Source: Candidatus Abyssobacteria bacterium SURF_17
Lineage (GTDB): Bacteria; Abyssobacteria; SURF-5
Assembly: GCA_003598055.1 (NCBI GenBank)
Contig: QZKI01000136.1
Coordinates: 1-64,000, forward strand
Direction: 5' to 3'
DNA length: 64,000 nt
In this document: in pieces, positions 1-64,000 of the stretch
Numbering within the stretch: position 1 is the first letter of the stretch
Layout of the letters: each line of letters begins with the position of its first letter
The notes under the pieces: model-generated
What the model saw: only the letters and a program-made list of their open reading frames with translations
Told to the model about the DNA's origin: nothing
Database searches by the model: none
Translations under genes and position numbers: made by a program

Positions 1-48
1 CGGACCCTGTTGTCGGTGAGGTTTGCTTGCTGCCGTGAATATCCGCTG

Positions 49-121
49 CTGTAAGAGCGCAATGAATTGCGCCCCTACAGACCTAACGGAGACCCTTGTA
101 GGGGCGCGATTCATCGCGCCC
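49..121. repeat. Palindromic intergenic repeat, family A (copy 1)
   Basis: A double palindrome. The first, about 49-80, reads CTGTA..GCGCAAT / ATTGCGC..TACAG. The second, about 95-121, contains TAGGGGCGCGAT / ATCGCGCC. Similar TAGGGGCG-type palindromes recur at about 5581, 5830, 10617, 12959, 18574, 21861, 30551 and 33133, all outside genes. The rest of the first 220 bases shows no gene. Confidence 0.8.
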
Positions 122-220
122 AAGATGCGTTTGCGGGCGGTTGACCTTTATCTTGGACAAGAGTGTAACTGACCTTCTGTTTGCGATTCTGTGAAAACCA
201 TCCTTTCTGCGAACGACCTC

Positions 221-442
221 TTACTCTTGCGGAGAACTCTCAAAAGAATTCTTCCGTGACTTCCACTTGAGAAAAACCTCGCAGAAATCACAGGTCTTCG
301 GAGTTCCCGCTAGCTTGCAACACTGGGTGTCTGAGTGTTCCCAGCATGGTAGATCGCTTTGATAAGCAGAACAGTTCCGGTAAAGCAATGGAGAACAAGC
401 CCTGATCTCCCAGCACTTTGGCTTTTTCTCGGATGAATGCAT
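221..442 (-). CDS. Small Cys-rich 'two-CW'-type protein
   Basis: A 73-residue soluble protein rich in cysteine (eight Cys). The spacing is KCWE near the start, then a PCWE motif, then CDFCEVF near residue 52-58. This resembles the small two-CW family, in which paired Cys-Trp motifs and a final CxxCxVY probably bind metal or sense redox state; function in the family is unproven. The ATG is preceded by GGAG at 6 bases. It begins only 13 bases after the acyl-CoA dehydrogenase stop, so the two are probably cotranscribed. The C-terminal tail of the histidine kinase at 57728-59569 has the same PCW...CxxCEVY pattern. The family name is from recognition of the Cys/Trp pattern; the role is inference. 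Confidence 0.7.
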   Translation of the reverse strand: MHSSEKKPKCWEIRACSPLLYRNCSAYQSDLPCWEHSDTQCCKLAGTPKTCDFCEVFLKWKSRKNSFESSPQE

Positions 443-455
443 CGCACACTCCGCC

Positions 456-2153
456 TTACTCGTTCATTTGGTAGAGGTCCTTGAGGGCGAGGACGTGATG
501 CCGCCAGACGTTTTCGTAGCGCGCCTTGTCCACGGCAGGTTTCCGGAGCATTTTCATGCAGAGTTCGGCCTGCTCGGGTGTGCTACTCTGCTTGCCGTGA
601 AGCTGAAGGGCAAACCGTGAGAAATCGCGCACCATGAAATCGAATATCTGGTCGACGAGGTCATTCTCGATTCGATATATCTTCGCATTCTCGAGGATGA
701 GCTGGCCGTAAACAATCAGGGTGAACAGCTCGCCGAGGCTCATGATGAAATCCGTGTCCTTTTGCTGGTCGGCATCGGGCGGCGAATTCATGAGGAATTC
801 CTTAAAGACCTCTATTTGCTCCTTGAATATATTCACGTTCGGCAGGTCGTAGCTGTCGTATGCGATGCGGTAATCGTGGAACAAGATGCTTCCGAGCCCC
901 TTCGTCGGCCCCTGCTTGAACAGGAAATCGTCGTTGCGGGGGTCAAGCTGTTTGGAGATTTCGGGCAGCTCTGCGGGATTGAGGAAGTAATTCGGCATGA
1001 ATTTGAGAATCAGGGCGATATTGACGTGGACGGTGCCTTCGAGCCTCGGCAACGCCCGGATATCACGCGCTGCCATCTCGAAATACATGTCCTTCTCGAA
1101 ACCCTTCGCGGCGATGACATCCCACAAAAGCGTTATCACGTCCTCACCCTGAGTGGTCACCTTCATCTTGACGACCGGGTTGTACAGCAGGTAGCGCCGG
1201 TCCTCGCGCGATGCTGTCCGCATGTAATCCGCCGCCCTGAGCGCAAAGAGCTTCATCGCCATAAGGCGTACGTATGCCTCCGTGAACATCTGCTTCACAT
1301 GCGGGAAATCGGTCACGTACATGTTGTAAAGCTTTCGGTTCGCGGCATGGTTGACGGCCTCGTACATTGCGTGCGTGCAGATGCCGATTGATGCCCAGCC
1401 GAGGTTGTACTTGCCGATGTTCACGGTATTCAGAGCGGCGTCCCATGCGTCGCGACCTTTAAGCAGGATGTCGGCCTTCGTGATGGGATAGTCGTGGAGC
1501 GCGAAGTTCGCGACGTAATTCTGGGAATCGACCACATTCTTCTTCAGCTCGAATTTCTCATGCTTTGAATCGACCGAGAAAAAAACGTATTCGCCCGTGT
1601 CGGCCATCTTGCCGAAGACGGAAACCATCGGCGATTCGTTCGCATTGCCGATGTAATACTTCTCGCCGTTCGCCTTGTATGTGCCGTCGGGCAGGGGCGT
1701 GAGCGTCATTTCAGTCGAGTACACATCTGCTCCGTGCTGCTTCTCGGAGAGCCCGAACGCAAAGACCGCGCCCTGCTTGAGGAGATGCGCCGCTTTGAGC
1801 TTGAGTTCCTCGTTGTCACTCATCCAGATGGGGCCGAGGCCGAGAATCGAGACCTGCCACGTGTACCAGTAACAGAGCCCATAGAAACCGAGAATCTCAT
1901 TGAACTCGCAATTTCGCCACGTGTCCCAGCGAGCCTCGGCGTCGCCGTAGCCTGAAGGGGTGAGCAGCGTAGCGAAAACCTTATCTTTCTTGACGAAATC
2001 AAGGAAGTCCGCGTACCACACTTTCTTGTGGTCGTCCTCTTTGATCTGCTTTTTCCCCTTTTTCTCGAAGAACTCGATGGTTCGGAGCATAATTTCCCGC
2101 GATTTCTTGTCCGGATACTCGCGCGCGTGCTCTTTAGGATTCAGAAATATCAT
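456..2153 (-). CDS. Acyl-CoA dehydrogenase-like flavoprotein
   Basis: A 565-residue protein of the acyl-CoA dehydrogenase superfamily, which transfers electrons from the alpha-beta bond of acyl-CoA to FAD and then to ETF. The middle carries the family's beta-domain signature (AFGLSEKQHGADVYST, NGEKYYIGNA), and the C-terminal helical part contains ARDIRALPRLEGTVHVN, where the family's active-site/adenine-binding region lies. At 565 residues it is longer than the usual 380-400, with an extra C-terminal helical extension as in larger ACAD subgroups. The ATG at 2153 is chosen over an upstream in-frame start because AAGGGGTG sits just before it. A strong promoter lies 66 bases upstream. The substrate cannot be told from sequence. 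It heads a two-gene unit with the Cys-rich protein. Confidence 0.85.
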   Translation of the reverse strand: MIFLNPKEHAREYPDKKSREIMLRTIEFFEKKGKKQIKEDDHKKVWYADFLDFVKKDKVFATLLTPSGYGDAEARWDTWRNCEFNEILGFYGLCYWYTWQVSILGLGPIWMSDNEELKLKAAHLLKQGAVFAFGLSEKQHGADVYSTEMTLTPLPDGTYKANGEKYYIGNANESPMVSVFGKMADTGEYVFFSVDSKHEKFELKKNVVDSQNYVANFALHDYPITKADILLKGRDAWDAALNTVNIGKYNLGWASIGICTHAMYEAVNHAANRKLYNMYVTDFPHVKQMFTEAYVRLMAMKLFALRAADYMRTASREDRRYLLYNPVVKMKVTTQGEDVITLLWDVIAAKGFEKDMYFEMAARDIRALPRLEGTVHVNIALILKFMPNYFLNPAELPEISKQLDPRNDDFLFKQGPTKGLGSILFHDYRIAYDSYDLPNVNIFKEQIEVFKEFLMNSPPDADQQKDTDFIMSLGELFTLIVYGQLILENAKIYRIENDLVDQIFDFMVRDFSRFALQLHGKQSSTPEQAELCMKMLRKPAVDKARYENVWRHHVLALKDLYQMNE

Positions 2154-2218
2154 TGTTTCACCCCTTGAATTACAAACATGGTCAGTACATTCCATTCTAT
2201 TACGAATACCGCAAGGCA

Positions 2219-2247
2219 AGTATATGTTCCGAGGACACTGTTGTCAA
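2219..2247 (-). promoter_or_regulatory. Sigma70-type promoter of the acyl-CoA dehydrogenase unit
   Basis: On the minus strand TTGACA (2247-2242) is followed after 17 bases by TATACT (2224-2219). This is a near-consensus promoter with an approximately 60-base leader to the ATG at 2153. The rest of 2250-2677 shows no gene or clear element. Confidence 0.7.
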
Positions 2248-2677
2248 ACACGCTTCTTCCGAGGGTCTGCGATACACGAGAAGGGACAGCGACCTATTCC
2301 TGAAACCGCATAAGGCAAATAAGCCATCGTATCCGGAAATACGGCTTCGCCCCACCACATCTATGACCTGTTAACTACCGAAAAACCATCCTCATATAAG
2401 ACCATTATTGAACAAACGCGGCGGATGACGTGCGAACAATATTCATCAGGCGAGTCGCACCTATCCGCGGTCATAAGTGTTAACGCTTTGTTTTGCCGAT
2501 ACTTATGAATCTTTCTTGCCGAAGACATGTAATAGTTCAGACTTCGGCACAGAACATGCATGATAGAACGTGCCTGCAAATCAGGGAGCCGGGGGATTAT
2601 GTCTTAGAGCTTGTTTACCGGATTGATATATCACTAGTAAAATTTTACTTGATGACATTGACGGAAGCCAAGGCCGC

Positions 2678-4219
2678 ATGAGAACAGAGACAAAGAAGTT
2701 GGATATCCGGAAAGTGCTTGCTGAATCTGAGCATCTTCCGACGATGCCGGCGGTAGCCAAGCAACTTATTTCTCTATCGGAGTGGGACGATATTGACCTC
2801 AAGGTCGTCGCAGGAATCATAAACAAAGACATCTCTCTTTCATCAAAGATACTCCGAACCGTCAATTCAGCCTTCTATGCACTCCCCCACAAGATAAGCA
2901 CACTCTCGCAGGCGTTGGTAGTGCTTGGGCTCCGCGCAACTCGCTCGCTCACCTTAAGTTTCTGCCTGGCGGGGATGTCATCACGGGGCAAGGCAGGCCG
3001 GTTCGATTACTCCTCATTCTGGACCCGGTCGTTGAATACCGCGGTGGCTGCGCGCGAGCTCGCGCTGGTCACGGGTTTCCGAACCGATGAGGAGGCCTTT
3101 CTCGCCGGCCTGTTGCAGGACATCGGCATAATGGTGTTGGGTCAGTGCGCGCCTGCGGTGTACCAGGAGATCATTGAGCTTTCAGCCGAAGGTGACGTAT
3201 CGCTCATTGATGTAGAGAGGGAACATCTGGGCGTGGACCACGTCGAGGTAGCACGGCTGCTCTTCGAGAAATGGAACCTGCCGCCGCAGCTCTGTGTTCC
3301 GATTCTTTATCATCACGCTCCCGAGAAAGCCGAGAGAAGCGATGAAGAGACACTCCTTTCGATTCGGATTCAGAATGTTGCGGGGCATATCGGTGCGTGG
3401 TTGTATCTATCAAAATCTCATGGGAGTTCCCTGGAAGAGTTGAAAGACATCGCATGCCGCTACCTTACCATTTCCCCGAAAGAACTCGAAGCGCTCTTAT
3501 ACCGTGTCGATATGAGGATGGAGGAGATTGCCGGTCTCTTTGAACTGAACGTGGAAAGACCGAATACATATTCGGGTCTGTTGGAGAAGGTGCAAGCCAC
3601 ACTCGGTGATATCGTCACCGACCAGGAACGTCTGCTGCGCGAGCTTGAGGCCTCCAAGATAGAGGCTCAAAAGCTTGCCGAACAATTGAGAACGGCCAAC
3701 AGACTCCTGCTCAAAGAGGTCCGCATGGATTCTCTCACCGGCCTGGCAAACCGGCAACATTTCGAGGATTTTCTCCACCGAGAACTCAATCGCTCCTTCC
3801 GGTACAACCATTCCATCGCATTGCTTTTTCTTGACCTCGACAATCTTAAGTCAATAAACGACCGCTATGGCCATCTTGAAGGAAGCAACTCGCTGAGACA
3901 CTGCGCGGAAATCTTGAAAAGACAGGTCCGGGCCAGTGATCTCGTGGCGCGTTATGGCGGAGACGAATTTGTCATCGCGCTCGTCGAGACAGGCGGTTCG
4001 GATGCCATGCTCGCTGCGGAACGTGTCCGCCAATGCATAGCCGAAACGCCTTTTGTTCTCACCGAGGGAAGTGAGAAGATGCATCTGACAGCGAGCATCG
4101 GAGTAACAGCATGGGAGCCGAAGATGAAGCCGATAAGCATGGACGTCTTCCTGGAAAGAGCGGATTCGGCCATGTATCAGGCGAAGAGAGCGGGCAAGAA
4201 CCGCATCTCCCTGTCGTAA
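2678..4219 (+). CDS. HDOD domain - GGDEF diguanylate cyclase
   Basis: A 513-residue cytoplasmic signalling protein. Residues about 10-215 form an HDOD domain (LPTMPAVAKQLISL near the start, then helix-rich sequence with DLKVVAGIINKDISLSSKIL). A linker with a coiled coil spans about 290-345. A GGDEF domain (DSLTGLANR to the end) follows. The catalytic GGDEF motif is intact at about 427-431, and an RxxD inhibitory site (RASD, 418-421) sits exactly five residues before it, so active, product-inhibited cyclic-di-GMP synthesis is expected. The HDOD is a non-catalytic relative of HD phosphohydrolases and probably gives protein-protein input. No transmembrane segment or receiver domain is seen. The ATG has AAGG about 6 bases upstream. 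It is monocistronic and converges with the DUF4126 gene. Confidence 0.9.
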   Translation: MRTETKKLDIRKVLAESEHLPTMPAVAKQLISLSEWDDIDLKVVAGIINKDISLSSKILRTVNSAFYALPHKISTLSQALVVLGLRATRSLTLSFCLAGMSSRGKAGRFDYSSFWTRSLNTAVAARELALVTGFRTDEEAFLAGLLQDIGIMVLGQCAPAVYQEIIELSAEGDVSLIDVEREHLGVDHVEVARLLFEKWNLPPQLCVPILYHHAPEKAERSDEETLLSIRIQNVAGHIGAWLYLSKSHGSSLEELKDIACRYLTISPKELEALLYRVDMRMEEIAGLFELNVERPNTYSGLLEKVQATLGDIVTDQERLLRELEASKIEAQKLAEQLRTANRLLLKEVRMDSLTGLANRQHFEDFLHRELNRSFRYNHSIALLFLDLDNLKSINDRYGHLEGSNSLRHCAEILKRQVRASDLVARYGGDEFVIALVETGGSDAMLAAERVRQCIAETPFVLTEGSEKMHLTASIGVTAWEPKMKPISMDVFLERADSAMYQAKRAGKNRISLS

Positions 4220-4232
4220 GATTTCCTTGACC

Positions 4233-5273
4233 CTAGCTTTCAGAAAGCCCAGTTTCAGGCACCGGCTCCCGGCGCACGATCTTCTCGCCCTCACCGCCCG
4301 CAGATTCCCCGAGGATTTCCGACAGTTTTCTGGCCGCGCCGGATTTGTTCTTCAGAAAGATAAACTGGACGAACTTGTGCTCGACTTTGATTCGGAGCAC
4401 ATCCACGAGAAACCTCTTCTGGAGTCCTGCCTTCTCAAGCTCGGAAAATTGCCACTGCTTGAGGTTCGTCCTGAAGAACTTGCGAAACGCAAAAAGCAAT
4501 CGGCGATCGCTGAGGATCAGATATCCCTTTCGGTTCCTTCCGCATCCCTTCACCTTGCGTGCGTAGCATTTCAGAGCTGCCCGAATCTGCTCGTCCTTCG
4601 CAGTCTCTGCGTCTACTGCTTCCTCTAGACTGTCTGGCAGGGAATCCCTGAGTTCGGGTTCTCGTGCCCCGGAGAACAATGAGAACAGCCCTACCGGAAT
4701 AGCTTTGAGAATAAGCAGCGCACCCCGCCACAGGCCGGGTCCGAACCAGATGAGGAGAACGAGCAGAACCACGCTAACCACAAGAGAAATGTACGGATGC
4801 GACATCACGAGCACGGAGAATCCCACCACGCCGACGTCCTCGGCAAGGCTGACCGCCACGTTACTGAAGGGCTCCGGACTGGTGTTGACAATCAATCGGG
4901 TTCCTGCCTTTGCCGTATGCGTTGCGAGAGCCAGAGAAGCGCCGAGCAGTGCGGCGAGGACCTCAACCGATGGGTCTGCCTCGCCGATAACCGTTAGCGA
5001 GATCAGTGCGGCGCCGAACGGCCGGATTATCGTGTGGATGCTGTCCCAGAGGCTGTCAAAGCCCGGAATCTTATCGGCGGCAAACTCGCAGAGATAGAGC
5101 GCAATGGCAATGAGGATGACTGCGTTGTTATCGAACGCCTTGAATTCGGGCGGCAGGCCCTTAATCATGTCGAATTTCGTCACAAGTCCCACGACGGCTA
5201 CGGTGGCATAGAGGTTGATGCCGGAGGTCATGGACAGGCCCATCACGCTGCTCAATTTCACCAGCGCTTCCAT
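4233..5273 (-). CDS. DUF4126 membrane protein with C-terminal soluble domain
   Basis: A 346-residue protein. The N-terminal ~200 residues hold several hydrophobic segments and the pattern of DUF4126 (SGINLYATVAVVGL, a PFGAALISLTVIG segment, ATHTAKAGTRLIVNTSPEP). This is an integral membrane family of unknown function. Residues about 225-320 form a soluble part containing GYLILSDRRLLFAFRKFF and an alternating beta pattern, which resembles a PH-like 'bacterial PH' fold. The last residues are Glu/Gly-rich. The ATG has AAAGGAGAA about 7 bases upstream. Only 13 bases separate its stop from that of the convergent HDOD-GGDEF gene. The membrane part is recognised by family pattern; the PH-like assignment of the tail is inference. 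Confidence 0.8.
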   Translation of the reverse strand: MEALVKLSSVMGLSMTSGINLYATVAVVGLVTKFDMIKGLPPEFKAFDNNAVILIAIALYLCEFAADKIPGFDSLWDSIHTIIRPFGAALISLTVIGEADPSVEVLAALLGASLALATHTAKAGTRLIVNTSPEPFSNVAVSLAEDVGVVGFSVLVMSHPYISLVVSVVLLVLLIWFGPGLWRGALLILKAIPVGLFSLFSGAREPELRDSLPDSLEEAVDAETAKDEQIRAALKCYARKVKGCGRNRKGYLILSDRRLLFAFRKFFRTNLKQWQFSELEKAGLQKRFLVDVLRIKVEHKFVQFIFLKNKSGAARKLSEILGESAGGEGEKIVRREPVPETGLSES

Positions 5274-5580
5274 GGTCGGTTCTCCTTTCTCACGAAATAC
5301 TTCGGCTTGTCTTCAGAAAGCCGACACTATCATACCACAGCCACTTTTTTGACGCACGAACTCCCGATTTTATTTTATCCGAATCACTTTTCCTGTTCTC
5401 GCGACCCCTTGCACGAATTCGCGTCATATCTTTTTGAGCCCGGCATCCCCCTCGAAAGACTGTCCCCCCAATTGTGCATGTGCAAATCACACGAGATTCG
5501 CCCTCTCCCCCCAGACTACTCACTCTCGAAATTTTAAATTTCTGTCAGGATTTCATGCAACATCTGTACGGAAGTCACAC

Positions 5581-5649
5581 GGGCGCAATGAATTGCGCCC
5601 TTACGGCCATGAATCAAGAAACGCCGTAGGGGCGCGATTCATGGCGCCC
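5581..5649. repeat. Palindromic intergenic repeat, family A (copy 2)
   Basis: GGGCGCAAT-GA-ATTGCGCCC, a spacer, then GTAGGGGCGCGATTCATGGCGCCC. It has the same double-palindrome layout as copy 1, but the cores differ slightly. It lies in the gene-free stretch 5274-6039, which otherwise holds only a third copy. Confidence 0.8.
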
Positions 5650-5829
5650 AATGTATGTTGTTTGGTTGCGGCGGCGGCGCTCTGTGTTCCCGGCAGTTTA
5701 TCCTTTGACCGGCTCTTGCTTCTCGAGGGCAAACATATGTGCGGATATTTCGGATGTCAAACGACCCATGCGGTAATGGTAACTGATGCAACACGAATCT
5801 GCCCCGTAATTCGAAATCATGGATGATAT

Positions 5830-5893
5830 CTTGTAGGGACGGCCCTGCGTGGCCGCCCGGGCGCCCACATAGGGGCGCCCCTGCAATTGCGGG
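5830..5893. repeat. Palindromic intergenic repeat, family A (copy 3)
   Basis: TTGTAGGGACGGCC...GGCCGCCCGGGCGCC...TAGGGGCGCCCCTGCA. This is a rearranged double palindrome of the same TAGGGGCG family. Confidence 0.65.
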
Positions 5894-6039
5894 ACAGTCT
5901 GAACACCCCACATTCTTCTCACGCATGATCGGCGTTCTCAAGCCCAACGAACGGGGAAAGACAGCTTCCGTTCACGAGCGTTCCTGTGATCGAACCGATG
6001 AGGGGGCAGGCGCGAGGGGGTCTGCCCCCTCTCATGTAG

Positions 6040-6642
6040 TTACAGAACCGTGAAGCCTGTTTCGAGGGTGTCTTGTCCGTACTGCGACCGTACTGTTGTT
6101 CTTACAATGTACAGTCCCCGGCCCGCGTTCGATGGCAGCCGCAATGGAACGGAAGATGTGTACGTGCCGTCAGTGCGGGTAACACGCACTTCAGGCCTGC
6201 CGACGAGCTGGCCGTTATACGTGATTTCCCTCATCTCGGTTATTTCCGTTCGCGTATTGGCGACGGGATTGAGCACGGCGTAGGTCATCTTGAGGTCAAC
6301 CGTCTCGCCGGGGCGCAATGTTTGAGGAACGGCCGACGCATCTTCAATGGTTAAGACAGCCCCTCTCGCGGGATCATAGTCATAGTAATCGGCCGTCTGT
6401 TCCCCGGTTCTCCGTTGGTCGTAAGCGTAATGTCCGATGACACCGCCAACCAATGCACCCACGAGACCGCCAATCACTGCCCCCTCGATGTCGTCGCCGA
6501 TGAGACCTCCTGCGATCGCGCCGGCCCCGGCGCCCACTCCGGCGCCGACTGCGGCTCCCTTGTGTTCCTCAGGTATCGAGCTGCAGGCAGGAACGGCGAG
6601 AATAACCGCAAAGCACAAAAAAATCGAAAGCACTTTCTTCAT
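6040..6642 (-). CDS. Glycine-zipper lipoprotein
   Basis: A 200-residue envelope protein. It begins with a lipoprotein signal (MKKVLSIFLCFAVILAV, then PAC with the lipobox Cys at about residue 20). A glycine-zipper stretch of alternating Gly/Ala/Val follows from about 29-68 (GAGVGAGAGAIAGG, GGLVGALVGGVIGHYAY), typical of outer-membrane 17-kDa-antigen/OmpA-linker-like zippers. The C-terminal ~120 residues look beta-rich, with an Ig-like feel (LRPGETVDLKMTYAVLNP, GLYIVRTTVRSQYG). An in-frame upstream start exists at 6693, but AAAGGAGA 8 bases before the ATG at 6642 and the signal peptide decide for this start. It is expected to be anchored in the outer membrane; the specific role is unknown. A GC-rich hairpin (6014-6031) follows the stop without a clear U-run. 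Confidence 0.85.
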   Translation of the reverse strand: MKKVLSIFLCFAVILAVPACSSIPEEHKGAAVGAGVGAGAGAIAGGLIGDDIEGAVIGGLVGALVGGVIGHYAYDQRRTGEQTADYYDYDPARGAVLTIEDASAVPQTLRPGETVDLKMTYAVLNPVANTRTEITEMREITYNGQLVGRPEVRVTRTDGTYTSSVPLRLPSNAGRGLYIVRTTVRSQYGQDTLETGFTVL

Positions 6643-6746
6643 GGCAGTTTCTCCTTTCTTCTCGTCAGGCATACTGCACGGATATTCTCCCAACCCTCAC
6701 GGAACGCTTCTGCGCTTTCCGTGTGCAAAAAGCCCCTTTTTAGTTA

Positions 6747-6774
6747 ACTATACCAGCTTTTGCAGACTTCGCAA
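6747..6774 (-). promoter_or_regulatory. Promoter of the glycine-zipper lipoprotein
   Basis: Minus strand: TTGCGA (6774-6769), 16 bases, then TGG-TATAGT (-10 at 6752-6747). It is an extended -10 type about 105 bases before the start codon. Confidence 0.55.
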
Positions 6775-6937
6775 TTGGGCGCGGGGCGGAAAGGAAGAGT
6801 CGAAAACTATGCAAAACGTGACAAAAGTCCTGTGCGTAGGTTCCAGTTTTCCGACATTGAGGAAAAACCCGACAATGCGCGAGATGAACGGCGATGTGTA
6901 TGATGTGCGGACCCGATAAGACAGATGAAGGAAGGGA

Positions 6938-7288
6938 TTATTCCTGTTCTTTGAAAGCAACGATCGATTGCAGAGCGGCTATGAGTGGCGGCAGGTCAAC
7001 GGTCACAATCTGCCACAAAATATCGAGGTCTACTGAATCATATCCATGAATCAACCGATTTCGCAGGCTAACTATCTGAGCCCACGGGATTTCAGGATGT
7101 CGTGCGCATTCTTACTTGCTGACGCGACTCGCTGCTTCACCTACTACTCCGAGAAGGCGGGTCAGAGAAAGGCTCAGAAAGCGATCCACATCGAGGTCGT
7201 TTCGCTTTCTGCCGCGAGCCATTGAAACCGCCTCCTTGGCATTATCGAGCATATGGCGGTATCGTATGAGATCAGCATGCTTTGTCAT
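6938..7288 (-). pseudogene. hepT: HepT-like HEPN toxin with an in-frame stop
   Basis: The reading frame from ATG 7288 encodes a HEPN/DUF86 protein, but a TAA at 7114-7112 interrupts it after about 58 residues (...ASRVSK-stop). Reading straight on in the same frame, without any frameshift, gives ECARHPEIPWAQIV, SLRNRLIHGYDSVD and LDILWQIV, up to a natural TAA at 6940-6938. That is the standard second half of HepT, including the RNase/AMPylation-target motif Rx4H (RNRLIH). Full length would be about 116 residues, usual for the family. The stop sits where homologues usually carry an acidic or polar residue, so a single GAA-to-TAA change would explain it. The start overlaps the antitoxin gene by 17 bases, typical of MNT/HEPN pairs. 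As it stands the toxin lacks its active site. Confidence 0.85.
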
Positions 7289-7571
7289 ATTGGACTTCGG
7301 CTTCTGCGAGCACCTCATCCCGGAAATAGCGGCTCAGGAATTGCGGGGCGTGCAAGTCAACTTTACGACCGATGAGTGCCGACAGCTCTGTTTCCATCTC
7401 AAAAAAAGCGAGTCCGGGCACGTGTCCGGCCTCGAATTCCACAAGAACATCCACATCGCTTGCGGGACCAAAATCTTCCCTTAACGCCGAGCCAAAGACA
7501 GAAAATCTCTTGATATAATGTTTGAGACAAAATTCCTCAACAGCCTTTCGGTTAATCAATGTGCGGCGCAT
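7272..7571 (-). CDS. mntA: MntA-like minimal nucleotidyltransferase antitoxin
   Basis: A 99-residue minimal nucleotidyltransferase. It has the family's GSALREDFGPASDVDVLV core: the GS motif, then the DxD metal-binding pair, and a third carboxylate in RKVDLH about 35 residues later. In MNT/HEPN toxin-antitoxin modules this enzyme neutralises the HepT RNase by adding AMP to a tyrosine of the toxin. All catalytic residues appear intact, in contrast to the broken partner downstream. GAGGA precedes the ATG at about 10 bases. The module is small, stands alone between repeats and a hydrolase gene, and is the type of gene pair that moves between genomes. Confidence 0.85.
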   Translation of the reverse strand: MRRTLINRKAVEEFCLKHYIKRFSVFGSALREDFGPASDVDVLVEFEAGHVPGLAFFEMETELSALIGRKVDLHAPQFLSRYFRDEVLAEAEVQYDKAC

Positions 7572-7714
7572 GCTCTATCGTCCTCGTGTTTGCGGGGCCC
7601 TAGGACTTATTTGGAGGCTTACCATTCTTTACTGTGGTTGACGCAGCGGGAAAAATCAAGTGTGCTGGCATGCGCCAGAGCGTCATATTAATCCTTCTTA
7701 TGGTGGCCGTAGAG

Positions 7715-9301
7715 TCAAGGGATGCGCAGGATTTTTCCGGTCTTGGCGCCGATTTGCTTGCCTGAAGACGCGACGTGTTTGCCGTTGATGAAGACGTGCT
7801 CGATGCCCGTCGGGAACAGGCGCGGATTCTCGTAGGTTGATGTGTCAATGATTGTCTTCGGATTGAATGCCACCACATCGGCGCAGAATCCTTCTTTGAG
7901 GAGGCCACGGTCGGCAAGCCCGAGCCGTTGCGCGCCTGCCGAGGTAATCTTCCTGATTGCCTCGGCAAGGTCGAGCACGTTTTCGTCTCTGCAATATCTT
8001 CCGAGCACTCGCGGGAAGGTTCCGTAAGCGCGGGGATGCGGCTTGCCGCCAAGGAGTCCGTCGGTGCAAATAGTCCCGGCCGGATGCTTGAGGATCGTTT
8101 TCACATCGGCCTCGTCGGACAGGAAGATAATCATGGACACATTGAGGTCTTCTTCCACGAGGAGGTCGCAAACGGCGTCAACGAACGGCCTGTCCATTGC
8201 CTCGGCTACCTCGAACAGGTTTTTCCCTTCAAGATACTTGTTCTTTTCGCTCTTGACAGAGGAGACAATGATGTCCGTGAGACCGATGCCGCTCGTGCTC
8301 GTGCGCGATGCCATCTCTTCCATGATTTGCTGCCGGATTTCGGCGCTCGTGAGCCGCTCGAGCATCTTGTCCGAGCCGCCTTCTTGAAGCCATTGCGGGA
8401 GGAGCGCGAACAGCATCGTGCTGCCCGCTGTGTATGGATGCTGGTCGAATGTGATTTCGAGGCCTTCCGCGCGGGCCGCATCAATTCTTTCGAGAAGCTC
8501 ACCGGCCCTGCCGTATTGAGGTTTGCCAGCGACCTTGAGATGTGAGATGTGCACGGGTGCTCCGGAGAGGCGCGCGACCTCAACCATTTCATCAAGCGAT
8601 TCCATGAGTTCGGCGTCTTCGCTTCGGATGTGAACGACGAAGAACTTGCCGTGTTTTCGAAGGACTTTGCAGAATTCGGCGAGCTCGTTCACGTCGGCAT
8701 AGGGACATGGCGGATAGATGAGACCCGTTGACATCCCCGCTGCGCCCGCTTCGAGGCTTTCGCGCAGCAGCCGCGCCATCTTCTTCATTTCGCCGTCGGT
8801 CGGCTTGCGGTTTTCCATTCCCATGACCCACAGGCGGAGCGAGCCGTGTGGCACGAGCGAGACGAGATTTGTCGTCGGCCTCGCCTTCTCCAAAGCGGAG
8901 AGGTATTCATCGAACGCGTTCCATGTCCATTCGACTTCCGGGTCGCCGAGCAGACCCGAAAGATGCCGTCGCCAGTTGGATTTGTCCTTGTCCTTGATGG
9001 GCGCGACAGACTGGCCGTCCTGCCCGAGCACCTCGGTCGTGACCCCCTGCATCACCTTTGCCGAGGCCTCGGGCTCGCTGAAAATCATGAGGTCCGAGTG
9101 ACTGTGCATATCAATGAATCCGGGGCAGACTACAAGACCGGTGCAGTCGATCACGCGGTTTGCCGACGACGCGCTCAGCGGGCCGATGCGTGAGATGCGC
9201 TTGCCTTTCAGGCCGACATCGGCGTTTCGCCACGGATTGCCGGCTCCGTCATACACGCGGCCGTTCCTCAGGATGAAGTCGAATTCACGCTTCGTGGTCA
9301 T
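7715..9301 (-). CDS. N-acyl-D-amino-acid deacylase family amidohydrolase
   Basis: A 528-residue metal-dependent amidohydrolase of the D-aminoacylase/dihydroorotase-like family. The N-terminal beta segment (FILRNGRVYDGAG) leads into GFIDMHSHSDLMIF with the HxH metal pair. Later His sites lie in FFVVHIRSEDAEL, VHISHLKVAG and TFDQHPYTAGS, and near the C-terminus is FCADVVAFNPKTI, the usual closing strand. Members hydrolyse N-acylated D-amino acids or related amides. The Cys ligand in the common GNCGFS motif is replaced here by GQDGQS, so metal binding or substrate may differ. The start at 9301 is chosen because GGAGG lies 6 bases upstream; a longer in-frame start at 9385 would fall in the repeat. 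It is probably cytoplasmic, as no signal peptide is seen. Confidence 0.85.
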   Translation of the reverse strand: MTTKREFDFILRNGRVYDGAGNPWRNADVGLKGKRISRIGPLSASSANRVIDCTGLVVCPGFIDMHSHSDLMIFSEPEASAKVMQGVTTEVLGQDGQSVAPIKDKDKSNWRRHLSGLLGDPEVEWTWNAFDEYLSALEKARPTTNLVSLVPHGSLRLWVMGMENRKPTDGEMKKMARLLRESLEAGAAGMSTGLIYPPCPYADVNELAEFCKVLRKHGKFFVVHIRSEDAELMESLDEMVEVARLSGAPVHISHLKVAGKPQYGRAGELLERIDAARAEGLEITFDQHPYTAGSTMLFALLPQWLQEGGSDKMLERLTSAEIRQQIMEEMASRTSTSGIGLTDIIVSSVKSEKNKYLEGKNLFEVAEAMDRPFVDAVCDLLVEEDLNVSMIIFLSDEADVKTILKHPAGTICTDGLLGGKPHPRAYGTFPRVLGRYCRDENVLDLAEAIRKITSAGAQRLGLADRGLLKEGFCADVVAFNPKTIIDTSTYENPRLFPTGIEHVFINGKHVASSGKQIGAKTGKILRIP

Positions 9302-9369
9302 GGTTTCCTCCGAATGCAGCAGGTTTCCCTGCGCGGCATAGCCGCAACCAAAGACGGAAGGGGATTTTG

Positions 9370-9441
9370 ACCACAAAGGCACCAAGATACAAAGGAAAGC
9401 TGGGGAAAAGGATTGTCTATGTATCTTGGTGCCTTTGTGGT
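9370..9441. repeat. MITE-like inverted repeat, family B (copy 1)
   Basis: Two 21-base arms match perfectly as inverted copies: ACCACAAAGGCACCAAGATAC at 9370-9390 and its complement at 9421-9441. A 30-base A/G-rich centre separates them. Family members occur at 24841-24922 and 35547-35629, with a single arm near 29318. The gene-free region 9302-9619 holds nothing else obvious. Confidence 0.85.
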
Positions 9442-9619
9442 TAGGAATCGTTTCTTTCTATATCTTTGCATGTGATATCGCAAGATCACGACAAGACTGC
9501 CTCATCTTGAAAGGTAATAGTACAGCGGGCGAATTGCAGGCCCAGTATTCGTCAGTGTGACAAACCTTACGAAATGATCTTGGCCTCTTGAGACCTTCTC
9601 GCGCAAAAGATTGGTTCGC

Positions 9620-10450
9620 TCATCCATGAGCATGCGAGAGCGAACTGAGGAAATTCAAGAGTGCTGATACGCACGCTTCCGGGTCGTCAAAGTATATCTC
9701 GTGCCATGCTCCTTCGATAGTCACGATGCGCGCGTTAGGAATGGCTCTCCGCATCTTGAGCTGCTCCTCGAGCGGTGAAATGGGACTCTTCGCGGGCGCG
9801 AGTATCAAGGTCGGAACATTCACCTCCGGCAGCAGAGACTCCACATTGACCGTTGCAGCCAGCCTCGCGAGATTGGCCAGCATCTTCGGCCGGTTCTTCG
9901 CCCATTCCGAGAGAATCCACTCTTCCTTTGCGCGCGTCGTGTCGCTGTGCGTGGCGCCGTATCCCATCAGCCCACGCACCCAGCCGTCGCCGCCCAATTT
10001 TTCCATTGCCGTAGGCCAATCCTTTTCGCCCACGGCGAAGATGTCCTGTATCTCGGGACGAATCGAGAGGGGGGCCGCCACGAGCGTGAGGCTTTTCAGG
10101 AGCTCAGGCCAACGGGCTGCCAATGCAATCCCGAGGATTCCGCCGACGGACTCGCCCACGTAATGCACCGAGCCGAGCTTGAGCGCCTCGATAACACCTC
10201 GGATGTCCGAGAGCAACTCGTCCACGCTCCATGCATGGTCGATGGGCGGGTCTGCAGATCGGCCGTGTCCTCGCATGTCCACCCGGAGCACGCGATATTT
10301 TCGGGACAGCGGCGGCACCCAGTGGTACCAGAACTTCCCGCTCCTCCCGAAACCGTGCTGAATCCAGATACTTTCAGCCTTGACCCATGGATCAGTAAAA
10401 TCGTCGAGTTCATAGTGGATGGCCAATTCATTGATTTTCACTTCAGGCAT
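9620..10450 (-). CDS. Alpha/beta-fold hydrolase
   Basis: A 276-residue alpha/beta hydrolase. It shows the oxyanion-loop region (IWIQHGFGRSGKFW), the VDMRGHGRSADP strand, the nucleophile elbow GESVGG (Ser at about residue 107) and a C-terminal His in GAWHEIYFDDPEA, so a Ser-Asp/Glu-His triad is plausible. The pattern resembles 3-oxoadipate enol-lactonase/esterase-type members, but the substrate cannot be assigned. The ATG at 10450 has AGGAGA 8 bases upstream, preferred over an in-frame ATG at 10501. It is a single gene with its own extended -10 promoter. Confidence 0.85.
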   Translation of the reverse strand: MPEVKINELAIHYELDDFTDPWVKAESIWIQHGFGRSGKFWYHWVPPLSRKYRVLRVDMRGHGRSADPPIDHAWSVDELLSDIRGVIEALKLGSVHYVGESVGGILGIALAARWPELLKSLTLVAAPLSIRPEIQDIFAVGEKDWPTAMEKLGGDGWVRGLMGYGATHSDTTRAKEEWILSEWAKNRPKMLANLARLAATVNVESLLPEVNVPTLILAPAKSPISPLEEQLKMRRAIPNARIVTIEGAWHEIYFDDPEACVSALLNFLSSLSHAHG

Positions 10451-10548
10451 GAGGTCTTCTCCTGCGAATACTACGTTTGCGCACCTTCGTAAGGACTGCA
10501 ACTCCGGGAGCCGCGTTCGGTTTGCACAGGCACGAGAATGATGGCCTC

Positions 10549-10557
10549 ATTATAGCA
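10549..10557 (-). promoter_or_regulatory. Extended -10 promoter of the alpha/beta hydrolase
   Basis: Minus strand TGC-TATAAT at 10557-10549, about 100 bases before the start codon. No convincing -35 is seen, as expected for an extended -10 element. Confidence 0.5.
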
Positions 10558-10616
10558 TAAAGAATGTCTGCGGAATGAGAGCGGGTCTTGCTTGGGGCTT
10601 TCTTTGTGGGAATCAT

Positions 10617-10646
10617 GTAGAGTCGTTCACGAACGACCCCTATATC
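10617..10646. repeat. Degenerate family A palindrome
   Basis: GTAGAGTCGTTC-AC-GAACGACCCCTATA resembles the perfect copy at 30551-30583 (TTCGCGAA core) with mutated flanks. The stretch 10501-10960 shows no other element. Confidence 0.5.
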
Positions 10647-10968
10647 AAGAATGCCGCATCGCCGGCATGGATTCGAAGCTCGACCGTTGGGATGGATTCA
10701 AAGGCATTATTTAAGCGTAAAGACATGTATTCCCAACAACATCTATCAGAAGGAAAAATGAGAGAAGAAATAATTCTGCTATCCTACTCTTTGCGGCACA
10801 GGCCCGGACAAAGGGGAAAACTTGACTTTATGCGAATAAACTGGTATCTGAGAGGAATATCAGCGAGGATTTGGATTTTGCCTCATTGGCACCCGGGACT
10901 TTCTACTAGCGAATTCTTCCTCATCCTTGCAACAGAATGCAAAAAATGGGAAATGAGAGGTGGAAGCC

Positions 10969-12393
10969 ATGCGCAAGCGCAAATTCAGGCTCGGTTATGC
11001 TCCTACACGGAGGGTTACGTTCAGCAAAGAGGAGGCGGGCCGCTACCGAAAGCTTATCCTGAAGGCGATAAAGGGCTTCGGTGTCGAGGTCGTTGATATC
11101 AACTGGCTGAATGATGAAGGCTTGCTCTTTGACATCCGCCAGGCGGATGAAGTGGCGAAACGGTTTCGGCATGAATTCGTCGACGCCGTTTTCGTGCCTC
11201 ACTGCAACTTCGGCACTGAGGAAGCAGTCGGCCGCTTGGGCAAAAAGCTCGGACTCCCGCTGCTCTTGTGGGGGCCGCGCGATGACGCCCCCGGCCCGGA
11301 CGGCCTTCGTCTGCGCGATACGCAGTGCGGCCTGTTTGCGACGAGCAAGGTTCTTCGCCGAATGAACGTGCCATTTACGTACATCGTGAACTCACGGCTT
11401 GACGAACCCGTTTTCGAGCGCGGCTTCAAGAATTTCGTGGCCGCCGCATCAGCCGCGAACGCATTCAAGAACATGCGCATCGGTCAGGTGGCGCCGCGGC
11501 CAAAGGCATTCTGGACGATGATGTGCAATGAGGGCGAGCTGCTCGAGCGATTCGGCCTCGAAGTGGTTCCCATCACGCTCTCGGAAATCGTGGAACGCGT
11601 TAAAGCCAAGGTGGCAAACAGCAGGAAAGCGATCGTGAGCAAGGTCCGGTCGCTCAAGACGGCAGTGGACACAACCGATTGCTCCGAGGAGTCGCTGCAA
11701 GCGATGGTCGGCCTCAAACTCGTGCTGCAAGAATGGGCCGAGGAAGAAGGATTGAGGGCGATTGCGCTCCAATGTTGGACTGCGATGCAGGACGCACTGG
11801 GCGTCGTCCCCTGCTTCATCAACGGCCTCCTCACTTCGGAAGGGCTGCCGGTTACCTGCGAGACCGACGTCCATGGAGCGGCAACGGCCATCCTGCTTCA
11901 GGCGCTCGCGCTCGACGAGCGACCGATTTTCTTCGCCGACTTGACCATTCGGCATCCAAAAAGAGATAATGCGGAACTGCTCTGGCACTGCGGGAATTTC
12001 CCGCTCGCACTGAAAGATGCAAAGAGTCCGACGCTCGCGTGCCATTACATCATGGAGGGCAACTATCCCGGCTGCGGTGAGTTCAGGCTGAAGGAAGGTC
12101 CGGTCACGATTGCGCGCATGGACGGCGACCATGGCGAGTACTCGCTCCTGATGGGCGAGGCAAAGACGGTTGCGGGTCCTTTGAGCCGAGGCACCTACGT
12201 ATGGGTTGAGGTCGGCGACTGGCCGCTGTGGGAAGAACGCATTATTCGAGGACCCTACGTGCATCATGTGGCAGCAATCTATGGCCAATTCGCGTCTGCA
12301 CTCTATGAGGCCTGTCGTTATATACCGGGTCTAAAGCCTGACGCCGTCGAGCCGACGGAATCCGAGATACAGGCATGGCTGAGAGGCAGGTAA
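10969..12393 (+). CDS. L-fucose/L-arabinose isomerase-like protein
   Basis: A 474-residue protein of the FucI/AraA-like superfamily (fucose isomerase and related proteins), which in characterised members interconverts aldoses and ketoses with a divalent metal. It has an N-terminal Rossmann-like half (PHCNFGTEEAVGRLGKK, PLLLWGPRDDAP) and a C-terminal half with the region CETDVHGAATAILLQ and a conserved His-rich CWHCGNF-like stretch (LLWHCGNFPLAL). Many sequences of this type are annotated only as isomerase-like, so the exact sugar is unknown. The ATG at 10969 is chosen with AGAGG 8 bases upstream; an in-frame GTG at 10960 is possible. It is followed after about 60 bases by a VOC protein, and the two may be cotranscribed. 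Confidence 0.8.
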   Translation: MRKRKFRLGYAPTRRVTFSKEEAGRYRKLILKAIKGFGVEVVDINWLNDEGLLFDIRQADEVAKRFRHEFVDAVFVPHCNFGTEEAVGRLGKKLGLPLLLWGPRDDAPGPDGLRLRDTQCGLFATSKVLRRMNVPFTYIVNSRLDEPVFERGFKNFVAAASAANAFKNMRIGQVAPRPKAFWTMMCNEGELLERFGLEVVPITLSEIVERVKAKVANSRKAIVSKVRSLKTAVDTTDCSEESLQAMVGLKLVLQEWAEEEGLRAIALQCWTAMQDALGVVPCFINGLLTSEGLPVTCETDVHGAATAILLQALALDERPIFFADLTIRHPKRDNAELLWHCGNFPLALKDAKSPTLACHYIMEGNYPGCGEFRLKEGPVTIARMDGDHGEYSLLMGEAKTVAGPLSRGTYVWVEVGDWPLWEERIIRGPYVHHVAAIYGQFASALYEACRYIPGLKPDAVEPTESEIQAWLRGR

Positions 12394-12455
12394 ATGGCGT
12401 CTGTGGGAAACGTGAACGGCGGTCTCACGCATTCACATCACACCAGGAGGAGTGG

Positions 12456-12893
12456 ATGATCAAGGGTATTTCGCATGCTGGCATCGGGGTGCGCGACATG
12501 GAGAGGTCGCTCACGTTCTACCGCGACATGCTGGGACTCGATGTGATCGGTGAGCTTGAAGCCGAGGGTCCTATCGTCGATGACATTACAGGACTCAAAG
12601 GTGCCAACGTCAGAATTGTAAACCTCAAATGTTGCGAAGGCCAGGAATTGGAGCTCTTCCAATACAACGCGCCGACGACAAGCACCTTTCCGAGCGACTA
12701 CCGGCAGTGCAACGGCGGAATCATCCATGTGGCCCTCATTGTCGATAACCTCATGGAGCTATACGAGAAGCTAAAGGAACGTGGCGTGAAATTCAACAGT
12801 AAGCCGTACGATCTCGGCGGAGGACTCGTTGTGTATATGCGCGACCCCGACGGCGTCACCGTCGAACTCATGCAGAAGCATGCTGAATCGTGA
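12456..12893 (+). CDS. VOC (glyoxalase/epimerase-like) metalloprotein
   Basis: A 145-residue protein with two beta-alpha-beta-beta-beta modules of the vicinal oxygen chelate superfamily. Module one runs GISHAGIGVRDMERSL to ELELFQY; module two runs IIHVALIVDNLMELYEK to YMRDPDGVTVELMQ. The four metal-ligand positions of the fold are His near residue 6, Glu in ELELF, His in IIHVAL, and Glu in VTVELM. This pattern fits glyoxalase I, methylmalonyl-CoA epimerase or ring-cleavage relatives. Neighbouring genes do not settle which. The start is decided by AGGAGGAG about 4 bases before the ATG. It lies directly behind the FucI-like isomerase. Confidence 0.85.
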   Translation: MIKGISHAGIGVRDMERSLTFYRDMLGLDVIGELEAEGPIVDDITGLKGANVRIVNLKCCEGQELELFQYNAPTTSTFPSDYRQCNGGIIHVALIVDNLMELYEKLKERGVKFNSKPYDLGGGLVVYMRDPDGVTVELMQKHAES

Positions 12894-12958
12894 GGGGTAA
12901 GCAGCACACATGGATTAACTCATAAACGCACGGCGGCTACCAAGTGCAGATTGGACAC

Positions 12959-13010
12959 GATGAATCGCGTTCCTACATTGGCCGTAGGGGCGCAATTGAT
13001 TGCGCCATTG
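12959..13010. repeat. Palindromic intergenic repeat, family A (copy)
   Basis: ATGAATCGCGTTCCTAC, then GTAGGGGCGCAATTGATTGCGCC. The right palindrome (GCGCAAT-TG-ATTGCGC) is perfect in its arms. It lies between the VOC gene and glgP. Confidence 0.7.
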
Positions 13011-13098
13011 TACAAGGACATATATTCGCACAATTTCTACGCAGGATGTCGGGGATACAAGCGCATGGATTGGGAGCAATGGGTGAGGAGACCTGCAC

Positions 13099-15237
13099 AT
13101 GACGAAACCGAGCAACAGCCTTCATGAACGCCTTCGCGCACTCGCGCAGAATCTCTGGTGGACCTGGCATCCGGAAGTCATCCACCTTTTCACCGACCTG
13201 GACCCGCTCCTGTGGCGGCAAGTAGACCACAACCCGACAGCGTTTCTCAATCGTATCACGCCGGAGCAGGTCGAGGAGCGAGCGGCCGAGCTGGTGCTCC
13301 ATAGCAGGATCAACTACGCCTTCCGCCGGTTGAACGAATACCTCGAGAAGACTCAGACATGGGGGAATATTCATTGCGGAAATCTGTGCAACCGGCCGAT
13401 AGCGTATTTCTCGGCAGAGTTTGGCTTGCATGAGTCGCTTCCCATCTATTCTGGCGGACTCGGAATCCTGGCAGGCGACCACCTGAAAAGTTCCAGCGAC
13501 CTCGGGATTCCGCTCATCGGAATCGGCCTGCTCTACGACCAGGGTTATTTCACCCAACTCCTCAACAGGGACGGCTGGCAGGGCGAAGAATACGTTGACT
13601 TTGACATCGGTCAGCTTCCCTTGCAACCGGTGAGCGATGCGAGCGGGAAGCCGCTGATCGTACGGGCTGATACCCGCGGGGGCTTTCTTCAGGCACGTGT
13701 CTGGAAGCTGCAGGTGGGACGTGTCCCCTTGTTGTTGCTCGACTCCAATGTCGAGGGGAATTCGGGGGAAGACCGCGAATTGACATCGCGCCTCTATGGG
13801 GGCAACGAGCGCGTGCGTATTCGCCAGGAGCTGCTCCTTGGCATCGGCGGAGCGCGCGTGCTGCAGGCGCTGAACATTTTTCCCGGTGTGCTGCATCTGA
13901 ACGAGGGCCACAGCGCGTTCGCGATACTCGAAGAAATCCGCCGAGTCATGGAATATGACCAAATTCCGTTTCATCGAGCACGCCGCAGAGTGGCGCTCTA
14001 TACGGTTTTTACGACGCACACCCCCGTGCCCGCGGGCCACGACCGTTTCCCGGCCGGCCTCATCGAAGAACATCTCGGGCCGTTCCGTGAGAAACTCGGG
14101 CTTTCTCACGACGACTTCATGGCGTTGGGACGCGTCAATCCGGGTGACAAGGGCGAGCTTTTCTGCATGACGGTTCTGGCATTGAAGAACTCGCGCCACG
14201 CCAACGGAGTCTCGGCAATTCATGCGGATGTGAGCCGGCTCATGTGGCACCCGCTCTGGCCGGGAAGACCGGAGTGGGAGGTGCCTATCGGTCATATTAC
14301 AAACGGTGTCCATGTGCTCTCATGGCTGGCGCCGCAGATGCACCAGTTGTTCGAGACCCGCCTCGCATACGATTGGCCAACGCGTATGGTGCACCCGGAC
14401 GTATGGGACAAAATTCTTGATATCGATGACGGCGAGCTGTGGGAAACACACCAGAATTTAAAGATGCGGCTTATCCGTTTCGTGCGACGGCGTCTGCTTC
14501 AGACAGCGCAGCGGCTGGGCGATCAGGAAGCGGCCCAACAGATAGACCAGATACTCGACCCGGATATCCTCACCATCGGCTGCGCGCGGCGTTTCGCAAC
14601 GTACAAACGAGCCGACCTGATATTGTCACAGCCGGAACGCCTGGCGAAGCTGATCAGCGACGCCAACCGCCCGATCCAAATTATCTTTGCCGGAAAAGCG
14701 CACCCGCGCGATGACGAAGGGAAGCGCATGCTGCAACGCATCGCGCAGTCTTTCACCAATCCGGCCTTCAGGAAGCGCATCGTGTTCGTCGAAAACTACG
14801 ACTACAACGTGGCGCGCCACCTCCTCCAGGGCGTCGACGTATGGCTGAATAATCCCCGCCGTCCCCTCGAGGCGTGCGGCACAAGCGGGCAGAAAGTCGT
14901 GCTCAACGGCGGGCTGAATTTTTCCGTTCTCGACGGCTGGTGGAATGAGGGCTATGACGGCGCCAACGGATTCGCAATCGGCCACGGCGGGATGCATAAC
15001 GACCCGAACGTGCAATATCAGAGAGACGCCGATTATCTCTACGAAACGCTCGAAAAGGAAATAATTCCCCTCTACTATGAGAGAAATGCCACCGGCATCC
15101 CTCATCGCTGGGTGGTGCGGATGAAAGCGGCCATGCGCAGCCTCGGCTGGCGTTTCAATGCCGACCGCATGGTCAAGGACTACGCCGAGCGATTCTATCT
15201 GCCCGCTGCGAGCGCCACTTCTGTCGAAACCCGGTAG
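13099..15237 (+). CDS. glgP: Alpha-glucan (glycogen/maltodextrin) phosphorylase
   Basis: A 712-residue GT35 phosphorylase of the short type. It releases glucose-1-phosphate from alpha-1,4-glucans with pyridoxal phosphate. The N-terminus shows the family's ALAQNLWWTWHPE region (as in the DUF3417-containing form), then YFSAEFGLHESLPIYSGGLG (substrate-binding start of the core), HLNEGHSAF, and HTPVPAGHDRF. The PLP lysine is at about residue 599 in TSGQKVVLNGGLN, followed by FSVLDGWWNEGYDG. The length matches other alpha-glucan phosphorylases of this subtype (about 700-850). GAGGAG precedes the ATG. It is monocistronic here; the nearest sugar gene is the FucI-like protein upstream. Confidence 0.95.
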   Translation: MTKPSNSLHERLRALAQNLWWTWHPEVIHLFTDLDPLLWRQVDHNPTAFLNRITPEQVEERAAELVLHSRINYAFRRLNEYLEKTQTWGNIHCGNLCNRPIAYFSAEFGLHESLPIYSGGLGILAGDHLKSSSDLGIPLIGIGLLYDQGYFTQLLNRDGWQGEEYVDFDIGQLPLQPVSDASGKPLIVRADTRGGFLQARVWKLQVGRVPLLLLDSNVEGNSGEDRELTSRLYGGNERVRIRQELLLGIGGARVLQALNIFPGVLHLNEGHSAFAILEEIRRVMEYDQIPFHRARRRVALYTVFTTHTPVPAGHDRFPAGLIEEHLGPFREKLGLSHDDFMALGRVNPGDKGELFCMTVLALKNSRHANGVSAIHADVSRLMWHPLWPGRPEWEVPIGHITNGVHVLSWLAPQMHQLFETRLAYDWPTRMVHPDVWDKILDIDDGELWETHQNLKMRLIRFVRRRLLQTAQRLGDQEAAQQIDQILDPDILTIGCARRFATYKRADLILSQPERLAKLISDANRPIQIIFAGKAHPRDDEGKRMLQRIAQSFTNPAFRKRIVFVENYDYNVARHLLQGVDVWLNNPRRPLEACGTSGQKVVLNGGLNFSVLDGWWNEGYDGANGFAIGHGGMHNDPNVQYQRDADYLYETLEKEIIPLYYERNATGIPHRWVVRMKAAMRSLGWRFNADRMVKDYAERFYLPAASATSVETR

Positions 15238-15329
15238 ATTGCTCAGGTGAAGCGCCCAGAGAATGCTTACACCGCCGGCGATTCCGGAGAGCACCGACCT
15301 GAAAAATCGAAAGATCCTTCCCAAGGCAC

Positions 15330-15358
15330 TTGACTGTGTGCAGGCCGTGTGATATAAG
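15330..15358 (+). promoter_or_regulatory. Promoter upstream of the SBBP protein
   Basis: TTGACT (15330-15335), 17 bases, TATAAG (15353-15358). It is about 220 bases before the start codon, so a long leader is predicted. The leader (15360-15575) contains no recognised riboswitch. Confidence 0.6.
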
Positions 15359-15575
15359 TTAGCTCAGTGCCTCACTCCCTGCCCGGATTCACTCCAAAGA
15401 TAAAATTCGGGAGGCACTTGATTTCACACGGCAATTTCAAGAACGCTTGTCAGGTGTAGTGTCTCGCTGAGGAGGTTCCGCGAGTGAAGGGAGCTTTGTT
15501 TCGGGTAGGAGAAGCGTGGGAGGTTTTAGAGTGGGCCGGTAAGGCCGATTATTAGCAAGAAAGGCGGGTAACGTC

Positions 15576-18536
15576 ATGGCACGCGGGCATTTTAGCAAAA
15601 CGTGGTTGGCAGGACTGGTGTTCTTCTTTGTTGTGACCAATCTCAACTCATTGGCGTATGGAGCATCTCCGGAACAATTTGATAAGAATAAAGTTGTGGA
15701 GAAGGTCCATTCACTCCAACTTCCATTCATTGAGAACGAAGGTCAAATAAGCAACGAGTTCGTCAGGTACTATGCTAGGTTCTTTGGCGGCGCCATATTC
15801 GTGACCGGCAGTGGCGAGGTATTTTATTCGTTTCCGGCGGCGGGAATGACGCTCACTGAGAAGTGCGTTGGCGGGAAAGTTAAAGCCGTGAGGGGGGAAG
15901 AGAAATCCGCCACTATAGTCAATTCTTATATAGGCAATGACCCGTCACAGTGGAAGACAAACCTTCCGACCTATAACGCTGTCACTCTCGGCGAGGTCTA
16001 TGAAGGAATCGAGGTAAGCCTGAAGGCTTACGCAAACAACGTGGAGAAGCTCTTTCACGTAAAGCCCGACGCCGACCCCGCACGCATAAGAATGAGCCTT
16101 GCAGGAGCGGAAACGCTGAGCGTGAGCGACTCCGGAGAGCTCGAAGTAACAACGGCACCGGGCACAGTGAAGTTTTCAAGACCTGTAGCTTATCAGATGG
16201 CCGACGGAAAAAGAGAGCACGTGCATGTCTCCTATGCAGTTTCGGGAACGGAGTACTCTTTTGCAACCGGGAACTACGATAAAGAAAGAGAACTCGTCAT
16301 AGACCCTCTTCTCGCCGCCACATTTATTGGAGGCAGCGGGATCAATGGTGAAGTGATAGAAGATATAATTCTCGGCTCCGACGGCGCGGTTTTTGTGACA
16401 GGCTTGACGAGCTCTTCGAATCTCTTTTCGTCTCCCGCACGTGCCTGGGCCGGAGGTAACAATGACGCCTTTATTGCAAAACTGAGCGCTGACCTTTCGA
16501 CGCTTCAAGCCGCAACCTTCATGGGTGGCGAGCGAGATGACCATGGCAAGCGCATGGCCCTGTTCGGCGATGCACATCTCTATGTAACGGGCATTACAAA
16601 CTCATACAATTTCCCGGTAAGCTTTGGCGCTTATGATACGGACAGGAACGCCTACGCTTCGAATTTCTACAATTACAATGGGTTTATCGTGCAACTCTCG
16701 CCAGTCAATCTGGTTTTCAATCTGGGCACGTTCCTGGGCGGCACCGCAGGCGAATGGCTTTACGGTATAGCTCTTGACTCGGAGGGCAACGTGTATGTGG
16801 CAGGCAGCACAAGTGACGCTTCCCCTGTCCCCGGCCACTTCGATATGCCAACCACAAGCGGAGCTTACCAGGAGACTCATGCCGGTTCGTATGACTGCTT
16901 CGTATTGAAACTGAATGGCGACCTGACGGGCGATAACGCCGCATGCACACTCCTGGGAGGTACGGGGTCTGACACTATTTATGCTTTCGGCATGGACCCG
17001 TCCAATGGGGACCTCATCTTGGGCGGCAGCACCACTTCGGCGGATTTCCCCGTTGATAATACCCTTGGCAGCGGCGGCTTTGTCGCACGGATGAGCAACG
17101 ACCTGTCGACCCTTACGACTTCCACGCTGCTCGGCTATGTCACTGCTCTGGGATGTGCGACAATAGGCGATATCTACGTGGCGGGTCGCGCAACCGGAGC
17201 GTTTCCTGTGACTGCCGACGCATTCGACACCACATACAATGGAGGATATGACGGTTTCGTTGCGGTTCTCACAAACGACCTTGCCGCCATTCAGGATGCG
17301 ACGCTCCTTGGCGGCTCGGGCGATGATTTCCTGCACGATATCGGTCATGACGATAATGGCAATATCGTCGTCGCCGGATTCACGACGTCCACGAGTTTCC
17401 CGACGACGCCGGCCGCGTTCGCTCCGACCATGACCGGTGACCGCGACGGTTTTGTCACAAAGTTTACGGGTGACCTCTCGAACATTGATTATTCGACGTT
17501 TATCGGCGGCAGCGGCTATGACGGAACAAGCGCCGACGAAGATTATTTTTATGCGCTCGCAGTGACTCCTGCTTGTAACGCATATGTCGGCGGCCGAACA
17601 AATTCCACTGACTTTCCGGCTACTGCCGGCGCTTATGACGAAACTTATAACTATCGGGATGCCGTTCTTGCACTCATCCAGATGCAGGACAGTGATGAGG
17701 ACGGTGTGCCGGATGCCGAGGAGATGGGCCCGACCGGCGACGACCCGTTATATGATGGCAACAGCGACGGCACACCCGACAGCGAGCAGGACAACGTCGC
17801 GTCCCTGCTCACGTACAATGGACAGAGTTATGTCACGCTGGCCTCGCCCGATGGGACCATTCTGACGGGCGTGCAGGCCGTTGCTAATCCTTCGCCGACG
17901 GATGACCCCCCGGATTACGCGTGGAACAACAGGTTTTTCGAGTTCACCGTCGAGGTCGCGAATCCCGGTGACGCCGCCGACGTTATGCTGTATTTCTCCG
18001 GAACTCCACCCACGACATATTACAAGTACGGCCCGACACTCACCGACCATGTTGACCACTGGTACGAGTTTCTCTATGTCGTCGGAAGGCTGACCGGGGC
18101 GGAAATAAATGGAAACATCATCACGTTGCATCTTGTTGATGGCAAAAGAGGCGACGACGATATCACAGCAAACGGCGTGATCGTTGATGTAGGGGGGCCG
18201 GGGTGGCTCAAGGCGTTTACCAAGATCAATCTGGTGTCACCGGCTGACGGCGCCACCGCATCTTCTCCTCCCACCTTCACCTGGAGCGGCCCGGGCGGAA
18301 CAAATAAGGTCTTCTCCGTGGAAGTAAGTACCAGCCAGACTTTCTCCAAGTTTTGGTCCACGTATGGAACGCTGCACCTGCAAATCACGGGAAGTAGCTG
18401 GACGGTGCCGAACTCGACGTGGGATAGGCTTGCTTCTGGAAGGTGGTATTACTGGAGAGTGCGCGGAGCCGACCTTGATGTCGAGCCGTTGAACATCATT
18501 ACGAGCGCCGAAGTGTGGACGTTCTATAAGCCGTAG
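15576..18536 (+). CDS. Secreted SBBP-repeat beta-propeller protein
   Basis: A 986-residue exported protein. A signal peptide (KTWLAGLVFFFVVTNLNS, cleavage near AYGA) is followed by the conserved N-terminal module often found before SBBP repeats (FIENEGQISNEFVRYYARFF; about 45-230, ending near ELVIDPLLAATFIGG). About nine SBBP-type repeats follow up to about residue 700, each built on LGG-x-D, a VYVAGST-like strand and FP-x-T segments (ATFIGGSG, DNGNIVVAGFTTST, NAYVGGRTNSTDFP). A DEDGVPD calcium-type linker follows at about 708-735. A beta-rich module lies at about 745-865, and a fibronectin-like C-terminal domain (LVSPADGATASSPPTFTW) at about 875-985. No sortase or PEP-CTERM anchor is seen. 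SBBP proteins are usually surface or secreted, with unknown ligands. The ATG is preceded by AAAGGCGGG. Confidence 0.9.
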   Translation: MARGHFSKTWLAGLVFFFVVTNLNSLAYGASPEQFDKNKVVEKVHSLQLPFIENEGQISNEFVRYYARFFGGAIFVTGSGEVFYSFPAAGMTLTEKCVGGKVKAVRGEEKSATIVNSYIGNDPSQWKTNLPTYNAVTLGEVYEGIEVSLKAYANNVEKLFHVKPDADPARIRMSLAGAETLSVSDSGELEVTTAPGTVKFSRPVAYQMADGKREHVHVSYAVSGTEYSFATGNYDKERELVIDPLLAATFIGGSGINGEVIEDIILGSDGAVFVTGLTSSSNLFSSPARAWAGGNNDAFIAKLSADLSTLQAATFMGGERDDHGKRMALFGDAHLYVTGITNSYNFPVSFGAYDTDRNAYASNFYNYNGFIVQLSPVNLVFNLGTFLGGTAGEWLYGIALDSEGNVYVAGSTSDASPVPGHFDMPTTSGAYQETHAGSYDCFVLKLNGDLTGDNAACTLLGGTGSDTIYAFGMDPSNGDLILGGSTTSADFPVDNTLGSGGFVARMSNDLSTLTTSTLLGYVTALGCATIGDIYVAGRATGAFPVTADAFDTTYNGGYDGFVAVLTNDLAAIQDATLLGGSGDDFLHDIGHDDNGNIVVAGFTTSTSFPTTPAAFAPTMTGDRDGFVTKFTGDLSNIDYSTFIGGSGYDGTSADEDYFYALAVTPACNAYVGGRTNSTDFPATAGAYDETYNYRDAVLALIQMQDSDEDGVPDAEEMGPTGDDPLYDGNSDGTPDSEQDNVASLLTYNGQSYVTLASPDGTILTGVQAVANPSPTDDPPDYAWNNRFFEFTVEVANPGDAADVMLYFSGTPPTTYYKYGPTLTDHVDHWYEFLYVVGRLTGAEINGNIITLHLVDGKRGDDDITANGVIVDVGGPGWLKAFTKINLVSPADGATASSPPTFTWSGPGGTNKVFSVEVSTSQTFSKFWSTYGTLHLQITGSSWTVPNSTWDRLASGRWYYWRVRGADLDVEPLNIITSAEVWTFYKP

Positions 18537-18573
18537 AACGCGAATTTCCAAAGTTGATGATGTATTGCATTAC

Positions 18574-18610
18574 TGTATGTAGGGGCGCACAACTGTGCGC
18601 CCTTACATGC
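18574..18610. repeat. Palindromic intergenic repeat, family A
   Basis: TGTAGGGGCGCACAACTGTGCGCCCTTACA is a single palindrome just after the SBBP gene. The core words differ from other copies, but the arms complement each other. Confidence 0.8.
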
Positions 18611-18653
18611 CATTTGAGATATTTACCACGCCTACTGCGCGGAGAACCCGGTG

Positions 18654-18773
18654 CAGCGTAGCCGCAACCCAAAATCGTCATTGCGAGGAGCGTAGCGACG
18701 AAGCAATCTCTCTATATTGAGATTGCTTCGCTCGGGCCTGCGCCCCTTCGCTCGCAATGACTGCGCATTGGAA
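18654..18773. repeat. Dispersed hairpin repeat, family C (copy 1)
   Basis: Outer arms GTCATTGCGAG (18677-18687) and CTCGCAATGAC (18751-18761) enclose an inner pair GAAGCAATCTC / GAGATTGCTTC. The left flank (GCCGCAACCCAA) and right flank (GCGCATTGGA) recur around the second copy at 29166-29303, so the element is about 120 bases. Confidence 0.8.
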
Positions 18774-18859
18774 GTCGCGACAGAAATTCAACGTAGTCCG
18801 GAGAGCCGTCCCTGTCCCCTCAAACCTGCCTCCAGCGTTTGAAGCCCGGCTCTCGCACC

Positions 18860-18888
18860 TTGACTTCAAAGGCCATTTGTGCTAGATT
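18860..18888 (+). promoter_or_regulatory. Promoter of lpdA
   Basis: TTGACT (18860-18865), 17 bases, TAGATT (18883-18888) preceded by TGC. Both the -35 and the extended -10 are readable. It lies about 85 bases before the lpdA start. Confidence 0.65.
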
Positions 18889-18971
18889 AACGCCGCTTTT
18901 TGTGTTAGTCTTGTCTCATCGTTGTCCTCAAGAATTCATCCCAGCCCCAGCATCCGGGAGAAACAAGGACA

Positions 18972-20360
18972 GTGGAGAAATTCGATGTCGGCATAATCGG
19001 CGGCGGTCCCGGCGGGTATGTCGCTGGCATCCGGGCTGCCCAACTCGGTGCGCGTGTTGCCATTATAGAGAAAGACGAGGTCGGCGGCACATGCCTGTTG
19101 AGGGGATGTATCCCGACAAAGGCTCTGCTTGCAACCGCAAGCCTGCTCGCGAAGATACGGGAAGCCGAGCAAATGGGCATCGAGGTGAGCGGAGCGAAGC
19201 TCAACTATCTCAAAACGTTCGAACGAAAAAACGCGATTGTGCAGCGGCTCGTCAGAGGGGTTCACAGCCTCCTAAAAGCGCACAAGATTGAATACGTTCA
19301 CGGAGAGGGGAAACTGCTCGGCGAAGGCCGAATCGGTGTGACACTGCCTCAGGGTCAGGCAAAGGGCGAATGTGAAAAGATAATCGTCGCGACCGGCTCC
19401 GTGCCGATGCGGCCGGACATGTTCAAGGTTGACGGCGTGAACGTCGTCACAAGCGATGAAGCGCTCGACCTCAAGGAAATCCCTAAGTCCATCCTCATTA
19501 TCGGCGGAGCCTATATCGGTTGCGAGTTCGCAAGCCTCTATCGTGATTTCGGGTCGGAAGTGACTCTCGTGGAGATGCTGCCTCAGTTGGTGCCGACGGA
19601 AGAGAAGGAAGTCGGCCAGACGCTCCGGAGTCAGTTCAAAGCGCGCGGCATCAAAGTGATGACGGGCACAAAGATTGCCGCAATGGATGTCTCCGACGGC
19701 AACGTGACAGCGAAGACCGAAGCGGGCGAAACAGTGCAGGCGGAGAAGGCGCTCATAGCCGTCGGACGCGCGGCTTTCTCGGATGGTGTCGGATTGGGCG
19801 AGGCGGGCGTCGAGCGCGGCGAGAAGGGCGCTATTAAGGTCAATGAAAAGATGGAGACCAATGCACCCGGTATCTATGCTATTGGCGATGTGCTCGGAAC
19901 CGTCATGCTCGCTCACGTAGCCAGCACCCAGGGTACCGTGGCTGCGGCAAATGCGCTCGGCGGCTCGCGCACGTTCTCGTATTCCGCCGTGCCTAACTGC
20001 GTATACACTCGTCCCGAGATCGCGAGCGTGGGACTGAAGGAGGCTGAGGCCGCCGAGGCGGGGTACGAGGTAGCCACCAGCAAGTTTCAGTTCACCGCCC
20101 TTGGCAAGGCGATGATAATCGGGGAAACGACCGGCTTCGTAAAAATAGTGGCTGACAAGAAGACTGAGAAAGTACTCGGGGTAAGCATGGTAGGACCCGA
20201 AGTCACCGACCTCATCCACGAGATGGTGCTCGCGATCCATTCCGGCGTGACGGTGAATCAGATTGCCGAAATGATTCATGCTCACCCCACGCTTTCCGAG
20301 AGCATCCATGAGGCCGTCGAGGGAATCCACAAGCGGGCCATACATATGATTAGCAGGTAG
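18972..20360 (+). CDS. lpdA: Dihydrolipoyl dehydrogenase
   Basis: A 462-residue E3 flavoenzyme that reoxidises dihydrolipoamide with NAD in 2-oxoacid dehydrogenase or glycine-cleavage complexes. It has an FAD dinucleotide fold at the N-terminus (DVGIIGGGPGGYVAG) and the redox disulfide GGTCLLRGCIPTK at about 40-52 (CxxxxC intact). It also has a NAD-binding fold (LIIGGAYIGCEFASLY), the second FAD contact (IYAIGDV), and the catalytic HPTLSE in the dimer domain. The length is normal. The start is GTG with AAGGAC upstream. No E1/E2 or glycine-cleavage genes are nearby, so it may serve several complexes. It is followed after about 140 bases by a polyprenyl synthase. Confidence 0.95.
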   Translation: MEKFDVGIIGGGPGGYVAGIRAAQLGARVAIIEKDEVGGTCLLRGCIPTKALLATASLLAKIREAEQMGIEVSGAKLNYLKTFERKNAIVQRLVRGVHSLLKAHKIEYVHGEGKLLGEGRIGVTLPQGQAKGECEKIIVATGSVPMRPDMFKVDGVNVVTSDEALDLKEIPKSILIIGGAYIGCEFASLYRDFGSEVTLVEMLPQLVPTEEKEVGQTLRSQFKARGIKVMTGTKIAAMDVSDGNVTAKTEAGETVQAEKALIAVGRAAFSDGVGLGEAGVERGEKGAIKVNEKMETNAPGIYAIGDVLGTVMLAHVASTQGTVAAANALGGSRTFSYSAVPNCVYTRPEIASVGLKEAEAAEAGYEVATSKFQFTALGKAMIIGETTGFVKIVADKKTEKVLGVSMVGPEVTDLIHEMVLAIHSGVTVNQIAEMIHAHPTLSESIHEAVEGIHKRAIHMISR

Positions 20361-20497
20361 TTGATGCCGCTCTCATTGCCCCGGCCCTGTAACATGTGCT
20401 AAGATTTGCGCGCACGGAGCATGCAGTGAACTTGAAGAACGTTTCATCTCGAACTCATGCAATGGCACCGGCTTCCAAAGAGAAGCGGGGACACATA

Positions 20498-21493
20498 ATG
20501 CATTTCTCACAAAGTCTGAATCTTTCGACCATCTATCAGCCGATTGCGGGAAACCTTGAGCAGGTAAAGAAACGGTTACTCGATCACCTGCGCGATGCAT
20601 TCGGTCTCATCAGAGGAATTGGGTTCGAAGAGACGATTGTCGAGGGCAAGCAAATCCGCCCTGCGCTGGCACTCCTCTCAGGGTTGTCGTTCCAGCCTGA
20701 TAGAGGGGCGGAATTGATAAACGTCGCCGCGGCGAGCGAGATGACGCATTTTGCAAGCCTTATCCATGATGACGTGGTTGACGGGGCGAAAATGCGTCGC
20801 GGAACCGAGTCGGTGAACGCCCGCTGGCATGATAAGGTCGCAGTGCTGCTCGGCGACTATATCATTTCGCAGGCGCTACATCTTCTCAGTGAATATCGCA
20901 GCCCTGACGTGATACAGACGATAATGACAGCCGTCAAGAGCATGTCCGAGGGGGAACTCCACCAGATCATCGCGAGCACGGACGGCATCGTGAGCGAGAG
21001 CGACTACTATAGTGTCATCCAGCGCAAGACAAGCTCCCTCATGGAGGCAGTGTGCAAGATGCCTGTTCAGGTGCTCGGAGGCTCACCGGAAATCGTTAAA
21101 GCGATGGGTGTGTTCGGGCACAACTTCGGCATGGCCTTCCAGGTTATTGATGATCTACTGGATTTCATCGCCGACGAGAATCACTTGGGCAAACCGATAC
21201 TCTGCGATATCAAGGATGGGAAGGCCACCCTGCCCACCATATGTCTGCTGAGCAGGATGGGAAAAGGAGATGCCGAGAGAATACGGAAAATCCTGCGGGA
21301 ACGGCATCTTGATGAAAAAGATAAAATATGGCTCTGCCAAAGCGTTCGCACACACGGTGCTGATGATTACTGCCTCGATATCGCCCGCGATTTTGTCTCG
21401 CGTGCAAAACAGGCTCTCGATGTGGTGCCAGATTCAGAGTATAGGAAGTCACTGACCGAACTCTGCGATTACATCGTGGCGCGGGACAAATAG
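20498..21493 (+). CDS. Polyprenyl (trans-isoprenyl) diphosphate synthase
   Basis: A 331-residue class I prenyltransferase that condenses isopentenyl diphosphate onto allylic diphosphates for quinone side chains or carrier lipids. The first aspartate-rich motif is DDVVD within LIHDDVVDGAKMRRG, and the second is DDLLD in VIDDLLDFI. The GKQIRPALALLSG segment upstream supplies the substrate-binding Lys/Arg. The short, helix-rich form with the sequence KPILCDIKDGKATLPT fits octaprenyl/heptaprenyl-type synthases; chain length cannot be told. The start is uncertain: ATG 20498 has a weak GGGGA, and a longer GTG start at 20396 is in frame. No quinone genes are adjacent. Confidence 0.9.
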   Translation: MHFSQSLNLSTIYQPIAGNLEQVKKRLLDHLRDAFGLIRGIGFEETIVEGKQIRPALALLSGLSFQPDRGAELINVAAASEMTHFASLIHDDVVDGAKMRRGTESVNARWHDKVAVLLGDYIISQALHLLSEYRSPDVIQTIMTAVKSMSEGELHQIIASTDGIVSESDYYSVIQRKTSSLMEAVCKMPVQVLGGSPEIVKAMGVFGHNFGMAFQVIDDLLDFIADENHLGKPILCDIKDGKATLPTICLLSRMGKGDAERIRKILRERHLDEKDKIWLCQSVRTHGADDYCLDIARDFVSRAKQALDVVPDSEYRKSLTELCDYIVARDK

Positions 21494-21860
21494 AACATAT
21501 ATCAAAACGAACGTACCCCCTTTCTCTCCTTCTCTCCACCACGCTGCACTCAGCCGAAAGCAGTGGCGTTGTGGCATTTTCGCCATCTCACCACCCTATT
21601 GGGGGTGCCTATAATCCAACTGTACAGGGATGGAAAACACACAGTTTCCGAGAAGCCGCGGGCACGGAACTCGGCGACATGCTCATCCTTGAGGTTTGTT
21701 AGCTTCTTGCGGCATGAGACTTAGCGCTAAGCCGTGAAATGCGGGCGCGTGTTCGGTCAGCTCATGGCAAGAGTTTTGCCATAACACACGACAGCGGGGG
21801 GTGTGCAACGAAGGAACAGAGAATCTGTCTCACCGTTGACAATTGGTAATATCCCGCCGC

Positions 21861-21937
21861 CTGTAGGTGCGAATTCATTCGCATAGTTTTTCCGGCCTGG
21901 TTTCACCGTGCGAATGCGAATAAATTCGCGCCTACAG
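21861..21937. repeat. Palindromic intergenic repeat, family A (diverged copy)
   Basis: CTGTAGGTGCGAATTCATTCGCA at 21861-21883 and TGCGAATGCGAATAAATTCGCGCCTACAG at 21909-21937 form outer arms CTGTAGG / CCTACAG with GCGAAT words inside. The rest of 21494-22054 has no gene; a TATAAT at 21610 and a perfect CTTAGCGCTAAG palindrome at 21720 are the only other marks. Confidence 0.7.
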
Positions 21938-22054
21938 AACCGTGAGATGCATTTGCAGGGCCCTGTTTATGAGAGAGCAATGTGAGAAATAGGCAATTAC
22001 AGGCAGAGATAGGGCTCTGCCCCAAAGAGCATATTTTCCGATTATCAACCCCTA

Positions 22055-22063
22055 TGCTATAAT
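22055..22063 (+). promoter_or_regulatory. Extended -10 promoter of the ResB/CcsB operon
   Basis: TGC-TATAAT (the hexamer at 22058-22063 is a perfect consensus). Only a weak TTTCCG lies 17 bases upstream. It starts about 27 bases before the ATG at 22090, which has GGAG directly upstream. Confidence 0.65.
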
Positions 22064-22089
22064 GGATTAATTTCGATAGAGGAGACCAT

Positions 22090-23889
22090 ATGGCGCGAAA
22101 GGTGTGGAAATTCTTTTGTTCGGTGAAATTGACGATAGTACTGTTCGTCCTTATCTTGATACCGTCCACCATCGGCACCATCATCCAGCAGAACGCGCCT
22201 GACCCGACGAAGTACGTCGAAATCTATGGGCCGGCATGGGACGGTGTGTTCCGATTCCTCGGATTCTACGATATCTATCATGACCTGCGGTTCATCATCC
22301 TGCTCGTTCTTCTCGGATTGAATACGTTTGCGTGCACGCTGAACCGCCTCAAGCTCCAGTGGAGGATGCTGGGCATGATGATGACCCATTTCGGGCTCCT
22401 CCTGATCCTGACAGGTGGACTCATAGGCGCCATCGCCGGAGTAAAGGGATTCATGGTCATCCACGAAGGCGAGACGACCGATGAGATGAGCATTGGTCAG
22501 GTATCGCACGGCGTGGAAACGCTTCCTTTCGAGGTGAAGTTGGTTGATTTCATCCTGGACACGCACGAAGAGCCCGCGGAAGAGCTCATCGTTTTTGACG
22601 TGAAGGCGAAACGGGAATCGAAATACAAAATTGAACAGGGAAAGAGCTATCCGCTCCCGCAGCCAGGCTGGGTCAAGCCCGTTTCGCTTTTGGGTCTGAA
22701 CTTTAATCCAACCGGAACCGTCGAGATAACCACGGTGTTTCCCCACGCGACTATGGTCACCTCCCTCACTGAAGGACCGGAGAAGACAGGCATTGCCGCC
22801 GTCGAGTTCCGCATACTCGGGAACAATGTCGAGGAGTCGGCATTTGCGGTGTCACAAATGCAGCATCCCTATGTTTTCGCGCCGGCGAAGATCGGCGTCG
22901 GCTACGCGAAGATCGCAAGTGCGAACACCGTGGACGAACAAATTCGGAAGGCTGCTGCTACATTCGCTCAAGCAACAAATCGCCTCGAGGTCACGGTCCC
23001 GGAGAAAACAGCCCCGACGGTGTATTCTGCGGATGTCGGCTCGAAGTTCGAAGTTGCAGGCACCGACTACTCCATCGAGGTGCTCCGATATGTGCCCGAC
23101 TTCGTGATAGATACCACAACGCGCCAGGTCACTTCACGGTCGCAATTCCCTAATAATCCTGCGATTCAGGTGAGGGTAACCGGCCCCGCCGGCGCAAAGG
23201 AGCAGTGGATTTTCTCGAAGTTCCCCGCAGTTCATACTGCCGGCGACATTCCTCTCCAACTCAAGTTTCTGAGGAACGAATCCATGGCGGGCATCGAGGA
23301 TTACGTTCTGGTGCTGAGTCCTGCCGATGGGGACCCCGTGTTCGCGCATATCGCAGAAGGCAAGCCTGCAAAGACAGCCAAGCTTGAGCCGGGTAAGCCT
23401 TTCGAGATAGGGGATACCGGTTACCGCATCGTCGCGGACAAGTTCTTTGAAAACGCCAATATGAAGCCGGAAATGGTCAATCGTACCGACGGTCCCGGCC
23501 ATCCCGCCATCGAGATTACTCTCGACCATGGCGGCTCCCCAAAATCCCATTATCTCTGGGCAGGGAACCCTACGGACGTGAATGGCTACAGGATGATGTA
23601 CCACCAGGAGGAAAGGATACGCGATTTTTATAGTATCCTCCAGATAATTGACGGCGGCAAGATGGTGGCCGAAAAGAAAATCGAGGTGAATGACCCCCTG
23701 CGATATGGAGGATATTCCTTCTACCAATCCTCCTATGATTCGGAAGCGCTGAGATGGAGCGGACTCCAGGTGAAGAAGGACCCCGGAGTGCCTCTTGTGT
23801 ATGCCGGTTTCTCGTTTCAGATACTGGGAATGATTGTAATATTCTATATAAACCCCTTGGTGCGGAAAGCAAGAAAATCGCAGGCGTGA
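22090..23889 (+). CDS. resB: ResB-family cytochrome c biogenesis protein
   Basis: A 599-residue membrane protein of system II cytochrome c maturation, which works with the CcsA/CcsB-type partner to deliver and ligate heme in the periplasm. Three hydrophobic segments lie in the first ~120 residues (KLTIVLFVLILIPSTIG; RFIILLVLLGLNTFACTL; MTHFGLLLILTGGLIG). A large periplasmic domain follows, and a last membrane segment lies near 572-592 (VYAGFSFQILGMIVIFY). The conserved YGGYSFYQSSYD region precedes the last helix. The length is within the 450-650 range seen in ResB proteins. It is followed after 58 bases by the partner gene, and the pair forms one operon behind an extended -10 promoter. Confidence 0.92.
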   Translation: MARKVWKFFCSVKLTIVLFVLILIPSTIGTIIQQNAPDPTKYVEIYGPAWDGVFRFLGFYDIYHDLRFIILLVLLGLNTFACTLNRLKLQWRMLGMMMTHFGLLLILTGGLIGAIAGVKGFMVIHEGETTDEMSIGQVSHGVETLPFEVKLVDFILDTHEEPAEELIVFDVKAKRESKYKIEQGKSYPLPQPGWVKPVSLLGLNFNPTGTVEITTVFPHATMVTSLTEGPEKTGIAAVEFRILGNNVEESAFAVSQMQHPYVFAPAKIGVGYAKIASANTVDEQIRKAAATFAQATNRLEVTVPEKTAPTVYSADVGSKFEVAGTDYSIEVLRYVPDFVIDTTTRQVTSRSQFPNNPAIQVRVTGPAGAKEQWIFSKFPAVHTAGDIPLQLKFLRNESMAGIEDYVLVLSPADGDPVFAHIAEGKPAKTAKLEPGKPFEIGDTGYRIVADKFFENANMKPEMVNRTDGPGHPAIEITLDHGGSPKSHYLWAGNPTDVNGYRMMYHQEERIRDFYSILQIIDGGKMVAEKKIEVNDPLRYGGYSFYQSSYDSEALRWSGLQVKKDPGVPLVYAGFSFQILGMIVIFYINPLVRKARKSQA

Positions 23890-23947
23890 CCTTCAGGGAA
23901 ACGCTGATTCGGAAACACTCAAGGCAAGAATCAGAGGAGCATGAATC

Positions 23948-24808
23948 ATGAGCGGCGCCTTAATTAACTATTCGTTTCTCACCTTCATAGTCGCCTCGTT
24001 CGTGTATGCAGTCAATAACCTGGCGAAGAAGGAAGAGTTGAAGAAAACCTTCGGATACCTGGGCTCGCTGTCACTTCTCATCGGGCTTATCCTCATGACG
24101 GCCGCAATCCTTATTCGCTGGCAGCAAGCGCAGCGGCCGCCGTTCAGCAATATGTATGAATCGCTCATTCTGTTCGCCTGGTCGATTGCGCTCATCTATC
24201 TTGTTCTTGAGCTCGTCTATGGAATCAGGATTGCGGGTGCGTTCGCAGCGATTCTCGCCGTGATTGCGATTGCTGCCGCCTCGTTCTTCGACAAGTCTAT
24301 CGAGGCTCTCGTGCCCGCGCTCCAGAGCAACTGGCTGCTCTATCACGTGCTCACCTGCTTTGTCGGCTATGCGGCCTTTGCGGTATCGGCGGCGGCAAGC
24401 ATCGTCTACCTGATACTCAAGGGACGTGGCAAAGTGCAGGCATCTCAGAAAGCGAAGGCGGGGGAGAAGGCCGAAAGTCCAACGGAACTCGTAAAAGTGC
24501 TTCAATCATTCAACTATGAGGCCGTGCGGTTCGGATTCCTGTTCCTCGGAGTCGGAATCATCACGGGAGCCGTCTGGGCGAACGAGGCATGGGGCACCTA
24601 CTGGAGCTGGGACCCGAAAGAGACATGGTCGCTCATTACGTGGATTATCTATGCCATCATGATTCACTTCAAATATGTATCCGGCAGATTTGGAGTCAAG
24701 GACATCAATACATTCAACGCGATTTGCTCGATTGTCGGCTTTTTCGCGGTGATATTCACCTATTTCGGCGTCAATTTTATCCTGAGCGGCTTGCACTCAT
24801 ACGCGTAG
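23948..24808 (+). CDS. ccsB: Cytochrome c biogenesis protein CcsB/ResC family
   Basis: A 286-residue polytopic membrane protein with about eight hydrophobic segments. The family's tryptophan-rich heme-handling motif is intact: WGTYWSWDPKETW near residue 217-229. The His residues that flank heme in this family are present in LLYHVLTCF and MIHFKYVSG. With ResB it makes the system II synthase that attaches heme to CXXCH apocytochromes. GAGGAG lies 5 bases before the ATG. An inverted repeat follows the stop and may end the transcript. No c-type cytochrome gene is adjacent. Confidence 0.95.
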   Translation: MSGALINYSFLTFIVASFVYAVNNLAKKEELKKTFGYLGSLSLLIGLILMTAAILIRWQQAQRPPFSNMYESLILFAWSIALIYLVLELVYGIRIAGAFAAILAVIAIAAASFFDKSIEALVPALQSNWLLYHVLTCFVGYAAFAVSAAASIVYLILKGRGKVQASQKAKAGEKAESPTELVKVLQSFNYEAVRFGFLFLGVGIITGAVWANEAWGTYWSWDPKETWSLITWIIYAIMIHFKYVSGRFGVKDINTFNAICSIVGFFAVIFTYFGVNFILSGLHSYA

Positions 24809-24840
24809 CAGACTCCGAAGTTCGATGCGGAGAAATTGCA

Positions 24841-24922
24841 TTTTAACCACCAAGGCACCAAGACACCAAAGAAGAATAGAAAAAAGGATTATCTTCGTGT
24901 CTTGGTGCCTTGGTGGTTAAAA
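24841..24922. repeat. MITE-like inverted repeat, family B (copy 2)
   Basis: Two perfect 26-base arms (24841-24866 and 24897-24922) begin TTTTAACCACCAAGG. Compared with copies 1 and 3, this copy has CCACC instead of CCACA and GACAC instead of GATAC in the left arm, and the matching change is present in the right arm. The hairpin follows the ccsB stop. Confidence 0.9.
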
Positions 24923-25056
24923 TGCTTCTTGAGGCTGTGTACTTTCCCGTGGTCGTTTCCGCAGGTTTGTGCAGATGCGACGTGGAGAGGAGTCTGCACG
25001 AGAAACCATCTTTCAAATGCCGCTTCCCATAGGCATGGTTAATCCCCTGCGAACCA

Positions 25057-27672
25057 ATGACAGACAAGCGCACAGTACTTAACCTTGACGCGATTCGCGA
25101 CACCGACGAAGCCGCAGTCGGCGCCAAGGCCACGTGCCTGGTGCGCATGAAGTGGATAGGCCTTCAGGTTCCAGCCGGCTTCTGTATTCCCGCCCCTGCA
25201 TATCAAGAACACGTGAGCAGTAATGACCTCGCGCCGCTCATTGCGTCTGCTCTTGAGCAGCTTCGCCGCGCTTCCCATAGCGAGAAGCGGGACATCCTTG
25301 CGCGCGTCCGGCGTGAAATCATCAGGAAGCCCCTGTCCGAATCACTTCGCCGAGACATCGAAAACTGTTTTCGGCAACTGGCTGCAGATCGGGTGGCAGT
25401 CCGCTCTTCAGCCACAGCAGAGGATTTGCCAGGACATTCGTTCGCAGGTCAGTACGACACCTACCTGAATTTGGCGGGCATCCACGATTGTCTCGAATCC
25501 ATCAAGAAATGTTGGGCATCGCTCTGGAACGACCGCGCGTATGACTATCGCGAGCAGAACTCGTTCGACCACCGAAGCGCAGCTATGGCCGTAATCGTTC
25601 AGGAACTTGTTCCGGCCGAAGCTGCGGGCGTCGTCTTCACAGTTGACCCGGTGTCCGGCAAGTCGGACAGGCTTGTCATCGAGGCATGCCGTGGATTAGG
25701 CGAAATGCTGGTTTCGGGAAGAGTCAATCCGGACCGTTTCATCCTGTCCGATAGCGACCTGCATATTCAGGCTGAGACAGAGGAAACGGTTCGCTCGGAG
25801 TCACCGCCCTTTTCCTGTATCAGTGAGGCTACTGCAAAGCGGATTGGTAAGCTTGCGAAGAATGCAGAGTCCGCATTTGGTTGTCCGCAGGATATGGAGT
25901 GGGCGCTGAAGGACGGAGAGATATTCTTCCTTCAATCGCGACCAATCGGCGCGTTGCCCGGGGCCGATTCTTATGAGGACCGGCAGATTTGGACGAACCT
26001 CAATGCGGGCGAAGTCTTGCCCGATGTGGCCACCCCGATGACATGGTCAATCGTGACACGAATGGTTCCCGATATATTCAACTCAATCTTGAATGGAATG
26101 GGTCTCGACATCGGTGATAACCCTTTAATTCGCCAATTTGCCGGCAGAGCCTACTTCAACCTCCATACGGTGACGGCGATAATGCGCTATTTCCCGGGAC
26201 TCAGCAAGAAAGACATAACCCAAGTGTTCGGCGGCGAGCAGGAGCGCCTGGCCGAATTGGGGCATATTCACTTCGCCGATGAAGACATCGCGAAGCTTAA
26301 CTTCAGCCTCCCGAGGGCTTTGATTGGGATGCCGGGCTTCATATTCCGCGTCCTGCTGTTCCCTTACAAGAGGGCCGGAAAACTGTTGGCCGAGGTGAGA
26401 AGGAGGGCGGATAAACTGGCAAGGCTGGATACCAGTTCGATTTCCGAAGACTCGCTGCTGCAAAACCTTCGGACCGCGATGAACGACATTGGCTACGTGG
26501 CCCTTGCCGTTCCCTTCGCGGGGATAGGGATACTCTTCCTCACGCTCCTCGATAAGGTGTGCCGAAGATGGCTCGACGACCATAACGGAACGATTGGTAA
26601 TCGCCTACTCGTCGGCGTCGGCGGTCTTCAAAGCGCCGAGTCCGGACTGGAATTATGGAGCCTGGCTGCAAGAGTTCACGAGCATCAGGAGGTGGCAACA
26701 GCCATCCTCTCAGGCGACGACTGGCTTACTACCCGAATGCGGCTTGAGAAAACTTCCGAGGGTGCAGCCTTTCTATCGCGTTGGGACGAATTCATGGAAG
26801 AGCACGGGCATCATGCCCGTGGCGAGCTCGAACTTGCGAACGCGCGCTGGTGGGAGAGCCCTGATTATATCCTGGCGGCAGTGCGCGGCTATTTGCAGGG
26901 ATTTGGCGGAGCCGCACCGGTCGAAAACCACCGAAACCGTGCTGCAGAACGCCAGCAGCTTGAGCGTGAGTGTCGCAGCCGCCTGCGAAACCCCATCAAG
27001 CGGTTCGCCTTCAATTTCTTCTTGAGACAGGCCCAGCAAGGTGTTTTGATACGCGAGAACCTTAAGAACGTGGCGGTGCGCTACCTCGCTGCCGTACGTC
27101 TCGTGCTTCTCGCCCTGGGCGATAGGCTCGCTTCACGAGGCATTCTCGAAAACCGCGACGATATCTTTTACCTCTCCATGGAGGAAGTAGAACTGGTGGC
27201 TTTGGGCGAAGCGCAGTTCAACGTGCGGGAAGCCGTAACTGTACGCCGGAAAGAGTATGACAGGAACCTCACCATCACCCCGCCGAAGGTGATTGTGGGC
27301 AATCGGTTTGACCCGCGCGATTCTGTTCATGATGCCGTTGACGAAACGGCGGAATACATGATCGGCGTGGCCGTGAGCGCGGGAGTGGCCGTCGGTCCGG
27401 CACGCGTGATTCTGAGGACAGACACGCAGGAGCAAGTATTGCCGGGTGAGATTCTTGTTGCGCCGTTCACCGACCCGGGCTGGACCCCTTATTTCGTCTC
27501 CGCCGCCGGCATTGTAATGGACCAGGGCGGAATCCTCAGCCACGGCAGCATCATCGCGCGCGAGTACGGCATCCCGGCGGTTGTCAACGTCGGCCCGGCC
27601 ACAAAAATCATCAAGACCGGCCAGACCGTTCGAGTGGACGGCAACACGGGCACGGTAAGCATCCTGAAGTGA
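25057..27672 (+). CDS. PEP-synthase/rifampicin-phosphotransferase-like enzyme
   Basis: An 871-residue three-part enzyme. An N-terminal ATP-grasp (pyruvate-phosphate-dikinase-type) domain, about 1-310, carries RSSATAEDLPGHSFAGQYDTY and VVFTVDPVSGKSDR. A middle domain, about 325-740, begins with GEVLPDVATPMTWSIV. A C-terminal swivelling phospho-His domain follows (GILSHGSIIAREYG, catalytic His at about 829). PEP synthases are usually about 780 residues and have a C-terminal PEP-binding barrel, which is absent here. Length and domain order instead match rifampicin phosphotransferases and their many uncharacterised relatives. The substrate is therefore unknown. No clear ribosome site precedes the ATG. 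It is isolated from neighbours by a repeat on one side and a convergent gene on the other. Confidence 0.85.
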   Translation: MTDKRTVLNLDAIRDTDEAAVGAKATCLVRMKWIGLQVPAGFCIPAPAYQEHVSSNDLAPLIASALEQLRRASHSEKRDILARVRREIIRKPLSESLRRDIENCFRQLAADRVAVRSSATAEDLPGHSFAGQYDTYLNLAGIHDCLESIKKCWASLWNDRAYDYREQNSFDHRSAAMAVIVQELVPAEAAGVVFTVDPVSGKSDRLVIEACRGLGEMLVSGRVNPDRFILSDSDLHIQAETEETVRSESPPFSCISEATAKRIGKLAKNAESAFGCPQDMEWALKDGEIFFLQSRPIGALPGADSYEDRQIWTNLNAGEVLPDVATPMTWSIVTRMVPDIFNSILNGMGLDIGDNPLIRQFAGRAYFNLHTVTAIMRYFPGLSKKDITQVFGGEQERLAELGHIHFADEDIAKLNFSLPRALIGMPGFIFRVLLFPYKRAGKLLAEVRRRADKLARLDTSSISEDSLLQNLRTAMNDIGYVALAVPFAGIGILFLTLLDKVCRRWLDDHNGTIGNRLLVGVGGLQSAESGLELWSLAARVHEHQEVATAILSGDDWLTTRMRLEKTSEGAAFLSRWDEFMEEHGHHARGELELANARWWESPDYILAAVRGYLQGFGGAAPVENHRNRAAERQQLERECRSRLRNPIKRFAFNFFLRQAQQGVLIRENLKNVAVRYLAAVRLVLLALGDRLASRGILENRDDIFYLSMEEVELVALGEAQFNVREAVTVRRKEYDRNLTITPPKVIVGNRFDPRDSVHDAVDETAEYMIGVAVSAGVAVGPARVILRTDTQEQVLPGEILVAPFTDPGWTPYFVSAAGIVMDQGGILSHGSIIAREYGIPAVVNVGPATKIIKTGQTVRVDGNTGTVSILK

Positions 27673-27705
27673 CTCGCCGAAAGGTTGCTATCGAGCCCAC
27701 GACCG

Positions 27706-29151
27706 TTACTCTTTCACAGCCGCGAGGATATCGGCGAGGAAGCCTTCGTAGTCCCAGGTTTCGTCTGAGCGGCTGAGGCCGAGACGGACGACGACGAGTT
27801 GGTGGGATGGAATGACGGCAACGACCTGGCCGTCGTGACCCATGGCGAAATAGGCATCCTCGGGCAGTCGCGGGAACGGAGGCGCGTTGCGCCCGCCTTT
27901 TTCTTCCGGTGAGATGTTCGCGAACTCCTTCGCGCCTGCATTCAGCCAGAACAGCGCGCCATATTGCTTGAGCGGCGCCTTCGGAGCAGGTGTCCGCGTA
28001 TATTCCACCCAGCCTTCCGGTAGGATTCGTTCTCCTTCCCAGACTCCGTCATTCAAATACAGAAGCCCGAATCGCGCCCAGTCTCTGGCGGTGGCCCAAC
28101 CGAATGAGGTGCCGATGAAATTCCCGTACGGGTCAGGCTCTATGATGGCGTTGCGCATCCCGATTCTATTGAATAGTGCGCGGCGCGGGAATTGCAGATA
28201 ATTTTCATCGGCGCCGACCGCATCGCGAATGATTCTCCAAAGCGCATGGGGATTTGCGTTGGCGTACTCCCACCTGCTGCCCGGCGCGACATCGAGCGGA
28301 CACGAAATGGCGTACGCCACGGAATCGATGGCGCCAAACAGTGCTTGCTGTCGTTGGCCGGCGGGACTCAGGTCGTGATGAAAATCGAATCCGCCGCTCA
28401 TGTGAAGCAGATGGTCAATGGTAATCCTGCTATGCGGGTCATCGGGATTCTTCCATTCAGGTATGGGGGCAGGGTCGTTGACACTGAACTTTCCCTGGCC
28501 GACCAATATGCCAATGAGCGCGCTCGTGATGCTCTTGCTCATCGACCATCCGTGCATGCGTGTGTTCACGCCGAATCCGGGCGCATAGCGTTCCGCGACG
28601 ATATGACCCTGATAGAGCACGACCACCGCCCGTGCTCTGCGCGGCTTTTCGGAATTCGGCTCCGAGAATTCTTTGTCCAATGCGGCTTGAAGTTTGTTTT
28701 CGTCGATTTCTGTAGGGAAAGCCTGGATCGAATTGAGGTCGCCGGTCGGCCATGGCACGTCTTCAGGATTGGCGGGTTCTGGGTCAACGCATGCCGTAGC
28801 AAACTTCAGTTGGTCCGACTTGAGAGAGGGCGGGATAAGTGTGCATCCGAGACAGTCATTGAAGACAGCGCGTCTCGTGACTAATCCAAACGCGGTTGCC
28901 GTGACTGACTTATTCTCATAATCGACCTCAGTGTCAACAAGTGGCATCAATGGATTGAAAGGTTCGAGGTCATTCTCGAGGATGGGCGCAAGCTCTCGGT
29001 TTGACACAAAGAGATAGGAGCACAGCATCTTGGCTTTGTAGCCCGCCCCGATAGGCGCAATCTTGACAAACAGATAGTATGCAGCAAACCCTATGAGCAG
29101 GAGAATGAAAAGCGCAACTCCCAGGATGATTTTTCCTGTGGTCCTTCGCAT
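27706..29151 (-). CDS. Membrane-anchored class C beta-lactamase-type serine hydrolase
   Basis: A 481-residue protein with one N-terminal transmembrane or uncleaved signal segment (GKIILGVALFILLLIGFAAYY) and a periplasmic beta-lactamase/AmpC-like domain from about residue 130. The SxxK catalytic pair is in WSMSKSITSALIG, and the tyrosine motif is YAN (WEYANANPH). A conserved HGxVxxx-type segment (GHDGQVVAVIP) near the end takes the KTG-like place. Such proteins include esterases, D-amino-acid peptidases and penicillin-binding-like hydrolases; antibiotic resistance should not be assumed. The ATG at 29151 has GGAG 6 bases upstream. It converges with the PEP-utilising enzyme gene, with stops about 30 bases apart. 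Confidence 0.88.
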   Translation of the reverse strand: MRRTTGKIILGVALFILLLIGFAAYYLFVKIAPIGAGYKAKMLCSYLFVSNRELAPILENDLEPFNPLMPLVDTEVDYENKSVTATAFGLVTRRAVFNDCLGCTLIPPSLKSDQLKFATACVDPEPANPEDVPWPTGDLNSIQAFPTEIDENKLQAALDKEFSEPNSEKPRRARAVVVLYQGHIVAERYAPGFGVNTRMHGWSMSKSITSALIGILVGQGKFSVNDPAPIPEWKNPDDPHSRITIDHLLHMSGGFDFHHDLSPAGQRQQALFGAIDSVAYAISCPLDVAPGSRWEYANANPHALWRIIRDAVGADENYLQFPRRALFNRIGMRNAIIEPDPYGNFIGTSFGWATARDWARFGLLYLNDGVWEGERILPEGWVEYTRTPAPKAPLKQYGALFWLNAGAKEFANISPEEKGGRNAPPFPRLPEDAYFAMGHDGQVVAVIPSHQLVVVRLGLSRSDETWDYEGFLADILAAVKE

Positions 29152-29165
29152 GATAACTCCATGCA

Positions 29166-29303
29166 CAGAGCCGCGCAACCGCAGCCCAAGATAGTCATTG
29201 CGAGGGAGCAGAGCGACCGAAGCAATCTCCTTTGAACATATACACAGAGATTGCTTCGCTCGGGCCTTCAGCCCTGCGCTCGCAATGACGGCGCATTGGA
29301 CAC
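29166..29303. repeat. Dispersed hairpin repeat, family C (copy 2)
   Basis: Outer arms GTCATTGCGAG (29194-29204) and CTCGCAATGAC (29279-29289) enclose AAGCAATCTC / GAGATTGCTT. The same left (GCAGCCCAAGATA) and right (GGCGCATTGGA) flanks occur as in copy 1. It sits directly upstream of the serine hydrolase start. Confidence 0.8.
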
Positions 29304-29317
29304 CCCCCTCCTTAGTG

Positions 29318-29342
29318 CCTTCGTCTTGGTGGTTAAAATGCG
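29318..29342. repeat. Single arm of a family B repeat
   Basis: GTGCCTTCGTCTTGGTGGTTAAAATG matches the right arm of family B at 24897-24924 with a short deletion. No left arm is seen, so this is a remnant next to the family C element. Confidence 0.6.
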
Positions 29343-29355
29343 TTCCCGAATCATT

Positions 29356-30384
29356 TCACACAAACGCCAGCATCCTTGCCGGGTTGCGAACCGTCAGCGC
29401 CTCGATGTCGTGGTCGCTCATTCCCTTCCGCCGCATAATGGGCAATACATTGTCGAGGATGTGGTTGTATCCGTCGCCGCCGTAGCGAGCAAGCTGCGTC
29501 TTGTGGCAAATATCCAGCGACAGAAGAAGCTTATCCCGATGGCCTCGCTTGATGAGACCGATGAGATAGTCCACCCTCGTGGCGTCGTTCGGCATGTCAA
29601 TGTCGGCAATCGGATAATAGCTCGCTTCCTGACCGAACAGGTCGAACTCGAGATAACAGCCGGTTTCCGCCAGCCTGAGCATATCATCAAGGCTGAACAG
29701 CGTGCGCTCGACGTGGCTCATGACGGTTCGTTCAGGATTGCCACCGGCCTCTTTTATGATGCGAATGGCGTCAAAAGGCGCTTGCGGGTCGCGGCCGGGA
29801 TGAATATTGAGGGCGGCGCCCGTTTCGCTCTGGGCCATCGCAGCCGCTCGGAGGGCCTTGGCCTCGTTCTCATGCAGCGGCCAATCCAATCCGATTTCGC
29901 CGATGATCCCGGCTTTGACAGTCGTGCCGTCCGCGCCGGTCGTTATATCGCTCGCAAACGTCTCTGCAATGGTCCCTTCCGAAAGGGTCTCTATCTCCGG
30001 AGGATGAAACGCCGCGGTGTAGAAACTGGCGCCCATGATGATATGCACGCCTGTCGCGCGCGATATCCGTGCCAATCCCTCCGGCTCTCGACCGGCGCGA
30101 ATGGGCGTGAGCTCGACAATCGCATTCCCACCCGAATCTTTGAAGCGCTTGAGCTCCTGAATGGCAACGAACTCATTGTCGAGAATGAGGTTGTCCGGAT
30201 TGCTGAGCCAATTGCGGCGGAAATAACCGATATTTTCCAACGTCATCGGCTCGCCTCCGCAGTCAGCGCGCAGCGCTTCCGGTATCAACGCGACAAGCAG
30301 GTGTTCATGTGTTTGCGTGAATCCCAACTCGGCTGGATTAATCAGGCCCAGGACGGTTTGTATTCTTCCCAAACGTGTATTCAT
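29356..30384 (-). CDS. Phosphotriesterase-family metal hydrolase
   Basis: A 342-residue TIM-barrel amidohydrolase of the phosphotriesterase family (PTE/PHP/lactonase-like). The metal-binding HxH is in GFTQTHEHLL at the N-terminus. The bridging position lies in IIGEIGLDW, where Glu is typical of the PHP branch instead of carboxylated Lys. His ligands lie in ALNIHPGRD and VMSHVERT, and the final Asp in LLSLDICHKTQ. Members hydrolyse lactones, phosphotriesters or unknown esters; lactonase-like activity is the more common natural one. AAGGAGAA lies 9 bases before the ATG, and a promoter is readable upstream. It is a stand-alone gene. Confidence 0.9.
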   Translation of the reverse strand: MNTRLGRIQTVLGLINPAELGFTQTHEHLLVALIPEALRADCGGEPMTLENIGYFRRNWLSNPDNLILDNEFVAIQELKRFKDSGGNAIVELTPIRAGREPEGLARISRATGVHIIMGASFYTAAFHPPEIETLSEGTIAETFASDITTGADGTTVKAGIIGEIGLDWPLHENEAKALRAAAMAQSETGAALNIHPGRDPQAPFDAIRIIKEAGGNPERTVMSHVERTLFSLDDMLRLAETGCYLEFDLFGQEASYYPIADIDMPNDATRVDYLIGLIKRGHRDKLLLSLDICHKTQLARYGGDGYNHILDNVLPIMRRKGMSDHDIEALTVRNPARMLAFV

Positions 30385-30428
30385 GGGAGGTTCTCCTTAC
30401 CCTTCTATCAACTCGACTTCCTGCCGAG

Positions 30429-30458
30429 AGTATACAGCATATCATTTCGCCTCATCAA
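30429..30458 (-). promoter_or_regulatory. Promoter of the phosphotriesterase-family gene
   Basis: Minus strand TTGATG (30458-30453), 18 bases, TATACT (30434-30429). It is about 45 bases upstream of the ATG at 30384. Confidence 0.55.
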
Positions 30459-30550
30459 GGTATGCACAATGGGTGTCAACGGACAGTATCCATCGTATGT
30501 TAGGGACAACACAAAAGGCATCTGGTTACCGAACGCGTGAATCACCATAT

Positions 30551-30583
30551 GTGTAGGGGGCGTTCGCGAACGCCCCCCTATAC
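30551..30583. repeat. Palindromic intergenic repeat, family A (near-perfect copy)
   Basis: GTAGGGGGCGTTCGCGAACGCCCCCCTA is an almost uninterrupted palindrome in the divergent spacer between the phosphotriesterase and membrane hydrolase genes. Confidence 0.8.
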
Positions 30584-30664
30584 ATTCCCGTACCAGACAA
30601 AGGCACAAAACTGCTTCAAGACCCAGACACTTTCCATGTCGCACGCTGGTCGTTTCGGCAGCAA

Positions 30665-30693
30665 TTGACTCTCTCACTTGTTCCCACTATAGT
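30665..30693 (+). promoter_or_regulatory. Promoter of the membrane-fused hydrolase
   Basis: TTGACT (30665-30670), 17 bases, TATAGT (30688-30693). It is about 125 bases before the start codon at 30821. Confidence 0.6.
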
Positions 30694-30820
30694 GTTCATG
30701 ATTTCCGGTCAATGCAGGCTAGCCTGGGTATACGGAATGCGAAGGCGCAGCCATGGGCTGGAAGATAATGCCTCAGTCGTATGAGCGGAGCGGCGTGGTT
30801 GAGCGAAAGGAGCCCTGAAA

Positions 30821-32377
30821 ATGTCCCGGATAAAGAAGCTCATAGCTCTCGGTGTCACCGTGTTGCTTCTTGTTCTGCTTTTCGTTTCTTATCTGAGGTC
30901 GGCCGCGTATCGGGATTCCTTTGACCGAAGGGAGGTCATGATCGCGGGCTCGATGCCCGCACAAGTCTATCTGCCGGAGGCACAGGGAGCCCCGATAGTC
31001 ATCGTCGCCCACGGATTCACCGCCGATAAGGAGATGATGCAGTCACTCGCATACAGCCTCGTTCGTGATGGATTGGCGGTGGTAACCTTTGATTTTCGCG
31101 GGCACGGGCAAAACACAACAAACTTCGACCATAACCGGCTTCAGGAGGACATGAAGGAAGTCGTCGACTTTGCCAAGAACCTGAACGAGAAGATGCCTGC
31201 AACGTTTTTCGGAAGCTTCAAGCAGGTGGACACGACACGAATTGCGCTGATGGGCCACTCGATGGGTGGCGGAGCGGTGGTGACCTACGGTGCTCATGAC
31301 CCGGACATCGATGCGACCGTGCCCATTTCCGGCGTCAGCGCACGAGTGACGGAAGACCTTCCGAGGAATTTGTTCATCATCTATGCCGAGAAAGACCCGG
31401 CCGACCTTCATCAGGCGGCGCAACAGATGCTGAAGGCCTCTGCCGGCGAAGTGGAGAACCTGGCGCCGAACACGACGTACGGCTCGTTTGCGGATGGTTC
31501 GGCGCGGCGGCTGAGCATGGTCAAAGGGACCGACCACCTCACAATTCTGTTCTCGATGGATGCCCACCGGCAAATGCTCGATTGGCTGCATCAGGTGTGG
31601 GGATTGCCGCCGAGAACTGGCGAAGTGTCCGACCCCAGGCTAGCCCGGATGGGGCAGATGTACATTGTCTCGCTCCTGCTTTTCTTCTGTTGCTGTTACG
31701 GCATGGCGTGGTACTTTCCCACAATCCCCAAGCGAACTGGCCGAGAGATTATGCTCAATCTGGTTTTCCTGGCGATTGTCTGCTTTATCACGCTGTTCGT
31801 GATCAGGCTTGCGCCGCCTCTGTCGTTCCTGCCGATGCCCGTGGGAGATTACCTCGTCTCCTATTTTTTCGTTGTCGGGATCATATACTGTCTTGTTGCG
31901 TCACGCCGGGGGAACATTGATCTTGTTGACTTTTTCCCCAGTCCGGGCAAGACAATATTTGCCGCATTCGTGCTTTTTCTGCTTGTTTACCTAACGTTTG
32001 GAACGATTACGACGGATGTCTGGTATCGCCAGTTGTTTACCGGCCAACGGCTCCTCTGGGCTCTGGTGTTGTTGCCGCTGCTCTTGCCCTTTTTTATCGG
32101 GTTCGAGGCCTCGTTCAAGCGAGGGAGCACGCTCGTAGCGCTGGTTGGTTCCTTAATCGGGATTCTTATCGTACTGGGAATGATCAGACTCGGCGTAGGG
32201 CTTCGGTTGACCGACGACTTCGTTATGCTGATCATCATCCCGATGATGATTTATAACATCATTTTCCAACTCTTCTCGATATATGTGTATCGCCTCAGCC
32301 GAAACTACTTCTTGACGGCCTTGTTCCACGCAATGATCATGGCCTGGCAGTACGCGATACTGTTTCCGATTAGCTGA
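30821..32377 (+). CDS. Alpha/beta hydrolase fused to a polytopic membrane domain
   Basis: A 518-residue protein. It starts with an N-terminal membrane segment (LIALGVTVLLLVLLFVSYL), then an alpha/beta hydrolase domain at about 35-265 with IVIVAHGFTADKEMM (oxyanion side), FDFRGHGQN, the nucleophile elbow GHSMGGGAV (Ser at about 146) and a C-terminal His in GTDHLTILF. From about 275 to the end there are eight hydrophobic segments (first MYIVSLLLFFCCCYGMAW, last LFHAMIMAWQYAILF). The sequence GFEASFKRG followed by the late LFHAMI resembles a degenerate CPBP/Abi protease layout (EExxxRG and a late His), but the second Glu is missing. I infer a membrane-tethered esterase; the membrane half's role is unknown. 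Confidence 0.8.
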   Translation: MSRIKKLIALGVTVLLLVLLFVSYLRSAAYRDSFDRREVMIAGSMPAQVYLPEAQGAPIVIVAHGFTADKEMMQSLAYSLVRDGLAVVTFDFRGHGQNTTNFDHNRLQEDMKEVVDFAKNLNEKMPATFFGSFKQVDTTRIALMGHSMGGGAVVTYGAHDPDIDATVPISGVSARVTEDLPRNLFIIYAEKDPADLHQAAQQMLKASAGEVENLAPNTTYGSFADGSARRLSMVKGTDHLTILFSMDAHRQMLDWLHQVWGLPPRTGEVSDPRLARMGQMYIVSLLLFFCCCYGMAWYFPTIPKRTGREIMLNLVFLAIVCFITLFVIRLAPPLSFLPMPVGDYLVSYFFVVGIIYCLVASRRGNIDLVDFFPSPGKTIFAAFVLFLLVYLTFGTITTDVWYRQLFTGQRLLWALVLLPLLLPFFIGFEASFKRGSTLVALVGSLIGILIVLGMIRLGVGLRLTDDFVMLIIIPMMIYNIIFQLFSIYVYRLSRNYFLTALFHAMIMAWQYAILFPIS

Positions 32378-32454
32378 GCGCTATCTTAAAGACAAAAGAG
32401 GGACGGGGCTCGCCCCGAATAGACGAATTATCTCACCGATTCCCTCCAGAGCAC

Positions 32455-32482
32455 TTGAAACTGCAACGAAAGATGTTATAAT
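32455..32482 (+). promoter_or_regulatory. Promoter of tRNA-Ser
   Basis: TTGAAA (32455-32460), 16 bases, TATAAT (32477-32482) preceded by TGT. It is a near-consensus promoter with extended -10, about 38 bases before the tRNA. A small GC hairpin (32404-32417) just upstream may close the preceding gene. Confidence 0.7.
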
Positions 32483-32520
32483 GAGACGGCCAAGCGGGCA
32501 GCCATGAGTGTGTGACCACA

Positions 32521-32613
32521 GGAGAGGTGGCTGAGCCTGGTTGAAAGCGGCCGACTCGAAATCGGCTAGGTGGGCTAAAACCCGCCTCGGGGGTTCAAAT
32601 CCCTCCCTCTCCG
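32521..32613 (+). tRNA. tRNA-Ser (anticodon CGA)
   Basis: The acceptor arms GGAGAGG (32521-32527) and CCTCTCC (32606-32612) pair, with discriminator G. The anticodon stem is GCCGA/TCGGC around the loop CTCGAAA, giving anticodon CGA (reads UCG). A long variable arm (GGTGGGCTAAAACCCGCC) marks a class II serine tRNA. The T-loop TTCAAAT is normal. The CCA end is not encoded. Confidence 0.97.
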
Positions 32614-32639
32614 CAAGACTGAAGCCACGGATGTGACGG

Positions 32640-32735
32640 ATTACAAAGAAAAAGGCGGGATCCGCAGATTTCGCAGATTAGCGCAGATTTTCTTCGTTTA
32701 TCTTTGCGGTCTTTGCGCCTTTGCGGTGAAGAAAA
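32640..32735. repeat. Low-complexity dispersed repeat (CGCAGATT type)
   Basis: Contains tandem CGCAGATT words (ATCCGCAGATTTCGCAGATT) followed by a TTTGCGGTCTTTGCGCC segment. Similar TTTGCGCC/TCTTTGCG text recurs near 49070-49100. It looks like another dispersed intergenic repeat type; boundaries are approximate. Confidence 0.45.
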
Positions 32736-32806
32736 GTCTTGGACAGCAGTGGTCGGAAATCCAAAATCCAAAATGGTTTTTGGCTCGTGCTAGATGGGGA
32801 GTTAGC

Positions 32807-33000
32807 GGTGCCCTGTACTCGCAACCCGCTTTAGCGAGGTCGAATTCCCGCTTGAGGTTTCGCGGAACAGGTGCAGCCCCGGATTTGCCGACGTTGATGG
32901 TTGGGTCCTCCGCAACCGGATATTGCCCAACCCCGTCAGGCCCGGAAGGGAGCAGCGGTAAGCAACCATCCGGTGTGCCGGAGAGTCACCTGGCCTGAGC
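32807..33000 (+). ncRNA. ffs: Signal recognition particle RNA (4.5S-type)
   Basis: The universally conserved SRP domain IV is present: GTCAGG (32935-32940), the CCCGGAAGGG apical loop with GGAA tetraloop (32941-32950), and AGCAGC (32951-32956). Nested complementary arms extend from it: CCGGAT/ATCCGG, CTCCG/CGGAG and outer CAGGTG/CACCTG (about 32860 and 32987). This RNA binds Ffh and targets membrane proteins. Placement between tRNA-Ser and dnaX is a known arrangement. The core is certain. The 5' boundary is placed at the GGTGCCCTGT block, which I believe belongs to the RNA, but it could start later. Confidence 0.88.
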
Positions 33001-33132
33001 CGGCGGTCCGGCAAGCGGCCTGCGAAGGAAATCGAGGGCGGGTGCACGAGCCTTTGAAATTCTGGCGGAAATCCTCCCTACCTCCCTTTGCCAAAGGGGG
33101 GACAGGAGGCTGGCGCGCAATTGGAGACACAA

Positions 33133-33213
33133 TGTAGGGGCACAGCGCGCCGTGCCCGTAAATTCTCAAAAATCCCCGTTTTCTGTTAGGGGCGCAGCAT
33201 GCCGCGTCCGTAA
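33133..33213. repeat. Palindromic intergenic repeat, family A (two copies in tandem)
   Basis: TGTAGGGGCACAGCGCGCCGTGCCCGTAA (33133 on) and GTTAGGGGCGCAGCATGCCGCGTCCGTAA (to 33213) are two diverged palindromes in the 33001-33338 gap. A CCTCCCTTTGCCAAAGGGGG hairpin word lies at about 33080-33101. No gene is seen in this gap. Confidence 0.7.
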
Positions 33214-33338
33214 AATCGCATTTGCGGGACAGATTCACAGGGGGGATTAGTTTAGTAAGGCTTCAGGAGCAAATAAGGCACGCGGATTGATTTGTTAATT
33301 TATTTCCCTCGAATGACCTGCAGGAGGAGAGACGCCGA

Positions 33339-35078
33339 GTGTCCTACGTTGTCCTCGCCCGGAAATGGCGGCCGAAACGGTTTGAAGATGTTGTGGGACA
33401 GGAACACATAACCACGACGCTCCTCAACTCCATCCGCTCTGGTCGCACGGCGCATGCGTACCTCTTCGTAGGCCCGCGTGGCATCGGCAAGACGAGTACG
33501 GCCCGTATTTTCGCCAAAGCGCTCACGTGTCCCGAGGCAAACGACGGAGAGCCATGCGGCGAATGCAGCGCCTGCCGCGAGATAGCCGATGGTCGCTCGA
33601 TTGATGTCATCGAGATAGACGGCGCATCGAATAACAGCGTCGAAGACGTTCGTGTGTTAAGGGAAAACGTCAAGATTGGGCCGGCGAGCCTCAAGTTCAA
33701 GGTGTATATCATTGATGAAGTCCATATGCTCTCGGCAGCCGCATTCAACGCCTTCCTGAAAACACTCGAAGAACCGCCTGCTCACGTAAAGTTCATTTTC
33801 GCCACGACGGAGGCCCAGAAAATCCCGGCTACCGTCCTTTCGCGGTGCCAGCGGTTCGACTTCCGGCGACTCACCTCTCGCCAGATTTTCAAGCGACTGA
33901 AGGATATCGTTGATTCAGAGGGAATCCGTGTTGACGAGCGTGCGCTCTTTGCGGTTGCTCGCGCGAGCGAGGGCAGCATGCGAGACGCGCAGAGCATATT
34001 GGACCAACTGGTCTCGTTCAGTGAAGCGGAAATATCAGTGTCCGACGTGCACGCAATGCTCGGGACCGTCGGATTCGATGTGTACCGCCAGGTGGCGATT
34101 GCCTTCTGCGAGGGAGACTCTTTCCTCATACTGAAGACGATTGACGATCTGGTCGAACGCGGCAAAGACCTTGCGCAATTCCTCAGGGAACTCACCCTTT
34201 TCTTCAGAAATATCTTCATGGTCTCCTTTAGCGGCGGCGAACAGCTCGTGGACCTTCCCGAAGAAGATATCTCGGCGCTCAAGGAACTTGGCGGCCGCTT
34301 CAAGCCATCCGACCTCATCAGGATGGTGCAAGAGTTCTCGGAGCTTGAGGCCCGATTCCGCCAGCTTCCCTCGGCCCGGATCGCCCTCGAAATGCTCCTC
34401 ATGAGAATCGCGCAAGTGGGAGCCGAGGTTTCGATAGATAGTCTGATTTCGAAGCTAACCTCTCTCGAAAAGCGTCTCAAGCCCGGAGGCGGCGGTTCGC
34501 CGCCCGCACTCGATACTGGCCGACAACTTGCCCTCGACCCGCAAGGGCCGGCGGTCAAGGAGAAACCACGCAACACATACCGGCCAAGCTCGGACGAGCC
34601 GGCCGAAGAAGCGGAACCCGAAGAACCGGCAGCCGAGCCCGAATCCTCACCCCCTCCGGAGGAAGAGGAGCCTCAGCTCAATCTATTCCGCCGATTCCTC
34701 GATAAAGTTCAGGAACACAGCATGTCCACGTATTCCTTCTTAGGCCGCGGACGCTTCTGCGGCATAGAAAACGGACAGATGATAATCGCATTTGACGCCG
34801 TGAACGGCTACCACAAGAAACACCTTGAGCAGAAGAACATCAAGATGCTTCTCGAAGAAACGCTGAAGGAGGTTGCCGGCGGTCAGATGAAACTGAAGCT
34901 GGTTCTCGAGCGTGAGGACGCGCCCGCGGTTTCGCAACCCAAGCAGGTGACACCGCCGACAAGCTTGACGGAAATCGAAGAGAGCAAAGAGCGCCGCATG
35001 GAAAAGGCGCTCGAAAATCCGGTTGTGAAAAAGGTGATTGACCTCTTCAACGGGAAAATCGTATATGTAAGCGGATGA
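33339..35078 (+). CDS. dnaX: DNA polymerase III subunit gamma/tau
   Basis: A 579-residue clamp-loader ATPase. The N-terminus is the typical MSYVVLARKWRPKRFEDVVGQ. The P-loop GPRGIGKTS is at about 45-53, and a zinc module has Cys residues in CPEANDGEPCGECSAC. Walker B is IIDEVHMLS, and the SRC sensor is in VLSRCQRFDFR. A Pro/Glu-rich linker at about 400-450 separates the ATPase from the C-terminal tau-like domain (NLFRRFLDKVQEHS onward). The start codon is GTG with AGGAGGAG upstream. It sits downstream of the SRP RNA and tRNA and is followed by ybaB, a very common gene order. No frameshift slippery A-run is obvious, so a short gamma form is not predicted from sequence. Confidence 0.97.
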   Translation: MSYVVLARKWRPKRFEDVVGQEHITTTLLNSIRSGRTAHAYLFVGPRGIGKTSTARIFAKALTCPEANDGEPCGECSACREIADGRSIDVIEIDGASNNSVEDVRVLRENVKIGPASLKFKVYIIDEVHMLSAAAFNAFLKTLEEPPAHVKFIFATTEAQKIPATVLSRCQRFDFRRLTSRQIFKRLKDIVDSEGIRVDERALFAVARASEGSMRDAQSILDQLVSFSEAEISVSDVHAMLGTVGFDVYRQVAIAFCEGDSFLILKTIDDLVERGKDLAQFLRELTLFFRNIFMVSFSGGEQLVDLPEEDISALKELGGRFKPSDLIRMVQEFSELEARFRQLPSARIALEMLLMRIAQVGAEVSIDSLISKLTSLEKRLKPGGGGSPPALDTGRQLALDPQGPAVKEKPRNTYRPSSDEPAEEAEPEEPAAEPESSPPPEEEEPQLNLFRRFLDKVQEHSMSTYSFLGRGRFCGIENGQMIIAFDAVNGYHKKHLEQKNIKMLLEETLKEVAGGQMKLKLVLEREDAPAVSQPKQVTPPTSLTEIEESKERRMEKALENPVVKKVIDLFNGKIVYVSG

Positions 35079-35188
35079 TGCGGAGGGCGCTGAGGAGAAG
35101 AAACTCACTCTTCGCTCTTTGGACTGCCGGAGTGAAAAACCGCGGTGGGACCAGCGATATTCACACGGACGGGAAGGAGAAACGCAGA

Positions 35189-35506
35189 ATGGTTGATATG
35201 AACAAGCTCATGAAGCAGGCGCGACAGCTTCAGGAAAAAATGGCGAAAATGCAAGAGGAGTTGGCGACAAAGACGGTCGAGGCCTCGACGGGCGGAGGCA
35301 TGGTGAAGGTGGTCGCCAGCGGAAAACGGGAGATTCAGTCGATTGAAATATCTCCTGAAGTCGTTAACCCCGATGACATCGAGATGCTGCAAGACCTGAC
35401 GCTGGCCGCCATCAATGAAGCGCTTCGGAAAGCAGAAGAACTCGCCACCGCCGAGATGGCAAAGGTCGCAGGCGGAATTAATCTGAAGATTCCCGGGCTC
35501 ATGTAA
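35189..35506 (+). CDS. ybaB: YbaB/EbfC-family nucleoid-associated protein
   Basis: A 105-residue DNA-binding protein. It has an N-terminal helix (MNKLMKQARQLQEKMAKMQEEL), a beta region with GGGMVKVVASGKREIQSIEI, the conserved DDIEMLQDLTLAAINEAL helix, and the short GINLKIPGLM tail, all characteristic of YbaB/EbfC. It probably dimerises through beta strands to bind DNA non-specifically, and is often cotranscribed with dnaX and recR. Here recR does not follow; a family B repeat does. GGAAGGAG is upstream; an in-frame second ATG at 35198 is possible. Confidence 0.95.
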   Translation: MVDMNKLMKQARQLQEKMAKMQEELATKTVEASTGGGMVKVVASGKREIQSIEISPEVVNPDDIEMLQDLTLAAINEALRKAEELATAEMAKVAGGINLKIPGLM

Positions 35507-35546
35507 TCATTTGGGGACAGATTCACCCTGACAGAACAAAAGAGAA

Positions 35547-35629
35547 TTTTAACCACAAAGGCACTAAGACAAAGACAAATCTTTCTTCTATCATTCCTTG
35601 GTGTCTTGGTGCCTTTGTGGTTAAAACTA
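35547..35629. repeat. MITE-like inverted repeat, family B (copy 3)
   Basis: The left arm begins TTTTAACCACAAAGGCAC (35547 on). The right arm, complementary, ends at about 35629 with GGTTAAAA. The outer 18 bases pair perfectly, while the inner part has decayed. It lies between ybaB and fmt. Confidence 0.85.
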
Positions 35630-35762
35630 CTTTTCCCGGACTCTATGAGTGGGCGACTCAAAGCGTTTCGTGCAAATAATGAAGAGACTTCATCTTCTTC
35701 TGGGATGACGGCAGAGCCTACATTAGAAGATGCGCGCTCTATGCCCAGGTGAGAGTGCAAAT

Positions 35763-36698
35763 GTGAGACTCATATTCCTTGGAACACCCGCCTTCGCAAT
35801 TCCTACCCTTAGAAGATTGGCTAAAACCCATCACGAGATTGCCGCCGTCCTCACTCAGCCTGACCAGCCGCAAGGCCGTGGTATGCAGCTTGCGCCGTCT
35901 CCGGTCAAGACAGTGGCGCACGAGCTTGGCCTGCGCGTGATGCAGCCGGAAAAGGCGTCGTCTCCCGCATCGCTGGAGGAGATTCGGCGACTCAGCCCCG
36001 ATTCGGCCGTTGTTGTCGCATATGGCCAGATTCTCAAGCGCGATTTCCTCGGACTGCCGCCCTTAGGATGTATCAATCTCCATCCATCACTGCTGCCGCG
36101 TTACCGAGGGCCAACGCCGATTCAATCGGCCATTCTCGCGGGCGAAAAAACAACGGGCGTCACCACCATGCTGCTCGACGAGGGGATGGATACCGGCCCG
36201 ATATTACTGCAACGAGAAGTGGAGATAACCGATGGCGACACCGCGGGCACCCTGCATGATAAGCTTGCCGATGCGGGTGGGGACCTCATGGTTGAGACGC
36301 TTGATGCAATGGAGGAACACTCTCTGACGCCGCGTCCTCAGAATGACGCGCAGGCAACGATCACCCGCAAACTCGAAAAGAAAGACGGTATTCTCGATTG
36401 GAGCAAGTCTGTGGAAAGCATTCGCAATCTCGCACGCGCACTCGACCCATGGCCTGGATGCCAGACCACATATGAAGGCGACATTCTGAAAATATGGAGA
36501 ATCGAGCCATACAAGATACAGGCACAAACAGGTACACCCGGCGAGGTGCTGATTGCCGAAGGCCGGGACCTTGTCGTGCAGGCGGGCGACGGCGCTGTTC
36601 GGATTGCCGAATTGCAGGCGCCTGGCAAGAAGAGAATGTCAGCCGAAGAGTTCCTTCGCGGGCACACGATTACAGTGGGCACGACTCTTGGTTTCTGA
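35763..36698 (+). CDS. fmt: Methionyl-tRNA formyltransferase
   Basis: A 311-residue enzyme that formylates initiator Met-tRNA using 10-formyl-THF. It has the N-terminal Rossmann domain (RLIFLGTPAFAIPTL), QPDQPQGRGMQL, and the catalytic region with NLHPSLLPRYRGPTPI (Asn/His) and MDTGPILLQ (Asp). The C-terminal tRNA-binding beta-barrel closes with the usual RMSAEEFLRGH. The real start is the GTG at 35763 with GGTGAGAG 7 bases upstream; this gives the normal length and MRLIFLGTP N-terminus. It begins a tightly spaced run of ten genes (fmt to the Mla auxiliary lipoprotein), with rsmB starting 2 bases after its stop. No def gene is adjacent. Confidence 0.97.
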   Translation: MRLIFLGTPAFAIPTLRRLAKTHHEIAAVLTQPDQPQGRGMQLAPSPVKTVAHELGLRVMQPEKASSPASLEEIRRLSPDSAVVVAYGQILKRDFLGLPPLGCINLHPSLLPRYRGPTPIQSAILAGEKTTGVTTMLLDEGMDTGPILLQREVEITDGDTAGTLHDKLADAGGDLMVETLDAMEEHSLTPRPQNDAQATITRKLEKKDGILDWSKSVESIRNLARALDPWPGCQTTYEGDILKIWRIEPYKIQAQTGTPGEVLIAEGRDLVVQAGDGAVRIAELQAPGKKRMSAEEFLRGHTITVGTTLGF

Positions 36699-36700
36699 TT

Positions 36701-38050
36701 ATGCCACGGCAAAAGGTTGACCCATCGCGCGAACAGGCGCTGAAGATTCTTCGGCGCACGGAGACCTCTCTCTCTTTCCCCAAGCTGCTCCTTGAGTGCC
36801 CCGACGAGAGAACCGACGAAGCCGTGCGCGACCGTGCGTTCACCTATCAGCTCGTAATGGGAACGCTCAGGCATCGCGGAACAATCGACTGGGCGCTCGG
36901 CCGCCTGTATGACCATTCGCTCGACGACCTGACCCCGTGGATTCGGAACATTTTAAGGATGGGGCTCTTTCAGATACTCTTTCTCGACAGGGTGCCGCAA
37001 TCCGCCGCCGTTGATGAATCCGTGAAGCTGGCGAAGAAGTATGGCCACGCAGGCACGGCCGGACTCGTCAATGCGGTCTTAAGGAACGCGAAACGGGAAG
37101 CGCTGCTCACCGACATTGACTCGCTCGCCGAAGATTGCGTGGAGAACATCGCGGCCAAATATTCTCATCCGCAGTGGCTTGTTGAGCTTCTCTTGGATGA
37201 TTTCAGCAAGGAAACAGTCATCCGGATACTCAAGAACAATAATGCCGCACCGCCTCTCACGGCTCGAGTCAACACGCTGAAGACCACGCGCGAAGAACTC
37301 CTCAAAGAGCTTGAACGCGAGGGGGTACGCGCCGTGCCCGTGCCGAGTTCCGACGAGGCCATCGAACTGCTCTCGGGAGCCAATCCCGCGGCGCTCCCGG
37401 CCCACAAGCGCGGCCTGTTCTATCTGCAGGATGTGAGCTCGATGCTTGCTGCGCGCTGTCTCGAACCGAAGCCGGGCCACAAAGTTCTCGATGTGTGCGC
37501 GGGCCCGGGCGGAAAGACGGCCCACATCGCCGCCCTGATGGAGAATAGAGGGAGACTGTTCGCTCTCGATGTCCATGGCCATCGCATCGCTCTCATAAAC
37601 GAAAATGCAAAGAGGCTGGGCATCACCATCATAGAAGCGCGCAAGCAGGATGCAACCGGGAACCTCGCGGCGGACTACGGCGGCATGGATCGTGTCATTG
37701 CCGATGTGCCGTGTTCGGGGCTTGGGGTGATACGGCGGAGAATCGACTTGAAATGGCGTCTTCGTCCACAGCGGATTGACAGCCTCACCGGGCTGCAGGC
37801 CAATTTGCTGGAACGCGCTGCCGAATGCGTCGGTGAAGGGGGCATCCTGCTCTACTGCACCTGCACGGTCACGCGAAGAGAGAACGCGGACGTGGTCGCT
37901 GCCTTCCTCAAGCGCCATCCGGAATTCGTGCCATCACCCGAGTGGCCCCCGCAACTCCGGCGGTATGCGGGGAGTGAAGGTTTTGTACAGATATTGCCGG
38001 GCGACGAAAACATGGACGGGTTCTTCATTGCTCGCCTCAGGCGATTGTAA
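36701..38050 (+). CDS. rsmB: 16S rRNA (cytosine-967-C5)-methyltransferase
   Basis: A 449-residue RsmB/Sun-type m5C methyltransferase. It has an N-terminal NusB-like helical domain (about 1-140), a PUA-like linker region, and a SAM-binding Rossmann domain with DVCAGPGGKTAHIAAL. The two catalytic cysteines are in DVPCSGLGV (about residue 338) and YCTCTV (about 386-388). It modifies C967 of 16S rRNA. It is translationally close to fmt (2-base gap) and precedes the PASTA protein by 13 bases, all part of the fmt-Mla run. Confidence 0.95.
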   Translation: MPRQKVDPSREQALKILRRTETSLSFPKLLLECPDERTDEAVRDRAFTYQLVMGTLRHRGTIDWALGRLYDHSLDDLTPWIRNILRMGLFQILFLDRVPQSAAVDESVKLAKKYGHAGTAGLVNAVLRNAKREALLTDIDSLAEDCVENIAAKYSHPQWLVELLLDDFSKETVIRILKNNNAAPPLTARVNTLKTTREELLKELEREGVRAVPVPSSDEAIELLSGANPAALPAHKRGLFYLQDVSSMLAARCLEPKPGHKVLDVCAGPGGKTAHIAALMENRGRLFALDVHGHRIALINENAKRLGITIIEARKQDATGNLAADYGGMDRVIADVPCSGLGVIRRRIDLKWRLRPQRIDSLTGLQANLLERAAECVGEGGILLYCTCTVTRRENADVVAAFLKRHPEFVPSPEWPPQLRRYAGSEGFVQILPGDENMDGFFIARLRRL

Positions 38051-38063
38051 TATAATAGATGCC

Positions 38064-39053
38064 GTGCAGAAATCACGGGAACAGAGCGAACGGAGATCAC
38101 TTCTGGAAGTGCCCGCAGTCAAGGTGATGGCGGGAACGCTCGTCTTTCTGGCATCGGCTGGCTTCTTCGGGTTTGTGGCCCTCAACGTCGCTATCAAGCA
38201 TGGCGAGAAGGTGACCGTTCCCAATGTGGTCAACATGGATGTGGTAGAGGCGCTCGACGCCCTCAGCAAGTACGGCCTGGAAATGAGAAAGACAGGGGCA
38301 CGGAACAGTAGCAGCATCCCTGAAGATTATGTGGTTTCGCAGGAACCGCGATCCGGAAGCGTTGTAAAAGAGGGCACAGCGGTCTCCGTCGTCATCAGCA
38401 TGGGGAGCAAGACAGCCGAGGTTCCCAATCTTGTCGGCAAGTCACTCCGTGAAGCACGGGTCGATCTGACGACCGCCGGACTAAGGGTCGGCCGCTTCTC
38501 GCGGATATACAACGCGAGCGAGCGCGAGACCGTGCTCGCGCAGTCTCCCCCATCAAAGCAGCAGGTGCCGCGCGAGACTCCTGTAAGCATGCTGGTCAGC
38601 CTCGGCCATCGGCCTCGCGAGTACAAAACCCCGAATTTTGTCGGCCTGTCTCTGGAGAAGGCGAGCGCACTGCTCAAATCGATGAACGTTAGCCTCGGCA
38701 AAATTCAGAGGAAAACCGACCATTCACGTCCGCAGGGCGTCATTCTCGAGCAGAGTCCCGCGCCTGGCTCGTTTATTGCGGAGGGCTCGTCGGTTTCACT
38801 CGTTGCAAACGCTCTCTCCGGTCAACGGTATCGGATGGAACGAAAATTCGGGGTGTTCCTGTATAAAGTGCCGTACGGATTCCGGCCGAAAGCCGTCCGG
38901 GTGGACCTTTCCGACACAGACGGTAAGAGGACCATCCATGAAGGGGTTAGCGAAGCCGGCAGCTCCGTCGCGGTGGGTTTTGCCTATTCGGGTAATTGCA
39001 CCGTGAAGGTTTACGTTGACGGTGTGTTGGAAGCAGAAAGGATATTCCGGTGA
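38064..39053 (+). CDS. PASTA-domain membrane protein
   Basis: A 329-residue protein with one N-terminal transmembrane segment (MAGTLVFLASAGFFGFVAL), cytoplasmic tail before it, and three PASTA domains outside (about 53-120, 121-190, 191-260: VPNVVNMDVVEALDAL; VPNLVGKSLREARVDL; TPNFVGLSLEKASALL). The remaining C-terminal part (about 265-329) is a beta-rich module. PASTA domains bind peptidoglycan or beta-lactam-like ligands and are usually on PASTA kinases or PBP2x; no kinase is attached here. The start is taken as GTG 38064. An ATG at 38127 (AAGGTG before it) would remove the cytoplasmic tail. The stop overlaps the rpe start (GTGA), so it is coupled to rpe. Confidence 0.85.
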   Translation: MQKSREQSERRSLLEVPAVKVMAGTLVFLASAGFFGFVALNVAIKHGEKVTVPNVVNMDVVEALDALSKYGLEMRKTGARNSSSIPEDYVVSQEPRSGSVVKEGTAVSVVISMGSKTAEVPNLVGKSLREARVDLTTAGLRVGRFSRIYNASERETVLAQSPPSKQQVPRETPVSMLVSLGHRPREYKTPNFVGLSLEKASALLKSMNVSLGKIQRKTDHSRPQGVILEQSPAPGSFIAEGSSVSLVANALSGQRYRMERKFGVFLYKVPYGFRPKAVRVDLSDTDGKRTIHEGVSEAGSSVAVGFAYSGNCTVKVYVDGVLEAERIFR

Positions 39054-39688
39054 AAGTTCTCATTGCCCCATCAATTCTCTCCGCCGATTTCTGCAGATTG
39101 GCCGAGGAGGTGGTCGCGGTCCAGGAAGCCGGCGCGGATTTGCTGCACCTTGACATCATGGACGGCCATTTCGTGCCGAACATAACGTTCGGCCCGGCCG
39201 TTGTAGGCGCCATCAAGTCCGTCGCCACGGTTCCTCTCGATGTTCACCTCATGATAGAAAATCCCGAGAAATTCATCGATGATTTCGCATCTGTGGGGGC
39301 CGACATCCTCACCGTACACGTCGAGGCATGTAACCATCTGCATAGGATTATCCACAAGATAAAGGATATGGGCATTAAAGCGGCCGTCTCGCTTAATCCA
39401 TCAACGCCGGTGGAAAGCATTCAGTACATGGCCGACGATGTTGATATGGTCCTGGTGATGTCGGTCAATCCGGGATTCAGCGGCCAGAAATTCATTCCGC
39501 AAGCGCTCAGGAAAATCGCGAGCGTTCGCGAGCTAGTGGGTTCGAAAAAGGATATTCAGGTGGACGGCGGCATAACGCGTGAGAACGCGTCTCGAGTGAC
39601 TGGGGCTGGCGCGAACATCCTGGTGGCCGGCTCGTCGGTCTTTTCCGCATCAGACTATGCCGAGGCCATCAAGGCGCTCCGTGGGTAG
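39050..39688 (+). CDS. rpe: Ribulose-phosphate 3-epimerase
   Basis: A 212-residue TIM barrel of the pentose phosphate pathway that interconverts ribulose-5-phosphate and xylulose-5-phosphate. Typical features are IAPSILSADFCRLAEEV at the start, LLHLDIMDGHFVPNITFGP with metal-binding His/Asp, DVHLMIENP, VMSVNPGFSGQKFI, and QVDGGITRENA. The GTG start overlaps the upstream stop in GTGA. It sits inside the rsmB-PASTA-rpe-kinase run. Confidence 0.96.
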   Translation: MKVLIAPSILSADFCRLAEEVVAVQEAGADLLHLDIMDGHFVPNITFGPAVVGAIKSVATVPLDVHLMIENPEKFIDDFASVGADILTVHVEACNHLHRIIHKIKDMGIKAAVSLNPSTPVESIQYMADDVDMVLVMSVNPGFSGQKFIPQALRKIASVRELVGSKKDIQVDGGITRENASRVTGAGANILVAGSSVFSASDYAEAIKALRG

Positions 39689-39732
39689 GGAACTCGCGGT
39701 GATTCGAACCGTCGATACCGAAAAAGAACCCT

Positions 39733-40167
39733 ATGCAAGACATTAGCCTGTCGCTGCCTTCAGACCCGAAACTCCTGCGCGCAATTCGGTGTATGATGGC
39801 GGAGCTTGCCGAATTATCGGGTCTCTCCGGGAAAGACAGCGAGCGGATATGCCTTGCCGTGGACGAAGCCTGCTCCAACATCATACGTCACAGTTACAAA
39901 GGGCGCACTGACGGACAAATCATCATCAGGTGTGCACTCGAAGCCGACAAGTTGAAAATCAGCATCAGGGATTTCGGCGAGAAGTTCGACCCCGACAAAT
40001 TACAGCCTCCCGATGGAGCAACGCCAAGGCCGGGCGGACTGGGAATTCAAATGATGAAGAGCATCATGGATACGGTGGAATACGACTGCTCGCATGAAGT
40101 GGGGACCGAGATACACCTGACCAAATATCTATCACTCCGGGAGACTCGTAATGGAAGTAAGCGCTAA
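39733..40167 (+). CDS. RsbW/SpoIIAB-like anti-sigma serine kinase
   Basis: A 144-residue GHKL ATPase of the HATPase_c_2 (anti-sigma factor/serine kinase) family. The N-box is CLAVDEACSNIIRHSY (about 40-56), where GHKL kinases bind ATP-Mg. ISIRDFGEKFD supplies the G1 box, and GGLGIQMMKSIMD the G2 lid region. Family members phosphorylate a partner STAS protein on a Ser and/or bind a sigma factor. The partner STAS gene overlaps it by 17 bases. No sigma-factor or PP2C phosphatase gene is near, so its target may be the Mla transporter genes' STAS protein. Confidence 0.93.
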   Translation: MQDISLSLPSDPKLLRAIRCMMAELAELSGLSGKDSERICLAVDEACSNIIRHSYKGRTDGQIIIRCALEADKLKISIRDFGEKFDPDKLQPPDGATPRPGGLGIQMMKSIMDTVEYDCSHEVGTEIHLTKYLSLRETRNGSKR

Positions 40168-40480
40168 GCGGTCAGGCAATGGAGCGGTCATTAAAGTATC
40201 CGGTGATGTCGACCTGTACTCATCGCCAAGATTGCGCGAGGCGATCCTTGATTCCGTCAAGAAGAGACTCACCCCGATTGTCGTCAATCTTGCCGGTGTT
40301 ACCTATATCGACAGTTCCGGAATAGCGACGCTGGTAGAGGGACTGCAACTCAGCAGGGAGTATGGTGGGAAGCTGCGTTTGGTCAGCCTGAATGACCGCG
40401 TGTCCGAAGTGCTCCATCTGGCAAGGCTGCAGCGGGTGTTTGAAATCCGCGGCACTGAAGCGGAAGCGCTCGAGGATTGA
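40151..40480 (+). CDS. STAS-domain protein (anti-anti-sigma / MlaB-like)
   Basis: A 109-residue single-domain STAS protein (SpoIIAA/MlaB fold). The start VIKVSGDVDLYSSPRLREAI and the conserved loop VTYIDSSGIATLVEG show intact Ser55/Ser56 at the phosphorylation position of SpoIIAA-type proteins. The gene overlaps the kinase gene and its stop overlaps the permease leader. In E. coli the STAS protein MlaB is a subunit of the MlaFEDB lipid-transport complex, which suggests this protein could be that subunit rather than a sigma-switch partner. GGAGA 7 bases before the ATG. Confidence 0.93.
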   Translation: MEVSAKRSGNGAVIKVSGDVDLYSSPRLREAILDSVKKRLTPIVVNLAGVTYIDSSGIATLVEGLQLSREYGGKLRLVSLNDRVSEVLHLARLQRVFEIRGTEAEALED

Positions 40481-40485
40481 GAGCA

Positions 40486-41283
40486 ATGGTGACATCGTTG
40501 CTGGGCTTCATCGGGAACAGAACCCAGAGCATCGCGAACGAGGCAAAGCGTCTCGGCCGATTGACGGCTGATGCGTTCGACTGGAGCTTTATCGCCCCGT
40601 TGACCGGCAGGGGCATAAAGTGGAAGAGCGTGCTGCGTCACATGGTCATCGTGGGGTTCGATTCCATACCCATCATCTGTTTTATCTGCGTGCTGGTTGG
40701 GGCGATCATCGCCATGCAATCAGCCTATCAACTGAAACACTTCGGGGCCGTACGATACATACCGCCGCTCGTGGGGGTGGGAATGACCCGCGAGCTTGGA
40801 CCACTGATTGCTGCCATCATCATGGCCGGCAGGAGTGGGTCGGCATTCACCGCGGAAATCGGGACAATGGTGGTTTCGGAAGAGGTGGATGCGCTCAAGA
40901 CGATGGTGCTCGAGCCGGTAAAGTTTCTGGTGGTTCCAAAATTCATCGCTATGATGGTAATGCAACCGTGCCTCACGATGATTGCCGACCTTGTCGGCAT
41001 GTTCGGCGGATTCCTCGTCGCAATCACAAGCCTGGAGATGGCTCCGAATCTCTATTTGGCCTATACCATTGATTACCTCGTCATCAAGGACATCATCACA
41101 GGCCTCGTCAAGAGTGTCGCTTTCGGAACGATTATCGCCCTGGTCGGATGCCACTATGGGTTCGCCGCCAGCGGCGGAGCTGAAGGTGTGGGAAAGGCAA
41201 CGACGCGGGCTGTGGTGACTTCGATATTCCTGGTCATCGTTGCGGATTGCGTGTTTACGGCCCTTTTCTACTTCGCCTTCTGA
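40486..41283 (+). CDS. mlaE: MlaE-type ABC transporter permease
   Basis: A 265-residue polytopic permease of the MlaE/YrbE family, which with ATPase, MCE protein and STAS subunit moves phospholipids between membranes. It has hydrophobic segments with the family's PPLVGVGMTRELGPLIAAII and MAGRSGSAFTAEIGTM motifs, and EVDALKTMVLEP. The ATG at 40486 is used. A TTG at 40477 overlapping the STAS stop (TTGA) would add three residues and would couple the two genes directly. The spacing supports one operon with the four following genes. Confidence 0.95.
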   Translation: MVTSLLGFIGNRTQSIANEAKRLGRLTADAFDWSFIAPLTGRGIKWKSVLRHMVIVGFDSIPIICFICVLVGAIIAMQSAYQLKHFGAVRYIPPLVGVGMTRELGPLIAAIIMAGRSGSAFTAEIGTMVVSEEVDALKTMVLEPVKFLVVPKFIAMMVMQPCLTMIADLVGMFGGFLVAITSLEMAPNLYLAYTIDYLVIKDIITGLVKSVAFGTIIALVGCHYGFAASGGAEGVGKATTRAVVTSIFLVIVADCVFTALFYFAF

Positions 41284-41292
41284 GAGAAACGT

Positions 41293-42132
41293 ATGCGGGA
41301 ACCCGAGTCGGGTGTTTTACGGCAACCAGGGGGAATTCGGTCTGACGCCGGTGTGCCCAAGGTCTCCGTCCGGAACCTTGTCGCCCATTACGGTGACGTC
41401 TTGGTCCTCGACGGCATATCGCTTGATGTCATGCCGGGCGAAACCATGGTGATATTGGGCGGGAGCGGATGCGGGAAGAGCACGTTCCTGCGATGTCTCA
41501 TCGGGCTCCACAAGCCGACCGCGGGCGAGATTCTCATTGATGGCGCAGATATCACCCGAACCACGGCAAGTGATTTTAATGCAATCCGGAAGAAATTCGG
41601 GGTCCTTTTCCAGAGCGCGGCCCTGTTCAATTCGATGACGGTTGCTGATAACGTGGCGCTGCCTTTGAGGGAACATACGGAACTTGAAGAATCAGTAATT
41701 GAAATCATGGTGAGAATAAAGCTCGAGCTGGTCGGACTTACGGGCGCAGAACATCTTCTGCCGTCCCAGCTTAGCGGCGGGATGAAGAAGCGCGCCGGAC
41801 TGGCCCGCGCGTTGGCGATGGACCCGGAGATTCTTTTCTTTGATGAGCCGTCTGCGGGACTTGACCCGCGCGTATCCGCCGACATAGACGCGCTTATTCT
41901 CAAGCTGAAAAGCGCTTTTCACATCACCATGGTGGCGGTGACACACGAGCTTAGGAGCACGTTCGCCATCTCGGACCGCATAACGATGCTTCATGAGGGA
42001 AAAGCTCTCTTTTCAGGCACACCTGCTGAGATCCGACAGAGCGACAATGAACTGGTGAAACAATTTCTCCGGGGCGAGCCGCATCCCGAGGGCGAGGGTC
42101 TGGGCGACTACCTCGAGGAAATACTCCGCTGA
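41293..42132 (+). CDS. mlaF: MlaF-type ABC transporter ATP-binding protein
   Basis: A 279-residue ATPase. Walker A is GGSGCGKST, the signature is LSGGMKKRAGLARAL, Walker B is ILFFDEPSAGLDP, and the H-loop is in VTHELRS. This MKKR signature is typical of Mla/MCE transporters. About 25 extra residues precede the usual first strand. It drives phospholipid movement through MlaE. It is 9 bases after the permease and 14 before the MCE protein gene. Confidence 0.95.
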   Translation: MREPESGVLRQPGGIRSDAGVPKVSVRNLVAHYGDVLVLDGISLDVMPGETMVILGGSGCGKSTFLRCLIGLHKPTAGEILIDGADITRTTASDFNAIRKKFGVLFQSAALFNSMTVADNVALPLREHTELEESVIEIMVRIKLELVGLTGAEHLLPSQLSGGMKKRAGLARALAMDPEILFFDEPSAGLDPRVSADIDALILKLKSAFHITMVAVTHELRSTFAISDRITMLHEGKALFSGTPAEIRQSDNELVKQFLRGEPHPEGEGLGDYLEEILR

Positions 42133-42146
42133 AGGAGCGTGGTGGA

Positions 42147-43142
42147 ATGGCATACAAGGCCGACGAAGTGAAGGTGGGTCTCGTGATTGTCGTGAGTCTG
42201 CTGATTTTGGCAGGATTTATTGTCTCGATTCTCGGCCTGCAGATAGGACGGCCCACCGATAGTTACACAACTGCGCTCCGATTTGCGGGGGGTATCGAGC
42301 CCGGCACTCCCGTGAGGTTTGGTGGCATGCAGGTGGGCAGGGTGGCGGCGGTGAACGTGCTGGAGACCGACAACACCCGCATTCAGCTCACCATGAGCAT
42401 TGACAAGGACACACCCGTCAAGGCCGACTCCGAAGTCTTCATTAATACCATCGGCTTTCTTGGAGATTATTATTTGGAAATCTCCACCGGCTCGCAGGAC
42501 AAACCCCTGCTCCCTCCGGGAAGCGAAATCAAAGGACGCGAATTGCCGAGCTTGTACGACATGATCGCCCGCGCTCAATCCGCCATCGAGAAGGTGGACG
42601 CTACGTTGGTAATACTGAATGATAAGGTACTGACCGAAGACGTTGCCGCTCTTCGAGAGCGAATACAGGTGGTCACCGAAAAGATGGCGCAGCTTCTCGC
42701 GGACGTCGATACCGTTTTCGACCAAGAGAATCGCGAAAACATCCGTCAGACGTTGCTGCAGGTCAGGATGCTCGTTCAGGAAAACCGAGAGGACGTGCAT
42801 GCGACAGTGGCCAACCTGCGGACGGCCTCCGAGCGGATGCAGTCCCTTGCGGCATCGCTCGATTCAATCGTCGGCGAGAATCGCGAGGATATCGAGTCCT
42901 TGATACACGAAATCCAAACGATGGCCGGTCAAATGCAATCGGCCGCGGAAGAAATCGACCGATTGGTCGCCGAGAATGCGGATGGAATCACCACCACAGT
43001 TCAAAACCTCAGGATTACCTCCGAGAACGCCCGTGACTTCAGCGAAACAATCTCCGATGAGCCCTGGCGGCTCATTTGGCGGACTCGTCAGCCGGAAAAG
43101 AAGCCCATCGAGGACCCTGATGTTACAGAGCATGCACAGTAG
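42147..43142 (+). CDS. mlaD: MlaD/MCE-family lipid-binding protein
   Basis: A 331-residue protein with one N-terminal membrane helix (VGLVIVVSLLILAGFIVSIL), an MCE domain at about 38-115 (GIEPGTPVRFGGMQVGRV, GFLGDYYLEIS), and a long helical coiled-coil region at about 140-310 with repeated Glu-Asn/Asp patterns (VFDQENRENIRQTL, LVQENREDVHATV). E. coli MlaD is shorter; the long helical extension fits the longer MCE proteins that span the periplasm. AAGGAG precedes the ATG. Its last bases overlap the auxiliary lipoprotein start. Confidence 0.93.
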   Translation: MAYKADEVKVGLVIVVSLLILAGFIVSILGLQIGRPTDSYTTALRFAGGIEPGTPVRFGGMQVGRVAAVNVLETDNTRIQLTMSIDKDTPVKADSEVFINTIGFLGDYYLEISTGSQDKPLLPPGSEIKGRELPSLYDMIARAQSAIEKVDATLVILNDKVLTEDVAALRERIQVVTEKMAQLLADVDTVFDQENRENIRQTLLQVRMLVQENREDVHATVANLRTASERMQSLAASLDSIVGENREDIESLIHEIQTMAGQMQSAAEEIDRLVAENADGITTTVQNLRITSENARDFSETISDEPWRLIWRTRQPEKKPIEDPDVTEHAQ

Positions 43143-43755
43143 CGCCGCAGGCGCCGTGCGATTGGCGCTGATGCTGGCATTCTGCGCTGTTGTTGCGTCG
43201 TGTGCGAGCACGCCGGCGCCGAATTACTATACCCTGGAACCGTCGACAGACGCCGAACCGGCCATTCGTGAGACCCCGCTTCCTTATACACTCGTCATCG
43301 CTCGCTTCGGGGCTGAACAACCATATGACAGTAGACGAATCGTGTGGCGTGCGGGTTCAAACCGTCTGGGATATTACCCACGTGAGAAATGGGCTTCGCT
43401 GCCCGAAGAGATGTTCTCATATAGACTGCATGAACGCGCGTACGGCTCCAATATGTTCCGCCACGTGAGCCTCGGCGTGGATGCCGACAACGCAGACCTG
43501 ATCCTGCGGGGCAGGATCACTTCATTTGAAGAGCTTGACACGCACGATGGATGGTTCGGGAAAGTCGAGATGTGGGCCGAGTTGGCGCAGAAAGACGGAA
43601 CTGTAGTCTGGAGCGGTATCGTAGGTCACACGGAACGTGCGACAGAACAGAACGTAGATGCCTCAGTTCGGGCAATCACCGAGGCGTGTGAAGTCGTTAT
43701 CAGCTCTCTCCTCTCTCACATTGATGACTCGCTGCGTGAAAGCTCCTCTGAATGA
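43120..43755 (+). CDS. ABC-type transport auxiliary lipoprotein (PqiC/LolA-like)
   Basis: A 211-residue lipoprotein of the transport-auxiliary family (PqiC-like), which in MCE systems acts at the outer membrane. A lipoprotein signal with lipobox VASC follows MLQSMHSSAAGAVRLALML, Cys at about 27. Family features are NYYTLEPS near the N-terminus, YYPREKWASLPEEM, and GRITSFEELDTHDGW. The ATG at 43120 has GAGGA 6 bases upstream, inside the end of mlaD (overlap 23 bases). It is the last gene of the ten-gene run; the convergent amidase gene begins 20 bases beyond its stop. Confidence 0.9.
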   Translation: MLQSMHSSAAGAVRLALMLAFCAVVASCASTPAPNYYTLEPSTDAEPAIRETPLPYTLVIARFGAEQPYDSRRIVWRAGSNRLGYYPREKWASLPEEMFSYRLHERAYGSNMFRHVSLGVDADNADLILRGRITSFEELDTHDGWFGKVEMWAELAQKDGTVVWSGIVGHTERATEQNVDASVRAITEACEVVISSLLSHIDDSLRESSSE

Positions 43756-43774
43756 TGTTGGCCTGAAACACTGG

Positions 43775-45547
43775 CTACTTCTTCGATAGTGTCTGTGGCG
43801 TTCCCTGGCCGCTGTAATACTGCTTCAGAGCCTCAACAAAAGCGTGTGCGAATCGCTCGCGAAATGCCGGGTCGGTGACGAGCTCGCAGTCCACCGGATT
43901 GTTCAGGTTTGCCACTTCCACCAGAATCTTTGTTGGCACGATGTTATGACGGATGACCGCCGGCACCCATTCACGCCTCCGCCTGATCACATGATTGCGG
44001 ATGGGCTTTTCCGGAGCCACCATGATGTCGTTGCGCGCGAGAGAGTCAATTACACATTTCCCGAGATCGCCCGAGAGACCTTCCGACCTGACCCTATCCT
44101 TGTAAGAAATTTGAACAAACTGCCCTTCCTTTACCTCGGCCCGTGAAGTATATTCATGGCCCGATTTACCGCCGTTTCCCTTGCAATAAAACGTGCCGGG
44201 AATATAGACCATCGTGCCCCTCGCCTCGGGATGCAATGAGTCAGCGTGGATGCTGACAAAGACCACCCTGTCGGGACTGACTCCCTGTGCGGTTTCTTTC
44301 CGGAATACGGAATTTGCCAGGTACCATCTCAAATTGGCTGAAACCGAAGCGTTATGGTTCCGATAGATCGGATTTGTCAGCACATACTCATCTGAATCGT
44401 TGAAGAAGTACGTCTCATCCTTCGGCTCATACTGATCGCTCTTATCAACAAGCGTTGAAACTACTTTAGCCGTTGTCCTTAGTTCGAGTAATCGTTTTAT
44501 CCGGCACATGATGTCATAAGCAATTTCGTCTTCGTACACCCCCTTTCTTCCGATAGCGCCGGGGTCGTTCCCCCCGTGACCGGGGTCGAGAATCACGATG
44601 ATGCCAGCGAGGTCGGCAGTCTGAACAGGATTCGAATATTGCTCCGTTTCTCGCCGTATCCGCTCATATTCCTGCCTCCTCGGGTCGTCCGGGGGCAAAT
44701 ACATCGGCGAAAGCAACTCGAGCGGAATCTTCACTTCATCGCCCATCTTCAGCGTTCTCGCATTCTTGATGCCGCTTCGGCTGCAGATGATATCCACCGC
44801 CTCCATGACATCCTCAGCGGTGACTCTATCCGTAAATTTCATGACCACTTTGGAATAGATGGTGTCTCCCTTTTTCAATCGATACGAGGCATATGGACCC
44901 TTCGGGTCAGCCTTGAGCATCAATTCCCCGTTGAGCCGCCTTGCTTCTTCCGTGGGAGCCGCTGCCGCACGGCGGGCCGCTATCTCGAACAGAATTGGCT
45001 GCTTGAAGGCAGGTGAGAGCAGCTCGGTGGGAATCTTTATCGTTGTGCCCTTGTAGAGTTTGGTGCGCCCTGACATCTGGTTATGGGCCATTATCTTCTT
45101 ATAGTTCTGGGCATTGCCGGTGAACCATTTACTGATGCTCCAAAGCGTCTCGCCTCCCTGCCTACGCGAAGAAACATAGGTAATCTTGTGAACCCAGCCG
45201 GACTCATTGTATGAGTCATTCTTGAAAAGAGTCTTTATGGCCTCCAGTTGATAATCTCCGATGAGTTCTGAAAGCGGAACCCTCATGCATTCTCCACTCA
45301 TAAATCGCGTATATTTCTCCGGATTCGCGAGCACTCGGGCAGCCCATTCCACCGCGTCGCAGTCATCAAGGGGACAAGCGGTGACGTAGATTTCCTTATC
45401 GTCGTCCAATTCTGCTTTCAGCCCCGGCTCGATTGATTTTTTGACATCGCAATAGGCTTGTGGAGCAAGTGCAGACAGAAGGGTGACGACGATGAAGAAG
45501 TAACAAAAGACAAAAATTGCCCGTGGCCTGGCCTGTTCTCGTTCCAT
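43775..45547 (-). CDS. LysM-domain N-acetylmuramoyl-L-alanine amidase
   Basis: A 590-residue exported cell-wall hydrolase. Signal peptide (FVFCYFFIVVTLLSALA, cleavage after AYC-type site). LysM-like peptidoglycan-binding region at about 129-178 (GGETLWSISKWFTG). A second LysM-like region at about 218-275 (LKKGDTIYSKVVMKF). The catalytic Amidase_3 domain spans about 311-575, with zinc-ligand motifs ILDPGHGGNDPGAIG, the middle Glu region (GVYEDEIAYDI), and SIHADS. It cleaves the amide between MurNAc and L-alanine, in cell separation or wall turnover. It converges on the Mla lipoprotein gene; a minus-strand promoter lies upstream. Confidence 0.92.
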   Translation of the reverse strand: MEREQARPRAIFVFCYFFIVVTLLSALAPQAYCDVKKSIEPGLKAELDDDKEIYVTACPLDDCDAVEWAARVLANPEKYTRFMSGECMRVPLSELIGDYQLEAIKTLFKNDSYNESGWVHKITYVSSRRQGGETLWSISKWFTGNAQNYKKIMAHNQMSGRTKLYKGTTIKIPTELLSPAFKQPILFEIAARRAAAAPTEEARRLNGELMLKADPKGPYASYRLKKGDTIYSKVVMKFTDRVTAEDVMEAVDIICSRSGIKNARTLKMGDEVKIPLELLSPMYLPPDDPRRQEYERIRRETEQYSNPVQTADLAGIIVILDPGHGGNDPGAIGRKGVYEDEIAYDIMCRIKRLLELRTTAKVVSTLVDKSDQYEPKDETYFFNDSDEYVLTNPIYRNHNASVSANLRWYLANSVFRKETAQGVSPDRVVFVSIHADSLHPEARGTMVYIPGTFYCKGNGGKSGHEYTSRAEVKEGQFVQISYKDRVRSEGLSGDLGKCVIDSLARNDIMVAPEKPIRNHVIRRRREWVPAVIRHNIVPTKILVEVANLNNPVDCELVTDPAFRERFAHAFVEALKQYYSGQGTPQTLSKK

Positions 45548-45594
45548 TTCGACGCAGTGGTTCCTGTGCTGATTGTCGGCAATCGGCTGTCGCC

Positions 45595-45623
45595 ATTATA
45601 CCATATGTTTGGCTTTATGCAAA
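45595..45623 (-). promoter_or_regulatory. Promoter of the amidase gene
   Basis: Minus strand TTTGCA (45623-45618), 17 bases, TATAAT (45600-45595) preceded by TGG (extended -10). About 48 bases upstream of the ATG. Confidence 0.6.
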
Positions 45624-45847
45624 CAGATATCTATATATTGGGGTGATTCCCGCCTATCGTGGCTTCTCCTTGAACGGCCAAGCGGAAAGATATAAACTTA
45701 TGCTGATACAATGTCATTCTCGTGGGCTGTCAACACCCTACGGCTGAAACTTTGACGCAGCCGGTCTGTATTTCATTGAATGGTACATGACAAAAAAAGC
45801 CCGCAAGAAACCGAAACTCCGCCACGGTAGATTGGAGCTGGACTGCC

Positions 45848-46306
45848 ATGGACCGAAATGCGCTGAACTTCATCATTGATATGATAATGTTCATTCTCAT
45901 TGCTGCTCTTATCACCATTGGGCTACTGTTGGGGCTGGTGATTCCAACGGGCGAAGTGCCGCCCCAGCAGAAATACCTTCTTCAATTGCACCGTCACGAT
46001 TGGGGCGACATTCATCTGTATCTTGCGCTCATCTTCTTGGTCGTCCTCGTCATACACATCTATTTGCATTGGGCCTGGATCAAAGCAACAACGCGAAAAT
46101 ATTTTCGCAGCTATTCCGTCCTGTGGGCCTTGGCCATTACGCCTATCGTGCTCCTGCTTTTCATTTGGCTGGTGTACCCGCGCCGTCAACGCCCGACGGA
46201 GCACGAGCAGTCTCTCAACCTCAAGACAGACGAGGTTGGCGCATGGCGCTCCGGAACATTCGACGAGGATGCTTACGGACAGCGGCGCAAAGGCCAGGGG
46301 AGGTAA
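45848..46306 (+). CDS. DUF4405-type membrane protein
   Basis: A 152-residue protein with three hydrophobic segments (FIIDMIMFILIAALITIGLLLGL; LYLALIFLVVLVIHIYLHW; YSVLWALAITPIVLLLFIWLV). The pattern NFIID at the N-terminus, HDWGDIHLYLAL and IHIYLHW places it in DUF4405. Its paired His residues are like those that hold heme in cytochrome b-type four-helix bundles, but heme binding here is inference. The soluble tail is charged. GGAGC precedes the ATG. No redox partner gene is adjacent; ResB/CcsB lie 22 kb away. Confidence 0.8.
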   Translation: MDRNALNFIIDMIMFILIAALITIGLLLGLVIPTGEVPPQQKYLLQLHRHDWGDIHLYLALIFLVVLVIHIYLHWAWIKATTRKYFRSYSVLWALAITPIVLLLFIWLVYPRRQRPTEHEQSLNLKTDEVGAWRSGTFDEDAYGQRRKGQGR

Positions 46307-46496
46307 CAAATGCCCCAACAGAATCTGTCCCGCGATCAGAATATTGAGTTCATATTCTTGCTGGGACAAAGGGCATTGCGTTCGGCCATTTCAAGGAGCG
46401 TTCGAGTGAGCTGCCGAAGGATTGGAGAGCGATTGCTTAGTGCAAAATCGACTTCGGCTCACATAAGGGCAATACCTCATGACAAGGAGGATGATA

Positions 46497-48098
46497 GTGG
46501 ACCTGATTCTCAAGAACGCCAACGTCATCACGATGGACACCAACAACAAGCGCGCTTCCGCTGTAGCGACCAAGTGGGGGAAGATATTCGCAGTTGGCAA
46601 GGACAGCCAAATCGCGCCACTCGCCGGCTCGGGCACGCGCATTGTTGACCTCGGCGGAAAGACCGTCCTGCCCGGCTTCATCGACACGCACAATCACCTC
46701 TCATTTTACGGCTACCTGGTCAGCTCGGTGGACTGCAGGGCGGTTTCGGGAGTGGAGAGAATTAACGACGTAACCGACCGGCTGCGCGCTCAGGCGGATA
46801 AGACTCCGCCCGGCGAGTGGGTCATGGGCTGGGGTTATGCTCATTATCATTTGAAAGACAACCGTCCGATTACTCGAGAGGATTTGGACCGGGCAAGCGT
46901 CAAACACCCGATCCTTCTCATTCAAGTGTCAGGCCATGCGGGCGTCGCAAATTCGAAGGCACTCGAAGTATTCGGATTTGCGGGCGAGACGCCGGACCCG
47001 CCCGGCGGTGTCATCCGCCGTGACCCTGCGACAAACAGGCCGAACGGTATCCTCGAGGAATCAGCTCTTCTGAACCAACTGCAGGCGGTTTTCTTCCAGC
47101 ATTTCATGGCGTGGCCCCTTGAGAAACGGGTGCACATGATTGAGACAGCCATAAGCCATTACAACCGGCGCGGCATCACGGCTCTGCATGAAGCATACGT
47201 GGTTCCGCAAGCGCTGCATCTCTACCAGGAAATGGAGCGACTGGGCAGGCTCAACCTGCGCATATACACCATGAACATCGATTATGCCGCTCCGGCATTG
47301 CTGGATGCGGGCATCACGTTTGGATACGGCACTGACATGGTCAGAGTCGGGCCAATCAAAATGTTCATGGACGGAGGAATGAGCAATCGCACGGCGGCCG
47401 TTTCACAGCCGTACCGCAACAGCAACGAAACCGGCATATTCCTGAGCACGCGGGAGGACACATTCGCCAAGTTCGAGCGGTTTCACGCCGCCGGATATCA
47501 AATTGCCATCCATGCGCAGGGCGATGCCGCCATCGGCGCCGTGCTCGACGCCTTCGAGAACGTGCTCGGCCGGACAAGCAAGAATCCACTTCGTCACCGC
47601 ATCGAACACTGCGGCAATATCACGGAGAAGCAAATCCAGCGAGCCGCCGACATGAATCTCCTCGTCTCGAGCCAGCCGATGTTTCTCTCGCATTTGGGCG
47701 ACGGCTTCCTCGATGCCTTCGGCCCTGAGCGCGGCCACCGGCTGTATCCGTACCGGTCGTTCATCAATCACGGCATTCGCCTCGCGGGCGCGTCCGATTC
47801 GCCCGTGGCGCCGGCAGACCCGCTATTGGGCATCCGCGATGCCGTTATGCGGCTGACCGGCTCGGGCGCAGAGATTGGGCCGGAAGAAAGGCTCTCGGTG
47901 TCGGAAGCAGTCCAACTGTACACATCCGAGGCAGCTTATTTCTCATTCGATGAGAACCGCGCGGGCACAATCGAGCCGGGCAAGTACGCCGACTTCGTTG
48001 TCCTCGACCGTGACATCACGGCCATACCTCCGCGAGAAATAGCAGATGCAGACATCAAGATGACCATCGTCGGTGGGAGAGTGGTGTATGAGAAGTGA
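46497..48098 (+). CDS. YtcJ-like amidohydrolase
   Basis: A 533-residue metal-dependent amidohydrolase of the YtcJ/amidohydrolase_3 family. It starts DLILKNANVITMDTNN (upper beta sandwich). The HxH is in GFIDTHNHLSFYG, and later His sites lie in ALHEAYVVP, QIAIHAQGDAAIG and LRHRIEHCGN; the Asp is in LAGASDSPVAPADP. The closing KYADFVVLDRDI strand is typical. Substrates in this family are mostly unknown. The start is GTG 46497: AAGGAGG lies 6 bases upstream, whereas the in-frame ATGs at 46479 and 46491 precede or abut that ribosome site. Confidence 0.9.
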   Translation: MDLILKNANVITMDTNNKRASAVATKWGKIFAVGKDSQIAPLAGSGTRIVDLGGKTVLPGFIDTHNHLSFYGYLVSSVDCRAVSGVERINDVTDRLRAQADKTPPGEWVMGWGYAHYHLKDNRPITREDLDRASVKHPILLIQVSGHAGVANSKALEVFGFAGETPDPPGGVIRRDPATNRPNGILEESALLNQLQAVFFQHFMAWPLEKRVHMIETAISHYNRRGITALHEAYVVPQALHLYQEMERLGRLNLRIYTMNIDYAAPALLDAGITFGYGTDMVRVGPIKMFMDGGMSNRTAAVSQPYRNSNETGIFLSTREDTFAKFERFHAAGYQIAIHAQGDAAIGAVLDAFENVLGRTSKNPLRHRIEHCGNITEKQIQRAADMNLLVSSQPMFLSHLGDGFLDAFGPERGHRLYPYRSFINHGIRLAGASDSPVAPADPLLGIRDAVMRLTGSGAEIGPEERLSVSEAVQLYTSEAAYFSFDENRAGTIEPGKYADFVVLDRDITAIPPREIADADIKMTIVGGRVVYEK

Positions 48099-48149
48099 CA
48101 CTCCTGAAACAGGGCTTGTCTATTCCGGGGCCGTCACCTTTGTCCATCC

Positions 48150-48962
48150 TCACAGCCCGTATTTCAAATCGGACACGTTCGTGAAGACTTCGTGGCGGCA
48201 GATGGTGGTGAAGCCAAGCTTCTTATAGAGGCGCTCGGGCGCGCCGTTCCACCTCGCTTCCAGACCCAGCAGGTGAAGTCCCAGCTTACGGGCGTCTTCC
48301 ATTGTCCGCAGCATCATTGCAGTTGCCAGCCCTTTTCCCCGCAGTGACTCCTTCGTTGACACCATATTGATGCCTCCCTCGCCTCGTTCAAAGAAAAGGT
48401 ACAGGGTGCACGCCGGCTCTCCCCGGAAAATCCCAAGGTAAAGCCGTGAGTTGCCGGGATGAAGGTTTTGCGGGACGAGGTCGTGGAAAAGCGCTGTCGC
48501 GAGGGGAACCAAGTGCTCGGGTGTCTGGAAGCCTCGCAAGAAAAGCTCAAGGAACACGTCTAAGGTCTCAGGTTCAACGAGCCTTATGTCCAGCTCTTTA
48601 GCTGCGCCGGGTATCGCAACCGAATCTGTCAGGAGCATGCTCGACCTCGACTCTCCGGTGGGATGATAGCCAGACGTTGTGAGCAGTTCTCGGAGTGCAT
48701 CCGAAACCGGGTGCGGGACATCGAGGAACGTGGGCACACCTTTAACCATTCGGTCCGAGCATTCAGCTAGCAGTTCGCCGTCCAGTTTCTCCGGATGGAG
48801 CACCGAAATTCGGTTGAAGTGCGGGTCGGGGACCAAATCAGTGCCACCGAGGACTGCCATGTCCGTCTCGTGGTAAAATCCGCCGCAGAACGCCGATTTC
48901 GACTTGAGTTCCATCCGTCGCACCGACCACAAAGCGTCAACGCTGTTGGGATTCACGTTCAT
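48150..48962 (-). CDS. GNAT-family acetyltransferase
   Basis: A 270-residue protein with an N-terminal domain (about 1-120) and a C-terminal GNAT fold from about 125. The acetyl-CoA pyrophosphate-binding loop is RGKGLATAMM (R/Q-x-x-G-x-A/G pattern), followed by the helix and final strand with APERLYKKLGFTTI. The first half is not clearly assigned to a family. The substrate is unknown. It is a single gene, convergent with the amidohydrolase gene upstream (50-base gap). Confidence 0.85.
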   Translation of the reverse strand: MNVNPNSVDALWSVRRMELKSKSAFCGGFYHETDMAVLGGTDLVPDPHFNRISVLHPEKLDGELLAECSDRMVKGVPTFLDVPHPVSDALRELLTTSGYHPTGESRSSMLLTDSVAIPGAAKELDIRLVEPETLDVFLELFLRGFQTPEHLVPLATALFHDLVPQNLHPGNSRLYLGIFRGEPACTLYLFFERGEGGINMVSTKESLRGKGLATAMMLRTMEDARKLGLHLLGLEARWNGAPERLYKKLGFTTICRHEVFTNVSDLKYGL

Positions 48963-49126
48963 GACGTTTCTTGCTCCTGTTGCATTCTACAAGGGTTTCG
49001 AGTCGTTGCGCATTTCTCAGCGTCCCCATTTTTGGCTTCTCTTTCGTCTTGCTCCTCTCGCCTAAAATTTCCTTTGCGCCCTCTGCGTCTTTGCGCTGAA
49101 ACAGTCTGTTGTGGACAGCGGCGACT

Positions 49127-50332
49127 TCACCTTTCCATGTGTGAGTCGAGCGACAGGCTCGCCATCGCGGCGGAAGCCAGGAGCGCCAGAATTCCCGCAA
49201 AGAGAAATGGCGCGCGGGCTCCGTATCTGTCCCACAACACCCCAGCAATCAAACTTGCCGGCAGAACAGCAATGCCGACCGACGTATGGTAGATACCGAG
49301 CGCCGTTGCGCGCGACCGGACTTCGGAGAGCTGTGCGACAAGCGCGCGCGAAGCCGTATTCACGGTTGCCGAGTGAATGCCGTATAGGGCGAACAAGAGC
49401 CATGCCTGCCACACGTGCGCGGCAAAAGCGAGCCCCAGGCACAGGACCGCGTATGAGCAGTATGCCAGCAGGATCAGTGGTTTCCGTCCGATTGCATCGG
49501 ACAATCTTCCCAGTGGAAGCGATGTCACGGCGTAAACGATGTTGTACAACAGATATATGAGCGGAATGTTCGTGCTGTGGAGACCGATGCTCTGTGCCCG
49601 GAGCAAGAAGAATGCGTAGCTGAACATCCCAAGGTGGAAAATAGCATTCACTCCCACAAACGCCGCCAATCGTTTCTGCCGGGAATCGCTGCCGGGGTCA
49701 TCGGTCTCTATATCAACCGTTATGGGCTGTTCCGGCTCACGAACTCGCGTCAGCAGGATGACAACTGCGGCTATGCCGAAGACTGTTGCGATGAGGAAGA
49801 TGATGCGCATCCGGTCTCCCTCGCTCCCGCCGAGCATCCTGAACATGACATACGCGAGCAACGTGCCTGCCACGGCCCCGAGAGTATCCATCATCCGATG
49901 GAATCCGTAAGCGCGCCCGAGAGAACCTGTCGAAGCGGAATCGGCGATGAGCGCATCGCGCGGCGCAGTCCGAATCCCTTTGCCCACGCGGTCAACGAAT
50001 CTGATGGCCAGCACGTGAAACCCTGTTGCGCTAAGGGCAAGCAGCGGCTTTGTCACTGTGGAGAGGATGTATCCCGCGGCAGTGGGCTTTTTTCGGTGGC
50101 GGATTCTGTCGGAATACCACCCGGAGACGACCTTGAGCAGGCTCGCCGTGCTGTCGGCGACTCCCTCGATGAGCCCGAGAAAGCTCTTGTTCAGGCCCAG
50201 CACCTGCGTCACAAACAGGGGAAGCAAAGGCAGAATAGTCTCGCTGTGGACGTCGCTGAGCAAGCTCACCCATCCGAGAGCCCTCACATTGCTGCTGAGC
50301 TTAGAAGTCTCCGTATCCGGCAGAGCGGTCAT
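49127..50332 (-). CDS. MFS transporter
   Basis: A 401-residue major-facilitator protein with about 12 hydrophobic segments. The loop motif after helix 2 is GWYSDRIRHRKKP, and PLGRLSDAIGRKP is the equivalent in the second half. FVDRVGKGIRTAPRDALIAD is characteristic of a subgroup near multidrug/sugar efflux and related proteins. Its start overlaps the stop of the upstream GH116 gene as ATGA, so the two are translationally coupled and probably functionally linked. That suggests uptake or export of the glycosidase's sugar, but direction is unknown. Confidence 0.88.
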   Translation of the reverse strand: MTALPDTETSKLSSNVRALGWVSLLSDVHSETILPLLPLFVTQVLGLNKSFLGLIEGVADSTASLLKVVSGWYSDRIRHRKKPTAAGYILSTVTKPLLALSATGFHVLAIRFVDRVGKGIRTAPRDALIADSASTGSLGRAYGFHRMMDTLGAVAGTLLAYVMFRMLGGSEGDRMRIIFLIATVFGIAAVVILLTRVREPEQPITVDIETDDPGSDSRQKRLAAFVGVNAIFHLGMFSYAFFLLRAQSIGLHSTNIPLIYLLYNIVYAVTSLPLGRLSDAIGRKPLILLAYCSYAVLCLGLAFAAHVWQAWLLFALYGIHSATVNTASRALVAQLSEVRSRATALGIYHTSVGIAVLPASLIAGVLWDRYGARAPFLFAGILALLASAAMASLSLDSHMER

Positions 50333-52944
50333 TCGACGCTCACTCTGAGGGTTTGGTCTTTTCCTGTTGTTTGCATCTCTTTGAACCTGATGGACAGGCA
50401 ACCACGCCGATGGGTAAAAGAAAGCGGAACCTTCCTGGAGCCTATCATAACAGTCGCTTTTCTCGCATTGCTATGGGACAACCGGAGCTCGCGCACCTTC
50501 GCTTCACCCCCATATACCGCGAGCTTCGCTGTCAACTTCCGTGCCTGCAGGCGCTGGGAATAACGTCCCCACCCGGTCGCAGTCGCAAAGAAACAGGAAA
50601 AGTTCTCGCGTGAAATGCGGGGCGCAAAGCTCAGAAGCCCCTTCGAGGCGTTATGCTCATATCCGGCGGTGGCCTCGAGCAACTCCCAACTGCTCATCGC
50701 GCGAACATAATGGTCGCCGCATTCCACCTCGTTCCAAGGACTGCGGAGACGGCCATCATGCCGCTTCCGAACGTTCGTTATGATTGCGGTTGCCTCTTCG
50801 ACCATGTCCTCGAAGAGCAATGCGCCAGCCACTTCATACTCGATGCCTGTCCAGACCTCATCGGAGTATAGGAGCGGCACTTCCGGTTTTCCGCCTCTGG
50901 GCCATGTGCAGTTCAACAGTCCGGCCTCATCATCGCGCAAGTATTTCCGCGGGAACTGTTGGTGGTCGGCCATATGCTCCTTATAGTTATATCTCACGAT
51001 TGATAAGAGCGCGCGCTTCACATGTGCGCGCGGAAGAACGTATCCAAGCCCCAACGAATGCGCCCACCACTGCCCGAACAACTGGTCGGCGTGGCATCCC
51101 CTGCCATACGCCTGAACCGACTCCGTCTCGGGGTCATACCGGTGGACATAGTACTCGCCGTCCCAGAGCAGGGTATCAGCGGCTCTTCGAGCACGGCGAA
51201 AAAGGCCGCGGTACCTTTTCACCGACGCGACATCTCCGACCACGCGCGCCATTTCCTCGCCCGCCCGCAGCGCGGCCAAATAGAGAGACTCGATAAAACT
51301 GTTCGGCCCTTCTATCTCTACGTCATACGTACACGGCTGCGGCCCATGAATTATTCCATCACCCTGATCGTATCTCTCGATGACGTGCTCGAGCGCCAGA
51401 CGAATATGCGCCCACAATGAAGCAAGCCATGCAACATCGCCACAAGCCCGGAACTCCCGATAACTCTTCAAGACCGCGCCGAGCAGGCCGTCGAGCGCAG
51501 GATAGGGTGGCCCGCCTATGTACCTGTCCCATGGCCTGCGCAAGGAAAGCGGAACAACCACGCGATGCGGCAGGTATCCTGTCTCGTGCTGCTGATGCAG
51601 CCATTCGATTTCCCGCATCGAGCGCTCAAGCTGGGGAAACAATCGCGATACTGTCATCGCATAGTTCCACACATGTGTGCAATTGAGAGGACAACATCCT
51701 CCGCGCGCGCCCATATATTCCGTGCTCGCGCCGAGGCATCCCTCGAATCCGTAGAATCGCCCGTCGTTCGCGCGGAAACACGTCGGCGAACGCACGACTG
51801 AGATCTGGGATGAGGCAGCGTCGATAAGCGATGGGGGCAGTGAGGAGCGATACAGCGCCTTCCGGAACCGCGCGACGGTATCGTCGAATCGCGTGAGGTT
51901 GTCCCGGACATATTCTGCAATCTCGAGCGCAGACCCGAAGCGGGAACTGTAATAGTTGCCCAGCCAGAGCTTGTTCGTGCCGAGATGCTCCTGCTTCTCG
52001 AGGGTGGGCTGCTCCCAATCCACATATCGGTTCGGGAAGTACCATGTTAGCAGGAACGTGACACGTTGCTCGGCCTGCGGTTCAAGCTGCATCGAGGCTG
52101 CAATCGCCGCGTTGACCGTGCGCCCGCGCGGAGGAGGACGGTTTACGCTCGTGCTCTCCAACCGACCGTCCGACGCGAAATCGGCCCACAAACGCCGCAG
52201 GTCCATCCACTGCGCCTTTGCGGACGCCGACTCGTCGAGCGCCGCAATCACTATCTGTCCCGCGCGAGGATGGTCATCCGGCAACGTCGGGTTCGTCAAT
52301 TCGATTGCCGCAAGGTCGGGACGGTGGACGACGCGGTTGCGATTGCCGCCAAAGCTCGGGTTGAAAACCCAGTTGATTTCCGTCGAGTCATCCCAACCGA
52401 CGGCGTTTTGCTGGTTCATGAGCACGGAAGCATCCACTCTCTTGTCGGTCATATTGGTAATGGTGAAATGGAATATGATTGCCGGCAGGCCGGAATCATC
52501 AGGGTCGAGCGGCACGAACGGAGAATATGCACTGAGCGAGACTCGAATCGGAAGCTGCGGAAGCGCATAGGTTATTTCTGCAACCGGATACTCGCCGACA
52601 AAGCGTATAGCTTCAGCACTCGGTAATTGCTCGAGCAAGGTTCGAGAGGCGGGCGGTACAACGTGGTCGCTCACCGATGGCGCCGGTTCGAATACATCAT
52701 CGTACCGTTGTTTGGACTGGAGAATCCTCGTTTGTGGGAGCGAGCCCGCTCTCTTCGCGTGAACTGCGAAGAAAGAAAACGGCACATGTGCCGTGTGGTT
52801 GATGTTATTGAAAATCTGCCATTGCCTCAGGCCGCCGTCACCGCACATGGCTACGTGACCCGTGCCGATTCCTCCCAAAGGAAACGCCAGCGACCTCAAC
52901 TTTTCGCCCTCGTATCCCATGCGAGCCCTTTCATCGCGAGTCAT
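50329..52944 (-). CDS. GH116-type glycosidase (glucosylceramidase-like)
   Basis: An 871-residue protein of the GH116/GBA2-like family (beta-glucosidases and beta-xylosidases). An N-terminal beta-sandwich domain starts with RSLAFPLGGIGTGHVAM and covers the first ~350 residues. An (alpha/alpha)6 catalytic domain follows, with CCPLNCTHVWNYAM, TGYLPHRVVVPL, the acid/base candidate Asp in CTYDVEIEGPNSFIESL, and YGRGCHADQLFGQWW. The nucleophile Glu could not be placed with confidence in the LNCTHVWNY region. No signal peptide is evident, so it is cytoplasmic and needs imported substrate. GGAGG lies 10 bases before the ATG. It is followed by the coupled MFS gene. The 362-base upstream gap contains a possible TATAAT at 53061-53056 with a weak -35. 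Confidence 0.88.
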   Translation of the reverse strand: MTRDERARMGYEGEKLRSLAFPLGGIGTGHVAMCGDGGLRQWQIFNNINHTAHVPFSFFAVHAKRAGSLPQTRILQSKQRYDDVFEPAPSVSDHVVPPASRTLLEQLPSAEAIRFVGEYPVAEITYALPQLPIRVSLSAYSPFVPLDPDDSGLPAIIFHFTITNMTDKRVDASVLMNQQNAVGWDDSTEINWVFNPSFGGNRNRVVHRPDLAAIELTNPTLPDDHPRAGQIVIAALDESASAKAQWMDLRRLWADFASDGRLESTSVNRPPPRGRTVNAAIAASMQLEPQAEQRVTFLLTWYFPNRYVDWEQPTLEKQEHLGTNKLWLGNYYSSRFGSALEIAEYVRDNLTRFDDTVARFRKALYRSSLPPSLIDAASSQISVVRSPTCFRANDGRFYGFEGCLGASTEYMGARGGCCPLNCTHVWNYAMTVSRLFPQLERSMREIEWLHQQHETGYLPHRVVVPLSLRRPWDRYIGGPPYPALDGLLGAVLKSYREFRACGDVAWLASLWAHIRLALEHVIERYDQGDGIIHGPQPCTYDVEIEGPNSFIESLYLAALRAGEEMARVVGDVASVKRYRGLFRRARRAADTLLWDGEYYVHRYDPETESVQAYGRGCHADQLFGQWWAHSLGLGYVLPRAHVKRALLSIVRYNYKEHMADHQQFPRKYLRDDEAGLLNCTWPRGGKPEVPLLYSDEVWTGIEYEVAGALLFEDMVEEATAIITNVRKRHDGRLRSPWNEVECGDHYVRAMSSWELLEATAGYEHNASKGLLSFAPRISRENFSCFFATATGWGRYSQRLQARKLTAKLAVYGGEAKVRELRLSHSNARKATVMIGSRKVPLSFTHRRGCLSIRFKEMQTTGKDQTLRVSVE

Positions 52945-53306
52945 GTGTCAGAATCCTCCATTTCATCCCATGAGCATCTGAAGGTCGTCAGAAAGCGCAC
53001 GGGTGAAACCACCGGTTCCCTCATGCAATAGGCGAGCAGACACCCAAACGACGCGATTATACACCTTTGCAGCGATTGCATCCAGCGCAGAATTTATCTT
53101 GAACACCATAGCGTGTTTTCCCCCTGCGTGTTGCAGGAAACCGGTCAGCCAACGCCCTTGCCATCCTGAGTAGATTCACATGCATCGTCAACCTCATTGT
53201 GGTAAGACATTTACAGCGACAGGTGAAAGGGCGAGGGCGATCCTGCGTTTCTCCCCCCACGTCGCAGGCTCCCGACAGGAAAGAAGTTGACTGAGGAGGC
53301 TCCCAT

Positions 53307-54392
53307 TTGGTATTCTATTGCTATATGGTGCTCACACCGGAGCAGAAAAGACGACTCTCAGAACTCGACGCTCAACCCGCGGGCGAGACCAAGAAGGCGG
53401 AACTTCCCCCGCCGGGCTCCGCTGAACGACTGAGAACGCTCTGGAGCAGGGTTCGCACCTCCCGCTTAATCCCGGAAATACTCCCCAAAGTCGTCATTCT
53501 TGGGATCATCATAATTGTGGCCGGTCACTTCATCGTCGCGTACCAACTGTACAGAATCGATTTCAAGTCCGTGCTCACGTCAGGCCGCGGAACTCCGGTT
53601 GACAGACTGTGGGCTGCCGTCAAGCTGCAGAAGGAAAAAGCTCGATTGCTCGACGAGGGACATGCTCATTTTCTGAGCGGCGACCTTGGAGCCGCGCTTG
53701 CCACCGCAGCCTCCGTGGCGAGGATGGACCCCAGGGACGCTCGCGCGCAATCCCTTATCGACCTTGTTGCTGATGCAGCCGTGCAGCGAGCAACCAAACA
53801 GTTCGACGCAGGCTCGTTGGAGTCCTCACTGGAGCACGTAAGACTCGCGCTCAAGTACAGGCCCGAACATGAGGAAGCGAATGAGCTTAACCTCCGCATC
53901 GGGGAGCGCCTTCTGCGCGAAGCGCAGGCTCATTACAGAAAGAAGGAGTATGCCCAGCTCATAACGAAAGGAAAGGAAGTCCTCAAGATAAACCCGTCTG
54001 ACATCGCCGCTTTGAACCTTCTCATGAGAGCGAATAATGAACTATTGACCAGGGCCGACGAACGGTTTATCGGCAAACGCTACCATGATGCGCTCGAAGA
54101 TGTGCGCCTTTCACTGAAGATAGAGCCCACCAATCTCCGGGCGCGCGAATTGCTCAACCAGATTTCGTTTTTCATAGAGACGCCAGATGTGAAGCTGCGC
54201 GGCATCACCCGCTTCGGCAAAGTCAAGTATGCCACCATTCAGGTGGCGCAAGGCAGCCCCCTGTATGTCAAGGAAGGCGATCTCGTCAGAAATTTCCAGG
54301 TGACAACGATAGACCCGGAGGCCAGAACCGTCAAGTTGGTCCAAGTTTACACGAAAGAGGAGATCACGATCGAGTTGACCAAACCCGAATAG
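53307..54392 (+). CDS. TPR-repeat membrane protein
   Basis: A 361-residue protein with one transmembrane segment at about 60-78 (LPKVVILGIIIIVAGHFIV) and TPR-like helical repeats from about 110 to 275 (ARLLDEGHAHFLSGDLGAAL, QLITKGKEVLKINPSD, DEEFIGK-type). A small beta-rich C-terminal domain at about 290-360 (FGKVKYATIQVAQ) follows. Such proteins act as assembly scaffolds. The start is ambiguous: TTG 53307 has an ideal GAGGAGG 7 bases upstream, whereas ATG 53325 (giving MVLTPEQKRRL) has none. TTGACT...TATTCT (53287-53316) could also act as a promoter that would make a nearly leaderless ATG transcript. Confidence 0.8.
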   Translation: MVFYCYMVLTPEQKRRLSELDAQPAGETKKAELPPPGSAERLRTLWSRVRTSRLIPEILPKVVILGIIIIVAGHFIVAYQLYRIDFKSVLTSGRGTPVDRLWAAVKLQKEKARLLDEGHAHFLSGDLGAALATAASVARMDPRDARAQSLIDLVADAAVQRATKQFDAGSLESSLEHVRLALKYRPEHEEANELNLRIGERLLREAQAHYRKKEYAQLITKGKEVLKINPSDIAALNLLMRANNELLTRADERFIGKRYHDALEDVRLSLKIEPTNLRARELLNQISFFIETPDVKLRGITRFGKVKYATIQVAQGSPLYVKEGDLVRNFQVTTIDPEARTVKLVQVYTKEEITIELTKPE

Positions 54393-54563
54393 GCAACGAT
54401 GTATCCCCACCTCTTTATGAGGGTGTCTTCACAGAAGGGTGTCTCTCCCGAACAGCCCTGCCCATCAGGCACTCGGGAGCAAACCCCAAACGGATTCCAT
54501 CTCTTTCTCAGCATGGCCGCACCTCGTGCATCAGAAATGTTACACCCCACGCCGGGTGGGGAA

Positions 54564-54591
54564 TTGACATGCTGGATTCGTATATTATAGA
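54564..54591 (+). promoter_or_regulatory. Promoter of the receptor-kinase operon
   Basis: TTGACA (54564-54569, consensus), 16 bases, TATAGA (54586-54591). A perfect hairpin CCCCAC-GCCGG-GTGGGG (54545-54561) lies directly before the -35 and may be a terminator or operator. The leader to 54693 is about 95 bases, and no cobalamin-box or other known riboswitch was seen. Confidence 0.65.
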
Positions 54592-54692
54592 ATTCGTAAG
54601 GTCTTGATTCTTAAGCAACTGGGCGCTTCCGTGCGGAAGCATGAGATGTTGTCGACCGGCGAGAAGAGGTGCGACGGAGAAGGAGGCGGCGG

Positions 54693-56705
54693 GTGAAAGC
54701 GACGTTCAGGCGACACGGCATGCTTTTTTTTCTGGTATTGGTGTTCGCGACGACAATCTGCGGCAGCACGGCATACGGAGAATCACTCGAGCTTGAGAAT
54801 CCAAGAATTGACACACAGGCCTCAGAGGCAAGCGGCGAAACGTACCCCATGCGCGAGCTGTTCTTGTTCGAAGAGGTGCCAATTGTCATCAGTGCGGCAA
54901 AACGCGAGCAGCCAATCACGGAATCTCCATCCTCAATCAGCGTCATAACCGCCGAAGACATCAGACGCTCGGGCGCCACCACCATCGCCGACCTGCTGAG
55001 GCGCGTACCCGGTCTCGACGTACTCCGAATCACCCCATCCGACGCCAATATTTCCGCGCGGGGATTCAATGAATCCAATAATAATCAGATGCTGCTTCTG
55101 ATTGATGGACGCTCGGCCTACGTGGATTTCTTCGGCATCGTCGTCTGGGATGACCTGCCTATCGTACTCGAAGAGATAGACCGCATTGAGATTATTCGGG
55201 GCCCGGGCTCAGCCCTTTATGGAGCTAACGCATTCTCGGGAGTCATCAACATAATCACCAAAACGCCCGAGAAAGCCCAGGGAACAACACTTTCCGCGAT
55301 TGTCGGAGAATTCGACACGTACCGGTGGACGTTCATGAACGCGAATGTCATCGACAAGTGGAGCTACAAGGTGGTGGCAAGCTGGGATGAGGCAAATTCC
55401 TTCGAGGATAGGGACAAGAACGACCACGAAATGTTCAAGGGCAACGCTCTGGTGAAGTACGAATTCGACCCGGAGAGCAGGATCTATGTGTCCGCTGGCG
55501 TGAATGACGGAGACGGCAACACCCTCACGCGCGTCTCCGGCTTCGAGCGCGACGGGACATTCGGATACGCCAAGCTGAATTACGACTACGGCAGTTGGAA
55601 GTTTCAGACGTTCTACAACCTCATCGACATTGACGTTGTCGCCGAAGGTGACACCGAGGAACGCTCGATTATCAACAACGTTTTCGACTTCGAGCTGCAG
55701 CACTCGTTCGACCCAAAGGAGAAACACTCCATCACGTGGGGAGTCAATTACCGGCACAATCGCGTGACTTCTCACGAAATCATCGGCCGTGACGAACAGG
55801 AAGACCTTTTCTCGCTGTTTATCCAGGACCAATATAAGATGCTCGACGACCTCACACTCACAGCCGGCATTCGCTTTGATTCACACCCGCTCACCGGAAC
55901 ACATTTCTCGCCTCGGGCAAGCCTCGTGTACGAGCCGTGGAAAGAGCACATATTCAGGGCGTCGGTCGCGCGCGCATTCCGGAATCCGTCCTTCGTCGAA
56001 TCATTCCTGGACCTCAACATCGATGGGGCCGTCATCGCCAACGGTAATCGCGACCTGGATGCTGAGGAGATAACCTCGTTCGAGCTCGGCTACCAGACAC
56101 GCTTGCTGGACAACAAGCTCCAATTCAAACTGGACACCTTCTACAATATTCTTGATGAAATCATCGAGTTCCGGCAGCCCGATTTCCTGCTCCCACCGCC
56201 ACCGCCGCCATTTATATTCGATTACGAGAATCAGGGAAAGGCCGTCGCATACGGCGGCGAAGCGAGCCTGCAGTATCACTTCTCGGATCGATTGTCCGGT
56301 TATATCAATTACGCTTACCAGGAGCTTGAGGCGCGCGATGACGGCGTTCAGTTTCAACTCAACGAGGATGGGGAACGAATTGATTCTTCCCCCCAGCACA
56401 AGATAAACGCCGGCATATATGCGGAATTGGAGAACGGCCTCAACGGGTCAGTCGACCTGAACTTTGTGGACAACGTCACCTTTGGCTTTTTCGACCCGGA
56501 TTCAGCGCCGCTCCCATTCCAACCCACCTTGGTGGAACTGGATGAATACACCCGCGTGGATGCGCGCATTGGGTATAAATTCCCCAACCGCGATGTGGAG
56601 GCTTCTCTCATCGTCCAGAATGCGCTGGACGACGCCCACGAGGAGTTCCCGACGGGTGAAACCTTCCAGCGACAGGTGCTCTTTCAGGTTAGGGGCAAAT
56701 TTTGA
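54693..56705 (+). CDS. TonB-dependent outer-membrane receptor
   Basis: A 670-residue receptor. Signal peptide (GMLFFLVLVFATTICGSTAYG), then a plug domain (about 65-190: SISVITAEDIRRSGATTIADLLRRVPG, RGFNESNNNQMLLLIDGRSAY, RIEIIRGPGSALYGANAFSGVINIIT), then a 22-strand barrel ending in the family's C-terminal Phe (LFQVRGKF). It takes up siderophores, cobalamin or other large ligands powered by TonB. The ligand is unknown. The start is GTG 54693 with GGAGG 6 bases upstream; an in-frame GTG at 54669 would add only an Arg-rich run. The stop overlaps the next gene's TTG (TTGA), so they are coupled. Confidence 0.95.
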   Translation: MKATFRRHGMLFFLVLVFATTICGSTAYGESLELENPRIDTQASEASGETYPMRELFLFEEVPIVISAAKREQPITESPSSISVITAEDIRRSGATTIADLLRRVPGLDVLRITPSDANISARGFNESNNNQMLLLIDGRSAYVDFFGIVVWDDLPIVLEEIDRIEIIRGPGSALYGANAFSGVINIITKTPEKAQGTTLSAIVGEFDTYRWTFMNANVIDKWSYKVVASWDEANSFEDRDKNDHEMFKGNALVKYEFDPESRIYVSAGVNDGDGNTLTRVSGFERDGTFGYAKLNYDYGSWKFQTFYNLIDIDVVAEGDTEERSIINNVFDFELQHSFDPKEKHSITWGVNYRHNRVTSHEIIGRDEQEDLFSLFIQDQYKMLDDLTLTAGIRFDSHPLTGTHFSPRASLVYEPWKEHIFRASVARAFRNPSFVESFLDLNIDGAVIANGNRDLDAEEITSFELGYQTRLLDNKLQFKLDTFYNILDEIIEFRQPDFLLPPPPPPFIFDYENQGKAVAYGGEASLQYHFSDRLSGYINYAYQELEARDDGVQFQLNEDGERIDSSPQHKINAGIYAELENGLNGSVDLNFVDNVTFGFFDPDSAPLPFQPTLVELDEYTRVDARIGYKFPNRDVEASLIVQNALDDAHEEFPTGETFQRQVLFQVRGKF

Positions 56706-57703
56706 GATTTCGGCAAACTTCAAATATGTCCGGGAAAACCGGCAGCGCGCTCATAATGTTCGGCCTCATCGCTCTGGTGGGAGCCTTGATGCTCCCCTCA
56801 TCTTCCCAAGCGACAGAGCTTGAGTGCAGAATAGTCATTATCAAGAGCTGGGACCTGCCCGAGTACAACACCGCGCTCGAGGGTTTCTTTGAAGTCCTGT
56901 CCAAACACCGCATAAAGTGCGAGACCATCACGCACAATCTGAAGGGTGAGACGAAGGACAAGGATGATACTCTGGCCAAGGTGCGGACGTTCAAGCCCAA
57001 CCTCATCCTCACGGTCGGCTCTCGAGCGACGGGCATGGCGTCGGAGCACATTTCTGACGTGCCAATCGTGTTCTCCATGGTCCTGTATCCCGTGGCGAGT
57101 GAATTCGTCACGAGCATGGATAAGCCGGGAGGCAACCTGACCGGCGCCGCTATGGATGTTCCCATAGACCGCCAGCTGCGCACCCTGTCGCGGATCGTTC
57201 CAGACCTCAAACGCATAGGTGTTCTCTATAATCCCGAGGAGACGCTGCCGGTGATCGAGGAAGCCAAACGGCAGGCACGGTCGCTGAATATTCAGCTCCT
57301 TGCAGAACAGGTGCAATCGGAAGGCGATGTGCCCGATGCGCTTGGCAGACTGGAAAAGCAGAAGATTGATGCGCTCTGGTCAGTCGCTGATGGAAAGGTA
57401 TTTACTCGTCCCTCCACACGGTATGTCATAGAGTACGTCGTCCACAGGGGAATTCCCTTCATGGGGCCGCATAACGGCTTTGTGCGAGCGGGTGCGCTCG
57501 TTGCGCTTACAGCCGATTACCGTGACAACGGTAGGCAGGCAGGCGAAATAGCCGTCAGAATCTTGCAGGGGGCCCGCCCCGGAGGCATTGCCGTTGCCAC
57601 GCCACGCTCGGTGGAACTTGCACTCAACCTGCGGGTCGCAAACCACATTCGGCTCAAGATCCCCCAAAGTGTCATCGATGAGGCTTCACAGGTATTTGAA
57701 TAG
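56702..57703 (+). CDS. ABC-type substrate-binding protein (PF04392-like)
   Basis: A 333-residue exported periplasmic-binding protein. Signal segment (ALIMFGLIALVGALMLPSSSQA), then a two-lobed fold with the ABC_sub_bind (YtrF/TrpX-like) pattern: IVIIKSWDLPEYNTALEGFFEVL, PNLILTVGSRATGMAS, VPIVFSMVLYPVA, NLTGAAMDVPIDRQL, RIGVLYNPEETLPVIEEAKRQA, NGFVRAGALVALTADYRDNGRQAGE. There are no permease or ATPase genes nearby. The position between a TonB receptor and a kinase suggests a ligand-sensing role rather than transport; this is inference. The TTG start has AGGGG about 8 bases upstream and overlaps the receptor stop. Confidence 0.9.
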   Translation: MRFRQTSNMSGKTGSALIMFGLIALVGALMLPSSSQATELECRIVIIKSWDLPEYNTALEGFFEVLSKHRIKCETITHNLKGETKDKDDTLAKVRTFKPNLILTVGSRATGMASEHISDVPIVFSMVLYPVASEFVTSMDKPGGNLTGAAMDVPIDRQLRTLSRIVPDLKRIGVLYNPEETLPVIEEAKRQARSLNIQLLAEQVQSEGDVPDALGRLEKQKIDALWSVADGKVFTRPSTRYVIEYVVHRGIPFMGPHNGFVRAGALVALTADYRDNGRQAGEIAVRILQGARPGGIAVATPRSVELALNLRVANHIRLKIPQSVIDEASQVFE

Positions 57704-57727
57704 CAGACGTGCAGGCCGGAAAAACGC

Positions 57728-59569
57728 ATGAATAAACCGAACTTCCCGCTTCAGGCGAAGTATACCACCCTTATCGCTGCTATCGTTTCGTGCACTTCCA
57801 TCGTCCTCAGCATGTACTACTACAACGCAATCAAGAACAACGAGACCAGTGAGCTCAAAGCGAGGGGGCATTCCATGACTGCCAGCCTCGCGCACAACAG
57901 TGAATCCGGCGTCCTTTTCTCGGACACGAAACATCTGGATTTGCTGGTTAAGTTGATGGATGAAGATGCCGATGTGGCCGGCGCAGAAATCCTGTCCGCC
58001 GACGGCAAGGTGCTCGCGCATCTGGAAGCCTGGCCCGGCGCTACGGATTTATTGCCGGAAAAGCAGGCGCGCAGAGTTGCCGAGGAGATATCCTCCGACA
58101 TGAGGATGACCCACTATCGAATGCGCGAAACCGGCGTTGAGCTCTTTGATTTTTCCGCGCCGATAACCACCCGGCGAGTTGCGCACGACAGGGAAGAAGT
58201 GGGCCTCCTCTTTGACGGAGATACCGAGATGGGGGACGATGAAGAGGAGCTTCGTATCGGAACCGCACGGGTTGTGTTATCGAGCGCACGATCATTTCGG
58301 GAGCTTCGAGGAATCCAGCAGAAAATCATCGGAATCACGATTGCAGCCGCAGTGGCTGGCATTCTTGTAACCGTTCCGCTCGTGAGAATTACGGTGAGAC
58401 CGATTCGGCAGCTTGCGGAAGGCACGAAGAAGATCGCCGAAGGCGACCTCTCGCAGCGCGTTGTCGCAACAACCCGCGACGAGGTCGGTGAACTCGCGGC
58501 AAGCTTTAATCAAATGGCGGTTGACCTGCAGAAATACCATACGGAGCTCAAGGAGTACAGCAACACGCTCGAACAGAGAGTCCGCGAGAGGACGCAGGAG
58601 CTAAAACGCGCAAATGAAGAGCTCGAGCGCGCAAATTCGGAACTCCGCAAGACGCAGGCGCAACTCATTCAGGCGGGCAAAATGGCAGCCATGGGAGAGT
58701 TCGGGGCAGGCGTCGCCCACGAGCTCAATCAGCCGCTCGCCGGCATCAAGGGCTACGCCCAGCTCCTCCTCAGCATGGTCCCCGACGATAGTCCTCTCAA
58801 ATCCCGTCTCGTGCAAATTGACAGACAGGCGTCGCGCATGAAGGAGATTACGCAAACGATGTGGAACCTCGCGCGACAATCCAAATTTGAATACGATTTC
58901 GTTGACATTCGCAGTTCCATCCACGATTCCCTTATTCTTATCAGTGAACAATTCCGACAACACCAGATCGAAGTCATGCTTGAGACCGATGACAATCTGC
59001 CGCGCGTCTACGGCGATGCGAACCAGCTCCACCAGGTGTTCCTGAATTTCCTCACCAACGCAAGAGATGCAATCGACGAAAAAGGAAGCGGAATGGTCAA
59101 GATTCAAGCAGCGCCGGTGGCCGATGGCCGGTACGCGCAGGTTCTTGTCATGGATACCGGCCGAGGAATACCGAGTTCCATCCTCGAGAACATCTTCAAT
59201 CCCTTTTTCACAACCAAGGCGCCGGGCAAGGGGACCGGCCTTGGGTTGTCCATCAACTACTCAATCATCAAGCACCATAACGGATTCACGGACGTCTACA
59301 GCGAAGAGGGAAGAGGCTCGGTCTTCTGCGTTATGCTGCCCACGGAGAAATTCAGCGAATGCTCGAGGTTTCCCGAGTACGGTCCTCGCAAGCCTGCGGC
59401 GCCCTGCTGGGCGTCGCGCGCCAAAGGACGGTCGGACATCGAAAGACGAAGAATTGAGTGCGCCTCCTGTGAGGTTTACTTGCACTATCAGTCCCCGCCT
59501 GAGACATCACTCGAGTCAGCGCTCCGTGCCTTCCTCGCTGAGGCCTCGGCGTGGTCTCCTCATCCCTAG
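57728..59569 (+). CDS. HAMP sensor histidine kinase with Cys-rich C-terminal tail
   Basis: A 613-residue membrane kinase. Two membrane segments (about 11-33 and 200-221) flank a periplasmic sensor of about 165 residues. A HAMP domain (about 215-270), a coiled coil (about 270-315), HisKA with [12 protein letters not shown] (His at about 331), and a GHKL ATPase (N box [13 protein letters not shown]1 DTGRGIP; G2 GTGLGLSI) follow. After the ATPase (about residue 540) comes a ~75-residue tail with [20 protein letters not shown] and [11 protein letters not shown]. This matches the Cys-Trp pattern of the small protein at 221-442. No response regulator gene is adjacent. It overlaps the convergent YfhO-type gene by 54 bases. 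Confidence 0.92.
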
Positions 59570-61744
59570 GTAAAATCCCCACAGCAGCCACGATAGCACT
59601 CCCGCGCATGAGACTATTGCGCCAAGAAAGAAGCTGCGCGGCGCAAACGTGAACACCACCGTGTGCTTCCCTTTCGAGAGAGGAACGGCACGGAAGATGA
59701 AGTCGGCGGTCAGAAGTTCTCTCGGCGCTCCGTCAACCTCGACGCTCCATCCCGGATAATTCGATTCGGTCAAGACCAGGATTGCGTTCTCCTCACAGAC
59801 CGTCTCGACGGTGACCTCGTTCGGCTTGTGCGAAACAATGGTCGCAGAGCCTCCGGGAAATGGGGAAATGGACGGACCAAAACCCGTCGGCGCTCTCTCG
59901 AGCAGCGCCTCCCGTCGCGGGTCAAAATCGCCCGTTTGCATCACTTCCACTATCGAATCCGGTGGCAATACCCTGAACGCGCCAACAAGGAACGTCCGCG
60001 GCAGGGGAGGCGAGGGGGATGCCTCGATGAAAACTTCACCCTCCTGCCTTACCGGCGGGTTGTACGGTCGCCCATCCGCTTTCAGGCCGTAGTACACGGC
60101 ATAATCGACTCCCGCAAGGGAAGCGATTGCGGGTCTTCTTAAGAGAGGCAGGAAGCGCGCACAACGTGTCGTGGGGAAGGGATGGTGACCCGTAGCCGAT
60201 TCAATCCCAAAGAGACCGAAGTAGTTCACGTGCGCAGTATTGTACACTGCGATGCGTGAGGATACGATTCTATCCGCGAGCCACTGAACGGTCCAGTCCT
60301 TGCCGAATACTTCTGAAACCATTGTTGGAGAATAGGAACTCGCGTACATGAGCGACAGATCGCCTACAAGCAGGATGAAAAGGCCCGTAGCGGCCAGAAT
60401 TCTCCGACGATTCGAATACGCGAGCAGACCAAGCGCAGGTGCTGCCAACAATATGAACGCTGCCGACCTCCGGATGCCGTCTCCGCATGCATTCGAATAT
60501 TTGCATGCAAGCGCGGCTGCCGCTGTAAATCCGACCACAATCAGAACGCTCACAACGACGGCGCTGATGTTCTGACGCCTGTTCAGCAACCGTTCACCTG
60601 GTCTCAGGAAGGTTTCCAGAGCGCCACCCGCTAACACGAATACCGAAAGCGTGAAGAGAATCGCCGCCCGTGCGGGGCCTCTGAAATCCCTGACCACAGG
60701 AAGTCCGCCCAGCCATGATGATACGGTTGTGCTGCCCCCGAGCGAGTAGACTATGGAGACAACCGCCAAGGAGAAGAAAAAATACTTTTTCGGACTTCTC
60801 CACATCACGAGAGAGTATGCAGCTACAACGAGCGAAATGATTCCGAAATATCCGTGTTCCTTGTTCCCACCCTCGAACCTGGGTATCACGTAGCCCAGGA
60901 GCTCATACGGCTGCAGCGCCCAGATGCGAAACCAGGGAATGCCCGTGCCTCTTACGCTCAGACGGCTGTACTCCCAGGCGGGAGCCACCTGTACCGATGC
61001 CATCGCTATCGCTACCGCGATTCCGCCGAAAAATCCCACCGCCGGCCACAGAACCGCCTCCTTGCGGCGCGCGCGGATACACAGAAGGAACGTCGCATAT
61101 GCGCCCACCGCCACTATGGTGTAGAACGCGTACTGAAGACCTCCACCCAGCATCTGGAGGCACAGGGCAAGGGACCCGGCCAGCAAATGCCACGGGCGCC
61201 CGCCTTCTCGCAATCCCGCTTCGGTGAAGTAGAAAATGGCGGGGATAAGGAGCATCGCCCGAATGTTGAGCGCGTCACCGATGCTGATCGACCCCAGAAA
61301 GGGCGAGTTCCAAAACCACACGGAACAAAACACAGCCGCCAGTCGGCTGGTAAACAGACGCCTGAAGAAAAGGTATGAGAATACCTGCGCCGCAGCCAGA
61401 TGAAGCAGAAGATCCCAGTTGAACACCATGTTGAGCGGGAGCCTCGCCGCCATGAAAATCAGGTCGGGCGGATAGAAAGGAGTGACTTGTGACGCGGCGA
61501 GTAATGGCATGCCGCAGTACAGACTTGTTATCCACAGGGGGAGCTCGCCGGCACGCAATTGCTCGAACGAGACCTTCTTAAAGAGGTAGAAATGACGGCG
61601 TATGTCCAGCTCGCCGTATATGAACTCGTCGGTCCACAGCAGGTGCCGGAAATAGAACAGCAGCACTGCCACCAGTGCGCAGATAATCCAGACATCACGT
61701 TGGTCCACACCCGATGAGCAGCCGGCTTTCTCCGATTCGTTCAT
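59516..61744 (-). CDS. YfhO-family polytopic membrane protein
   Basis: A 742-residue protein with about 12 hydrophobic segments in the first 520 residues and a soluble C-terminal region before a final hydrophobic segment ([21 protein letters not shown]). Features of the YfhO/GT-C-type family are ELDIRRHFYLFKK near the N-terminus, GDALNIRAML, and YPGWSVEVDGAPRELLTADFIFRAVPL in the soluble part. GT-C proteins transfer sugars from polyprenyl phosphate in the periplasm; YfhO modifies lipoteichoic acid in Bacillus. The sugar acceptor here is unknown. The gene's 3' end overlaps the histidine kinase gene tail-to-tail. Confidence 0.85.
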   Translation of the reverse strand: MNESEKAGCSSGVDQRDVWIICALVAVLLFYFRHLLWTDEFIYGELDIRRHFYLFKKVSFEQLRAGELPLWITSLYCGMPLLAASQVTPFYPPDLIFMAARLPLNMVFNWDLLLHLAAAQVFSYLFFRRLFTSRLAAVFCSVWFWNSPFLGSISIGDALNIRAMLLIPAIFYFTEAGLREGGRPWHLLAGSLALCLQMLGGGLQYAFYTIVAVGAYATFLLCIRARRKEAVLWPAVGFFGGIAVAIAMASVQVAPAWEYSRLSVRGTGIPWFRIWALQPYELLGYVIPRFEGGNKEHGYFGIISLVVAAYSLVMWRSPKKYFFFSLAVVSIVYSLGGSTTVSSWLGGLPVVRDFRGPARAAILFTLSVFVLAGGALETFLRPGERLLNRRQNISAVVVSVLIVVGFTAAAALACKYSNACGDGIRRSAAFILLAAPALGLLAYSNRRRILAATGLFILLVGDLSLMYASSYSPTMVSEVFGKDWTVQWLADRIVSSRIAVYNTAHVNYFGLFGIESATGHHPFPTTRCARFLPLLRRPAIASLAGVDYAVYYGLKADGRPYNPPVRQEGEVFIEASPSPPLPRTFLVGAFRVLPPDSIVEVMQTGDFDPRREALLERAPTGFGPSISPFPGGSATIVSHKPNEVTVETVCEENAILVLTESNYPGWSVEVDGAPRELLTADFIFRAVPLSKGKHTVVFTFAPRSFFLGAIVSCAGVLSWLLWGFYLGMRRPRRGLSEEGTER

Positions 61745-61980
61745 GCCTCGTAGACCGCCCTCACGTCAACAAGTCAGTGCCAGTGCCTTCACAGAATTCG
61801 CGTCGGACCGTGTGCGACCGACGCGCTCCATGATATTCGACACGCTCTGCGAATGTCAAAGGAACTTGAGGGACTTTGTACGGATTTGCGGGGATGCGGG
61901 TGTTGGCATATAATGAGACCGACAAGTGCTCAGGACGTGTTGACCCCATTCCTTGAAGCCATCGAAATTGATTCGTCAGT

Positions 61981-64000
61981 ATGGAAAACAGCCGGACCCT
62001 CAAGGGGACAATCGAAAAGGTAGTATACTTCAATAAGGAGAACGGATATACCGTCGCCCGCATGACGCCCGAGCGCGGGTCGCGGTCCGTTACCATCGTT
62101 GGACATCTGGCGGGTGTTCACGAGGGAGAGCAAATACGTGCGCAGGGAGTATGGGAGGAGAACCGAAAGTTCGGGCCCCAATTCAGAGTCACGCAGGTCG
62201 AGGTGGTCCCGCCATCCTCGGTTGAGGCAATTGAAAAGTACCTCGCCTCAGGGTTGATACGAGGCATTGGCCCCACGATGGCGGAGCGAATCGTGAAACG
62301 GTTTGGCATGGATACGCTTCGCGTGATCGACGAAGAACCAAGCCGCCTGCGCACAGTACAGGGGATAGGCCGCAAGACGCTGCAGAAGATTACCATCTCG
62401 TGGGAACAGCACAAGGATGCGCGCGAGACGATGGTGTTCCTCCAAGGCTGCGGCATCTCGCCGGTCTATGCCAGCAAGATAATCAAGCAGTACGGGAGCG
62501 ATGCCAGCCGCATCGTCCGCGAAGACCCATACCGGTTGACATATGACATCAGCGGGATCGGTTTCAAACTGGCCGATTCCATCGCGCGCAAAGCGGGTAT
62601 CCCGCACGATTCACCCGCCCGCGCCGCGGCCGCCGCCCTTCACGTGCTTGCTGAAGATGCGGCGGGCGGGCACGTTTACACTCCCATGGGAACCCTCGTC
62701 GAAAAGTGCCATACCATGGTGGAATTGCCCATGCCGGCTATTCAGGACGGCATCGCCATGCTTCTGAACGAAAAAAGAATCGTGTTTGAGCAACTGAACG
62801 AAAGGGGAGCTGCTTATCTGGCTCCGCTCTATGTTGCCGAAACCGGTTCGGCCACTTTGCTCAAGGGCCTTCGTAACTCATTCAAACTGCTCCCGCCGAT
62901 AGACACCGACAAAGCGGTGAGATGGTTTGAGAAGCGCCATCGCATGAGGCTTAATGAGGGCCAGCGAGATGTCATACGGAAGGCGATCGACAGCAAAGTG
63001 CTCATTGTCACCGGAGGTCCGGGAACCGGCAAGACGACCATAATTCGCGCGCTGGTCGAGATACTCCGCGCGAAAAAGCAATACGTACAACTTGCGGCGC
63101 CGACGGGCCGGGCGGCGAAGAGGATGGAAGAGGCTGCCGGAATTCCTGCAAGCACGATTCATCGGCTGCTCGAGTACAGTCCTGCGAAGATGGATTTCCT
63201 CCGCGACCAGACGAATCCGCTTGACTGCGATGTCCTCATCATAGACGAGGCTTCCATGCTCGATGTCACGCTGCTCTATCGCATGCTCAAAGCGATTCCG
63301 CCCGAGGGCAGCGTCATCTTCGTCGGCGATACCGACCAACTACCGTCAGTCGGGCCGGGAAACGTGCTTCGGGACCTGATAGAATCGGGATGTGCCGACA
63401 TCGTCAGGCTCGTCGAGATTTTCCGGCAAGCCGAGAGTAGTCTCATCATCCACAACGCGCACAGGATCAACCATGGTGACGAGCCCCTGCTGCCGCGCGG
63501 AGATGATGCCCTGAAGAGCGACTTTCATTTTATCGAGCGTACCAGCCCGGAGGACGTTGCGCTTACCATCGAGACACTTGCCGCAAAACGCATTCCGGAC
63601 GCGTTCGCGATGGACCCGCTCTTTGACATTCAGGTGCTCAGCCCGATGCATAAAGGGACGGCCGGAGTCGCCGACCTCAACCTGAGGCTTCAACGCCTCC
63701 TCAATCCGAACAGCAGCGAGTTGCTGCATGGAAGTCGGACCCTCAAGCTCCGGGACAAAGTGATGCAGATAAGGAACAATTATGATAAAGATGTGTTCAA
63801 TGGCGACCTTGGCCTCATCTTCTCGATAGACGAGGACGATAACCAGGTGGTGGTGGATTTTGACGGACGGCTCGTAGCCTATGAAATGTCGGAGCTCGAC
63901 GAAATCGAGCTTGCCTATGCAATCTCGGTCCATAAGTCTCAGGGCTCGGAATATCGGGCCGTCATCGTTCCCATCATGACGCAGCATTACGTTCTGTTGC
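61981..64000 (+). CDS. recD2: RecD2-type ATP-dependent helicase (truncated by window end)
   Basis: An open frame of 673 residues that runs off the window's right end. The N-terminal OB-like region starts with LKGTIEKVVYFNKENGYTV. Helix-hairpin-helix segments follow (GLIRGIGPTMAERIVKRFG, VQGIGRKTLQKI). The superfamily 1 helicase motor follows: motif I GGPGTGKTT, motif Ia LAAPTGRAAKRM, motif II IIDEASMLD, motif III FVGDTDQLPSVGPG, motif IV region with EIFRQAESS, and motif VI SVHKSQGSEY near the cut end. RecD2 is a 5'-3' helicase in DNA repair outside RecBCD. Full-length proteins are about 730-750 residues, so some 60-80 residues lie beyond 64000. No ribosome site is clear before the ATG. Confidence 0.94.
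   Translation, partial: MENSRTLKGTIEKVVYFNKENGYTVARMTPERGSRSVTIVGHLAGVHEGEQIRAQGVWEENRKFGPQFRVTQVEVVPPSSVEAIEKYLASGLIRGIGPTMAERIVKRFGMDTLRVIDEEPSRLRTVQGIGRKTLQKITISWEQHKDARETMVFLQGCGISPVYASKIIKQYGSDASRIVREDPYRLTYDISGIGFKLADSIARKAGIPHDSPARAAAAALHVLAEDAAGGHVYTPMGTLVEKCHTMVELPMPAIQDGIAMLLNEKRIVFEQLNERGAAYLAPLYVAETGSATLLKGLRNSFKLLPPIDTDKAVRWFEKRHRMRLNEGQRDVIRKAIDSKVLIVTGGPGTGKTTIIRALVEILRAKKQYVQLAAPTGRAAKRMEEAAGIPASTIHRLLEYSPAKMDFLRDQTNPLDCDVLIIDEASMLDVTLLYRMLKAIPPEGSVIFVGDTDQLPSVGPGNVLRDLIESGCADIVRLVEIFRQAESSLIIHNAHRINHGDEPLLPRGDDALKSDFHFIERTSPEDVALTIETLAAKRIPDAFAMDPLFDIQVLSPMHKGTAGVADLNLRLQRLLNPNSSELLHGSRTLKLRDKVMQIRNNYDKDVFNGDLGLIFSIDEDDNQVVVDFDGRLVAYEMSELDEIELAYAISVHKSQGSEYRAVIVPIMTQHYVLL

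Follow-up and report, generated by a model that had tools for sequence, protein, structure and literature searches.

A candidate serine kinase-phosphatase partner switch linked to Mla-type lipid transporter operons in Candidatus Abyssobacteria bacterium SURF_17 and other bacteria

Partner switches and the MlaFEDB transporter

The RsbU-RsbW-RsbV-SigB and SpoIIE-SpoIIAB-SpoIIAA-SigF systems are built from the same trio: a PP2C phosphatase, a GHKL serine kinase and a STAS protein that is phosphorylated on serine, which in SpoIIAA is Ser58. In the wider SiaABCD scheme, a serine kinase and a PP2C phosphatase switch a STAS-like protein. The output of this switch in Pseudomonas aeruginosa is not a known sigma factor; SiaC acts there with a diguanylate cyclase (PMC8457831). 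In Vibrio fischeri, the STAS protein SypA of the SypE/SypA pair is likewise switched by a serine kinase and a PP2C; its output is biofilm regulation and not a known sigma factor (PMC8256260). Outputs other than sigma factors are thus already known for this type of switch, and what would be new at the locus described here is a transporter as output. Our survey of the open-access literature returned no paper on MlaE with RsbW, on MlaE with partner switching or on an MlaB kinase, a survey that may have missed subscription papers and preprints, and a review of STAS-only proteins (PMC8256260) mentions neither Mla nor ABC transporters.

The closest described transporter is MlaFEDB of Escherichia coli, in which the STAS protein MlaB is a subunit. 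No MlaB kinase is known in E. coli, to our knowledge. MlaB binds the helical subdomain of MlaF together with the C-terminal extension (CTE) of the neighbouring MlaF (Y261, L265, L266), and its residue T52 lies near the center of the interface, where T52E weakens MlaF binding (PMC7367683). For the authors of the 2020 MlaFB structure, whether phosphorylation regulates MlaB was still a question to be answered, and they pointed to no kinase (PMC7367683).

A kinase-linked Mla operon and its relatives

The window analyzed here is a stretch of 64,000 nucleotides of the SURF_17 genome. It contains seven genes in the order rpe-kinase-STAS-mlaE-mlaF-mlaD-lipoprotein (39050-43755, all on the + strand), with the following features:

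39050..39688, + strand: rpe (PF00834), upstream neighbor of the kinase gene, conserved within the family only
39733..40167, + strand: RsbW/SpoIIAB-type serine kinase of 144 aa, Mla-linked subfamily (PF13581 HATPase_c_2, 104 bits)
39865..39879, + strand: kinase N-box E45-A-C-S-N49, in which, judging from homology to SpoIIAB, Glu is catalytic and Asn binds Mg
40151..40480, + strand: RsbV/SpoIIAA-type STAS protein of 109 aa, proposed to be the substrate of the kinase and the subunit at the MlaB position (PF01740, 75.5 bits; TIGR00377)
40313..40318, + strand: Ser55-Ser56 of the STAS protein, within D54-S55-S56-G57
40486..41283, + strand: mlaE permease, from ATG (PF02405, 261 bits; TIGR00056); an in-frame TTG at 40477 is an alternative start
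41293..42132, + strand: mlaF ATPase (PF00005; top NCBIfam match MlaF, 210 bits)
41695..41718, + strand: helical-subdomain patch of MlaF, V135..I138-M139..I142, hydrophobic in kinase-linked MlaF
42109..42126, + strand: CTE of MlaF, Y273-LEE-I277-L278, aligned to E. coli Y261/L265/L266
42147..43142, + strand: mlaD, MCE-domain protein (PF02470, 60.8 bits)
43120..43755, + strand: ABC-type transport auxiliary lipoprotein, ABC_trans_aux (PF03886, 27.8 bits, barely over the cut-off of 26)

Profile matches confirm the preliminary description, which had recognized kinase and STAS genes within an Mla operon at 39733-43755. The overlap that it reported between these two genes amounts to 17 nt, and the STAS stop codon that it saw abutting mlaE lies 5 nt from the ATG. 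A MlaE permease, a MlaF ATPase and an MCE protein are encoded in this single operon, as expected for an MlaFED-type MCE transporter. The locus shares homologues of MlaE, MlaF and MlaD with E. coli, and its MlaF has a CTE and a helical-subdomain patch at the MlaB site. In contrast to the E. coli operon, it has no mlaC and carries the auxiliary lipoprotein gene instead, the equivalent of which follows mlaD in many relatives. The rpe gene also lies upstream at one other locus (L010) and is missing from more distant ones.

The top curated relative of the kinase is RsbW (88.6 bits, under the equivalog cut-off of 145), and its nearest solved structure is also an RsbW (6m36_A, E=8.6e-17). It has the makings of a GHKL serine kinase, with N-box Glu and Asn and the G-boxes intact. 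In an alignment of 90 Mla-linked kinases, R19 (a position conserved in RsbW), E45, N49, G101, G102 and G104 are invariant in all 90. Most Mla-linked kinases are separate from RsbW and SpoIIAB in a tree that has many unresolved forks: 88 of the 90 fall in one cluster, with 5 changes compared to 28.7 after shuffling. The plasmid relatives of the kinase, at about 30% identity, are mostly from RsbW-SigB loci.

Outside the window, a search for the kinase in 60 genomes returned five loci with the order kinase-STAS-mlaE. One belongs to the same family (60% identity) and four to other families, so that conservation across relatives, a question raised beforehand, extends beyond the family. Two of these loci encode the kinase as a fusion with a GAF-PP2C phosphatase. 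Scanning GTDB contigs with an alignment of kinases then yielded 80 named loci, the closest named relatives, and in 77 of these the kinase adjoins mlaE or mlaF. Since the query was made from Mla-linked kinases, this proportion describes the subfamily and not RsbW-like kinases at large. The kinase gene is upstream on the same strand in 62 of the 77 Mla-linked loci, on the opposite strand in 12 (Thermodesulfobacteriota) and downstream in 3 (Verrucomicrobiota). These kinases occur in at least 12 phyla, including Nitrospirota, Thermodesulfobacteriota, Calditrichota, Nitrospinota, Pseudomonadota, Verrucomicrobiota, Tectimicrobiota, Omnitrophota, Auribacterota, Planctomycetota, Methylomirabilota and Myxococcota, and also in candidate division KSB1. 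Because the order recurs in unrelated families and nearly all close relatives are Mla-linked, the linkage goes beyond chance.

A GAF-PP2C gene accompanies the kinase in 61 of the 77 Mla-linked loci, adjacent in 57 and fused in 4; no PP2C is found next to the kinase in the other 16 or at the window locus. GAF-SpoIIE architecture is shared by all 50 PP2C proteins that were scanned, of which 49 are Mla-linked and one comes from this genome, and D243, D261, D382, D433 and D434 (numbering of the first row of the alignment), which we take to be metal ligands, are invariant among them. The one from this genome is an unlinked REC-GAF-PP2C on another contig (C55, locus L283, 6516-8111, minus strand). 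It groups inside the Mla-linked PP2C set, and we infer that it is a candidate cognate phosphatase. The GAF-PP2C went unmentioned in the preliminary description, though it is present in most relatives and one is encoded elsewhere in this genome.

The STAS protein and its predicted seat on MlaF

The STAS protein scores 84.9 bits against the anti-sigma antagonist model TIGR00377, and just 24.3 bits against the curated MlaB model NF033618, whose cut-off is 90. Its S55 aligns with SpoIIAA Ser58 (chain 1th8_B), with the Ser of the RsbV DSTG motif and with Thr52 of E. coli MlaB. The Ser-Ser pair noticed earlier at the SpoIIAA phosphorylation site is therefore real, with S55 as the phosphosite equivalent and S56 as its neighbor, and the protein has the phosphorylatable serine of partner-switch STAS proteins. 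This position is Ser in 93 of 93 STAS proteins linked to both Mla and the kinase (DSSG in 90, SSAG in 3). The serine was also considered as a marker of kinase control and dropped: MlaB proteins with no kinase often have Ser or Thr there, and the residue alone is thus not discriminating.

An AlphaFold2 model of the STAS protein (pLDDT 96) departs from the minimal fold of MlaB by an extra strand and helix at the C-terminus. The folds nearest to it are SpoIIAA (TMq 0.89) and RsbV as bound in the RsbV/RsbW complex (0.85), with E. coli MlaB farther away (0.59-0.65). Compared to E. coli MlaB (PMC7367683), the protein of the window is thus predicted to be RsbV-type, with this additional strand and helix, and it comes with a dedicated kinase.

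Does such a protein sit on MlaF? We compared 82 kinase-linked MlaF proteins with 115 from STAS-less operons, using no structural input, and the columns that differ most between the two groups are exactly the MlaB-docking sites of E. coli. Positions 138, 139 and 142 (window numbering) are hydrophobic in 85-100% of kinase-linked MlaF proteins, whereas in unlinked ones they are hydrophobic in 10-45% and mostly charged. The CTE is present in 79-80 of the 82 kinase-linked proteins and aligned in just 7-12 of the 115 unlinked ones; the E. coli MlaF fragment used for alignment was verified against the PDB chain. At proteobacterial loci, the CTE occurs in 12 of the 13 operons scored with a stand-alone MlaB and is absent if the STAS domain is fused to MlaE. 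Four of the seven proteobacterial loci with no visible STAS gene also carry it, and at these loci mlaB may lie beyond the short flanks.

The CTE thus goes with a STAS subunit that stands alone, and this is a good indication that MlaF is where the STAS protein of the window sits. With the CTE handshake and the hydrophobic patch in its MlaF, both mostly missing in STAS-less MlaF, it most likely fills the MlaB position, judging from these alignments. Had the STAS-MlaF interface been absent, the idea of an MlaB-like subunit put forward beforehand would have been in difficulty; the features that match Y261/L265/L266 and the hydrophobic patch predict that it is there. Taking sequence and fold model together, the protein is most likely an RsbV-type STAS in the role of MlaB.

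Predicted mechanism and alternative readings

A kinase that stands beside the transporter in at least 12 phyla, usually with a phosphatase, probably switches lipid transport. We consider it quite probable, on the strength of sequence comparison, that the trio forms a partner switch whose output is the Mla/MCE lipid ABC transporter and not a sigma factor. It is also probable that there is a widespread class of Mla/MCE transporters gated directly by a dedicated serine kinase and a GAF-PP2C through a phosphorylated RsbV-type STAS protein on MlaF. STAS protein with unphosphorylated Ser55 would bind MlaF and support assembly or activity of MlaFED. The kinase would take the same face of the STAS protein and phosphorylate Ser55, preventing docking on MlaF and lowering transport. 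The GAF-PP2C would reverse this phosphorylation when its GAF domain (and in this genome also its receiver domain) senses a signal. This agrees with the earlier proposal that the kinase switches Mla through the MlaB-like subunit, which the Mla linkage of 77 of 80 relatives and the docking features of MlaF support; we infer both the phosphorylation of Ser55 by the kinase and the input signal. The sign of the switch (off when phosphorylated) is the least certain step, because E. coli MlaB with T52A loses activity but keeps its hold on MlaF (PMC7367683), and phosphorylation could therefore affect activity rather than docking. It is also conceivable that the kinase has another partner, encoded away from the locus.

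Sigma factors are the usual end point of partner switches, and the kinase and STAS protein are RsbW/RsbV-like in sequence and fold, with the RsbW-conserved R19 invariant. Information might therefore flow in reverse: the STAS protein would leave idle or stressed MlaF and bind the kinase, here an anti-sigma factor, freeing an unlinked sigma factor, and the operon would be a sensor of envelope stress. We regard this as unlikely. With the genome's own sigma factors as queries, none of the Mla-linked loci showed a sigma gene, although one did come up beside a non-Mla kinase (L023) in that search. Mla-linked loci thus lack the operon partner that characterizes RsbW-SigB and SpoIIAB-SigF, the module stands without a sigma factor, and the MlaFED lipid ABC transporter is its neighbor and probable target. 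The preliminary description had asked whether a PP2C or sigma gene goes with the pair, and had reasoned that pairs found always with sigma factors and never with Mla would tell against its proposal; the relatives instead have Mla genes and mostly a GAF-PP2C beside the kinase. The genome, 92% complete, has eight sigma-70 region 2 genes, and a SigB/SigF gene may lie in the part that is missing. Two of them were scored on NCBIfam, one being of FliA/WhiG type (136 bits against the SigBFG model, cut-off 234) and the other of ECF type, and three others group with an RpoD-like set by similarity. Sigma-factor control was rejected as the output, with no sigma gene near and neither of the two scored factors over the SigBFG cut-off in this 92% complete genome.

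Less likely still is that the STAS protein is a plain MlaB subunit and the kinase, merely co-transcribed, serves another envelope pathway and does not act on Mla. E. coli MlaB does work with no known kinase, but the association holds through three gene orders and at least 12 phyla, and the phosphosite is invariant. It was also examined from the mlaE side, because the kinase-built query is biased toward Mla-linked kinases. We searched mlaE in 192 genomes, fetched 149 loci and scored all neighbors: 11 loci had both an RsbV-type STAS and the kinase, one had the STAS only, none had the kinase only, and 137 had neither. The kinase is thus never at an mlaE locus lacking an RsbV-type STAS. At the sole STAS-only locus (L200) the contig starts at the STAS gene, and the same genome has a PP2C-kinase at the edge of a second short contig. 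The co-occurrence is strong (Fisher p = 9e-16), a value that ignores shared ancestry; since kinase-linked operons have MlaF proteins that fall into almost a single clade (3 changes), neither it nor the MlaF signature is phylogenetically independent. The proper reading is that a single ancient subtype of Mla transporter has been inherited together with the kinase. Both kinds of operon can share a genome: one proteobacterium (G195) has a classical MlaB operon with no kinase as well as a kinase-linked one.

There is next to no chance that the genes are accidental neighbors or the kinase an inactive relic, a reading refuted by conservation of the overlap and gene order and of the catalytic residues in 90 of 90 kinases.

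Little is known of how bacteria control the movement of phospholipids to the outer membrane. For the question of MlaB phosphorylation, the module supplies a candidate kinase and a candidate phosphatase through its genomic context in at least 12 phyla, and it predicts a phosphosite (S55), a competitor surface on MlaF and a sensor domain (GAF). If the predicted switch on MlaF is true, partner switching would extend from transcription to the direct control of an ABC transporter.

Gene arrangement at the Mla operon and in relatives

In the window, the Mla operon faces a convergent gene on the minus strand (43775-45547), which encodes a LysM / N-acetylmuramoyl-L-alanine amidase.

The mla operon of Thermodesulfobacteriota has the gene order mlaF-mlaE-mlaD-STAS (loci L051, L053, L059, L065, L070, L077, L104, L112 and L113); the kinase gene is divergent from the operon in these loci, and in most of them it is accompanied by the PP2C gene. 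A single open frame at locus L034 (1453-2232) starts with a STAS domain and continues into a kinase domain of RsbW-like type, and is a natural fusion of substrate and kinase. In one genome, a STAS-mlaE-mlaF operon begins at the end of a short contig (L200) and a PP2C-kinase finishes at the end of another short contig (L282); these pieces are probably a single operon divided by assembly.

A Latescibacterota locus without nearby mla genes

At L049 (Latescibacterota), a kinase and a PP2C of the Mla-linked type occur together with a STAS protein carrying the DSSG phosphosite motif. Within 6 kb there is no mla gene; a sigma factor is encoded at a distance of about 5 kb.

Other putative switch genes of the window genome

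Another contig of this genome (L285, C56:10000-22000) carries a second switch cluster, separate from the Mla genes, in which a pair of HATPase_c_2 domains is closely grouped with a pair of STAS domains and a PP2C. Contig C55 encodes a REC-GAF-PP2C protein of 531 aa (L283:6516-8111, minus strand), whose gene adjoins a GAF-histidine-kinase-REC gene (8211-10010 of the same locus). This protein is likely the cognate phosphatase of the proposed Mla switch, unlinked to the Mla operon, in which case the switch would fall under a two-component system.
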